A model generated the notes under the pieces. It searched no databases. It was not told where the DNA came from and worked only from the letters and a program-made list of their open reading frames with translations. A program made the translations under genes and the position numbers. This document shows positions 1 through 43,060 of a stretch of DNA of 43,060 nt, piece by piece. Location: positions 1 to 43,060 of the forward strand of contig JAAFIL010000030.1 of the NCBI GenBank assembly GCA_013297775.1, given 5' to 3'. Within the stretch, counting starts at the first letter, position 1, and each line of letters starts with the position of its first letter. The stretch is from Bacteroidota bacterium (lineage in GTDB: Bacteria; Bacteroidota; Bacteroidia; B-17B0; Aurantibacillaceae).

Positions 1-1515
1 GCCGTTTATACTTACATAAATAACACCGTTGCTCTGCCGCCCAATGGCCACCACATCGCCCACCCGCACAGGCATAGGTCGGTTACTAGCCCCATTTACC
101 AACACATACACATTTCCATTCGCTACCCGCACCACAGACTGTTCGGCCTGCGCCCCACTCAAAACCAAGCCCCCACTGCCATAGTTCAAATTACCACTCA
201 ATGCCGCCGCATGCAATTCATCCAAAGCCACCAAACGGCTGTTAAAATAAGTGTCCATTAAGGCGTAAGGCACCACCCCCGTATCTATAGCCGAGGGCGC
301 CGCCCCCATAAACCCAAACAACGCCTCTTGCTGCAAACCCTCTACCCGCATACTAAACCAAGCCGTTTCGTCGGGGTAAGCCATATTACGGCTCAACGCA
401 TACCCCCTTTGCCCCGCACTCACCAAACTCGCCGTATCTGCCCCATTTAAGTTTTGTTTCTTATACCAAACCGGCTTCACCCCCACATCCACCGCCTGCG
501 TCAACGTATCTTGCAAACTATCCACCAAAGTTAACGTATAACGCCCCTTGCTTAACCGCTGCTTGCTCAACAAAGCCCCTTCCTCAGCTCCCAAAAACTG
601 ATAAGGTTTTAAACCGCCCTTAGCCGTGGCCACTATAATGCCACTTTTCAAGGCCTCCGCACCCACATGCTCCACCTGCGCCTCTATCCCCAAAGGCCGA
701 TTAAAAAACGAGGTTCTAAATACCCCCGTTGCCCAATCGTTCGCATTCTTTATACTAACCGCCAACCTAAAATCAGTCAAAACAGCCACGGGCATATCAA
801 AATAAAGCACCCCGTCCACATAAAAATAAACTTGCCCGCCCACACGCTCTAAACGCAACACCGCCCCTTCATCCACACGCCCCAACTGCGATACCAAAAC
901 CCCTTTCTCCACCACATACAAATCACTACCCTGCAAATAAAACCCATAATTCACTCGCTCAAACCCATAATCCCCAATCAAACCATCACTCAACCCAAAC
1001 ACCAACTCTTGCTCGCGTGCCGGCACCACATAAGTTAACCAACCATTCGCATCAGCCCCCAAAGTATTCAACGCCTCGGCACCCGCACTGCCCCAACTCG
1101 TGCTATTGCTTGTTTTAGTTAAACGCCGGTTGGCCTCTACCGTAACTTGAAACGTTTTCGCCCAATACACCGCATTATCCACCTGCACCGTTTGCCTATA
1201 AACTGCATTCGTAGCATCCACCACCTTTAACTCGTGCCAGCCCAAACCCACACTTACCAAACTAGGCACTCCCACCAACACATTATCTATATAATAAGTA
1301 TAAGGCCCCGTGCCACCCTGCCCGCTAAACGTAACCCGCCCTTGCTTCTCAAAAACCGAAGCCATGCGCGCAGGCTCTACCGCATAACTCATGCTCAAAG
1401 GCGGCAAAATCTTAGTCTTAACCTTTACACCCTTGCCCAAAACTGGCCCAGCCACCAAACAAAGCACCGCACACAGTGTGTGCCACAAGCTATATCTTCT
1501 TAAAATTTGTAACAT
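1..1515 (-). CDS. Secreted SprB-like / lectin-like repeat protein, 3' end beyond window
   Basis: An open frame without stop runs from ATG at 1515 down to base 1 (505 codons), so the C-terminus lies outside the window. The N-terminus is a signal peptide (basic LRRY, then a hydrophobic run ending AGPVLG). Residues ~40-115 contain a SprB-type motif (GGTGPYTYYIDN ... LKVVDATN). Residues ~120-265 look like a jelly-roll/lectin-like module (TSWGSAGAEALN, then VYFYVDGVLYF). A second SprB-like motif follows (GGLKPYQF ... GRYTLTLVDS) and then a second lectin-like module. Such alternating modules are known in T9SS-secreted surface adhesins of Bacteroidota; a sorting domain would lie in the missing part. 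It is the last gene of a minus-strand operon, 30 bases after the 145-residue gene. Leucine is mostly TTG and GCG/GTG/GGG codons are common, unlike the TTA-rich genes to the right. Family placement is by motif reading only. Confidence 0.75.
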   Translation of the reverse strand, partial: MLQILRRYSLWHTLCAVLCLVAGPVLGKGVKVKTKILPPLSMSYAVEPARMASVFEKQGRVTFSGQGGTGPYTYYIDNVLVGVPSLVSVGLGWHELKVVDATNAVYRQTVQVDNAVYWAKTFQVTVEANRRLTKTSNSTSWGSAGAEALNTLGADANGWLTYVVPAREQELVFGLSDGLIGDYGFERVNYGFYLQGSDLYVVEKGVLVSQLGRVDEGAVLRLERVGGQVYFYVDGVLYFDMPVAVLTDFRLAVSIKNANDWATGVFRTSFFNRPLGIEAQVEHVGAEALKSGIIVATAKGGLKPYQFLGAEEGALLSKQRLSKGRYTLTLVDSLQDTLTQAVDVGVKPVWYKKQNLNGADTASLVSAGQRGYALSRNMAYPDETAWFSMRVEGLQQEALFGFMGAAPSAIDTGVVPYALMDTYFNSRLVALDELHAAALSGNLNYGSGGLVLSGAQAEQSVVRVANGNVYVLVNGASNRPMPVRVGDVVAIGRQSNGVIYVSING

Positions 1516-1545
1516 AACTACTTTCGCTTTAAAAAATAAATACCA

Positions 1546-1983
1546 TTAATTAATCCAAACCGTTTTGGCACTGCTCACCAAGCCCCCTGCATACTCCAAC
1601 TTCACCTCGGCGTAATACGCATTTAAACCCATAAAATTTTCGCCCAAGGTTAAATACACCACCTTACCTTTTCGCATATAACCTGTTTTATCGGCAAAAC
1701 TCCCCGCCACATCAAACAAAAACGTTTTGCTCAACAAATTAGCCGCCCCTTGGCTGGTTCCAAACTTCACATGCAAGTGGCTCACCTGCATAGTATCCGC
1801 CAAACGCACCACCATTACCGCCTTCAAACTATCGCTTGGTAAAAACTGGCGGTTGGCCTGCACCTGCTTGTGCACATTGGTTAACTTCGTAACCACCACC
1901 ATGGTTTGGGCAGGCAAAGGCGTTTGCGCCCAAGCACCTAGCCCCCAAAACCCCATCAACATGATTAAAAAAATACGTTTCAT
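1546..1983 (-). CDS. Small exported protein of the RHS operon (145 aa)
   Basis: The product starts with a clear signal peptide (MKRIFLIMLMGFWGLGAWAQ, cleavage expected after AWA). The mature part of ~125 residues is beta-rich with alternating hydrophobics (VVVTKLTN, LHVKFGTS, VVYLTLGENF, YYAEVKLEYAGG), suggesting one immunoglobulin-like or jelly-roll domain. No catalytic motif, lipobox or sorting domain is visible, so it is probably periplasmic or secreted. It lies 21 bases after the RHS-type gene and 30 bases before the SprB-like gene on the same strand, so the three are very likely co-transcribed; it may be a subunit or chaperone for one of its large neighbours (inference from position only). 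I do not recognise the family. Confidence 0.75.
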   Translation of the reverse strand: MKRIFLIMLMGFWGLGAWAQTPLPAQTMVVVTKLTNVHKQVQANRQFLPSDSLKAVMVVRLADTMQVSHLHVKFGTSQGAANLLSKTFLFDVAGSFADKTGYMRKGKVVYLTLGENFMGLNAYYAEVKLEYAGGLVSSAKTVWIN

Positions 1984-2004
1984 AACTGTTTTGTTTTATA
2001 AGTA

Positions 2005-5000
2005 TTAATTAGTACCCCCAACGCCGCCATTGTTAGGCAAAGCCAACTGCAAACTCTTGCAGTTCGTGTATTCTACCTCACTCAATTTCTTTAAACCATA
2101 CTGTGCCGACTCGCCAAAAACATTTAAAATACGTCCTGCCGCATCGTAATTATAATACGTGCCAAAATTCTCGCTATTTAAAGTGGCACTTACCCGCAAA
2201 TTTTTCGGGTCATACACCGTTCCACTAATCGGCGCATCTATAGGGTTCACCATCAAATCATCAAAATACGCTTCGCCCCCTACACCCGTTACTAAACTCA
2301 CCTTTAACTGCGGTTCATTCGACGAAACCATAGAACCATTCTTAGGGTTAACAGGCATAAATAGGTTGGCTGGCACATTTAACTTCGCCCGCATCAACAC
2401 CCAGTTACCCACCGTTACATTGGCAGGGTCGGTTTTACTAACCATCACCATCAAATTAAGAGGCACATTAGTTGTCGTAATCCCCACCAAAGTCATATAC
2501 AAACTCGCCGAGGCGGCACTGCCCACATGCACCCACACCTTGGCTTCATACGTTCGGTTCAAATCAAACTGCGTTAAAAGCACCTCGGGACCATTGGCAG
2601 CAGCCACCTTGGCCATGTAATTGCCACTGTGCGGTTTCACAATACCCGAAAACCCCGCCAGCGTAGTGGGGCCACTTTGCGTTTGCCCACGGCTTACCTC
2701 GCCCCCATAATGCACCACACCTGGCACAATCGTTATTAAATCTTCAAAACTACTAAACGCAAAGCTATTGTAACCCGCATTGCTAATACTACTCAAAGGC
2801 AAAGTCATATTATAGCCATAACGCGTTGCCGACTTTCGCCCATTAACGCCCTCTGCCTCTAACACATGCCCCCGTTTATCAAAAAAAACAACACCACTCG
2901 TTTTTACTGCTGGGGCAACCACATTTTGCCCATTTACAGGTGCATCGGTCAATAGCGGGGTAGCCCAAGCCTCTAACAAAACAGGCAAGGGCGTACTAGT
3001 AGTGTTGGCCGCCGCCAAATCATTAAAATACGTGTAGTACCTCGCATAAGGATTGTTAGCCGTACCCGGTGCTTCGCGCATCCGCGTTAACCGACTTTTT
3101 AAATTATCGGTTCGCCCCTCACTCACCAATTTCGTGTTTTTAAACAAACGCTCCTTACTCGTTACCATTAACTCGTGGGTATTGTTCTCGTCATAGTGCT
3201 TAAAACCCAGCTTACCAAACGCCGGCACGGTATAAGCATATTCGGTTTCTTTTACCGAAGTACCCATGGTTGGGCCAGTAGCCGTTACCTTAATGGGGAA
3301 ACCCGTTACCGCATCGTAATCGTACGTTTGCGTGGTGGTTATATTATCTACTTTCTCCGAAACACTCTTCAAATAATAATAGTACCCCAGGCGCTTCGAT
3401 TCATACACGTAGGTTTCGCCCTCTGGATAAATAAGTGGGTTAAACCCATGGCTGCCAAAACAATTAGGGCTAACAGGTGCAACAGGCACGTATAAATGCT
3501 TAGTTGAATACCCCTCAAAAAAATGAAACGATTCATAAGTATTCTCCTTCGCATAAACCTCCACATTATCTTCCGAATACCGCTTTTCTCTTACCAACAA
3601 ACCCAATTGCTTCACATTGGCATCATTCAATATACTTTCAATATAATAGGTTTTACCATGGCTAATTTTGTAGCAATTACCGTGCGTTTCGCTGCCCCAT
3701 TGCACGTGACTAGCACCCAGCAAGTTACACTGGGCGTAACTGGTACTCCCTGCTTGGTAATACCTCACTTTACTTTGAAGCGGGTTTTCGATTAAATAAT
3801 TATTAAACTCATAAACCGTTTTGCCTATTCCCAAATTGGTGTTAGGCACTGTATTAGTGGTTTTGGTGGTAACTTTGGTATAACCTACCCCTGTGGTATT
3901 AAAATAAGGAATACTAGCCTCCACATTATCCCACAACTGGTAATCTTGCCGGCCACCCACATAAGGTGCCATCACAAAAGGCCGCGGCACCGCCTTGCAA
4001 TACCCATCCTCGTAACTAAAATCCTTTTTATAATTCATCCCCGACTCGGGGTCGCTAATCTCTACACTTTTTACACGTGTACCGCCACCTACCATCTTGT
4101 TCAAACAAACATAAGTATAACCCATAGCCAAAAGTGGGTCATAACTATACACCGCCGAACCCGATTGACAAATAGAACTGGAATACCCTACTGTAAACGG
4201 ATGCGACTGCCACGTATTATCCAGTGGTATTGGGTTGTTAGGCGAGTTTTGCTGGTTTGGTACAAAAAAATATTTACTAGTGTTAAACACACTGTGCGAA
4301 GGCAACACCGTGGCACTCGTAGCCGTATTATAAAGCGAGGGCGCATTGCTCACTTCTAAATAATTATAGGTTACATTAACATTCGACCAAGTATTATACT
4401 GACACAAACCCGTAAACGGCACCATAATAAACCGATTAATAGTGGTAGTACCCGTAGGCGAAACATTGGGCGGTTTTAAAGCCGTTATATTGGCATAACC
4501 ATAGCCAACTCCATTGCCATAGGCCACGTCCACATCTCCAACATCTCTGTAATTATATACAATATCATAAGGAAAACTATTGATACTGGTTTGCTTCGCA
4601 TCTACAATCGGAAATAAAAGATAAGGCTTGTTTTTATTAACCCCACTCACCAATGGTGACACACTCCTGCGCGCCATGGGTTTATCTGAGTAGCCCTCTC
4701 GCTCAAACACATCGGCCTCGTAATTAATACGAATAAGCCCACCCGAAGGAATTTTAATCGTTTTTAACGACCAAGCATCTACATGCAAAGCCGAAGCTGG
4801 CGTGGCATACCCACTGTTGCTTAACCCATAATTGGCATCAGCTTTATAAAACCCCCATAAATCGGTTTTTTCGGGGTTAAAGTTGGGGTTTTTAAGTAAA
4901 TTACCTTCATCGTAATTAAACTGGTAGCCATCAAAAAGTTCGGTATTGCCCTCCTCCAATACACGAATAGCCTTCAACGTTAATTTCCCAGATTGAGCCA

Positions 5001-7104
5001 TATTGGTGGAGGTAAACCCCGGGTTTAAGGGATCTAAAAAATTAAAAATACCTGGCTTACCATAATTAAAATTCTTAAAAAAAGTACCAGCATTGCCCAC
5101 ACATTTCGTATTGGCACTATACAATACCGAATTAAACGAATTATATACATTCCGATAATACCCCTTTGCTAAACTATATGAAGTTTCAAATATAACCCCG
5201 CCTATGGCCGCCGCATCAATACTTGTTTTATTAAAAAGATACTTGTTACGGTGTATTAACCCTGGGCTTTGAGGCGTAGAAAATAACTGCGGTTTAAACT
5301 TAGCATGAATACTACTCGGTGCCCACGAGGCATTGTTTTCAATTAATGCCTTATCCGAATTTCGCAACAAAACAATAGATGCCAATCGCAATTCGGGGCT
5401 AACCAAATCGCCAGGGTTTAAGCTCGGCTCCACACTAAAATTGTCCATCCGCGTATCTTTTATAAAATACGCACTATGCGTAGCCGTTCTTATATAATCT
5501 AAATAATACTTCTCCGTTTCAACATTCGAAGTATAAAAGGCCTTTTGATACGAGGACCAAACAATGGTTTTATACTCTGTATAATTAGGTCGAAACGTTT
5601 GCCCGTAATTAAAGTAATTGCTCCCCTCTAAAAAATCGGGTGTCCATAAACTATATGCATACTGAATCCAATACCCCTCATCGCCCTCATCAACCGTTTT
5701 ATTTGCATTTTTATCCACATAATCCGTTCCCGTTACGGCTGTTAATTTCCAACTCACTGCATACGCATCGTGTATATAGTTAATGCCCATCTTTTGAAAC
5801 GGATCGCTTGGTTTTAAATAAATATCGGTGGGCGCATTCTGATAAATCTGTTTATTCAATTGCTTTTTATTATAAACTGGTAAAGAATAATGATACGTTA
5901 AGCCATTGGCATTGGTTATTTGTATGCCCCCTATTCCATCGGGGTCATAATTAGCGGTTGGTCGGCGGCTTTGCCCCGCCGCAACAACCCTATAATCAAT
6001 AAACCCCTTGCTGCCCGGCACCGTGCTATTTACCAAATTAGCCGCCGTATTAATTTCAGCATTGGTGTAATACCTCACAAAAACAGAAGCTGGTATATAA
6101 TTGGTGGCATTGTTGGTATAAGTGCCAGGCGTGCCATAAGTGGTTTGTTTGGTAGAGTTCTCAAAATGAAATTGCGTGCGCTTCATGTTAGGGTAATTCG
6201 CCAATTGAGGTAAGAGGTTTACATTAGTAGCTTCATCTATTAACGTAACACTTCCATCCATAATATAAGGTTTTAGCGTTCCACTCATCCCCGAACCCGA
6301 AACATAATAATTATCATAAGCAGCAAACCGCATGGGTGCCGTTCGCCTATTAAAAAACCGGTTGGTAAATGATTCTTGGTCAAAATTAATACCACCTTGG
6401 TTAGCCGCTTTATTGGTTTCCGAATAACTATTCGGGAACAAGCCCGTATTATAAATATCCCAAATATTTTTGGTATAGCCTATATTATCAGTCATCTTCG
6501 ACACCTCGCCCAAACTCCATCCATTAGCTGTAATAGGTGGAGGGATTGCATGTGTATTAGGAACCCCATTAATTTTACTATAATTAAAAGGCCCATAATA
6601 TTCAACGCCGCCATAACCTGGTGCTTTAACATAACTTAAAAAACCAGTACCATAATAAATCTCTGCATTGGTTACCCTTTGTCCCGCAAAATCATCGGGC
6701 ACACCCACCACTTGGCGGCTTATTTCACCTGGGTTCAAATCCCAACCCAAACCAATCCACGAGGCACTTTGGTTCATACGCACACCGCCCCCATAGTTGG
6801 CACTTAAAGGCACACTTTCGCCATTGGGCCCAGGCACCGTTAACAAGGGCACCGAATACCTAAAATCACCTGTGTATAAATCCACCATGCCGTCGGCCAT
6901 ATCCGCAACAGGGCCACCACCATTGTTACTTGCCGCTAAATAATAGGCCGTATTTACTAAACCCGCACACAACGTTTCCGTTACCACCGTCAATAATAAG
7001 GCAAAAGCAAAAATTCGGGTAAAAATTGGCGTGTAAATACGCTTAATAAAACGTTTACTAGGCTTTGTTAGGCTGGTTTGTTTAAAGAGGGTTAATCGCT
7101 TCAT
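2005..7104 (-). CDS. Large secreted RHS/YD-repeat-type protein (1699 aa)
   Basis: A long basic N-terminus of about 28 residues precedes a hydrophobic export segment (IFAFALLLTVV, residues ~31-47). The conserved N-terminal block of Bacteroidota RHS/YD-type surface proteins follows (DLYTGDFRYSVPLLTVPGP, then SWIGLGWDLNPGEISRQV). A long tyrosine/asparagine-rich shell region comes next, with YESKRLGYYYYLKSVSEK and TTTQTYDYDAVTGFP. A carbohydrate-binding-like beta module sits at ~1480-1640 (SGNYMAKV ... GEAYFDDLMVNP), and one YD repeat near the end (YYNYDAAGRILNVFGE). The protein stops soon after that repeat, so it has no RHS core and no C-terminal toxin; T9SS sorting is not obvious. It is the first gene of a three-gene operon. 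A weak -7-like box (TAAGTTTA on the minus strand, 7144-7151) lies about 40 bases upstream. Function unknown; a cell-surface structural or delivery role is inferred from the family. Confidence 0.85.
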   Translation of the reverse strand: MKRLTLFKQTSLTKPSKRFIKRIYTPIFTRIFAFALLLTVVTETLCAGLVNTAYYLAASNNGGGPVADMADGMVDLYTGDFRYSVPLLTVPGPNGESVPLSANYGGGVRMNQSASWIGLGWDLNPGEISRQVVGVPDDFAGQRVTNAEIYYGTGFLSYVKAPGYGGVEYYGPFNYSKINGVPNTHAIPPPITANGWSLGEVSKMTDNIGYTKNIWDIYNTGLFPNSYSETNKAANQGGINFDQESFTNRFFNRRTAPMRFAAYDNYYVSGSGMSGTLKPYIMDGSVTLIDEATNVNLLPQLANYPNMKRTQFHFENSTKQTTYGTPGTYTNNATNYIPASVFVRYYTNAEINTAANLVNSTVPGSKGFIDYRVVAAGQSRRPTANYDPDGIGGIQITNANGLTYHYSLPVYNKKQLNKQIYQNAPTDIYLKPSDPFQKMGINYIHDAYAVSWKLTAVTGTDYVDKNANKTVDEGDEGYWIQYAYSLWTPDFLEGSNYFNYGQTFRPNYTEYKTIVWSSYQKAFYTSNVETEKYYLDYIRTATHSAYFIKDTRMDNFSVEPSLNPGDLVSPELRLASIVLLRNSDKALIENNASWAPSSIHAKFKPQLFSTPQSPGLIHRNKYLFNKTSIDAAAIGGVIFETSYSLAKGYYRNVYNSFNSVLYSANTKCVGNAGTFFKNFNYGKPGIFNFLDPLNPGFTSTNMAQSGKLTLKAIRVLEEGNTELFDGYQFNYDEGNLLKNPNFNPEKTDLWGFYKADANYGLSNSGYATPASALHVDAWSLKTIKIPSGGLIRINYEADVFEREGYSDKPMARRSVSPLVSGVNKNKPYLLFPIVDAKQTSINSFPYDIVYNYRDVGDVDVAYGNGVGYGYANITALKPPNVSPTGTTTINRFIMVPFTGLCQYNTWSNVNVTYNYLEVSNAPSLYNTATSATVLPSHSVFNTSKYFFVPNQQNSPNNPIPLDNTWQSHPFTVGYSSSICQSGSAVYSYDPLLAMGYTYVCLNKMVGGGTRVKSVEISDPESGMNYKKDFSYEDGYCKAVPRPFVMAPYVGGRQDYQLWDNVEASIPYFNTTGVGYTKVTTKTTNTVPNTNLGIGKTVYEFNNYLIENPLQSKVRYYQAGSTSYAQCNLLGASHVQWGSETHGNCYKISHGKTYYIESILNDANVKQLGLLVREKRYSEDNVEVYAKENTYESFHFFEGYSTKHLYVPVAPVSPNCFGSHGFNPLIYPEGETYVYESKRLGYYYYLKSVSEKVDNITTTQTYDYDAVTGFPIKVTATGPTMGTSVKETEYAYTVPAFGKLGFKHYDENNTHELMVTSKERLFKNTKLVSEGRTDNLKSRLTRMREAPGTANNPYARYYTYFNDLAAANTTSTPLPVLLEAWATPLLTDAPVNGQNVVAPAVKTSGVVFFDKRGHVLEAEGVNGRKSATRYGYNMTLPLSSISNAGYNSFAFSSFEDLITIVPGVVHYGGEVSRGQTQSGPTTLAGFSGIVKPHSGNYMAKVAAANGPEVLLTQFDLNRTYEAKVWVHVGSAASASLYMTLVGITTTNVPLNLMVMVSKTDPANVTVGNWVLMRAKLNVPANLFMPVNPKNGSMVSSNEPQLKVSLVTGVGGEAYFDDLMVNPIDAPISGTVYDPKNLRVSATLNSENFGTYYNYDAAGRILNVFGESAQYGLKKLSEVEYTNCKSLQLALPNNGGVGGTN

Positions 7105-7353
7105 CTGTTTTTTCGGTTTATTGACTAAAAGTTAGAACGACATTAAACTTAACTTATAAATGGTCTCTAAAAAACTTGGTGTTTAGTATTAGTAGGTCAT
7201 TACATAATTTGTTTATAGGCTTTCATCAACTAAAAGTACTGGTTTCTCATTTCTACATCAGTTATTAATGAAACAAATCTAATAGTCAATTCTTCACAAA
7301 ACAATATTTTTTTGTTAAAAACTAAAATATGTTAATAATTTTTTAAGCCGTAA

Positions 7354-7533
7354 ACAAACCGTCGAAATCGTAGTGAAAAACAAAAGGGGCAAGGGTATTA
7401 AGAAGCGCAAGGTTCGAGGATTGTAAAAGAGGACTGTAAGAATAGCTAATACTATTTGGAAAACCGCAGAACCGAGAATTTCTAATGGCGGCATCAGGTT
7501 TTATTTTGTAATAGATTTCAACGGTCTGTTATC
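7354..7533 (+). repeat. Dispersed ~180-bp repeat, copy 1
   Basis: This stretch aligns end to end with 18751-18912. Shared blocks include GTGAAA.ACAAAA, GAAGCGCA, GGTTCGAGGA, ACTGTAAGAATAGCT, GAACCGAG.ATTTCTAA and TTTTGTAATAGATTTCAAC. Copy 1 has a short internal duplication of the GAGGAYTGTAA segment. It has no long ORF in either copy, so it is more likely a structured or mobile non-coding repeat than a gene. The rest of 7105-7620 holds only the RHS promoter region and AT-rich sequence. Confidence 0.7.
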
Positions 7534-7620
7534 GGTTAAACCTAATTGGTTAGCAATCATAACTCTAATGGCTTTGATTGCCGTTAAACCTTGTAACTCC
7601 TTTTACAAAAAAGTCCTTAT

Positions 7621-8080
7621 CTCATCCTTGTTTAGCGAAGCGTAACGCGAACGTTTGAGAACTGCGTTTGTAACGCAGCTAAAGTGATGGTGTGTTACTT
7701 TCTCGTCCTTGTTTAGCGAAGCGTAACGAGGACGTTTGAGAACTGCGTTTGTAACGCAGCTAAAGTGATGGTGTGTTACTTTCTCGTCCTTGTTTAGCGG
7801 AGCGTAACGAGGACGTTTGAGAACTGCGTTTGTAACGCAGCTAAAGTGATGGTGTGTTACTTTCTCGTCCTTGTTTAGCGGAGCGTAACGCGGACGTTTG
7901 AGAACTGCGTTTGTAACGCAGCTAAAGTGATGGTGTGTTACTTTCTCGTCCTTGTTTAGCGAAGCGTAACGAGGACGTTTGAGAACTGCGTTTGTAACGC
8001 AGCTAAAGTGATACTGTGGGCGTTACAAACGCCCGTCTAGCTCGTCCTCGTTTCCGCTAACGCTCAAACAAGGACGAGGG
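7621..8080 (+). repeat. REP array: five tandem 81-bp units plus inverted REP half
   Basis: Five near-identical 81-bp units start at 7621, 7702, 7783, 7864 and 7945. Each unit carries hairpin A (CGTCCTTGTTTAGCG paired with CGTAACGAGGACG around a GAA or GGA loop, with a 2x2 internal mismatch) and hairpin h1 (CTGCGTTTGTAACGCAG, perfect 7-bp stem). The array ends with the inverted half: h1' (GGGCGTTACAAACGCCC, 8018-8034) and hairpin B (8043-8076), which is a variant reverse complement of hairpin A. The RAYT gene begins 49 bases after the array. This is the organisation expected of REP/BIME substrates of a REP-associated tyrosine transposase. Confidence 0.9.
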
Positions 8081-8128
8081 GAAACAAGAGTGTTGTAAGA
8101 AAAAAGATAAATAATTATATTTGTTTTA

Positions 8129-8677
8129 ATGAGTGGTGATAGATACGTTATTGCGAACCAAGAGCAAAACTATTTTTTAACTTTAACTGTTGTTGATTGG
8201 GTAGATGTATTTACGAGAAAGGATTATAAGTTAATTATAACCGAATCGTTGAACTACTGTATAGAAAACAAGGGATTAGAAGTTTTTGCTTGGGTAATTA
8301 TGAGTAATCACATACATCTTATGATTAGAGCAAAAGAAGGATTTATTTTGTCGAATATATTAAGAGATTTTAAAAAATTTACATCTAAAGAAATTATAGA
8401 TAGAATATCAGAAGCTGGAGAAAGTAGAAAAGATTGGTTATTAAACAAGTTTGCATTTGAAGCAAAACGGACTGGTAGAGCAAAAAATTACAAGTTATGG
8501 CGCGATGATAATCATGCTATTTGCTTAGAGAAAAATGGATGGATAACACAGCGTTTAAATTATATACATCAAAACCCTGTTCGGCAAATACTCGTCAATA
8601 ATCCTGAAGATTATGTATTCAGTAGTGCTATTGATTATGCAGATGGGAAGGGATTAGTTAAAATCACAAAAATTTAA
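8129..8677 (+). CDS. REP-associated tyrosine transposase (RAYT, Y1/HUH family)
   Basis: The 182-residue protein has the single-domain Y1 transposase layout. The HUH metal-binding motif is His61-Ile-His63 in MSNHIHLMI, and the likely catalytic Tyr145 lies in RLNYIHQNPVR, a signature of the RAYT/IS200-like family, followed by the family's DYVFSSA motif. The length is usual for RAYTs. These enzymes nick single-stranded REP hairpins; unlike IS200/IS605 they normally stay as single chromosomal copies and spread REP sequences. Here the gene sits between a five-unit REP array (7621-8080) and an inverted REP pair (8688-8823), which are its probable substrates. The gene is AT-rich and uses AGA for most arginines, unlike neighbouring host genes, suggesting acquisition. 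The ATG at 8129 fits the usual short N-terminus. Motifs look intact, so it is probably functional. Confidence 0.9.
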   Translation: MSGDRYVIANQEQNYFLTLTVVDWVDVFTRKDYKLIITESLNYCIENKGLEVFAWVIMSNHIHLMIRAKEGFILSNILRDFKKFTSKEIIDRISEAGESRKDWLLNKFAFEAKRTGRAKNYKLWRDDNHAICLEKNGWITQRLNYIHQNPVRQILVNNPEDYVFSSAIDYADGKGLVKITKI

Positions 8678-8687
8678 AGTAACCTAC

Positions 8688-8823
8688 CTCGTCCTTGTTT
8701 AGCGAAGCGTAACGCGAACGTTTTAGAACTGCGTTTGTAACGCAGATAAAGTGATGATGTAGGCGTTACAAACGCCCGTTTAGCACGTCCTCGTTTCCGC
8801 TAACGCTCAAACAAGGACGAGGG
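8688..8823 (+). repeat. Inverted REP pair (BIME-like) after the RAYT gene
   Basis: A complete two-half element: hairpin A (8690-8720), h1 CTGCGTTTGTAACGCAG (8729-8745), h1' (8763-8779, with one mismatch in the stem) and hairpin B (8786-8819), followed by AGGGG. The two halves are imperfect reverse complements, so the whole can fold as one long cruciform or as four hairpins. It begins 11 bases after the RAYT stop and could also act as its terminator. Confidence 0.88.
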
Positions 8824-8834
8824 GAATTAAGAAA

Positions 8835-8900
8835 TGCTTAAAAAATGAGTTAGATGGAATTATGCAATAAAAATCTATTACGAGCCTAAATCCCTTCAAC
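8835..8900 (+). repeat. Dispersed repeat R fragment
   Basis: The segment contains ATGAGTTAGATGGAAT and then TATTACGAGCC and AATCCCTTCAA. The first part recurs at 12046-12146 and 18661-18750, and the second at 42996-43037. It joins two modules otherwise seen separately, so it may be a more complete copy of a dispersed intergenic repeat. No coding potential is apparent in 8824-9027. Confidence 0.65.
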
Positions 8901-9027
8901 AATAGTTACTTTTCTTCTTCACCTTAGTACTGCTGTGCCTCAGTCGAAAAAGTGCCTGTTTTATTGGGCGTTCACCTATCACTACCATTCCTATTACACA
9001 ACCTCGAATAATACCTTTTTTTAGCGA

Positions 9028-9058
9028 TTGTATTTTTTTAAAAGGCGTTATAATTTTG
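9028..9058 (+). promoter_or_regulatory. Bacteroidota promoter for the DUF4856 lipoprotein gene
   Basis: TTG (9028-9030), 20-base spacer, TAATTTTG (9051-9058), matching the phylum consensus TTG-N17..23-TAnnTTTG. It rules out the TTG at 9056 as a start and favours ATG at 9080, giving a leader of about 15 bases. Confidence 0.7.
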
Positions 9059-9079
9059 AAACCTGAAATATTTATTACA

Positions 9080-10213
9080 ATGAAAACTTCTTTATTTAAA
9101 ATACCTGTATGGATTGGTTTAACAACTTTGTTTTTTACATCGTGTAAAAAAGACACCACCACTCCTCTACCCGAGCCTAGCCCTGCTCCTTCGCCAAGTT
9201 ATACCATTCCAACAACGTATAACTTTTCAAATGCCGATTACACCGATGCCACCAACCGTTTAGCAATGATGGGCGAGTTAATCACTTACATTCGCACGGC
9301 TCACACCACAACGGCTGCGGTTCAGCCCACTTTATCGGCTCAAAAATTACAAGATATGTTTACCGCCGCAAGCAGTCCGTTTACAAATGCGGTATTAAAT
9401 GGCTCTAGTGTTCAACTTAAAAATCAAACAAGCAATCAGTTTAATTACATCGCCGATTTGGAAGCTAGTTTTATAGAATGTCAGCAAGCGAGTATTACTG
9501 GTGCTGCCACTCCAACTGTTAGTTCGGCTTCCTCTGGTGTTGCCGGAAAACTCGTATCTTCAGCGCGAGCCATTTTAGTAAATGCCAATGGATTCGAATT
9601 TAAAGAAATTGCGGAAAAAGGATTAATGGGTTCTTTTTTATACGCCAAAGCCTTATCGAACTTGAATACCATTTCAACATTTGATAATGCAACACCTGCT
9701 AACGGTTTAACGGCGCAAGAAAAAGCGTGGGACGAAGCCTTTGCGTATTTTGGTGTTCCGATTACTTTTCCTACAACAACCGTAGGGCTTAGGTATTGGG
9801 GCACTTATTGTAACTCGGTAAGTTCGGCCATTAACTCGAATGCCGTTATGATGAATGCGTTTTTGAAAGGGCGCGCAGCGATTAGTAATAAAGATAACGC
9901 TGCCCGCGATGAAGCCAAGAATACTTTAGTTGCTATGTGGGAAAAAGTATCGGCGGCCAAGTGCATTAGTTATTTAAAAAGCGCTAAAGCTAACTTAACC
10001 GACCAAGCCTCATTACACCACAATTTATCAGAAGCACACGGGTTTATTAAAGCCTTTCGTTACAACACTACTAAAACAATAACCGATGCCGATGTGAGTA
10101 TTTTACTTGGTTACTTTGGAACTAATTTACATAACATGACCACTACTCAAATTGATTTAAGCATTGCCAAATTAGAAACTGTTTTTAGTTTGAATGCCGC
10201 TTTAATTCCATAG
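9080..10213 (+). CDS. DUF4856 family lipoprotein
   Basis: From ATG at 9080 the protein has 377 residues. A lipoprotein signal peptide (MKTSLFKIPVWIGLTTLFFTSC) gives an acylated Cys, followed by a Pro/Ser/Thr linker (PLPEPSPAPSPS). The mature part begins TYNFSNADYTDATNRLAMMGEL, the hallmark of DUF4856, and is mainly helical with KNTLVAMWEKVSAAKCISYL and HNLSEAHGFIKAFRY. DUF4856 proteins are Bacteroidota cell-surface or periplasmic lipoproteins often found near iron-uptake genes and related to the imelysin fold; no such partner is present here, so a metal-related role is only a possibility. An upstream in-frame TTG at 9056 lies inside the promoter and is rejected. The gene stands alone between two repeat-rich intergenic regions. 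Confidence 0.85.
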   Translation: MKTSLFKIPVWIGLTTLFFTSCKKDTTTPLPEPSPAPSPSYTIPTTYNFSNADYTDATNRLAMMGELITYIRTAHTTTAAVQPTLSAQKLQDMFTAASSPFTNAVLNGSSVQLKNQTSNQFNYIADLEASFIECQQASITGAATPTVSSASSGVAGKLVSSARAILVNANGFEFKEIAEKGLMGSFLYAKALSNLNTISTFDNATPANGLTAQEKAWDEAFAYFGVPITFPTTTVGLRYWGTYCNSVSSAINSNAVMMNAFLKGRAAISNKDNAARDEAKNTLVAMWEKVSAAKCISYLKSAKANLTDQASLHHNLSEAHGFIKAFRYNTTKTITDADVSILLGYFGTNLHNMTTTQIDLSIAKLETVFSLNAALIP

Positions 10214-10219
10214 TGTAAA

Positions 10220-10250
10220 CCGTAATTTTAAGAAAGAGGGTCTTTAGAAT
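10220..10250 (+). repeat. Dispersed repeat R terminus
   Basis: The motif CGTAATTTTAAGAAAG followed by TTTAGAATA recurs at 12046-12080, at 18661-18692, and (inverted) near 10600-10612. It lies just after the DUF4856 stop and probably marks one end of a dispersed intergenic repeat. Confidence 0.5.
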
Positions 10251-10295
10251 AAAGTTTATAATTCGATTAAATAATAGACTACATTAAAAGTAGCA

Positions 10296-10323
10296 CGCAA
10301 AGACGCAGAGGGCGCAAAGGCGG
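10296..10323 (+). repeat. GCAAAG-type short repeat
   Basis: Three tandem variants of CGCAAAGA / CGCAGAGG / CGCAAAGG. The same motif occurs inverted at 42749-42766. Short tandem heptamers of this kind are scattered between genes in Bacteroidota. Confidence 0.55.
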
Positions 10324-10394
10324 AAATTAAATTTTGAAAAAGGATTTCAGAACAGATCATTGCCTTTATTAAATACTATGATTTAAGTTATATG

Positions 10395-10612
10395 GAATTT
10401 TAAGAGAGAGGTTGTTTAAAGTTGAAATAAATAAATGATTTATAGTGAATTTTTGATTTTTAGGAGGCAAATTTTGCAGAGATAATGGGCTATTTATCTC
10501 GAAAAATTTAACGAAGTAAAAATCAAAAAGGCGCATAAAGGCTTTACTTAGTTCGACTTTAAACAACTTCGGAGAGAAACTTTGAAACAAAACATCTGAT
10601 TTCTTAAAATTA
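10395..10612. repeat. Imperfect inverted repeat, ~220 bp
   Basis: The left arm (GAATTTTAAGAGAGAGG, then TTGTTTAAAGTTGAA, 10395-10426) is the reverse complement of parts of the right arm (TTCGACTTTAAACAACTTC at 10552-10570 and TTCTTAAAATTA at 10601-10612). Both arms contain the TTTTAAGA motif of repeat R. An ORF on the minus strand here is a product of the repeat and is not called. Confidence 0.5.
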
Positions 10613-10632
10613 CGATTTAAAATAAGTCCGCT

Positions 10633-11757
10633 TTACATGGACAACGTATCTTCGATGCTTTTCCAAAGTAAAGCGGCACTTCTATCCCAACTAAAATTTT
10701 GTTTTTGTTGATGTCCATTGGCAATTAGCTGTTGACGAAGTGAGGCATCGGCATCTAGTTGAGCCATTGCTTGCGAAATTTCGGTTTCGCTTGTTGGCGA
10801 TACTAAAATGGCCGCATTGCCCGCCACTTCGGGTAAACTACTTACGTTGCTGCAAATAATAGGAATGCCAACTTGCATGGCCTCAATAAGCGGAATGCCA
10901 AAACCTTCGTAACGTGGCACCATGGTTAAGGCTTTTGCCGATGCCAGCACAGCATTGAGTTCATCGTTACCTAAACGTCCTGTAAAAATAACATCGTTTT
11001 TATAGACCGACTCATTTAAAGCCGCCTCTATTTCTTCCTTGTTCCAAAAAAGTGGTCCTGCCAACACTAATTTTAAAGGAGAACCCTTTTGTTTAAATTG
11101 AGTAAACGCACGAATAAGTGTAACCGTATTTTTTCGAGGATGTAAAGATCCTACATAAACAAAATAATCTTGTCCTTGTGTCCATTTGGCTTTTACCGCT
11201 TGCTGGCCAACTTCATCTAAAGGTTTAAAAAATTCGTTGATGCCATTATACACCACATCTATTTTTGAAAGTGGAATGTTGTAGGCTTTTGAAATATCGT
11301 GTTTGCTATGTTCGGATACGGTGGCAATGCGAGTAGCCGCTTTTGCAAATTTCGGAAAGTAATAATTATAATACTTGGCCGTTAACCATTTTACATCTTG
11401 TGGATAGTGATGAAAATTAATATCGTGTATAACTGGCAATTGTTTGGTGTTAGCACCTAAACTTAAAAATCCATCGGGCGATAAAAACAAATCGGGCTTT
11501 ACGCGATTAATCAATTGCTTAAGCGACCATTGAAACCAGAGGTAATAAAGAAATGGATGCCGCGCTGGCGGAGCTAAAATGATGGGCGTAATATTGGTGG
11601 AAGTAATAAATAACGGATCAAAATCGCGATCGAATACATAAATAAAATGAACCTCGGGGTGTTGTTGGGTAATGCGTTTTAAAGTTTGAAACGTGAACCA
11701 CCCAATACCTTCTAAACGATTGGGAAGCAGAAGCCTTGTATTAACGATAATTTTCAC
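10633..11757 (-). CDS. GT4-family glycosyltransferase
   Basis: The 374-residue protein has the GT-B fold of family GT4. Its N-terminal acceptor domain includes IRVKPDLFLSPDG-like and PVIHDINF segments (residues ~85-115) and SEHSKHDI (~148-155). The C-terminal donor domain has YVGSLHPRKN (201-210), VLAGP and the EGFGIPLIEAM motif (E284 and E292 as the E-x7-E pair). Such retaining enzymes transfer an activated sugar onto a growing lipid-linked or capsular glycan in the cytoplasm. The gene is divergent from the wzx-wzy operon that starts at ~12.3 kb, so it probably belongs to the same polysaccharide pathway. The start is GTG at 11757, only four bases after a -7 box (11762-11769, minus strand), implying a leaderless message. 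The exact sugar specificity cannot be read. Confidence 0.88.
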   Translation of the reverse strand: MKIIVNTRLLLPNRLEGIGWFTFQTLKRITQQHPEVHFIYVFDRDFDPLFITSTNITPIILAPPARHPFLYYLWFQWSLKQLINRVKPDLFLSPDGFLSLGANTKQLPVIHDINFHHYPQDVKWLTAKYYNYYFPKFAKAATRIATVSEHSKHDISKAYNIPLSKIDVVYNGINEFFKPLDEVGQQAVKAKWTQGQDYFVYVGSLHPRKNTVTLIRAFTQFKQKGSPLKLVLAGPLFWNKEEIEAALNESVYKNDVIFTGRLGNDELNAVLASAKALTMVPRYEGFGIPLIEAMQVGIPIICSNVSSLPEVAGNAAILVSPTSETEISQAMAQLDADASLRQQLIANGHQQKQNFSWDRSAALLWKSIEDTLSM

Positions 11758-11761
11758 AATG

Positions 11762-11769
11762 CAAAACTA
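11762..11769 (-). promoter_or_regulatory. -7 box of the glycosyltransferase gene
   Basis: TAGTTTTG on the minus strand matches TAnnTTTG; no TTG is seen at the usual -33 spacing. The GTG start lies four bases downstream. Confidence 0.45.
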
Positions 11770-11932
11770 AAATAATAAATCAAATTGGTGTTACCTCTAA
11801 TTAGATGAAGCGTACAAATTTTATATTTAACAACTCATCAACTTGTGTTCACCCAAGGGTACAAAGGCTATTGAAATAAGTTGTTTTGCAGCTATTTGTT
11901 GCTTAAACCCTTAGTTTGATTAGTAATACCAA

Positions 11933-12017
11933 AAGCAGATATAGTGATGAAGTGGGCGTTACAAACGCCCGTTTAGCACGTCCTCGTTTCCGCTAACGCT
12001 CAAACAAGGACGAGGGG
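11933..12017 (+). repeat. REP right half (h1' + hairpin B)
   Basis: This solitary right half holds h1' GGGCGTTACAAACGCCC (11954-11970) and hairpin B (11979-12012) followed by AGGGG. A short remnant of the left half (GCAGATATAGTGATGA) precedes it, so it probably derives from a full inverted pair by loss of the left side. It lies in the gap between the glycosyltransferase and the wzx operon. Confidence 0.82.
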
Positions 12018-12045
12018 AGTATTATCAAACTAAAAATAATTATCC

Positions 12046-12146
12046 GAGATTTTAAGAAAGAAGTTATTTAGAATAGAATAGCTAACTCTGTAAAACGCTT
12101 AAAATCAACATTAAAAAAATGAGTTAGATGGAATTATGCAATAAGA
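12046..12146 (+). repeat. Dispersed repeat R copy
   Basis: It contains the blocks ATTTTAAGAAAGAAG, TTTAGAATA, CTCTGTAAAACGCTTAAAAT and ATGAGTTAGATGGAAT in the same order as 18661-18750; the right part matches 8840-8870. No coding potential is seen in 11758-12275. Confidence 0.65.
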
Positions 12147-12275
12147 ATCGAACTCAGATTAAAACTAAAATTTTTGAATGAACTTTAGCTTTTTATGAAG
12201 ATTATATCAAATTATAGTTAAACGTTGCATCCATTTTAACAGCGTATAAATCGCCAAAAAAAGGATTCAGTATGC

Positions 12276-12303
12276 TTGTGGCTTGCTAAAAATGTTATCT
12301 TTG
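12276..12303 (+). promoter_or_regulatory. Promoter of the polysaccharide operon
   Basis: TTG (12276-12278), 17-base spacer, TATCTTTG (12296-12303). This overlaps the longest possible ORF for the flippase and therefore argues for a start further downstream (TTG at 12315). Confidence 0.6.
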
Positions 12304-12314
12304 ACCTCCTTAAT

Positions 12315-13763
12315 TTGCAGCAGAAGAAGTTCATATTTAACTTAGGTATTCTTATATTCCTAAATCTTTTAATTAAGCCCTTTTGGATTTTAGGCATTGA
12401 ACCCTCTTTTCAATACACCGTTGGTAACATTTCGTATGGCGAGTACTCAACCCTGTTTAGTTTTTCATTAATGCTAACCATTTTTGCCGACATTGGTTTA
12501 ACCAATTTCAACAATAAAAACATTACCGAAAACACCCATTTGCTATCGAAGCACTTTAGCAGCATGATGAGTTTAAAACTAGCATTAGGTGTATTTTATA
12601 TGTTCATCACTATTGTATTAGGTATGTTTATTTTTGAAGGGGATTGGCGGTATATAAAACTATTAACCATTTTATCGTTAAATAGTTTTTTACTAAGCTT
12701 CATCCTTTATTTGCGCTCTAATTTATTGGCCTTACATTTATTTAAAACGGATAGCATTATTTCGGTATTGGATCGAATTTTAATGATTGGTATTTTTGTG
12801 GTGTTGTATTTTAAGTGGTTGGGCTTTGAAGTTAACGTGATGAACTACGTTTACACCCAAACCGTTGGTTATTTTATTACCACATTAATAGCCTTTGCCG
12901 CAGTTTGGCGCAAAACACACGGGTTTAAGTTTAAATGGAATTGGCGGTTTAATTTATTAATTCTTAAAAAAAGTTTACCTTTTGCGGTGTTAATTTTATT
13001 AATGGCTTGTTATAATCGAATAGACCAAGTTATGCTCGAACGTTTACTCCCTTCGCCCGAGGGTTCTATTCAAACAAGTCTATATAACAAATCGTTTCGG
13101 TTATTAGAAGCCGCTAACATGATTGCTTATTTGTTTTCGGTTCAATTATTACCAATGTTTAGCCGTATGTTAAAACACAAAGAAAACATAGAAAACTTAG
13201 TAAAATTAGCATTTACCTTACTCATTACTCCCGCTTTAATTATTGCTATTTCTTGCATTTTTTACAACGAATATATTTTTAAACTCATTTACCGATCTAC
13301 CGCTCACGAAGGGGTTGAATTGTTTGGGTACTTAATGTCTTGTTTTGTAGCCATTAGCACCACTTATATTTTTGGTACTTTGTTAACCGCTAATGGCAGT
13401 TTAAAACACCTTAATAAAATGGCAGTAGGAGGTATATTGGTTAACTTTAGTTTAAATTTAATTTTAATTCCAATGTTTAAAGCACAAGGCAGTGCCATTG
13501 CCAGCATTATAACCCAGTTTGGAACCGCCTTGGCGCAAGTATTTATTGCCTATCGCCTATTTCAATTCAAAGTAAATAAACGCCTTTTGTTGGCTTTAGC
13601 CATGTTTGTTGTGGGGCTTATAGTGGTTAATTACCTTACTTTACACCTCACAAAAAATTGGATACTTAATTTTGTAATAATGCTTATATTGAGCGGACTT
13701 TTAGCTTTTGTTACCAAGGTTATTAATATTAAATCCGTTTTACGATTTATAAAATATAAATAA
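12315..13763 (+). CDS. Polysaccharide flippase, Wzx/MATE-like (oligosaccharide flippase family)
   Basis: This integral membrane protein of ~482 residues has about twelve to fourteen hydrophobic segments, beginning with FNLGILIFLNLLIKPFWILGI. It shows features of the PST/Wzx flippase family: an N-terminal amphipathic start, FADIGLTNFNNKNI after TM2, and a mid-protein YNRIDQVMLERLLPS segment that is typical of these transporters. It would move undecaprenyl-linked oligosaccharide units across the inner membrane. It is the first gene of a four-gene operon (the next gene starts one base after its stop). The start is uncertain: TTG at 12276 is inside the promoter, so TTG at 12315 is preferred, and the first ATG in frame is far inside a membrane segment. 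The gene is very AT-rich but similar in codon use to the rest of the operon. Confidence 0.85.
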   Translation: MQQKKFIFNLGILIFLNLLIKPFWILGIEPSFQYTVGNISYGEYSTLFSFSLMLTIFADIGLTNFNNKNITENTHLLSKHFSSMMSLKLALGVFYMFITIVLGMFIFEGDWRYIKLLTILSLNSFLLSFILYLRSNLLALHLFKTDSIISVLDRILMIGIFVVLYFKWLGFEVNVMNYVYTQTVGYFITTLIAFAAVWRKTHGFKFKWNWRFNLLILKKSLPFAVLILLMACYNRIDQVMLERLLPSPEGSIQTSLYNKSFRLLEAANMIAYLFSVQLLPMFSRMLKHKENIENLVKLAFTLLITPALIIAISCIFYNEYIFKLIYRSTAHEGVELFGYLMSCFVAISTTYIFGTLLTANGSLKHLNKMAVGGILVNFSLNLILIPMFKAQGSAIASIITQFGTALAQVFIAYRLFQFKVNKRLLLALAMFVVGLIVVNYLTLHLTKNWILNFVIMLILSGLLAFVTKVINIKSVLRFIKYK

Positions 13764-13764
13764 A

Positions 13765-14796
13765 GTGAATTTAGATACGACGAATAGTGCATCGCCCACA
13801 AGTGAAGATTTGCTCCTGCTCCTGTTAAGGCACAGAAAAAAACTGATTATTGTTTTTATGGTTACCGCCATATTAACAGGTGCATTAACCTTTTTATTTG
13901 CGCCACAGTACAAATCAACCACGGTTGTATTTGCCGTGCGTCATTTTTCGGTATCAAAATTATTAATAGAAGCCAATCAAGGCACGCAAGAAGATTACAT
14001 GCAGTTAGGCGATGAAGATGATTTAGAAAAAGTACTTCAGCTTTTAAACTCCGATGATTTAAAATTACTGGTAGCCAACACCAATAACCTTTGGGAACGT
14101 TGGAAAATTGAAAATGATAAGTTTGCATTGCACAACTTGCGCCTAAAGTGGGATGACATGATTCGTTATAAGCGTACCGAGTTTAACTCGCTTAAAATTG
14201 AAAGTTTCGATTACACGGCCAATGGATCTGCCGAAATAGGCAACAGCATTGTGAGTGCTTGCGACTCCCTCAAATTTAGAATGAGCCGTGCTATGGCTAA
14301 ACAGGCACTTGTTATTATAGAGAAAGAATATAACAACACCATTATTCGGATGAACGAATTGGAAGACAGCTTGCAATCGCTGCGCCAACTAGGAATTTTA
14401 GATTATAAAAGTGATGTAGAAGCCTACACAAAAAGTTATGCCAAAGCCATCGAAAAAGGCAACAGTGCTGGGATGAAAGCTCTAGAAAGTAAATTAGATA
14501 ACTTAAAACGATACGGTGGGGCTTATCAACTAATCAGCGAAAACCTCCGCAAATACCGATTCAAATTTCCGGTTATTAAAGCTAAATACGACGAAGCGTT
14601 AGTTAACGTTAGCACCAATATACCCGCCACTTTTGTTGTTGAAAAAGCCAAGCCTAACGAGTATAGAGCCAAACCGCAACGCACGATTATTACCTTAGTA
14701 AGTGCATGCTCTGCCCTTTTGTTGGCTGTTTTATACCTTTTAATTTCTGAACGTTTAACTCAATTAAAAACTAAATTATACCGTGAAAACATTTAA
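13765..14796 (+). CDS. Wzz-like polysaccharide co-polymerase 1
   Basis: The 343-residue protein has the topology of chain-length determinants: a short cytoplasmic N-terminus, TM1 at ~26-47 (LIIVFMVTAILTGALTFLF), a long periplasmic region rich in coiled-coil helix (~180-290), a PxxP-like segment before the membrane (AKPNEYRAKPQRTI) and TM2 at ~310-330. There is no C-terminal tyrosine-kinase domain. It should set chain length together with the polymerase. GTG at 13765 starts one base after the flippase stop, so translation is probably coupled. The next gene overlaps its end by 14 bases. Sequence similarity to the next protein in layout suggests an old duplication, though the two have diverged strongly. 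Confidence 0.75.
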   Translation: MNLDTTNSASPTSEDLLLLLLRHRKKLIIVFMVTAILTGALTFLFAPQYKSTTVVFAVRHFSVSKLLIEANQGTQEDYMQLGDEDDLEKVLQLLNSDDLKLLVANTNNLWERWKIENDKFALHNLRLKWDDMIRYKRTEFNSLKIESFDYTANGSAEIGNSIVSACDSLKFRMSRAMAKQALVIIEKEYNNTIIRMNELEDSLQSLRQLGILDYKSDVEAYTKSYAKAIEKGNSAGMKALESKLDNLKRYGGAYQLISENLRKYRFKFPVIKAKYDEALVNVSTNIPATFVVEKAKPNEYRAKPQRTIITLVSACSALLLAVLYLLISERLTQLKTKLYRENI

Positions 14797-15709
14797 TACT
14801 TTAGACATTGTTAGTGTTTTATTAAAACATAAAAAGTCAATCCTTTTGGCCATTATTATTTCAGGCATTGCAGCTTATGCCGCTTCTTATTTAATTAAAC
14901 CGCTTTATAAATCTATTGCAGTTGTTTATCCAGTTAACTTAACTCCAAACAGCGAAGAGTCTAATACCGAACAATTGATTCAGTATTTTAATTCGGAAGC
15001 TGTAAAATATGGGGTAGCCAGTAAACAAGATTTATACACGCATTACGAATTGAAAAAAAACGATAAATTGGCCAAGTATGATCTGGGTTTATTATATAAA
15101 AATTATGTGTCCATAAGCCCAACTTTATACGAATCGATTAATATTGAAGTATTAGATACTGACCCTATAAAAGCTCAACAAATTGCCTCATGTATCATCG
15201 CTCAAACAGACTCTTTAATTTTAGCACTTAAACATAAAAGTGTAAAAGAGTATATTGATAATTATGAAATGCGATTGTTAGTTTCTGAAAAAGCCATAGA
15301 CTCTTTAAAAAAGAGAGAACAACAATTAAGGCAATTGTATAAACTCATGGATTACCGAGAGCAGACCAAATTAATTGGCAAAGCATTAGTGAAAGGCGAA
15401 AAAAGAATAGCCATTCAAGACACGATTTTGTTTGGAATGCTAACGATGTATCCTGAATTAAATGATGTAAATCGTAGAGTAGGAATTGAAGTAGAAATGC
15501 GCGATTATTTTAGAAGAGAATTAGATAAAAACAAGTTAGATTACAACAGTAAACTAAGTTTTTGTAATGTGGTCTCTTCGCCTAGTTTGCCCGATAAAAA
15601 AGCAAGCCCTTTACGTTTGATGATAGTTTTGGTAAGTATGCTATCGGCATTGGCCTTGGCAAGCGTATTCTTTATTTATATTTCAATCCGTAAGTCGGAT
15701 GTTGAGTAA
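14783..15709 (+). CDS. Wzz-like polysaccharide co-polymerase 2
   Basis: The 308-residue protein has TM1 at ~17-37 (KSILLAIIISGIAAYAASYL), a periplasmic helical region with coiled-coil (SEKAIDSLKKREQQLRQLYK) and TM2 at ~278-300 (LRLMIVLVSMLSALALASVFF). It has the same layout as the preceding protein and also lacks a kinase domain. The start is GTG at 14783 inside the end of the previous gene, and its own end overlaps the next start by 11 bases, so the operon is translationally chained. The SSPSLPDKKASPLR segment before TM2 is the usual Pro-rich motif of this family. Confidence 0.72.
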   Translation: MKTFNTLDIVSVLLKHKKSILLAIIISGIAAYAASYLIKPLYKSIAVVYPVNLTPNSEESNTEQLIQYFNSEAVKYGVASKQDLYTHYELKKNDKLAKYDLGLLYKNYVSISPTLYESINIEVLDTDPIKAQQIASCIIAQTDSLILALKHKSVKEYIDNYEMRLLVSEKAIDSLKKREQQLRQLYKLMDYREQTKLIGKALVKGEKRIAIQDTILFGMLTMYPELNDVNRRVGIEVEMRDYFRRELDKNKLDYNSKLSFCNVVSSPSLPDKKASPLRLMIVLVSMLSALALASVFFIYISIRKSDVE

Positions 15710-17165
15710 ACAACGTTACATATTTTTATTTTACGCACTTTTAGTTATATATCTATTAGCCAACACTTATGTACTGGTTAATAAACGTAACTTCTTTTAT
15801 TTATTTCAATTAATTCCTGTAGGTATTTTAGTAGCCTACACCACCATTTACCATATTGATAAGTTAGTTTATTTTATGGTATTTGCAACGCCTTTGGCCA
15901 TCACACTTAAAAATTTGGGTGTTAGCGACGGTATAGATTTAAGTTTGCCTACCGAGCCATTAATGGCACTTATAATGTTAGTGTATTTATTAAATCAACT
16001 TAAATACAAAGTAACCGATAATCGTATTTTAAAACACCCACTTACGCTTATCATTATTTTACAATTGGTGTGGATGACCCTTACTATGTTAGCCAGTGAG
16101 TCTGTTTTAGTATCGTTTAAGTATTTAGTAGCTAGGCTATGGTTTGTGTTTAGTTGTTTTTTTATGAGTAGTTATCTGTTTAAGGATAAAAAACGCATTC
16201 CTACTTTTATTTTAGTTTATGCAGTAAGTTTGGGTTTGGTTTGTGTTTATACCATTCTTCAACATGCTCAATATAATTTCGACGACAAAACGGCCGATTG
16301 GGTGGTATCGCCCTTTTACAACGACCACACGGCTTACGGTGCTGTGTTAGCTATGTTTATACCGGTTATGTGCGCTATGTTGTTTCAAAAAAATAACTCA
16401 TTCTTTGTAAAAATGCTATGTTCGGGGTTATTGATATTGTTTATTTTGGCCATTATTTTATCGTTTGCGAGGGCTGGTTGGTTAAGTTTAGTAATGGCAT
16501 TAGGCGTGTTAATTACTTTACTGCTCCGAATAAAACTACGAACTATTTTACTGGTTTTAGTAATTGGGGGCGGCTTGTTTTTTAGTTTTCAAGAAGAAAT
16601 TTTAATTGCACTTGGTCGAAACAATACAGATGCCGAAGGTGGATTTTCGAATAACATTGAGTCGGTTACTAATATTTCTACCGATGCTAGTAATTTAGAA
16701 CGTTTAAACCGTTGGAGTTGCGCCATACGAATGTTTTACGATAAACCCTTTTTAGGTTGGGGACCTGGCACTTACCAATTTTACTATGCTCCCTATCAAC
16801 TAAGTAAAGACCGAACCATTATTAGTACCAATTTTGGTACCAATGGGAATGCCCACAGCGAGTATTTGGGGGCATTGTGCGAGCAAGGACTGATAGGAAG
16901 TTTGTTAGTTTTTGCACTATTGTTTGCCACACTTTACTGGGGGTATCGTTTGGTTTACACCGTTACCGATAAAAATATGCGACTACTAACCATTGGTGTG
17001 TTCCTTGGCATATTAACCTATTTTGTACACGGATTTTTAAATAATTTTTTAGATACCGATAAACTATCAGTGCCGTTTTGGGGCTTTTTAGCTATTTTGG
17101 TATGTATAGATGTGTATCATAAAAACGAAACGACAACTCAAGACGTGGAGTTTGCTAAGGAGTAA
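15699..17165 (+). CDS. O-antigen polymerase/ligase family protein (Wzy/WaaL-like)
   Basis: A 488-residue membrane protein with ten or more hydrophobic segments. The large periplasmic loop carries the family motif region (FLGWGPGTYQFYYAPYQ, then NAHSEYLGALCEQGLIG at ~385-400), matching the Wzy_C/O-antigen-ligase signature H-x-E-Y/L near the loop end. These enzymes either polymerise undecaprenyl-linked repeat units or ligate glycans to a lipid or protein acceptor; with a flippase and two co-polymerases in the same operon, polymerisation is the likelier role. ATG at 15699 overlaps the upstream stop. The operon ends here, followed by an inverted REP pair at 17252-17388 that could terminate transcription. 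Confidence 0.85.
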   Translation: MLSKQRYIFLFYALLVIYLLANTYVLVNKRNFFYLFQLIPVGILVAYTTIYHIDKLVYFMVFATPLAITLKNLGVSDGIDLSLPTEPLMALIMLVYLLNQLKYKVTDNRILKHPLTLIIILQLVWMTLTMLASESVLVSFKYLVARLWFVFSCFFMSSYLFKDKKRIPTFILVYAVSLGLVCVYTILQHAQYNFDDKTADWVVSPFYNDHTAYGAVLAMFIPVMCAMLFQKNNSFFVKMLCSGLLILFILAIILSFARAGWLSLVMALGVLITLLLRIKLRTILLVLVIGGGLFFSFQEEILIALGRNNTDAEGGFSNNIESVTNISTDASNLERLNRWSCAIRMFYDKPFLGWGPGTYQFYYAPYQLSKDRTIISTNFGTNGNAHSEYLGALCEQGLIGSLLVFALLFATLYWGYRLVYTVTDKNMRLLTIGVFLGILTYFVHGFLNNFLDTDKLSVPFWGFLAILVCIDVYHKNETTTQDVEFAKE

Positions 17166-17251
17166 ATGTTAGGAATTAAGAATAGACAATTACCCAATTA
17201 GAACAGAAGTACTTTTTTACCTAGCTAACCTGAATTATGGATTACCCCTAT

Positions 17252-17388
17252 CTCGTCCTTGTTTAGCGAAGCGTAACGAGGACGTTTGAGAACTGCGTTT
17301 GTAACGCAGATAAAATGTTGATATGGGCGTTACAAACGCCCGTTTAGTCCGTCCTCGTTTCCGCTAACGCTCCAACAAGGACGAGGGA
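17252..17388 (+). repeat. Inverted REP pair (BIME-like) after the polysaccharide operon
   Basis: Complete element: hairpin A (17254-17284), h1 CTGCGTTTGTAACGCAG (17293-17309), h1' GGGCGTTACAAACGCCC (17325-17341) and hairpin B (17350-17383). Both small stems are perfect although their outer base pairs differ. It lies 87 bases after the wzy-like stop. The rest of 17166-17457 shows only AT-rich sequence and a -7 box. Confidence 0.9.
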
Positions 17389-17430
17389 GGGGCAGCATGA
17401 ATTCAAATAGCATTAATTAACAGATTTTGT

Positions 17431-17438
17431 TATATTTG
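17431..17438 (+). promoter_or_regulatory. -7 box of the FISUMP gene
   Basis: TATATTTG fits TAnnTTTG and lies 19 bases before the ATG at 17458; no TTG at the -33 spacing is seen. Confidence 0.45.
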
Positions 17439-17457
17439 ATTATAAATTTTAACAACT

Positions 17458-18165
17458 ATGAAAGTATTTACTTGTTTTAAATCGTTAAATATCAGCCCCT
17501 TTTTAATCGGAATGAGTTTATTTAGCACAACAAATTGCACCATTCAAAAAACAATTAGTACTGATAATCCTCCTGTAGGAGTTGTTACGCAAACACCTCA
17601 AGTCAATACAGTTACCGATGTAGATGGCAATGTTTACAATACTATAAGAATTGGAAATCAAGTTTGGATGGTAGAAAATTTAAAAACAACAAAATACAAT
17701 GATGGCACTCCCATAAGTATAATGGCTGCTAAAGATGCTACAACAGGTGTTTACTATTCATACGAGGGTACCGATGCTAATTCAGCATTTGGGAAATGGT
17801 ATAATTGGTATGCCGTAAACTCTGGGAAACTAGCACCTAAAGGTTGGCACATTCCAACTACAGATGAATTTAATTTACTAATTAGTACTTTAGGTACTAA
17901 TGCTGGTGGAAAAATGAAAACAACAACTGTTTGGTTAACACCTAATGCTGGGGCAGATAATACAAGTGGATTTAGTGTACTGCCAGCTGGATTTAAGGGC
18001 AGTGCTGCTTTTACTAACATCGGAAAAGCCGCTTTTTTTTGGGTAAATAACGAACGTAATATTGGGCAAGCTAATTATTTCAAACTCGATTATAACTTTG
18101 CCACAGTTACTTCTAATGGTGCTAATAAAGTATTTGGTTATTCGGTACGTTGTGTAAAAGATTAA
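17458..18165 (+). CDS. FISUMP-domain lipoprotein
   Basis: A 235-residue protein with a probable lipoprotein signal (ISPFLIGMSLFSTTNC, Cys ~27) and then the Fibrobacter succinogenes major paralogous domain. Diagnostic strings are DVDGNVYNTIRIGNQVWMVENLKTTKYNDG, GKWYNWYAV, PKGWHIPTTDEFN, GFSVLPAGFK and the terminal SVRCVKD, covering nearly the whole mature protein. FISUMP proteins are surface-exposed, lectin-fold-like lipoproteins of Bacteroidota and Fibrobacteres with no defined activity. The gene stands alone, with a -7 box upstream and a degraded region downstream. Confidence 0.9.
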   Translation: MKVFTCFKSLNISPFLIGMSLFSTTNCTIQKTISTDNPPVGVVTQTPQVNTVTDVDGNVYNTIRIGNQVWMVENLKTTKYNDGTPISIMAAKDATTGVYYSYEGTDANSAFGKWYNWYAVNSGKLAPKGWHIPTTDEFNLLISTLGTNAGGKMKTTTVWLTPNAGADNTSGFSVLPAGFKGSAAFTNIGKAAFFWVNNERNIGQANYFKLDYNFATVTSNGANKVFGYSVRCVKD

Positions 18166-18178
18166 TTATCTGTATTTT

Positions 18179-18349
18179 TTGACAGAAGAAAAAGCATATA
18201 GTAAAACCCAAAAAATAAATCGTCAAAGCAAATTGGCATATATCTTCTTAATTGGAGGTTCAGTATTTGCCTCGCTTGCTTCCTTTTTGTTCCATCGAAC
18301 TCTAACATTTTCTTCAACGGACACATCATTTAAGCCTTATCAAAATTAG
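18179..18349 (+). CDS. Possible small single-TM protein (56 aa)
   Basis: From TTG at 18179 an open frame of 56 codons encodes a charged N-terminus (TEEKAYSKTQKINRQSK), one hydrophobic segment (LAYIFLIGGSVFASLASFLF) and a short polar tail. It begins 13 bases after the FISUMP stop, so it could be co-transcribed. There is no visible ribosome binding site, which is normal in this phylum. The organised charge-TM-tail layout is the only evidence; it could equally be a fragment. Confidence 0.3.
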   Translation: MTEEKAYSKTQKINRQSKLAYIFLIGGSVFASLASFLFHRTLTFSSTDTSFKPYQN

Positions 18350-18588
18350 GGCAAATACTTAGCAGGTATTTGAGCCATCTGGTGCTGAGGTAACACTTTA
18401 AAAAGTACAACTGGGCTGTAGCTTTCTCTACGATCAATACTTTTTCCTTTTTGATACTACTTTTGAAGTTCTGATTCAATGTTTATAGCTTCAGGAATAA
18501 TAGTTACTTGGTCAAATACGTTTGTAGGTATTTTTCTGTGTTCAACAACGATGTCTACAAAAGATGGAAGATTACTTTTCTTAATCAT
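18346..18588 (-). pseudogene. Remnant of an IS5-like transposase N-terminus
   Basis: On the minus strand the frame reads MIKKSNLPSFVDIVVEHRK ... NIESELQK, then an amber codon at 18457-18459, then YQKGKSIDRRESYSPVVLFK in the same frame up to a TAA at 18346-18348. The second part matches the motif KGKSVDGRPxYSPLxLFKM found near the N-terminus of IS5-family transposases, and the first part fits their leader. The catalytic DDE domain is missing and the sequence after VLFKVLPQ no longer resembles the family. It is therefore a truncated, nonsense-mutated relic. Assignment rests on motif memory, not on a search. Confidence 0.5.
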
Positions 18589-18660
18589 AGTCAAAGATAC
18601 AGAGTATATCAAATCAAAAAAATCAATTACACCAATAGTTTCAGACAATTTCTTGTTGAA

Positions 18661-18912
18661 CCGTAATTTTAAGAAATCGTGTACTTTAGAATAAAATAGC
18701 AAACTCTGTAAAACGCTTAAAATCAATATTTAAAAATGAGTTAGATGGAATAAACAGTTGCAATCGTGGTGAAAGACAAAAGCTGCAAGGATATGAGGAA
18801 GCGCAGGTTCGAGGACTGTAAGAATAGCTGAAGCCATTTTGAAGACCGTTGAACCGAGCATTTCTAAGCTGCGGCAGATTTTGTTTTGTAATAGATTTCA
18901 ACTGTCTATTTA
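18661..18912 (+). repeat. Composite dispersed repeat (R copy joined to ~160-bp repeat copy 2)
   Basis: 18661-18750 repeats 12046-12140 (ATTTTAAGAAA, CTCTGTAAAACGCTTAAAAT, ATGAGTTAGATGGAA). 18751-18912 repeats 7354-7533 (GGTTCGAGGACTGTAAG, GAACCGAGCATTTCTAA, TTTTGTAATAGATTTCAAC). The two modules abut directly here. A short minus-strand ORF over this region is a shadow of the repeat. Confidence 0.68.
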
Positions 18913-18978
18913 CGCTTGAAAGACCACTGTTTATTGCTTACGGCTACTCATTTTGTATTCATAGTATTGAGTACTAAA

Positions 18979-19152
18979 AATCCTACCAACACGATAATTT
19001 TTTTAGATGTTTAAGGTAAAATAATAGTAGAACTTCAAAATCAAAACAATCCAGAAATCCAAATAAATACAAAAGAATTTAAGCAAGGCGTATATTTTGT
19101 TAAGATTAAAAATAGTATTAGTTTTATAATTCATAAATTAATTGTAAGTTAA
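18979..19152 (+). pseudogene. Orphan T9SS type A sorting-domain fragment
   Basis: The frame reads NPTNTIIFLDV, a TAA stop, then GKIIVELQNQNNPEIQINT, KEFKQGVYFVKIKN and IIHKLIVS before a final TAA at 19150-19152. This is the shape of a T9SS type A C-terminal sorting domain (NPxxxxI ... D..GK ... L..G.Y.V.I ... KLIV). No cargo domain lies upstream; the preceding bases are repeats. It is the tail of a secreted-protein gene destroyed by deletion or repeat insertion, with an in-frame stop at the first strand turn. The next gene's ATG follows its stop with no gap. Confidence 0.6.
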
Positions 19153-20006
19153 ATGAACTTAAAAACAGCAATAAAATTAGCCCTTCCCAAGTATCAAAAA
19201 TTAATTTTAGATTATAAAGTTGAATTTAAACCTCGTTATGGCTATGGATTAAAACCACATAAACTATTGTTTGACATTATTAATCAAAATAGAAGTGAGT
19301 ATGAATCATTTATCTCTGATATTCTAAATAACAAAAACACATTTTATTCTATCAAGCCATCAAACATCGAAACAAATGAGAACGAACCAGCTTGGAATAA
19401 TGATTTTTTCCAGGCTTAGATATTGTTTCGCTTTATACAATGATAAAAAAATATGGCCCTAAAAAATACATTGAGGTAGGCTCTGGCAATTCAACTAAAG
19501 TAGCAAAAAAGGCAATTGTAGATAATAAATTAAATACGACCATAACCTCAATAGACCCTTTTCCTCGTGCTAATATAGATCATTTAGCCGATACCGTAAT
19601 TAGAAAACCATTAGAGACATTTACCGATTTTAGTTTTATTGTTGATGAACTAGAGGCTAACGACATCTTGTTTATTGATAATTCGCACCGTTGTTTGCCA
19701 AACTCTGATGCTACGGTTACTTTCTTAGAGCTATTACCAAACTTAAAAAAAGGTGTAATTGTTCACATACACGATATTTATATCCCTTACGATTACCCAC
19801 AATTTATGTGCGACCGTTTTTATTCTGAGCAATATACCTTAGCTGCATTTATAATAGCTAACCCACAGAAATATAAGCCTATTTTCCCTTGTATTTTTGT
19901 TAGTGAAGATAAAGATTTATCGCAAAAATTAAATCCAGTTTGGGAATCGGAGAACACCAAAAACGTTGAAAAACACGGAGGTTCCTTTTGGTTGCAGATA
20001 AGCTGA
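19153..20006 (+). pseudogene. Class I SAM methyltransferase, interrupted by a one-base frameshift
   Basis: Two frames together encode one ~284-residue protein. The first (19153-19419) ends ...EPAWNNDFF then shifts; the second, entered at 19410, continues PGLDIVSLYT and MIKKYGPKKYIEVGSGNSTK. The switch lies in a run of six T (19404-19409); one more T restores the frame. The Rossmann SAM motif is YIEVGSGNSTKVAKKA, followed by ITSIDPFPRA, DILFIDNSH, VHIHDIYIPYDYPQFMCDRF and the terminal HGGSFWLQI, matching the Methyltransf_24-like family common in surface-glycan loci. It may be a true recent mutation, a phase-variable tract or an assembly error; the rest of the sequence shows no decay. Substrate unknown; proximity to the polysaccharide operon suggests sugar or lipid methylation. 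Confidence 0.75.
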
Positions 20007-21797
20007 TTATAGTATTTTCTTCGCCCTTTTAATATCTTCTAATTGACCTTTTGGAATAGCATTAATTAATTTCTTTGTGTAATCGCTAACTGGATTTGAG
20101 TAGAGTTTGTCAGCATCTCCCATCTCTTCTATTTTTCCGTTTTTCATAACAATCATTCGGTCGCTCATAAATTTAACCACACTTAAATCGTGACTAATAA
20201 AAATATAAGTGAACTTAAACTCTTTCTTTAAATCGTTGAGTAAGTTTAATACTTGAGCCTGAACGCTCACATCTAAAGCACTTACACTCTCGTCGCAAAT
20301 AATAAACGAGGGATTTAAAACTAAAGCCCGCGCAATGCAAACCCGTTGCCGCTGCCCCCCACTAAACTCGTGTGGATAACGTTTAAAATGCTTAGCCTCT
20401 AATCCTACTTTCTCTAATAACTCCATTACTTTATCGCGGCGAGCCGAATTATTTTTACCAATGCCATGAAAACTCATCGGCTCCATTAACGCATCACCAA
20501 TAGTTATACGCGGATTTAAAGAAGAATAGGGATCTTGAAAAATTATTTGTAAACTTTTTCGGTGTTCTCTAAAATCGCGTTCACGCATGCTTAATAACTC
20601 TTCGCGCTTATAAAAAATTTGACCACTGTGTGCTTTTACTAATTTTAAAATAGTACGCCCAAGAGTTGTTTTGCCACAGCCGCTTTCGCCTACTAATCCT
20701 AGTGTTTCGCCTTCAAACACATCAAAACTAACATCGTCAACAGCTTTGGTGTATTCTGATACTTTTCCGAAAAATGTTTTTTTAGAAGGAAACCATGTTT
20801 TTACGTTTTTGAGCTCTAATATTTTTTGTCCGGCATATAAGTGTTGATGGCTTAGTAAACGTTCGCCGCTTGTAATGGTAACATTATTAATAGCTTCATA
20901 CACATTTTGCGCAATGCTTACTATTTCGCCATTTGGTTTACGTTCCATAAAATCGCTCACCACAGGTAAACGCTTTAAACGCTTGTTGAGCGGCGGACGA
21001 CAAGCCAATAAACTTTTAGTATAAGGATGTTGAGGATTAGAAAAAATTTCGTAAACACTACCTTGCTCAACAATTTCGCCTTTATACATCACTACCACTT
21101 TATCGGCTAACTCGGCTATAACGCCTAAATCGTGCGTGATAAATAAAATACCCATGTTGTGTAAACGCTGCAACTTTTGCATTAGCTCCAAAATTGTTTT
21201 TTGAACGGTTACATCTAGTGCCGTGGTTGGCTCATCGGCAATTAAAATATTGGGATGACAACAAATAGCCATAGCTATCATTACCCGTTGTTTTTGCCCG
21301 CCACTTAATTGATGCGGATACCTATCGAGCATCAAAATGGGAGCTGGTAATTGCACCTCGGTAAACAATTCTATAACACGTTGTTTCGCATCTATGTACG
21401 AAATAGATTTATTGTGTAAACGTATTGCTTCAATAACTTGGTCGCCACAAGTCATTACCGGATTTAAAGAAGTCATTGGCTCCTGAAAAATCATAGCAAT
21501 TTCGTTGCCTCGGTAACGGCGCATTTGAGCTTCCTTGAGTTGAACTAAATCAACGGTGGTATTATCTTTTGTGTGATAAATGATTTCGCCCCCAGTTACC
21601 TTGCCCGGCGGATTAGGAATTAATTGCATGATGGATAAAGAGGTTACGGATTTACCCGAGCCGCTCTCGCCTACTATGCCAATGGTTTCGCCTTTGTGCA
21701 AGGTAAAACTGATTTGATTGACCGCTTTAATACGCTCTTCTTCCGTTTTAAATTCTGTAACTAAATTTTTAACCTCTAGTAAACGCGTTAACTCCAT
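20007..21797 (-). CDS. Fused double ATP-binding protein of a peptide/nickel-type ABC transporter
   Basis: 596 residues with two complete ABC ATPase domains, equivalent to DppD plus DppF (YejF/GsiA type). Domain 1: Walker A GESGSGKS (~41-48), signature LSGGQKQR, Walker B ILIADEPTTALD. The interdomain segment carries the oligopeptide-transporter C-terminal motif HPYTKSLLACRP. Domain 2: GESGCGKT, FSGGQRQR and FIICDESVSALD, ending with a second SDYTKKLINAIP motif. It should power uptake of oligopeptides at the inner membrane. No permease or binding protein is adjacent, so the partners lie elsewhere; solitary fused ATPases of this type are usual in Bacteroidota. Its stop abuts that of the convergent methyltransferase gene with no space for a terminator. 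Confidence 0.92.
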   Translation of the reverse strand: MELTRLLEVKNLVTEFKTEEERIKAVNQISFTLHKGETIGIVGESGSGKSVTSLSIMQLIPNPPGKVTGGEIIYHTKDNTTVDLVQLKEAQMRRYRGNEIAMIFQEPMTSLNPVMTCGDQVIEAIRLHNKSISYIDAKQRVIELFTEVQLPAPILMLDRYPHQLSGGQKQRVMIAMAICCHPNILIADEPTTALDVTVQKTILELMQKLQRLHNMGILFITHDLGVIAELADKVVVMYKGEIVEQGSVYEIFSNPQHPYTKSLLACRPPLNKRLKRLPVVSDFMERKPNGEIVSIAQNVYEAINNVTITSGERLLSHQHLYAGQKILELKNVKTWFPSKKTFFGKVSEYTKAVDDVSFDVFEGETLGLVGESGCGKTTLGRTILKLVKAHSGQIFYKREELLSMRERDFREHRKSLQIIFQDPYSSLNPRITIGDALMEPMSFHGIGKNNSARRDKVMELLEKVGLEAKHFKRYPHEFSGGQRQRVCIARALVLNPSFIICDESVSALDVSVQAQVLNLLNDLKKEFKFTYIFISHDLSVVKFMSDRMIVMKNGKIEEMGDADKLYSNPVSDYTKKLINAIPKGQLEDIKRAKKIL

Positions 21798-22000
21798 TAA
21801 TACACCTCAAAAGGTCGAATTAACTAAAATATTTCAGAATAAAAAAGACTTTGGACGAATTTTACTAAACCTTGAAGTGTTCATAGCTTTCTTCAATTTA
21901 AAACTATTCTAAATAATGCTGCTAACGCCTGTAAAACAAGCGTTTGGAGGCCTACAACAAATAGTTTTTTAACATTTAACAGAAAGCCTAAAACCATTAC

Positions 22001-22031
22001 TTGGTTATAAGTGTTCTCCTTAATACATTTG
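22001..22031 (+). promoter_or_regulatory. Promoter of the sdhCAB operon
   Basis: TTG (22001-22003), 20-base spacer, TACATTTG (22024-22031), 29 bases before the sdhC ATG. The rest of 21798-22000 shows no gene. Confidence 0.7.
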
Positions 22032-22060
22032 TACGATTTTATTAAAAGATTTTTCAAATT

Positions 22061-22741
22061 ATGAGCAATTCAAAAGGGTTTTTAAAGTCCTCAATCGGTC
22101 GAAAAGCCATCATGGGCTTAACAGGTTTATTTTTGGTAACGTTTTTAATCGTTCACGTATCCATTAACTCTTTATTATTTGTTGGCGATAGCGGTGCAAC
22201 GTTTAATGCCGCTGCTAATTTTATGGCGCACAATCCTGTTATACGCGTTGTAGAAATTGGCTTGTTTGCTGGGCTTATCCTTCACACCGTTCAAGCCTTA
22301 TTACTTACTTTAGCCAACAGAAAAGCCCGTCCGCAAGGGTATGCCGTTGTTAATGGAGCGGCCAATAGTTCTTGGTATTCGCGTTCAATGGGGCTTTTAG
22401 GAACGCTATTACTTTTGTTTTTAGTAATGCACCTTTACCATTTTTGGTGGCCAACCAAAGTAGCTGTGTTTACCGACCACGAACACAATACGTTTGATGA
22501 AATTAAAGCTGTATTTACCGACGGAACAATGGGCATTATCTCTGTTTTGTTGTACGTGATTGGATGTATCTCCTTAGCCTATCACCTATTACACGGGTTT
22601 CAATCGGGTTTTCAAACATTAGGTTTAAATCATAAAAAATACACCCCACTTATTAAAAAAACTGGTATTGGATTTTCCATTATCGTTTCGCTCTTATTTG
22701 CACTTATGCCAATAGGTTTCTTAATAGGTTTCATTAAATAA
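22061..22741 (+). CDS. sdhC: Succinate dehydrogenase cytochrome b subunit
   Basis: 226 residues with five predicted membrane helices: ~18-40, ~62-85, ~105-127, ~155-178 and ~203-225. Histidines in or near the helices (IVHVS, LILHTVQ, VMHLYHFWW, AYHLLHGFQSG) are suited to ligate two b haems, as in the single-subunit, dihaem anchor of B. subtilis- and Wolinella-type complexes and of Bacteroidota. It anchors SdhAB in the inner membrane and transfers electrons to or from menaquinone. First gene of the sdhCAB operon; sdhA starts 21 bases later. Confidence 0.93.
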   Translation: MSNSKGFLKSSIGRKAIMGLTGLFLVTFLIVHVSINSLLFVGDSGATFNAAANFMAHNPVIRVVEIGLFAGLILHTVQALLLTLANRKARPQGYAVVNGAANSSWYSRSMGLLGTLLLLFLVMHLYHFWWPTKVAVFTDHEHNTFDEIKAVFTDGTMGIISVLLYVIGCISLAYHLLHGFQSGFQTLGLNHKKYTPLIKKTGIGFSIIVSLLFALMPIGFLIGFIK

Positions 22742-22762
22742 TTAATAAAAAACATCTGATAT

Positions 22763-24775
22763 ATGGCTACTTCACCCAAATTAGATTCAAAAATTCCTGA
22801 TGGTCCTTTAGACCAAAAATGGACAAAATACCGAAGCACAGTGGCTTTGGTAAACCCTGCTAATAAACGTAACTTAGAAGTTATTGTAGTCGGTTCTGGT
22901 TTAGCTGGTGCCTCTGCTGCCGCTTCCTTAGCCGAAATGGGTTATAAAGTAAAAGTATTTTGTTTTCAAGACTCGCCACGTCGAGCGCACTCTATTGCCG
23001 CACAAGGTGGTATTAATGCTGCTAAAAACTATCAAAACGATGGCGACAGCATTTACCGTTTATTTTACGACACCATAAAAGGTGGCGATTATCGCTCCCG
23101 CGAAGCGAACGTACACCGTTTATCGGAAGTTTCGGGAAGCATTATTGACCAATGCGTGGCGCAAGGTGTACCCTTTGCTCGCGAGTACGGCGGCTTATTA
23201 AGCAACCGCTCGTTTGGAGGAACCCAAGTGCAACGTACATTTTATGCAGCGGGTCAAACGGGGCAACAATTATTATTAGGAGCCTACTCTGCCCTACAAC
23301 GCCAAGTAGGAATGGGTGCTGTAAAATTATATGCACGCCACGAAATGTTGGATGTGGTGAACATTGATGGTAAATGCCAAGGGATTATTGCACGCCATTC
23401 TGTAACGGGTCAACTAGAGCGTCATTTTGGTCATGCTGTTCTTTTATGCACGGGTGGTTATGGCAATGTATTTTTCCTTTCGACCAATGCCATGGGTAGC
23501 AATGTTACTGCGGCTTGGAAGGCTCATAAAAAAGGTGCTTTTTTCAGCAATCCATGTTACACACAAATTCATCCTACTTGCATTCCTGTTAGTGGTGAAC
23601 ACCAATCGAAACTAACGCTCATGTCCGAATCGTTGCGTAACGACGGGCGCATTTGGGTGCCAAAAAACAAAGCCGATGCCGAAGCCATTCGTGCCGGAAA
23701 ATTAGACCCTAACAACTTAAAAGAAGACGATCGCGATTATTACTTAGAGCGTCGTTACCCCGCATTTGGTAATTTAGTGCCTCGCGATGTGGCCAGCCGT
23801 GCGGCTAAAGAACGTTGCGATGCTGGTTTTGGCGTTAACGGAACTGGGCAAGCCGTTTATTTGGATTTTGCCTTTAACATGAAATACAAATACGGTAAAA
23901 TAGAAGCCACTAAAAAAGGAATCGAAAACCCAACCGAAGCACAGTTAGATGAATTTGGACATGCCGTAATTAAAGAAAAGTATGGCAACTTGTTTGACAT
24001 GTATGCGCAAATTACTGGCGTAGATCCTTATAAAAACCCAATGCAAATATACCCAGCGGTGCATTACACCATGGGCGGTTTGTGGGTTGATTACAACTTA
24101 ATGACTACTGTGCCAGGTTTATACGCCTTGGGTGAAGCCAATTTTAGCGATCACGGTGCTAACCGCTTAGGAGCGAGTGCGCTTATGCAAGGCTTAGCCG
24201 ATGGGTATTTTGTTATTCCTTACACCATTGGTTCTTATCTATCGAAAGAGATTAGTACCAAAGCCATTTCTTTAGACCACGAAGCTTTTGTTAAAGCGGA
24301 ACAAGACGTGCAAGAACGTATCAATAAATTATTAAGCATCAAAGGCACTAAAACTGTGGATTATTTCCATAAACGTTTAGGCAAAGTGATATGGGATAAG
24401 TGCGGCATGGCACGCAACGCCGAAGGTTTAAAATGGGCCATTGAAGAAGTGCGTCGCATACGCGAAGAGTTTTGGAAAGATGTGCGTGTGCCAGGTGAAG
24501 CTAATGAATTTAATCCAGAGTTAGAAAAAGCAGGTCGTGTGGCCGATTTCATTGAGTTGGGCGAATTAATGTGCAAAGATGCCTTAGAGCGTAACGAAAG
24601 TTGTGGTGGGCATTTCCGCGAAGAATACCAAGCCGCCGACGGTGAAGCCGAACGCGATGATGAAAATTTTGCTTATGTAGCAGCATGGGAATTAAAAGAA
24701 GTTGGTAATTGGGAACTGCACAAAGAAGAATTAGTTTATGAGAATATTAAAATTGCTAAACGTAGCTATAAATAA
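22763..24775 (+). CDS. sdhA: Succinate dehydrogenase / fumarate reductase flavoprotein subunit
   Basis: 670 residues, usual for the Bacteroidota/B. subtilis-like type. The FAD-binding Rossmann motif is [17 protein letters not shown] (~43-59). The covalent-FAD histidine region is [11 protein letters not shown]. Substrate-site residues occur in [14 protein letters not shown], in VHYTMGG and in [11 protein letters not shown]. It oxidises succinate to fumarate in the TCA cycle and passes electrons to SdhB. It follows sdhC by 21 bases and precedes sdhB by 15 bases. No truncation or odd residue was seen. Confidence 0.95.
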
Positions 24776-24790
24776 TTAAAACGCATTAAG

Positions 24791-25567
24791 ATGGCTGGAA
24801 CAAGCGGAAAAACAATAAACGTTACCATTAAAGTGTGGCGTCAAAAAAATAAAAATCAAAAAGGACAATTTGAAACCCACCCTATGAAAGGGGTATCGGT
24901 GGATATGTCTTTCCTTGAAATGTTTGATGTATTAAACGATCGTTTAATTACCGAAGGAAAAGACCCTGTTGCATTTGACCACGATTGCCGCGAAGGTATT
25001 TGTGGCATGTGTAGTATGTATATTAATGGTCGTCCGCATGGGCCTAAGCAAGGCGTTACTACTTGCCAATTACACATGCGTAGTTTTAAAGATGGCGATA
25101 CTATTGTTGTTGAACCTTGGCGTAGTGCGGCGTTTCCTGTTGTAAAAGATTTAGCGGTAGATCGTAGTGCATTTGACCGCATCATTGCATCAGGTGGCTT
25201 TGTATCGGTAAACACAGGTAATGCCCGCGATGCGAATAGTATTTTAATTCCGAAAGATGATGCCGACCAAGCCTTTAATGCCGCCGCTTGCATTGGCTGC
25301 GGTGCTTGTGTGGCAGCTTGTAAAAACGGAAGTGCTATGTTATTTGTTAGTGCCAAAGTATCGCAATTGGCTTTGTTGCCACAAGGACAAATTGAACGCG
25401 ACGAAAGGGTATTGAACATGGTGAACCAAATGGATGAAGAAGGGTTTGGGAATTGCACCAACACCGCAGCTTGCGAAGCCGAATGCCCGAAAGGCATAAG
25501 CCTCGAAAACATTGCCCGCTTGAACCGTGAATACATTAGTGCAAGCAACTTTGCTAACCGTAAGTAA
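24791..25567 (+). CDS. sdhB: Succinate dehydrogenase iron-sulfur subunit
   Basis: 258 residues. The N-terminal ferredoxin domain holds the 2Fe-2S motif [15 protein letters not shown]. The C-terminal domain holds [17 protein letters not shown] for the 4Fe-4S cluster and [15 protein letters not shown] for the 3Fe-4S cluster and return cysteine. It relays electrons from FAD in SdhA to the haems of SdhC. It is the last gene of the operon. An antisense frame of 230 codons over this gene is a codon-bias shadow. Confidence 0.95.
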
Positions 25568-25617
25568 TTGTCTTTAGAATTTAAAGAGGTTTGCGTTTTC
25601 TAAACTTTGTGTTATCA

Positions 25618-25636
25618 AAGTGTATAATTTACACTT
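25618..25636. terminator. Hairpin after sdhB, possible terminator
   Basis: AAGTGTA and TACACTT form a perfect 7-bp stem around a 5-base loop, 50 bases after the sdhB stop. No U-tract follows, so its role as terminator is weak. The rest of 25568-25900 holds no gene that I can see. Confidence 0.3.
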
Positions 25637-25906
25637 AGACTGATTCCTTTCTTTGGGATAAATTTTGTTAGGATAAATACTAAGTGGATTATTGAATTTT
25701 TAATGGTGAAGTTTTTGGTTGAAGATATATTTGCGTTATATATAATCTGTTATCAACTTCTCTTAGTCAAACGTTAGGTAATAATTATAATTTTCATTTT
25801 GTGGGAAACTGCCTTGAAATTTGGTACATTATCAATTTGATTAAAAATAGGTATTAATGTATTTTCTAACGCACTAACATCCAACTCCGATTAAACCTAA
25901 ATTTAT

Positions 25907-25938
25907 TTGTTACAATACGTTAGTTTTTACTAACTTTA
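25907..25938 (+). promoter_or_regulatory. Candidate promoter of the 122-aa exported protein gene
   Basis: TTG (25907-25909), 21-base spacer, TAACTTTA (25931-25938), one mismatch from TAnnTTTG, 25 bases before the ATG. Confidence 0.5.
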
Positions 25939-25963
25939 AAAATTATTTAATCAACTCATTACT

Positions 25964-26332
25964 ATGAAAAATGCTTTAAAGTTAACACTCCTCTTGTTTG
26001 TATTAACATTCACTACCATCAAGGCCCAGTCGGATAGCTCAGATAAATACCCACAAACCGTTACAATTAAAATAATTGAAGGGAATGGTTTTGGTATTTT
26101 AAATGTGAGATCTCGTATGTTTATTACAGACCCAGACAATAATGTCGAAGTTAAAAGACTAAAAAGGTTAAACTACCTTATAAATGGTAATAACGGATTA
26201 GAATTTAACGCTAAAGCTATTCGTCTCGAATTACAAGTTTGGCATAATAAAGGTTTTGAGGTCAAAAGTACAACCAGTTTAGTTCCTAGATTTTACGTGT
26301 CGGTTACAACTATTATTCTGCAAAAAAACTAA
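25964..26332 (+). CDS. Small exported protein of unknown function
   Basis: 122 residues with a clear signal peptide (MKNALKLTLLLFVLTFTTIKA, cut before QSD). The ~100-residue mature part is beta-rich (TVTIKIIEGNGFGIL, AIRLELQVWHN, FYVSVTTIILQK) and probably a single small domain. A GldM C-terminal-like or beta-sandwich fold is conceivable but not shown. No lipobox or sorting domain is present, so it should be periplasmic or released. It stands alone with a plausible promoter; downstream lies about 880 bases of repeat-rich non-coding sequence. I do not recognise the family. Confidence 0.65.
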   Translation: MKNALKLTLLLFVLTFTTIKAQSDSSDKYPQTVTIKIIEGNGFGILNVRSRMFITDPDNNVEVKRLKRLNYLINGNNGLEFNAKAIRLELQVWHNKGFEVKSTTSLVPRFYVSVTTIILQKN

Positions 26333-26697
26333 TAGGTGTGTTGTGTTATTAAAAAAATGATTCTTTTCTTTCTCAACTCGATTTGTTAACTGGGCTTACA
26401 ACTGGATTATCTTATTCATTCATAAGGCTTGTAAATCCTATCGTTTGAGGCTTTATTGATTTTTTTGATAGAAACATGCAGCTATACTTTTAAAAAAGTT
26501 TTACCATCTTCCTTAAAAAATTAAATTAATCATCTTAATAATAATCTATCATTGCTATCTAATAAAAATGACGCTATCGAATATAGATACTTTAATAACT
26601 ACTCGCAAAAATTTAGCTAAGGCTAAAGACTTATTATCCGAGATTATGGACTATCTGTGAAATTTTGGCTTTTACTCTGTACTTATTTTGTTGTAAA

Positions 26698-26922
26698 AAT
26701 TAAGGGTCAGGGTTAAAAGTTGGGGATTGGAAAAATGAAATCAAAAAATTAAAATAAATATGATTTATTTGATGTCGTTTTGAAATGGGTAATAAGTCAA
26801 CGTAGGATAGTGCGTTGGCGACTTATTCTCATTTCAATACGAAAGCGAGTTTGGCTCGCTTATTTTGTCGTTAAAATTAATTCCAACTTTATCCCCAACT
26901 TTTAACCCTGACCCCAAATTTT
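26698..26922. repeat. Nested inverted-repeat element, ~220 bp
   Basis: The outer arms are a perfect 24-bp inverted repeat beginning GGGTCAGGGTTAAAAG (26704-26727 and 26891-26914), extended outward by AAAATT on both sides. A second, inner inverted repeat pairs 26775-26798 with 26820-26842. A third small hairpin AAGCGAG/CTCGCTT (26843-26861) is followed by ATTTTGT. There is no ORF inside. It could be a non-autonomous mobile element or a structured RNA. 26333-26697 shows nothing else. Confidence 0.75.
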
Positions 26923-27012
26923 GATTAACTACAAATGTGTCTCAGAGATACTTAACCGCTATTTTTGTCAAACTCGAGTTGTAGTTAATTCTTCTCATTC
27001 GTTAAGGTGTAA

Positions 27013-27173
27013 TACCAACATCATTTCTAAAAGATACGTTGACCCAGTTTCTTTTTCTCTTATACTTCCTCAAAAATTATACCCTTAGGCCTTGCTACGC
27101 CTATAATTTTTTCGTCACCTAAAAGAAAAATAATTCTGGTTCAACTTGTATCTTTTAGAACCGATATTGGTGT
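27013..27173 (-). mobile_element. MITE-like palindromic element, copy 1
   Basis: About 160 bp and opposite in orientation to the copies at 41836-41994 and 42770-42929. The termini are TACCAACATCATTTCTAAAA and the inverted TTTTAGAACCGATATTGGTG. The centre is a palindrome around AGGCCTTGCTACGCCTATAA. Direct TAA trinucleotides flank both ends, as expected for a 3-bp target duplication. It lies just after the stop of the oxoamine synthase gene. Confidence 0.8.
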
Positions 27174-27215
27174 AACGCTAATTGTTCAGGCTTAACTCGT
27201 ATGCGTTTGGTTAGC

Positions 27216-28472
27216 CTACAAATCTACTTGCACTTTGGCAAGGGTGTCGCTAACGTACTCGCCACGTTTTAGTTTGTCCACAATTTTACTAAACGACTCA
27301 ATGGTGTATTTTACATCTTCGTGAGTGTGAACGGCGGTAGGTATTAAACGTAAAATAATCATGCCCTTAGGAATAACGGGATAGGTTACCATAGAACAGA
27401 AAATGCCATAATTTTCACGCAAATCTTTTACCATGTTAGTTGCTTCAGGAATACTTCCATTCAAATAAACAGGGGTAACAGGACTGCTAGTATCGCCAAT
27501 GTTAAAACCTGCTTCAACTAAACCACCTTGTAAGGCACGGGTTATTTCCCAAAGTTTTTCGCGGTACTCGGGGTGTTTGCGCATTAAATCTATACGTTTT
27601 AAAGCACCAATTACTAATGGCATTGGTAAACTTTTAGCAAAAATTTGTGAGCGCATGTTATAGCGCAAATAAGTAACAATTTGTTTGGTAGAACTGATGT
27701 ACCCACCAATGAGTGCAAATGATTTGGCGAAGGTTCCAAAATAAACATCTATTCCATCTTGGCAGCCTTGGTGTTCGCCGCTTCCACCACCGTTGGGTCC
27801 CATGGTGCCGCAACCGTGGGCATCGTCAACAAACAAACGGAATTTATATTTTTCCTTTAAAGCAACAATTTCTTTTAGTTTGCCTTGGTCGCCACGCATC
27901 CCAAACACCCCTTCGGTAATTACTAAAATTCCTCCACCCGTTTGTTCGGCTAGTTTAGTGGCGCGTTGCAATTGTTTTTCGCAGTCTTCTACATCGTTGT
28001 GTTTAAATACGAAGCGTTTGCCTATATGTAAACGCACGCCGTCAATAATACAGGCATGACTTTCACCATCGTAAACAATAACATCGTGGCGATCAACCAT
28101 CGCATCAATGGCACTAACCATGGCTTGATAACCAAAATTACAAAGTATGGTATCTTCTTTTTGAACAAAAGTCGAAAGTTCACGCTCAAGTTGCTCGTGA
28201 TGATTAGAGTTACCGCTCATCATGCGCGCGCCCATGGGTAAAGCTAAACCAAAATCTTGAGCGGCTTTGGCATCGGCCTCGCGCACTTCGGGATGATTAG
28301 CTAAACCGAGGTAATTATTTAAACTCCAGTTTAATAATTTTTTGCCACGGAAATTCATGTGTGGCCCAATTTCGCCTTCGAGTTTAGGAAAGGTAAAATA
28401 ACCATGTGCCTCGTGCGAGTGTTGACCCAAAGGGCCCATGTTTTGAGCTAATTTATCGAAGATATCTTTCAT
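27216..28472 (-). CDS. Alpha-oxoamine synthase (serine palmitoyltransferase / cysteate acyltransferase-like)
   Basis: 418 residues of the PLP-dependent alpha-oxoamine synthase family (KBL, AONS, SPT). Seen: NNYLGLANHPEV (~52-63), GARMMSGNSNHHEQLE (~81-96), the PLP-binding FVDDAHGCG (Asp216, His219) and the Schiff-base lysine Lys250 in GTFAKSFALIGGY. The family condenses an amino acid with an acyl thioester. In Bacteroidota, members of this type make 3-ketosphinganine for sphingolipids, or capnine precursors for sulfonolipids (from memory, a close Flavobacterium johnsoniae homologue is the cysteate acyltransferase needed for gliding). Glycine C-acetyltransferase is the other option, but no threonine dehydrogenase is nearby. 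A good promoter lies upstream (28495-28525). Substrate cannot be decided from sequence alone. Confidence 0.85.
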   Translation of the reverse strand: MKDIFDKLAQNMGPLGQHSHEAHGYFTFPKLEGEIGPHMNFRGKKLLNWSLNNYLGLANHPEVREADAKAAQDFGLALPMGARMMSGNSNHHEQLERELSTFVQKEDTILCNFGYQAMVSAIDAMVDRHDVIVYDGESHACIIDGVRLHIGKRFVFKHNDVEDCEKQLQRATKLAEQTGGGILVITEGVFGMRGDQGKLKEIVALKEKYKFRLFVDDAHGCGTMGPNGGGSGEHQGCQDGIDVYFGTFAKSFALIGGYISSTKQIVTYLRYNMRSQIFAKSLPMPLVIGALKRIDLMRKHPEYREKLWEITRALQGGLVEAGFNIGDTSSPVTPVYLNGSIPEATNMVKDLRENYGIFCSMVTYPVIPKGMIILRLIPTAVHTHEDVKYTIESFSKIVDKLKRGEYVSDTLAKVQVDL

Positions 28473-28494
28473 TCGTAAAAAATAAGTTAGGGTA

Positions 28495-28525
28495 CAAAAG
28501 TACTCAAAAAAAGATAAAAAGACAA
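28495..28525 (-). promoter_or_regulatory. Promoter of the oxoamine synthase gene
   Basis: On the minus strand TTG (28525-28523), 20-base spacer, TACTTTTG (28502-28495), 22 bases before the ATG at 28472. It is divergent from the queG promoter. Confidence 0.7.
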
Positions 28526-28574
28526 TGCCTAAATTTAAAACCTTGCTAATAAAAAGTAGCGCAAGTGCTGGTAA

Positions 28575-28605
28575 TTGTTCAATTCTTATTTTCGTGTTAT
28601 CTTTA
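28575..28605 (+). promoter_or_regulatory. Promoter of queG
   Basis: TTG (28575-28577), 20-base spacer, TATCTTTA (28598-28605). It overlaps the longest open frame, so the QueG start must lie downstream; TTG at 28611 is only five bases after the box. Confidence 0.6.
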
Positions 28606-28610
28606 ACCCA

Positions 28611-29540
28611 TTGCAGTTAATAGCGCAGCATACTCGCCTTGTAAAAGAAGTGGCCCATGAACTGGGGTTTCAGTTTTGTGGTATTTCGGAAGCTGGATTT
28701 TTAGAAACCGAAGCCCCGCGACTCGAACAATGGTTGAAAGATGGCAAACAAGGTGAAATGAAGTTTATGGACAACTATTTCGATAAACGGCTCGATCCGC
28801 GTTTGTTGGTGGACGGTGCTAAATCGGTGGTGTCGCTGTTGTATAATTACTTTCCTTCAGAAACGCCCGTTCACAGCCAAGGCCCTAAAATTAGTAAATA
28901 CGCTTATGGTAAAGATTATCATTTAGTAATTAAAGAAAAACTTCACACGTTTTTACAACTGTTGAACGAACGCATTGGCGAAATAAATGGCCGTGTGTTT
29001 GTAGATAGTGCGCCTGTTTTAGAAAAAGCGTGGGCGGCTAAAAGTGGCTTGGGTTGGATTGGAAAAAATGCGAATTTAATTACCAAACAACAAGGGTCTT
29101 ACTTTTTTATTGCCGAGTTAATTATTGATTTAGAATTGCAACCTGATGGCCCTTTGAAAGATTATTGTGGCACTTGCACCCGTTGCATAGATGCCTGCCC
29201 TACGCAAGCCATTGTTGAACCCTATATGGTAGATGGCTCGAAGTGTATTAGTTATTTAACCATTGAATTAAAAAATCAACTGCCCGAAACGTTTAAAGGG
29301 CAACTAGATAATTGGTTTTTTGGCTGCGATGTTTGCCAAGAGGTCTGTCCGTGGAATCGTTTTAGCACCCCACATAACGAGCCTTTATTTGCCAATCACT
29401 CGGGTTTTTTAAATTTTTCGGAGCGGGAGTGGGAAGAAATGACTGAAGATACGTTTCGTAAAGTTTTTCAACACTCGGCGGTAAAACGCACGGGTTTTAA
29501 AGGGTTAAAACGCAATTTACAGTTTATTAAGCCTGTTTAG
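28611..29540 (+). CDS. queG: Epoxyqueuosine reductase
   Basis: From TTG at 28611 the protein has 309 residues, the usual length. It has the cobalamin-binding N-terminal domain ([21 protein letters not shown], then [20 protein letters not shown]) and the substrate region [22 protein letters not shown]. Two 4Fe-4S motifs follow, [16 protein letters not shown] and [11 protein letters not shown]. QueG reduces epoxyqueuosine at the wobble position of tRNA to queuosine, the last step of the pathway. The C-terminal HEAT-like extension found in some bacteria is absent, as is typical here. An ORF could begin at TTG 28575, but that codon is the -33 element of the promoter, and homologues start near residue LIAQHTRL. 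Divergent from the oxoamine synthase gene. Confidence 0.92.
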
Positions 29541-29676
29541 AGCCATATTTAGGGATTACATCATTTTTACACGCCCAATAGTTCCATTTTCGACAAAATT
29601 TTTTAACTATTTTACAGTTGCAAATAGTATTCGTTTAGCCCCCCATTTAAGGGTGCTAAAATCCACGTAATTTTTT

Positions 29677-29684
29677 TATATTTG
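29677..29684 (+). promoter_or_regulatory. -7 box of fbaB
   Basis: TATATTTG, 17 bases before the ATG at 29702; no clear TTG at the -33 position. Confidence 0.5.
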
Positions 29685-29701
29685 TCGCCTATAAAAAAAT
29701 T

Positions 29702-30757
29702 ATGTCAGTTAATATTGCTCAACTTTTAGGTTCTCAGGCAGATGCTTTGTTAAACCATACTTGTAAAACTATAAGCAAAGAACATATTCACCTACCAGGT
29801 AGCGATTTTGTAGAACGTATTTTTATGCCTTCTAACCGCAATCCACAGGTTTTGCGGAGCCTTCAACAATTATACACTACTGGGCGTTTGGCTGGAACAG
29901 GTTACATGAGTATTTTACCAGTTGACCAAGGCATTGAACACAGCGCAGGTGCTTCGTTTGCTCCTAATCCTATTTATTTCGATAGCGAAAACATTGTTAA
30001 ATTGGCTATTGAGGGCGGTTGCAATGCGGTGGCCTCTACTTATGGAGTGTTGGCATCGGTGGCGCGTAAATACGCTCATAAAATTCCATTTATTGTAAAA
30101 ATAAACCATAACGAGTTTTTAACCTATCCCAATAAATTTGACCAAATTATGTTTGGCTCGGTGGAAGAGGCTTGGAACATGGGTGCCACAGCCGTTGGGG
30201 CTACCATTTACTTTGGTTCGCCCGAAAGTTCGCGCCAAATTGTTGAAGTAGCACAGGCGTTTGAACGCGCGCACGAATTAGGTTTAGCCACTATTTTATG
30301 GTGCTACACCCGCAACAGTGGCTTTAAAAAAGATGGCGTAGATTATCACACGGCTGCCGATTTATCGTCGCAAGCCAATCACTTAGGGGTAACCATTCAA
30401 GCCGATATTATTAAGCAAAAATTATCAGATAAAAACGGAGGCTATACTGCCATTAATTTCGGTAAAACGCATCCCAAAGTGTATAGTGAATTAAGTAGCG
30501 AAAACCCAATTGACTTGTGTCGTTACCAAGTAGCCAATTGCTACATGGGCCGAATGGGCTTAATTAATAGTGGTGGCGAAAGCAAAGGGGCTACCGATTT
30601 GCAAGAAGCAGTTACCACAGCCGTTATTAACAAACGGGCGGGCGGACAAGGTTTAATTTCGGGGCGTAAAGCCTTTCAAAAACCGATGGCAGAAGGCATT
30701 AGTCTTTTAAACGCCATACAAGATGTGTATTTAGATAAAACCGTAACAATTGCGTAA
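29702..30757 (+). CDS. fbaB: Class I fructose-bisphosphate aldolase, DhnA/FbaB type
   Basis: 351 residues of the archaeal/bacterial-type class I aldolase family. Diagnostic segments: [12 protein letters not shown] (~72-83), [11 protein letters not shown] (~129-139), [31 protein letters not shown] and the phosphate-binding [15 protein letters not shown] near the C-terminus. It cleaves fructose-1,6-bisphosphate to DHAP and glyceraldehyde-3-phosphate through a Schiff-base lysine in the cytoplasm, in glycolysis or gluconeogenesis. It is followed 85 bases later by accD in the same direction; the two may share a transcript. Confidence 0.93.
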
Positions 30758-30842
30758 GTTTAGAATTAAGAATTAAAGAAGAGAACGCATCCCCGTTACA
30801 ATCTCTAATTTTTAATAATTTTTCATTTAATTCAAAAAAACG

Positions 30843-31688
30843 ATGGGTTGGTTTAAACGTTTAAAAGAAGGTATTACCACTTCTACTAAAGAAAAAAAAG
30901 AAACACCAGAAGGACTTTGGTATAAATGTCCATCGTGTAAAAAAATACACACCGCTACCGATCATTCCAACAATAAATTTGTGTGTATGGAATGTGGTTA
31001 CCACGAGCGCATTGGCAGTAAAGAGTATTTTGAAATCATTTTTGATAACAACCAATTTACTGAATTACACGAAAATTTGGTTAGTGGCGATCCTTTAGAT
31101 TTTTCGGATACTAAAAAATACACCGACCGTTTAACCGATACCATCAAAAAAACAGGTTTAAAAGATGCCTTGCGCAGTGCTTACGGAACGGTTAACGGAC
31201 AAGATTTAGTTGTGTGCTGCATGGATTTTGGATTTATTGGCGGCAGCATGGGCAGCGTGGTGGGCGAAAAAATTGCACGCTCTATTGATTTTTGTTTAAA
31301 AACAAAAACACCGTTATTGGTAATTAGCAAAAGTGGCGGCGCACGCATGATGGAAGCGGCATTTAGTTTAATGCAAATGGCCAAAACCTCGGCTAAATTA
31401 AGCCAATTGGCACAAGCGGGCATTCCCTATTTTTCATTATTAACCGATCCAACTACGGGTGGGGTAACTGCTTCGTATGCCATGTTAGGCGATTTAAACA
31501 TAGCTGAACCAGGCTCTTTGATTGGCTTTGCGGGTCCTCGCGTTGTAAAAGAAACCATTGGCAAAGATTTACCAAAAGGATTTCAAACGGCAGAATTTGT
31601 ATTGGAACATGGTTTTTTAGATAAAATTATTCCACGTACCGAATTAAAAACGCAATTGGGGCATTTATTAAAAATGTTGAAAAATTAA
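30843..31688 (+). CDS. accD: Acetyl-CoA carboxylase carboxyltransferase subunit beta
   Basis: 281 residues. The N-terminal zinc ribbon has Cys29, Cys32, Cys48 and Cys51 (KCPSCKK ... CMECGYH). The crotonase-fold carboxyltransferase domain has the segments [53 protein letters not shown] and [13 protein letters not shown]. With AccA, encoded elsewhere, it transfers the carboxyl group from biotin to acetyl-CoA to form malonyl-CoA for fatty acid synthesis. No accA is adjacent, which is normal in this phylum. Nothing unusual is visible. Confidence 0.95.
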
Positions 31689-31836
31689 CAGCGTTTGCTC
31701 AGTAGTTTTAAAATGCTAATATCGCTTTAGCGAACCTCCATTTGGATTTGTTCCCTCGGTTTGCCCTGTACGACCTTCACTTGAAGTAATATATCTAAAT
31801 TAAATAATCTATTTAGCTTATATTCCCATAAAGTTT

Positions 31837-31844
31837 TATCTTTA
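31837..31844 (+). promoter_or_regulatory. -7 box of the secreted esterase gene
   Basis: TATCTTTA lies five bases before the ATG at 31850 and its last base is the A of the upstream ATG at 31844, so that upstream ATG cannot be within the transcript. The -33 element is weak (TTTAG). Confidence 0.45.
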
Positions 31845-31849
31845 TGGAT

Positions 31850-32995
31850 ATGAAACTTCAACTTCAAACACTATTTTTTATCATCCTAAATTTGAATTTA
31901 ATTGCTCAAACAGGTGTTACTACGCTCGATAGTATTTTGTCGGGCGGTTTGCAGCGTAAATTTAGATTATATAAACCCAATAGCTACACGGGCAATGTAG
32001 CGGTGCCTTTGGTTATCAATATGCACGGTTATACTTCAAATGCCAGTCAACAACAGTTGTATGGTAACTTTATGCCCGTAGCCGATACGGCTAATTTTTT
32101 AGTTGTTCATCCCGAAGGAACAGGTGCGCCAGGGGCTCAATTTTGGAATGCAGGATTTGGGGGTTCGCCCAACGATGTTGCGTTTTTAAATGACTTAATC
32201 GATTCTTTAAAACTAGCTTATAACATAGATGCCAATAGTGTGTATTCGTGTGGGATGAGTAATGGCGGCATTATGAGTTATTACATGGCTATTTTATCTA
32301 ATTCTAAAATAGCGGCCATTGCCTCTGTAACAGGAACGATGTTTAACTCGTGGTTAAATGGATTACCCGGACGTGTGGTGCCTGTGATGGAAATACACGG
32401 AACCGCCGACAACACCGTTCCGTATGCTGGAAACAACTTTAATAACATGGCAGCGATTGATACCGTTTTAAAAAGGTGGCGTACCCATAACGCCTGTAAC
32501 AGTTCGAGTTTGGTTACCAATGTTACCAATACCAACACCACAGATGGTGCCACAGCTGTTAATTATAAATTTTTCAACACCAATGGGAAAGCTTATGTAG
32601 AGCATTATAAAATAAACAACGGCGCACACACTTGGCCCGGAGCCCCCATTGCTATTGGCGTAACGTGTATGGACTTTAACGCTTCGGCTCAAATTTGGCG
32701 ATTTTTTAGACAGTTTAAATTAAACCAGTTTGTAACCACAAATGTTACCGAAGCTACACCTGTTACCAATACATTTAAGTTATTTCCCAATCCCGCTAGT
32801 GATATAATTTTTATGGATGCCTCTAAACCTATTTTATCGGCCAATGTTTATAGTTTAGATGGAAAATTAGTGATGCAAAGCAGCTTAACTAAAGTTATAG
32901 ATATTAAAAATCTGCCCAACGGTGTTTATGTATTAAACATCCAAACGGAAACCGAACAAGTCAACCGCAAATTCATTAAATTATCTTATCAGTAA
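31850..32995 (+). CDS. Secreted PHB-depolymerase/feruloyl-esterase-like hydrolase with T9SS tail
   Basis: Signal peptide (KLQLQTLFFIILNLNLIAQ) followed by an alpha/beta-hydrolase of the esterase PHB/LpqC family. Counting from the upstream ATG, Ser139 is in CGMSNGG, Asp189 in HGTADNTVPY and His262 in GAHTWPG. The oxyanion strand is PLVINMHGYTSN, and the EGTGAPGAQFWNAG segment is typical. Residues ~310-383 form a T9SS type A sorting domain (LFPNPASDIIFMDAS ... LPNGVYVLNIQTE ... KFIKL). It should be exported through the outer membrane and may act on ferulate esters of hemicellulose or on polyesters; the substrate is not decided. A second ATG at 31850 is chosen because the first overlaps the -7 box. 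The next gene follows 13 bases after the stop. Confidence 0.9.
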   Translation: MKLQLQTLFFIILNLNLIAQTGVTTLDSILSGGLQRKFRLYKPNSYTGNVAVPLVINMHGYTSNASQQQLYGNFMPVADTANFLVVHPEGTGAPGAQFWNAGFGGSPNDVAFLNDLIDSLKLAYNIDANSVYSCGMSNGGIMSYYMAILSNSKIAAIASVTGTMFNSWLNGLPGRVVPVMEIHGTADNTVPYAGNNFNNMAAIDTVLKRWRTHNACNSSSLVTNVTNTNTTDGATAVNYKFFNTNGKAYVEHYKINNGAHTWPGAPIAIGVTCMDFNASAQIWRFFRQFKLNQFVTTNVTEATPVTNTFKLFPNPASDIIFMDASKPILSANVYSLDGKLVMQSSLTKVIDIKNLPNGVYVLNIQTETEQVNRKFIKLSYQ

Positions 32996-33008
32996 AAAAA
33001 ATAGTGCC

Positions 33009-33614
33009 ATGACCAATCAAGCATTTTTTGAACAACACGCCAAGCCTGGAACAATAGCGTTAATAGGAGGTTCCGATTTAGTAGATCGAACCATACAAAA
33101 AGCTCAAAAATTAATTACCCAAACGGGGCAAAATAGTTTTTTTTCGCATGCGTTTATTGTTGGCGAAAAACGCAGCGACGACCAACTGTGGATTATTGAA
33201 AGCGATATTGTTGTTAATCGAAAGCAGGTAAACATGGGCGTTCAAGAAAACCGTTTAAGTAAATATTATGAAGATGAAGCCTATCCTAACGTAGCCCTTT
33301 TAGATTTTAATTTAAGCAGTAAACAAGTAAAAACAGTTATTGCAGAGGCTTTATGTTTAGTTGCCGATCGTGCTAATTATTCTATCAACGAAGTATTGGG
33401 CGTTTTAATAGCATTTACAAGCAACCGTTTAAGGCAGCGAAAAAATTTAATGGCTAACGATAAATCATTTTTTTGCAGTGCCATGGTGCAGCATTGTTAT
33501 TCAACCATTAATTTTTTATTTCAAGAAGAAGTGAGTTCAAAACATTTAACACCCGAAGAAATTTACCGAACGCCTTTAGCGCATCAGGTACACGAAATAA
33601 TTCGCTTAAAATAA
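33009..33614 (+). CDS. YiiX-like permuted papain-fold protein
   Basis: 201 residues resembling the YiiX/YebB-like permuted NlpC/P60 (papain-fold) family. The circularly permuted order puts the histidine first (SFFSHAFIVG, His47), then an acidic residue (WIIESD, Glu64) and the cysteine late (FFCSAMVQHCY, Cys156). The N-terminal KPGTIALIGGSDLVDRTIQKAQ matches the usual opening. There is no signal peptide, so it acts in the cytoplasm or membrane-associated; members are thought to be amidases or lipid-modifying hydrolases. It starts 13 bases after the esterase gene and could be co-transcribed with it. Confidence 0.72.
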   Translation: MTNQAFFEQHAKPGTIALIGGSDLVDRTIQKAQKLITQTGQNSFFSHAFIVGEKRSDDQLWIIESDIVVNRKQVNMGVQENRLSKYYEDEAYPNVALLDFNLSSKQVKTVIAEALCLVADRANYSINEVLGVLIAFTSNRLRQRKNLMANDKSFFCSAMVQHCYSTINFLFQEEVSSKHLTPEEIYRTPLAHQVHEIIRLK

Positions 33615-33651
33615 AATTCGCTTAAAATAAAGGTATTATAAGGTAAGGCGG

Positions 33652-36600
33652 TTAACGCATTATAACTAGCTTTTGGGTGGTCATTATTTGCCCATTTTCA
33701 TCTAGTTTCAAAATGTACAATCCATCGGGTAAATGGCTTATATTCAGTAATTGCTTCGACTGAACCTTTTCTTTCAATAGTAATTGACCGCTCAAATCAT
33801 AAATAGAACAAAAACTATTTGCGGAAGTCGTATTCGTTTCTATGTTTAAAAAACTGTTAGCGGGATTAGGATATAAGCGAATAGATGACTCCTTATTTTG
33901 AACGAGCTCTTCAATACCAATAACAGGATTTTGATTAGGTTGAATGACAATTCCAGATTTGAGAGGCAAAGGTTTTTCTTCATCTGCTTCTGAAATTTGC
34001 CAAACTTCGGCTAAAAGCGAAGAGGCAATGCCCTCTGCTAAATAATTACAAGCATTGCGAATGGCTTTGATTTGCTCTTTTTTAACTTCATCTTTTTCCA
34101 ACACAGATTGATAACTGGGTGTGGCGCGCAATTGAATTAACTCCCGCTCTATAAACGCATACGCCGTGTATAAACCGCCCTGTTGTTCAACTTGATTAAG
34201 TAGGCGATTGGCTTCTCCAAACTGCTCAAGTTGGATAAGCATTTTTATTTTTAAAATTTTACTATTTGTCAATAAGTTACCATCGTAAAAAGCCATTAAA
34301 CTATCTGCACTTGCAGGAAGGGTATCTGTACTTAAACGGCTGAGTTGCTCTAAACACGCCAATCCTAAATGGGTATTTAATAACTCCGTTTTAGCCACTA
34401 AGGTATTTTTAATACTTAACGCATTTTGATATTGCTGTTGGTTTAGCTGCTTTTGAGAACTTAAATCTAATTTTTTGTTGAGCATAACTTTCCAAACATC
34501 AGGACTAACGGGCTTATTGGCATTGTGCAGAGCCATTAAATGTTCTACGCTAGTATTCGAATCAGAAAAAAAAGTTTTTAAAACGGTATTACTTAAATAG
34601 GGACTTTGCGCCAAAAGTAAATTTTTTAAGTACTCTCGATTTACCTCTGTTTTTGCGAGGCTATCTAACAACGCTTGTGTCTGTCCACCATCTATTAGTT
34701 GCGTTTGTTGCGCAACTAAGGTATTTACTTGAGACGAAAGTTGTTGAATTTTACTCGTAAGTGCTGTTGAACTTAATTTAGAAAACAAACCTAAAGAGCA
34801 ATAAACAGGTTTGCTGGAACTACCAATACTACCACTAATATCGGCTATTTCGGTAATGTTGCTGCAACTCGAATAAGTTGGTAATCCAAAATGAAATTGA
34901 GGCTCGTTAAACGACCCGTGGCTATTGATGGCAAAATCGTTTTTAGAACGAACATAAAACATATTTTCGTCGTAAGGTTTGCAAGTTACCACATCATAAA
35001 TATTTCTAACATTATACACATCGCCCATAAACGTTACCCCTTGCACGCTGGCAATGCCTGTATAATTTGGATAATTCGGATTTAAACGTGTGCTTTCTAC
35101 GACTCCAATATTGTAGATACATTGTTGAAATTCATTACAATTGATGAGTAAACCGCTGCCCAATGATTCAGGATTATAATTTTGTCCAATTGACCAAACG
35201 CCTAAACCAAGGTTGCTAAACTGATTGTCGTAAATGGCGTTTGTACCTAAACCACATTGCCGAATAAAAATACCCGCCGAAGGGAAAGATGTATTTGAAT
35301 AAAACCTATTGTTTTCGATTTTAAAGCCATGGCAATTATTAAGGTAAATGCCACCACTTAGTTGCGTGGCTTTCGAATTTTGAAAATTAAAAGTGCAAGC
35401 CTTTACGCTGGATTGCAACACATTAGTCATAAAAATACCGTTGCTCCCATTTACATTAAACTGTGCGCTGTCTATTTCTATTCGATCGTTTAACACCGAG
35501 CCATTGGCGTAAATATTATTCTTAAAATAGAATAAACGGTTATGCGCTCCATTTCTACTTTTAATATAAAAGGAACTGTTTAAGCTGTAAATGCCATAAT
35601 CTACCTGATGTCCAGGATTGACTCCCGGATTAAATTCGCAAGCTATAAATGGAATGCCAGCTACACGATTGAGGCGTACACATGCTTTTTTGTTTTGCGT
35701 ATTACTTTGCCCAGTTAAAAATTTGCAATGTTTGAACCAACTTTTATTGGCTATACTACCAACGGCATCAGGTAAATTAGTGATTGTATTTTTGCGTAAT
35801 GGTAAATAAGGCGCAAAGTCAACATCGTTTTGGTTGTATTCAAAAAGAGAATAACTGGCGTTGATAATGCCACCCCCACTGTTTGGTATCAACTCCCCTT
35901 GAGCCGAATGCCTGCCAATGCTTACCGCAGTAACCGCCTGTTGGATGGATGCAAATTCTAAAGTTAGTAAACCTTGGTTAAAAGGAATTTGCTCTAAAGC
36001 ACTGTTGCCGCAAACGTCAATTCCATTCCACGTAAAAATATTTTCGTTTTGGGTAACAATGGTTACGCATTTGAGTTTTAAATGTCCGCCTGGTTCAATT
36101 CTAATTTTACCATCTTGTCGAGCAATGAGTAACATGTTTTCAAATGTAACGTTGGCACCTGCTTTTACGATAATGCTATCGAACGTTAAGTTAGATTGGT
36201 TGTTAAACGTGTGAGTACCCGAATAATTATAAACGATAGGAGAATTTAAAAAAGGCGAGTAGGGATACCGTTCGTTTTTAAACTGTGTAAATTTTTTGGT
36301 AATGTTAGAAGCAACTAAATAATGAAACGCTCCAATTTGCCTGGCACTAAGTACTTCGCGACAAGCAGAGCCCGCCATTAAATTATTGTTAATGCTAGGA
36401 GGTGTTGTAAAACTTGTAGGTGCTGTGCAATTACTGGTAACACCAAAGTCTAAAGCGGCATCATCAGGAATGTAACTGCCACCACTAGGGTCCACAATGT
36501 TGTGTTGCCCGCCATAATGGTCGCCAAGAAACCCTAAACCATGCCCTAACTCGTGCCATAATAAACGTGGGTTATTAAATATAGTGTTGGGTATATAAAC

Positions 36601-37251
36601 GCCGCCCGCATTTAAAGGCGATGCGGCAAGGGCGCAATATTTACCTGGCAATGCCCAACCTGCACCGCCTGCCAATGAGTCGGTGTAAAAGAAAATATTA
36701 AAAGCCGTATTAACATCGTAAGGAAATAAGGTATTAAAATTATTTGCACCAAAAGAATTACTTATGGCAAGAGTAGAACTTGAGTCGAAAATAACACGGT
36801 TTAAAACCAATCGAATTTTAGGGTCGTTAAGTAATGGACTGGGATTGGGTACAGGCTTAGTTGAAGGAATATTGCCACAGGTTTGAAACCAACTATTCAT
36901 ACTATTAACTAAAGTATTAGCGTCGGCAATGATTTGACTTTGAGGAACGGTATTAAAAACGGTGGCGTTTTGTGGGTGCAATAAAAAAATAAAATTAACC
37001 TTAAAATAAAGCATTGGTGAGGCATTGGTTGGAATGTAATAATTAGAAATGGCATCAAAGTAATTCATCATAAACGGGGTAGAACAAAAGTTACTCCCGT
37101 CTGGATCGGGAGAAGCGTTTGAATTAGAAGGAATGGTTCGCGCAACATTCAGATGTTCAAAAACAGCATTTCCGCATGTTCCGGCTTGGGTTTGAGAAAA
37201 ACCGCCAACTTTTAAAAGCAAAAGAAAGTACAAAAGTAAATCATTTTTCAT
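33652..37251 (-). CDS. Secreted metzincin-like protease with beta-helix region and T9SS tail
   Basis: From ATG at 37251 (11 codons inside the longest frame) there is a signal peptide (KNDLLLYFLLLLKVGGFSQ). Numbered from the longer frame, the peptidase part (~40-320) has HELGHGLGFLGDH (His244, Glu245, His248) and a Met-turn-like NNLMAG (Met303), as in M43 pappalysin-like metzincins. The usual third ligand of HExxHxxGxxH is Gly254 here; Asp255 or His256 may replace it. Residues ~365-770 look like a right-handed parallel beta-helix (repeated N/G-rich turns such as IYLNNCHGFKIENNRFYSN). A helical region follows (~830-1100) and a T9SS type A sorting domain ends the protein (LYPNPANSFLNIET ... LPDGLYILKLDENG). 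It is probably a surface or released protease. Convergent with the YiiX-like gene. Confidence 0.8.
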   Translation of the reverse strand: MKNDLLLYFLLLLKVGGFSQTQAGTCGNAVFEHLNVARTIPSNSNASPDPDGSNFCSTPFMMNYFDAISNYYIPTNASPMLYFKVNFIFLLHPQNATVFNTVPQSQIIADANTLVNSMNSWFQTCGNIPSTKPVPNPSPLLNDPKIRLVLNRVIFDSSSTLAISNSFGANNFNTLFPYDVNTAFNIFFYTDSLAGGAGWALPGKYCALAASPLNAGGVYIPNTIFNNPRLLWHELGHGLGFLGDHYGGQHNIVDPSGGSYIPDDAALDFGVTSNCTAPTSFTTPPSINNNLMAGSACREVLSARQIGAFHYLVASNITKKFTQFKNERYPYSPFLNSPIVYNYSGTHTFNNQSNLTFDSIIVKAGANVTFENMLLIARQDGKIRIEPGGHLKLKCVTIVTQNENIFTWNGIDVCGNSALEQIPFNQGLLTLEFASIQQAVTAVSIGRHSAQGELIPNSGGGIINASYSLFEYNQNDVDFAPYLPLRKNTITNLPDAVGSIANKSWFKHCKFLTGQSNTQNKKACVRLNRVAGIPFIACEFNPGVNPGHQVDYGIYSLNSSFYIKSRNGAHNRLFYFKNNIYANGSVLNDRIEIDSAQFNVNGSNGIFMTNVLQSSVKACTFNFQNSKATQLSGGIYLNNCHGFKIENNRFYSNTSFPSAGIFIRQCGLGTNAIYDNQFSNLGLGVWSIGQNYNPESLGSGLLINCNEFQQCIYNIGVVESTRLNPNYPNYTGIASVQGVTFMGDVYNVRNIYDVVTCKPYDENMFYVRSKNDFAINSHGSFNEPQFHFGLPTYSSCSNITEIADISGSIGSSSKPVYCSLGLFSKLSSTALTSKIQQLSSQVNTLVAQQTQLIDGGQTQALLDSLAKTEVNREYLKNLLLAQSPYLSNTVLKTFFSDSNTSVEHLMALHNANKPVSPDVWKVMLNKKLDLSSQKQLNQQQYQNALSIKNTLVAKTELLNTHLGLACLEQLSRLSTDTLPASADSLMAFYDGNLLTNSKILKIKMLIQLEQFGEANRLLNQVEQQGGLYTAYAFIERELIQLRATPSYQSVLEKDEVKKEQIKAIRNACNYLAEGIASSLLAEVWQISEADEEKPLPLKSGIVIQPNQNPVIGIEELVQNKESSIRLYPNPANSFLNIETNTTSANSFCSIYDLSGQLLLKEKVQSKQLLNISHLPDGLYILKLDENGQIMTTQKLVIMR

Positions 37252-37507
37252 AGGTATTAATTTAGAATTATGGCATGAACTCAATTAGTTAGGCCCGTAA
37301 CGTTGGTGCGAGGAGAGCAACGTTTACGATGACTTAAATATCTTTTGTATAACCTACTCTTACTTTTAGAGGAATAACGTAATAGAAGGATATTTTCTTG
37401 AATTTAGAAAATGGAAAGTCCACTAAAAAACCCGTTTTGATAAGTGGTTGGTTTTTTTTGGTAAGTGGTCAATAAGTAGCTAAAAAAGTGGTTTGGCAAT
37501 AGATTGG

Positions 37508-37906
37508 TTAGCCGTTTTTTAACCAATATTCGGCATCAGCGGCATTGGTGAAGAGTTTAGTAGGCACAACAGGCTTCATAAAGCGGTTATATAAATTACC
37601 TAATATTTTTTGGATAGTGCTACTAATAACAATAGCTTCGAGGTTCGAGTATTTGTTTTCGGGATTGCGCGCAAACTGCATTAAGGTATCGTCGGTAGAA
37701 CAGTTTTCACCTAAATAAATTAAAAACGGAAATTTTTGCCCACCGCCAAGCTCAAGCGTGGCTTGCTTTAAGCGTTCACTCTTTTCGGCATTTATGAGGG
37801 TATAAGGTTTAAAAACAACCAACATAACCCCATCGTTGCGAAGGGTAATTGAGCCAAAATCAAACTCAATTTTTTTAAGCGGTTCGTTGTTAAGTGCGGC
37901 TAACAT
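37508..37906 (-). CDS. STAS/SpoIIAA-like domain protein (DUF7793-like)
   Basis: 132 residues, no signal peptide. The opening SITLRNDGVMLVVFKPYTLINAEKSERL and the ending QKILGNLYNRFMKPVVPTKLF, AEYWLKNG match a small Bacteroidota family with a STAS/SpoIIAA-like fold. Its role is unknown; such domains often bind lipids or act as anti-sigma antagonists. The gene starts one base after the DUF4834-like stop, so the two are translationally linked. 37285-37507, upstream of the protease gene, contains no gene. Confidence 0.65.
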   Translation of the reverse strand: MLAALNNEPLKKIEFDFGSITLRNDGVMLVVFKPYTLINAEKSERLKQATLELGGGQKFPFLIYLGENCSTDDTLMQFARNPENKYSNLEAIVISSTIQKILGNLYNRFMKPVVPTKLFTNAADAEYWLKNG

Positions 37907-37907
37907 A

Positions 37908-38135
37908 CTACTCTTTTACTTCTTCAAAAGATACATACTCGCCTTCGTTATCGGCTAATTTTTTGCTAAGGTCTTCTTTTTTTTGAGAATATGAGGCCGA
38001 AGAATTGGTGGATGTGGATGTAGAAGCGGAATTATTACCAGTAAATGCCGAGGATTTTTGAGTTTGGTTAAAAAAAGCATTGTATAATTTATATAAAAAC
38101 CAAACTGCAATAATTGTAAAAATGAAATCTCTCAT
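37908..38135 (-). CDS. DUF4834-like small membrane protein
   Basis: 75 residues: one N-terminal membrane helix (FIFTIIAVWFLYKLYNAFF), a Ser/Thr/Asn-rich linker and the C-terminal signature DNEGEYVSFEEVKE, which corresponds to the GEYVDYEEVK ending of DUF4834. Function unknown; presumably an inner-membrane protein with a cytoplasmic tail. It lies directly before the STAS-like gene and 60 bases after the YegP-like gene on the same strand. Confidence 0.7.
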   Translation of the reverse strand: MRDFIFTIIAVWFLYKLYNAFFNQTQKSSAFTGNNSASTSTSTNSSASYSQKKEDLSKKLADNEGEYVSFEEVKE

Positions 38136-38195
38136 ACTTTAACAAAATTACTCATTTTTTTAAAAATGAGCGGTTTAAAAAAGCGTTAATAAATT

Positions 38196-38525
38196 CTAAT
38201 ATTCCGTCATGGCGGCTCTCGTAATAGTGCTTTGAACAAGAGCCATGTAATTGTTACAAAGTAATTCGGCATCAAACAAACGGCTAATGCCGGCTACATC
38301 GCCATTTTTAGTTCTTATTCTAAAAAAATAATGCCCATCATGTGTGCGTTGTTTTTCAAATGCCGACTCATGAACCGCGGCTTTTCTAATTGTTAAAATA
38401 GCATTGTTACAATCTCGAAACGAGCGAAAACTTTCTTCGCAAGTAATAATGGTTTCGTTGGTTTCAGTTTTTAAACTAAACTGAAACTCGCCGTTAGATT
38501 TGGTAGAAATTTCGAATCGTTCCAT
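38196..38525 (-). CDS. YegP-like DUF1508 protein
   Basis: 109 residues with two DUF1508 repeats: FEISTKSNGEFQFSLKTETNETIITCEESF (residues ~3-32) and HYFFRIRTKNGDVAGISRLF (~65-85), each followed by a helix. These small proteins form a four-stranded sheet plus helix; E. coli YegP is of this kind and has no firm function. A -7 box (38549-38556) lies 23 bases upstream. First gene of a probable three-gene minus-strand operon. Confidence 0.82.
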   Translation of the reverse strand: MERFEISTKSNGEFQFSLKTETNETIITCEESFRSFRDCNNAILTIRKAAVHESAFEKQRTHDGHYFFRIRTKNGDVAGISRLFDAELLCNNYMALVQSTITRAAMTEY

Positions 38526-38548
38526 GGTGCAATTGGTTAGAATACTAT

Positions 38549-38556
38549 CAAATATA
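38549..38556 (-). promoter_or_regulatory. -7 box of the yegP-like operon
   Basis: TATATTTG on the minus strand, 23 bases before the ATG at 38525. No clear -33 TTG. Confidence 0.45.
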
Positions 38557-38633
38557 CAAAACCAAAGTTTAACTTTTACATCAAAGCCAGCTATATTTTA
38601 TTCAAAATTGGAACGCTAGAAGGGCTATCTTCC

Positions 38634-40043
38634 TTATAATAATAGTTTCCCTGGGTTCAAAATTTCTTTTTCATCAAACGCCCGTTTAATGGCTCGTAAT
38701 AAATTTAATTGATGCGTTGGAAAAACAAGCGGTAAATACTGTTGTTGCACTAAGCCAATGCCATGCTCGCCGCTAATGGTGCCGCCTAACTGTTTGCAGA
38801 GTTCAAAAATTTCGGCAATGCCTTTGGGCAATTCAGTTTCCCACGCCTCCTCGCTTAACTCGCCTTTAATAATGTTAACGTGCAAATTACCATCGCCCGC
38901 ATGCCCATAGCACACACTCGAAAAACCATATTTTTTGCCAATGGCTTTAACGCCTTTTAATAGTTTTGGTAATTCGGCGCGCTTCACAACCGTATCTTCT
39001 TCTTTATAAACGCTGTTACTTTTTACCGCCTCGCCCACCTTGCGGCGTATTTTCCAAAGTGCATTTTTTTGTTCAGCACTTTCAGCAAACAAAATATCGT
39101 CGCACTGGTGCTCTTGCATAATTTGCGTAATATGTTCACAATCCTGCATCAACACCTCTAAATGATTGCCATCTACTTCTACCAACAACAAGGCTTCCCA
39201 ATGGGCTTGAATGGTAAAATTAACCTCTCCAGCGTATTTAATACTCCAATCAATCGCATCGCGTTCCATAAATTCCATAGCACTTGGGGTAATGCCAGCT
39301 CTAAAAACAGCCCCCACAGCCTCACAGGCGTTCTCGGCACTTTTAAAAGGTACTAACAACAATAAGTCGTGTTTAGGCAAAGGCAATAACTTAAACACTA
39401 TTTTGGTTACGATACCTAAAGTGCCTTCGCTACCTATCATCAAATGCGTGAGGTTATACCCAGTCGAATATTTGAGGGTATTAGCACCCGTCCAAATAAC
39501 ATCGCCATTGGCCAATACCACTTGTAAATTTAAAACATAATCGCGCGTTGTGCCATATTTTACGGCTTTAGGCCCCCCACTGCTGTGTGCAATATTTCCA
39601 CCCAAACTGCAACTGCCCCAACTAGCTGGGTCGGGCGGGTAAAACAAACCCAACTTTTTTACTTCTTCTTGAAACACATAATTAATAACTCCGGGTTCTA
39701 CCGTGGCTTGCAAATTGCGGGTGTCTATTTCTAAAATTTGATTTAACTTTTCGGTGCTTAACAACACGCCGCCTCTTACTGGCAATGCGCCGCCACTTAG
39801 GCCAGTGCCAGCCCCACGTGTAGTTAACGCTATGCGGTGTTCGTAACACAAACGGGCAATGGCACTAATTTGTTCAACCGTTTTAGGCTTTACAACCACA
39901 TCGGCTAAAAACACAAAATCTTCGGTTTCATCTTGTCCATATTTTTCCAAGTCAACCGCATCGCTGCTAATCGCCTCTAATCCAACTATGGTTTTTAAAG
40001 CCTCAAAGGTTATTGACGTTAGCTTGTTATAATTCTCTTGCAT
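38634..40043 (-). CDS. FAD-linked oxidase, GlcD / D-lactate dehydrogenase type
   Basis: 469 residues, the standard length. The PCMH-type FAD-binding domain includes ALTTRGAGTGLSGGALPVRGG (~78-98), PPDPASWGSCSLGGNIAHSSGG (~137-158) and IGSEGTLGIVTKIVFKL. The C-terminal FAD-oxidase domain includes VCYGHAGDGNLHVNI and GGTISGEHGIGLVQQQYL. It oxidises a 2-hydroxy acid (glycolate, D-lactate or similar) with FAD and hands electrons to an acceptor. Partner GlcE/GlcF genes are not adjacent. A candidate -7 box TAACTTTA lies on the minus strand at 40063-40070. It is divergent from the TatD-family gene. Confidence 0.9.
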   Translation of the reverse strand: MQENYNKLTSITFEALKTIVGLEAISSDAVDLEKYGQDETEDFVFLADVVVKPKTVEQISAIARLCYEHRIALTTRGAGTGLSGGALPVRGGVLLSTEKLNQILEIDTRNLQATVEPGVINYVFQEEVKKLGLFYPPDPASWGSCSLGGNIAHSSGGPKAVKYGTTRDYVLNLQVVLANGDVIWTGANTLKYSTGYNLTHLMIGSEGTLGIVTKIVFKLLPLPKHDLLLLVPFKSAENACEAVGAVFRAGITPSAMEFMERDAIDWSIKYAGEVNFTIQAHWEALLLVEVDGNHLEVLMQDCEHITQIMQEHQCDDILFAESAEQKNALWKIRRKVGEAVKSNSVYKEEDTVVKRAELPKLLKGVKAIGKKYGFSSVCYGHAGDGNLHVNIIKGELSEEAWETELPKGIAEIFELCKQLGGTISGEHGIGLVQQQYLPLVFPTHQLNLLRAIKRAFDEKEILNPGKLLL

Positions 40044-40119
40044 ACCTCTCTAAAATGATAGTTTAAAGTTACTAATATTGCTTCGGCTCTTCCATTTCAA
40101 AAGGCTTTAAATATAAACA

Positions 40120-40767
40120 GTGTTTATTAACATTCATACACACGCACAAATTTACGATGCTAAACTCGAATTGGTTAACGCTAATTTGCAAGCCTCCGAC
40201 CAAACCAATTACTATTCGTATGGGTTACACCCTTGGCACCTGAAAGAAGAAACCGCCGATTCCCTGTTGGCCAACTTGCAACTTCGTGCTACCGAAAAAC
40301 GATGTTTAGCCATTGGCGAATGCGGTTTAGATAAAATTTGCGAAACCGACTTACGCTTGCAAGAGCGGGTGTTTATGGAACAAATACGCATTGCTAACAC
40401 CATTAAGAAACCACTCATCATTCATTGCGTGAAAGCATTTAATGAAGTGTTGAATTGTTTAAATTTTTCGGATAACGCCATGCCTGTTATTTTTCATGGG
40501 TTTAATAACAACGCTAACATTGCCCGTTTGTTAACCGAACAAGGCTATTACTTTTCGTTCGGAAAAGCACTCATGGGTTTTGAGTCAAACGCCGCACGTG
40601 CTATTGTTTCAGTGGGTCGAAAACAATTTTTTTTAGAAACCGATACCGCCGATGTATCTATTAAATACGTGTATAAAAAAGCCAGCGAATTATTACGCAT
40701 CGAAGAAGAGATACTAAAACAGCAAATAGTTAGTAATTTTGAAACCGTTTTTAATTTGAAATTATAA
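40120..40767 (+). CDS. TatD-family metal-dependent hydrolase
   Basis: 215 residues, shorter than E. coli TatD (about 260) but like many Bacteroidota forms. Metal-binding motifs: INIHTHA at the N-terminus (HxH), AIGECGLDK with the bridging Glu (~67-75), IIHCVKAF, VIFHGF and ETDTADVS (Asp). The fold is an amidohydrolase TIM barrel; members are 3'-5' exonucleases or other hydrolases. The start is GTG at 40120. The stop is followed five bases later by tcdA, so both are likely co-transcribed. Confidence 0.85.
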   Translation: MFINIHTHAQIYDAKLELVNANLQASDQTNYYSYGLHPWHLKEETADSLLANLQLRATEKRCLAIGECGLDKICETDLRLQERVFMEQIRIANTIKKPLIIHCVKAFNEVLNCLNFSDNAMPVIFHGFNNNANIARLLTEQGYYFSFGKALMGFESNAARAIVSVGRKQFFLETDTADVSIKYVYKKASELLRIEEEILKQQIVSNFETVFNLKL

Positions 40768-40772
40768 TCAAT

Positions 40773-41522
40773 ATGGATACTTCGTGGATGGAACGCACCG
40801 AACTGTTGGTGGGGCATAAAGGCTTAGAACGTTTAATAAATGCGCATGTTTTAATTGTTGGGTTAGGGGGCGTTGGTTCGTATGCCGCCGAAGCCATTGC
40901 ACGCAGCGGAGTAGGACAAATGACCATTATTGATGGCGATACGGTTGACCCCACTAACCGCAACCGACAATTGCAAGCATTGGTAAGCACACATGGCATG
41001 AACAAAGCCGATTTAATGGCCGAACGGATTCGCTTAATTAATCCGGATGTAAAATTAAATGTAGTGAATGCGTTTAAAAACCCCGATGACATGAAAGACT
41101 TTATGCAACAAAAATTTAGTTATGTTATTGATGCCATTGACAGCATTTCGCCAAAGTTATATTTAATTCAAACAGCCTATTACAACAATTTGCGCATCAT
41201 ATCGAGCATGGGCGCAGGTGGTAAAATGGATCCTACCAAAATTAAAGTAGTAGATTTATCCTTAACAAAAATTTGTCCCATGGCGCAATACGTCCGCAAA
41301 CGCTTGCGTTACATGAATATTTACAAAGGCATCAAATGTGTGGTGAGCGATGAATTGCCGGCCAAACATTCCATCATGCGCACCGACGGAAGTAAATATA
41401 AAAAATCGGCTTATGGTACTATTTCTTATTTACCAGCGGCGTTTGGCTTGGTTTGTGCAAGTGTGGTCATACGCGATTTAACCGCTTGGAAAGAAGTAAA
41501 AACAGAAGGAAAGGCGAAGTAA
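40773..41522 (+). CDS. tcdA: tRNA threonylcarbamoyladenosine dehydratase
   Basis: 249 residues of the E1-like ThiF/TcdA family. The ATP-binding Rossmann motif is VLIVGLGGVGSYAAEAIARSG (~26-46), followed by IIDGDTVDPTNRNRQ and VIDAIDSISPK. The Cys-containing region is LTKICPMAQYVRKRLR, and TISYLPAAFGLVCASVVIRDL closes the protein. It cyclises t6A to ct6A on tRNAs reading ANN codons, using ATP, with sulfur supply from CsdAE-type partners elsewhere. It directly follows the TatD-family gene. Confidence 0.92.
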   Translation: MDTSWMERTELLVGHKGLERLINAHVLIVGLGGVGSYAAEAIARSGVGQMTIIDGDTVDPTNRNRQLQALVSTHGMNKADLMAERIRLINPDVKLNVVNAFKNPDDMKDFMQQKFSYVIDAIDSISPKLYLIQTAYYNNLRIISSMGAGGKMDPTKIKVVDLSLTKICPMAQYVRKRLRYMNIYKGIKCVVSDELPAKHSIMRTDGSKYKKSAYGTISYLPAAFGLVCASVVIRDLTAWKEVKTEGKAK

Positions 41523-41816
41523 ATAAGTGGCAGTAAAGTTGTAGAGGTTGGCCAATAACAATTCTAACTGTGTTAATCCCGTGTCCCTCATAATGTTCAA
41601 CCAAAATAAAATGGTTCTAGTGTTTAAACTGTCTTCTGAAAAATAATGTTCTATCTCTGGGATCGTGCTGTACGCTTTAGCCAATTTGCACTTGGCGGCT
41701 TTTGTTGCGGCTGTGGTGGCTTCTAAGGTCGCCTCCGCGCTCGCACAAAAGTATGCCAAGGGCTGCATTGGGCTGCCGCGGGATATGTATTGAGCGAAGC
41801 CGAAATAATCACTCAC
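41523..41816 (-). other. Unassigned minus-strand open frame
   Basis: An open frame (M at 41816, continuing into the 3' end of tcdA) encodes a hydrophilic stretch with AEATLEATTAATKAAKCKLAKAY and then EHYFSEDSLNTRTILFW, LNIMRDTGLTQLELLLANLY. The sequence 41690-41800 is notably GC-rich for this window. It resembles a small, possibly helical protein or a fragment of a dispersed element, but overlap with the tcdA end and lack of a promoter make it doubtful. Confidence 0.22.
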
Positions 41817-41835
41817 GGAAAAAAAGAGTGCTTTA

Positions 41836-41994
41836 TACCAATATCGGCTCTAAAAGATACAAGTTGAACCAGAATTATTTTTCTTTTAGGCGACGAAAAA
41901 ATTATAGGCGTAGCTAGGCCTACGGGTATAATTTTTGAGGAAGTATAAGAGAAAATAAACTGGGTCAACGTATCTTTTAGAAATGATGTTGGTA
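41836..41994 (+). mobile_element. MITE-like palindromic element, copy 2
   Basis: 159 bp: TACCAATATCGGCTCTAAAA at the left end, inverted TTTTAGAAATGATGTTGGTA at the right. The central palindrome contains AAAAAATTATAGGCGTAGC and GCCTACGGGTATAATTTTT. TTA lies directly on both sides. Same orientation as copy 3. Its right end lies 36 bases before the SGNH hydrolase ATG. Confidence 0.82.
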
Positions 41995-42030
41995 TTAAAC
42001 CTAAATTATTTTTCTTGCGTATATAGTACT

Positions 42031-42702
42031 ATGAAAAAGCTAATTTTAGGTTTCCTCTTATCTACGCTTCTCTTTGGGTTTAATACACCAACTCAAAAAC
42101 CTCTAAAATACTTGCCCCTAGGCGATTCTTACACCATTTGCACAGGTGCAACTGAAAAAGAAAGTTGGCCCGTTTTGTTAAGCAACACATTTACCAAAAA
42201 AGGAATCCCCTTTCAATTGCTGGCAAACCCTGCACGCAATGGCTTTAGCACACAACAATTAATAGAAGAAGAACTCCCTTTACTGAACACCCTAAAGCCC
42301 GAAGTGGTAACGGTATTAATTGGCGTAAACGATTGGGTGCGAGGGGTAGATGCTGCAACATTCAAAAAAAATCTTTTAACCATAGCTAACACATTACAAC
42401 AACAATCCGTTCCATCTAACCGAGTTGTTTGGATTAGCATTCCCGATTTTGGTGTAACCCCTCAAGGAGCTTATTACAGCCGAGGAAGAAACATATCAGA
42501 AGGAATTACAACGTTTAACGTCATCATTCAAGAAGTGGCCAAGCAAAAAGGTTCTGCTTATGTAGATGTATTTAAACTTAGTCAAGAAATGGGGAAAGAC
42601 AAGTCTTTAATTGCCAAAGATGGCTTGCACCCATCGGCAAAAGAATACGCCCTGTGGATGCCCCTAATTTACGAAGCTATAAAAACGAATTTAGAAAAAT
42701 GA
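42031..42702 (+). CDS. SGNH/GDSL-type hydrolase, exported
   Basis: From ATG at 42031: 223 residues with a signal peptide (KKLILGFLLSTLLFGFNT). Block I is LPLGDSYTICTG (nucleophile Ser33), block III is VLIGVNDWVRG (oxyanion Asn), and block V is KDGLHPSAKEY (Asp and His of the triad). This is a complete single-domain SGNH esterase/lipase, probably periplasmic, acting on an acylated sugar or lipid; the substrate is unknown. A frame extending upstream to 41983 runs into the MITE and is rejected. The gene sits between two direct copies of the MITE (41836-41994 and 42770-42929). Confidence 0.88.
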   Translation: MKKLILGFLLSTLLFGFNTPTQKPLKYLPLGDSYTICTGATEKESWPVLLSNTFTKKGIPFQLLANPARNGFSTQQLIEEELPLLNTLKPEVVTVLIGVNDWVRGVDAATFKKNLLTIANTLQQQSVPSNRVVWISIPDFGVTPQGAYYSRGRNISEGITTFNVIIQEVAKQKGSAYVDVFKLSQEMGKDKSLIAKDGLHPSAKEYALWMPLIYEAIKTNLEK

Positions 42703-42748
42703 TGGTCAACTTGAACCTGAAAAACTCTTTTTTCAAAATCCCCTCTTC

Positions 42749-42766
42749 CTTTGCGAACTTTGCGTC
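42749..42766 (-). repeat. GCAAAG-type short repeat
   Basis: CCTTTGCGAACTTTGCGTC, the inverted form of the heptamers at 10296-10323. It abuts the left end of MITE copy 3. Confidence 0.5.
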
Positions 42767-42769
42767 TTA

Positions 42770-42929
42770 TACCAATATCGGTTCTAAAAGATACAAGTTG
42801 AACCAGAATTATTTTTCTTTTAGGCGACGAAAAAATTATAGGCGTAGCAAGGCCTACGGGTATAATTTTTGAGGAAGTATAAGAAAAAAAGAAACTGGGT
42901 CAACGTATCTTTTAGAAATGATGTTGGTA
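42770..42929 (+). mobile_element. MITE-like palindromic element, copy 3
   Basis: 160 bp and nearly identical to copy 2 (TACCAATATCGGTTCTAAAA ... TTTTAGAAATGATGTTGGTA), again flanked by TTA on both sides. It contains no gene; a frame reading through it shares its C-terminal residues with a frame through copy 2, which shows those frames are repeat artefacts. Confidence 0.82.
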
Positions 42930-42995
42930 TTAACGTGCCTATTCTATTTACACAAACAATAAGTAGTCAAGTCATCGTTTTTACTTTAAACCGAG

Positions 42996-43037
42996 ATTAT
43001 GCAATAGAAATCTATTACGAGCCGAAATCCCTTCAAA
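42996..43037 (+). repeat. Dispersed repeat R, right-end fragment
   Basis: ATTATGCAATAGAAATCTAT followed by TACGAGCC and AAATCCCTTCAA repeats 8859-8899 with few differences. The window ends 23 bases later. Confidence 0.65.
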
Positions 43038-43060
43038 ACAGTAAACTTCGTCACTTTTTC

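Follow-up and report, generated by a model that had tools for sequence, protein, structure and literature searches.

The closest described relatives of the locus presented here are the REP-associated tyrosine transposases (RAYTs) of subclass 2.6, which corresponds to group 5 and is found mostly in Bacteroidetes (Quentin et al. 2018, PMC6006769). According to the available text of that article, these proteins combine the motifs NH[LIV]H and YIH[QN]NP and an SS motif with a median HuH-Tyr distance of 82 and a length of 179; their REPs, which were found manually, are 'atypical', with weaker secondary structure, no GT[AG]G and copies elsewhere. The RAYT biochemistry in the accessible part of the 2021 NAR paper (PMC8266576) concerns groups 2 and 3, whose REPs are single hairpins tagged with GTAG. 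The Escherichia coli and S. maltophilia RAYTs cut at CT, the GTAG at the foot of the hairpin being the likely guide (PMC8266576), and the E. coli protein has been solved in complex with a REP hairpin (4ER8). In Pseudomonas, an inverted REP pair, or REPIN, is the dispersed unit (Bertels and Rainey 2011, PMC3116915). CGTC-tagged REPs occur in Bacteroidetes too, mostly as inverted dimers (Di Nocera et al. 2013, PMC3733652).

We analysed a stretch of 43,060 nt (the window), which is contig C53 of a 4.35-Mb Bacteroidota genome in 128 contigs. It contains a RAYT gene with repeat structures on both sides (Table 1), and we consider it very probable that the locus is a Bacteroidota-type REPtron, consisting of a single-copy RAYT (a HuH-Y1 single-strand endonuclease) and its cognate REPINs. 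The system is of a known kind, RAYT/REPIN of subclass 2.6. An earlier reading of the window from its letters alone (the sequence-only reading) had presented it as a Bacteroidota version of RAYT/REP, which is borne out, except that Bacteroidetes RAYTs with unusual REPs had already been published, to judge from the available text of PMC6006769. The architecture of the REPs is another matter: in the literature searched, as far as its text was accessible, we found no description of a two-hairpin unit, its fixed spacing, a kept T at its foot or MITE-borne REPINs.

The window RAYT agrees with the published account of subclass 2.6 in its NHIH and YIHQNP motifs, the 82 residues from position 63 to 145, its length of 182 residues and its SS motif, and the gene is likewise flanked by structures that lack GT[AG]G and are copied elsewhere in the genome. 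It differs in having W124-R125, as does a 74% identical relative (L063), where the published motif is WQ. With E. coli TnpA-REP (group 2, REP/BIME; 4ER8) it shares the HuH-Y1 fold, the REPtron layout, inverted REP pairs and a CT dinucleotide on the 5' side, which in E. coli is the cleavage site (PMC8266576). The E. coli REP, as described there, is one bulged hairpin after GTAG, whereas in the REP of the window the foot itself is CT and two hairpins follow. As in Pseudomonas (PMC3116915), an inverted REP pair is the dispersed unit, but here a half comprises two hairpins, and MITE-like elements enclose many of the copies. We also considered the CGTC-tagged superfamily, given that CGTC starts a window hairpin. 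In the published repeats CGTC is unpaired and they flank no transposase gene (PMC3733652, available text), whereas the window repeats flank a RAYT and their CGTC pairs with GACG in the stem in the predicted folds of the B half and the A units; membership was therefore rejected.

Table 1. Positions of the RAYT gene, REP units and MITE-like elements in the window.
Feature	Position	Strand	Basis or remark
Diverged dispersed element left of the array, like 18749-18920	7353..7540	+	score 88, shuffle maximum 17
Five A units in tandem, period 81	7621..8018	+	sequence reading, repeat alignment, folding
Inverted B half, turns the last A unit into a REPIN	8020..8078	-	sequence reading, repeat alignment
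RAYT gene (TnpA-REP, subclass 2.6 / group 5 by motifs)	8129..8677	+	ORF, NCBIfam, motifs, alignment, fold
A half of the REPIN 3' of RAYT	8688..8761	+	sequence reading, repeat alignment
B half of the REPIN 3' of RAYT	8762..8822	-	both hairpins predicted (8755-8822, z -3.96)
MITE-1 right arm fused to the REPIN 3' of RAYT	8830..9008		limits by eye
Truncated REPIN, B half and only the 3' end of A	11933..12017	-	repeat comparison
MITE-1 copy lacking a REPIN, left part	12044..12150	+	limits approximate
Complete REPIN between two genes	17252..17385	+	repeat comparison

The RAYT reading frame is intact. In its translation HIH occupies residues 61-63 and LNYIHQNPVR begins at residue 143, which makes the catalytic tyrosine Tyr145. 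The NCBIfam model of REP-associated tyrosine transposases (NF047646) is matched with 95.4 bits (cut-off 80) and Pfam Y1_Tnp with 35.8 bits (cut-off 23). An AlphaFold model of the protein (mean pLDDT 92.8) retrieved 4er8_A at rank 1 from the solved structures (E 2e-8, TM 0.65/0.71), and a profile search likewise placed 4er8_A at the top (E 2.7e-8). The protein thus combines the HuH motif and catalytic tyrosine, the REP-associated family model and the fold of E. coli RAYT. W24, F28, R30, H61, H63, W124, Y145, S165 and S166, among others, are invariant in 43 aligned RAYTs, a selection out of 110 loci. The source genome has one match to the protein at E <= 1e-10, and REPs both flank this single gene and lie dispersed between genes, as in other RAYT/TnpA-REP systems. 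An IS200/IS605 element would be present in several copies, and its model NF033573 scores 28.4 bits here against a cut-off of 55. The other Y1 match in the genome (L031, C35:11842-12024) was rejected as a second RAYT, as it looks like a truncated remnant with stops; by eye we take it to be IS200-like.

Against six relatives, pN of the window RAYT is 0.14-0.28 and pS 0.72-0.96, values that fit purifying selection on the protein. Because dS reaches or approaches saturation in these comparisons, we claim no value of dN/dS. The RAYT relatives that bear names are nearly all from Bacteroidota among the best 80 of 552 confirmed stretches. The nearest RAYT in 100 related genomes, at 75% identity, is that of G089, which belongs to a different family, and RAYTs of the same genus are at most 50% identical to the window protein. 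This pattern would fit horizontal transfer, yet old paralogues followed by loss would look alike. A DUF4856-domain protein adjoins the RAYT (9056-10213).

The A units upstream of the gene lie head-to-tail, starting at 7621, 7702, 7783, 7864 and 7945, and have identities to the typed unit of 96, 100, 99, 98 and 97% (the value for the fifth covers 74 of 81 nt). The consensus A unit contains a hairpin H1 (CGTCCTTGTT...AACGAGGACG) and a hairpin H2 (CTGCGTTTGTAACGCAG). Both hairpins are predicted to form in the copies at 7702 and 7945; in those at 7621 and 8688 H1 has substitutions, and folding is no better than that of shuffled sequences (z -1.23 and -1.09). The REPIN at 8688-8822, which begins 10 bp past the RAYT stop codon, is an inverted REP pair able to form one long hairpin: as single-stranded DNA it folds with -40.2 kcal/mol (z -7.67), and 0/200 shuffles were as good. 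What the sequence-only reading had observed is confirmed, namely an apparently intact Y1 transposase with HIH at 61-63 and Tyr145, five tandem REP units with an inverted half on its left, a full inverted pair on its right and a unit of two hairpins. The two further copies that it reported fared differently: that at 17252 is a full pair, and that at 11933 lacks most of its left half. Its interpretation is supported in part, as set out below.

We consider it highly improbable that the five-copy array is an artefact of assembly. Several of the 128 contigs do end in or near REPINs, but the array copies carry differing point changes and have a common junction that is absent from the other listed units. 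Tandem repeats of another sort occur at L008, L156 and L178, where the repeated segment is an entire REPIN plus about 50 bp of its flank (periods of 186, 190 and 189); the 81-bp array at the RAYT, by contrast, consists of A units only.

Flanks of other RAYT genes were searched for the same architecture. We assembled 110 loci (30 matches in the genomes of relatives and 80 from a wider search), omitted the truncated L041, L048 and L051, and applied a strict test to 300 bp on each side of the remaining 107 genes: a perfect H1 stem of at least 8 bp, an H2 of at least 5 bp, a TT-NNN-AA apex on each and 2-25 nt between them. A two-hairpin unit was present on either side at 54/107 loci, compared with 1/773 distal windows of the same loci and 1/4280 dinucleotide-block-shuffled flanks; the rows of this and the other unit/RAYT comparisons are related by descent, some coming from one genome. 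Reading the same flanks in the opposite orientation gave 11 and 19 passes, which may be due to neighbouring inverted units. The test was failed by 53/107 loci, including that of the window (L033), where the reason is the expanded apex of H1; when the H1 loop is counted from its 3' side, the distance to the H2 loop in the window unit is 25 nt by eye, the spacing of a 28-nt unit. Judged by sequence, the two-hairpin unit is general among RAYT loci and not peculiar to the source genome. The unit lies upstream of the RAYT at 40-41 of the 107 loci, as might be expected if the array and hairpins only controlled RAYT expression, like the 5' hairpins of IS200 transposases. This explanation by analogy seems very unlikely to us, because inverted units also lie downstream (34-35/107; both sides at 21) and copies are dispersed genome-wide.

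The geometry of these units is nearly constant. In 75 units the loop-to-loop distance was 28 nt in 44 and 29 nt in 12 (56/75; range 27-41). A T lies at -11 from the H1 loop in 68/73 full-length rows, preceded by C in 48/73. For alignment we took units with a distance of 27-30 and an H2 of at most 9 bp, and removal of one near-duplicate from 60 distinct units left 59. All 59 have T at -11, a position that played no part in their selection. The base that faces this T is A in 17, T in 17, C in 14 and G in 11 units, and the base that precedes it is C in 42, A in 13 and T in 4. By comparison, the stem pairs covary (252 cells altered on both sides, 98.3% paired), although stem pairing was a selection criterion and the H1-H2 pair counts are therefore inflated. 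The foot of groups 2 and 3, GT[AG]G, was not found in these relatives' units, whose foot is [ACT]T in 59/59, and in the source genome it is CT in 92/93 copies. CT thus appears to occupy the place of the canonical GTAG, with a T that is kept without pairing constraint.

A covariance model of the unit was run on 100 related genomes, with at most 58 candidates scored in each; genomes with a match to the window RAYT at E <= 1e-10 were counted as RAYT-positive. At a model E <= 1e-4, matches were found in 19/47 RAYT-positive and 5/53 RAYT-negative genomes (p 0.0003), and without the source genome (G000) and G089 in 17/45 and 5/53 (p 0.0008); at thresholds of 1e-3, 1e-5 and 1e-7, again without these two, p was 0.006, 0.012 and 0.034, all p values being indicative only, as the genomes are related. 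The other 28/45 RAYT-positive relatives have no model match at E <= 1e-4. G027 and G035 contain REPINs built on the same plan, with CCCC and GGGG as their bounds, and G015 contains a related unit. At one locus of G035 (L275, C8), such a REPIN and a RAYT copy interrupted by one stop codon are a few hundred bases apart. G089 has 8 DNA matches and 10 model matches, far below the source genome.

In the source genome itself, the 12-mer of H2, CGTTTGTAACGC, occurs 97+94 times (191), and its reversed-pattern control 3+0 times. The exact 17-nt H2-A hairpin, CTGCGTTTGTAACGCAG, has 53+47 = 100 copies and its reversed control 0. These counts are far above the controls, and the repeats are therefore not due to chance. 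BLAST with the unit gave at least 83 genomic matches, with 40 of 120 candidates scored. We extracted 97 distinct A units, 90 of which are followed within 60 nt by an inverted H2 and are thus REPINs. The 93 complete A cores have a mean likeness of 97.6% and comprise 19 sequences (the commonest n=30); the units were picked by the exact 17-nt match, which inflates this likeness and excludes diverged copies. None of the 68 REPINs that have enough flank and lie outside the window is inside an ORF of at least 120 aa, as opposed to 1590/3400 (47%) random positions at the same loci. Near position 1557 of L203, a short palindrome (TTTTGGTTT / AAACCAAAA) has a REPIN between its arms, perhaps as the result of insertion into a hairpin.

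The absence of REPINs from long ORFs would be expected if the RAYT were a domesticated relict and the host retained the REPs for its own use, as terminators, mRNA ends or supercoiling sites. Such roles of REPs have been described in the accessible parts of PMC8266576 and PMC3733652, and the single copy and low pN of the RAYT fit as well. We regard this explanation as unlikely, given that a T kept without pairing constraint and a near-fixed spacing beside RAYT genes suggest recognition by the RAYT protein.

Many copies share flanking sequence beyond the REPIN ends. Much of it belongs to MITE-1, a dispersed element with terminal inverted repeats and the ends CCGAGAT...ATCTCGG (for example L187 and L246). 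Of the 15 MITE-1 copies in which both ends were found, 11 are bordered by a perfect 5-bp duplication (1000 shuffles gave a mean of 4.9 and a maximum of 10), and the left arm has 118 genomic occurrences at up to 3 mismatches. Arms of MITE-1 border 54 of the 97 A units, on both sides in 29, on the left alone in 19, on the right alone in 5 and in mixed form in 1; another 11 lie with a second repeat, fam3, 28 are beside neither, and contig ends cut off the remaining 4. At least 65/97 copies are therefore in MITE-like elements with terminal inverted repeats, and copy number alone is no evidence of RAYT activity; much of it probably reflects hitchhiking in these elements. The suggestion of the sequence-only reading that the system may still be active is compatible with the apparent purifying selection on the RAYT and with the (inflated) 97.6% likeness of the A cores, but the MITE-like elements could explain much of the dispersal without any action of the RAYT. 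The right-hand inner module of MITE-1 is present in both orientations. Some MITE-1 copies lack a REPIN (L246, L248, L268), but their junctions differ by more than the REPIN and are not clean, and we claim no exact insertion point from them. Nor was an orthologous empty site readable for the REPIN at 17252: 39/40 genomes of the genus (its own included) match the 1.8-kb stretch around it, at about 66-78% outside the REPIN and in pieces, and for the gene next to this REPIN the match in same-genus genomes is only 66-75%.

In the window, a reverse-strand alignment of the MITE-1 right arm covers 8859-9029 (score 92, shuffle maximum 15), and no left arm was found at 6901-7640 (score 12, shuffle maximum 17). 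A RAYT inside a complete MITE-1 was rejected, only the right arm being present. MITE-1 also occurs at about 18662-18930.

The copies outside MITE-like elements appear to have edges of their own. These 28 include the five array units, four of which were omitted from the left flanks together with repeated flanks, leaving 22 distinct sequences. CCC occurs within 9 nt in 16/22 left flanks (background 4.4%) and GGG within 7 nt in 11/17 right flanks (background 3.2%), the latter not deduplicated and some from tandem copies. The REPIN therefore seems to have its own ends, CCC(C)...GGG(G). A flank of about TTGCTTTACA..TTTACCGCTTTTGAG recurs to the right of REPINs without MITE-1 arms (L165, L166, L175, L177, L191).

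The numbers of nested copies and of MITE-1 arms, and the duplications around MITE-1, raise the question of whether the REPINs are passengers, spread by another transposase (probably of the DDE type) acting on the MITE terminal repeats, with a minor role for the RAYT. We hold this to be possible but doubtful. More than a quarter of the A units lie outside such elements, with the CCC and GGG edges just described, and REPINs occur in two element backgrounds, MITE-1 and fam3. The same plan recurs in G027 and G035, with a related unit in G015, and units are tied to RAYT genes at half of the loci tested.

We thus favour a REPtron in which the RAYT acts on its cognate REPINs. The sequences show the gene and the units, the dispersal of the latter, their conserved geometry and foot, and their nesting; binding and cleavage by the RAYT we infer, and it may still be active. 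The composite REP consists of the CT foot, H1 (about 10 bp), some 10 nt and H2 (mostly 5-7 bp) at a nearly fixed distance, the H1 apex usually being TT-TGC/TGT-AA (expanded in the window) and that of H2 of the same kind; two inverted units make one REPIN. In the single-stranded state, on the lagging-strand template or in an extruded REPIN, the RAYT would bind the H1-H2 unit, and the CT foot would serve it as cleavage site or guide, replacing GTAG. A bond between Tyr145 and the 5' phosphate, followed by rejoining of ends, would lead to REPINs being copied or joined, and the tandem A array may have arisen by such joining or by replication slippage. In the source genome, many REPINs have been incorporated into MITE-like elements bearing terminal inverted repeats and were probably multiplied as their passengers.

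A more specific proposal, which we put forward tentatively as plausible rather than probable, is that Bacteroidota RAYTs read bipartite single-stranded DNA: both hairpins, 28-29 nt apart, would be bound simultaneously, with the nearly invariant T of the CT foot replacing the GTAG guide, and in the source genome REPINs would also use MITEs as vehicles in a two-layer parasitism. Bipartite reading, if true, would be a distinct mode of single-stranded DNA recognition among the relatives of HuH transposases. The nesting in MITE-like elements is a caution against taking the number of REPINs as a measure of RAYT activity. The published text available to us describes the REPs of this Bacteroidota group as 'atypical'; the two-hairpin unit, with a kept T free of pairing constraint, is a ready substrate for the group, and it would allow a direct test of how HuH guide sequences can change.
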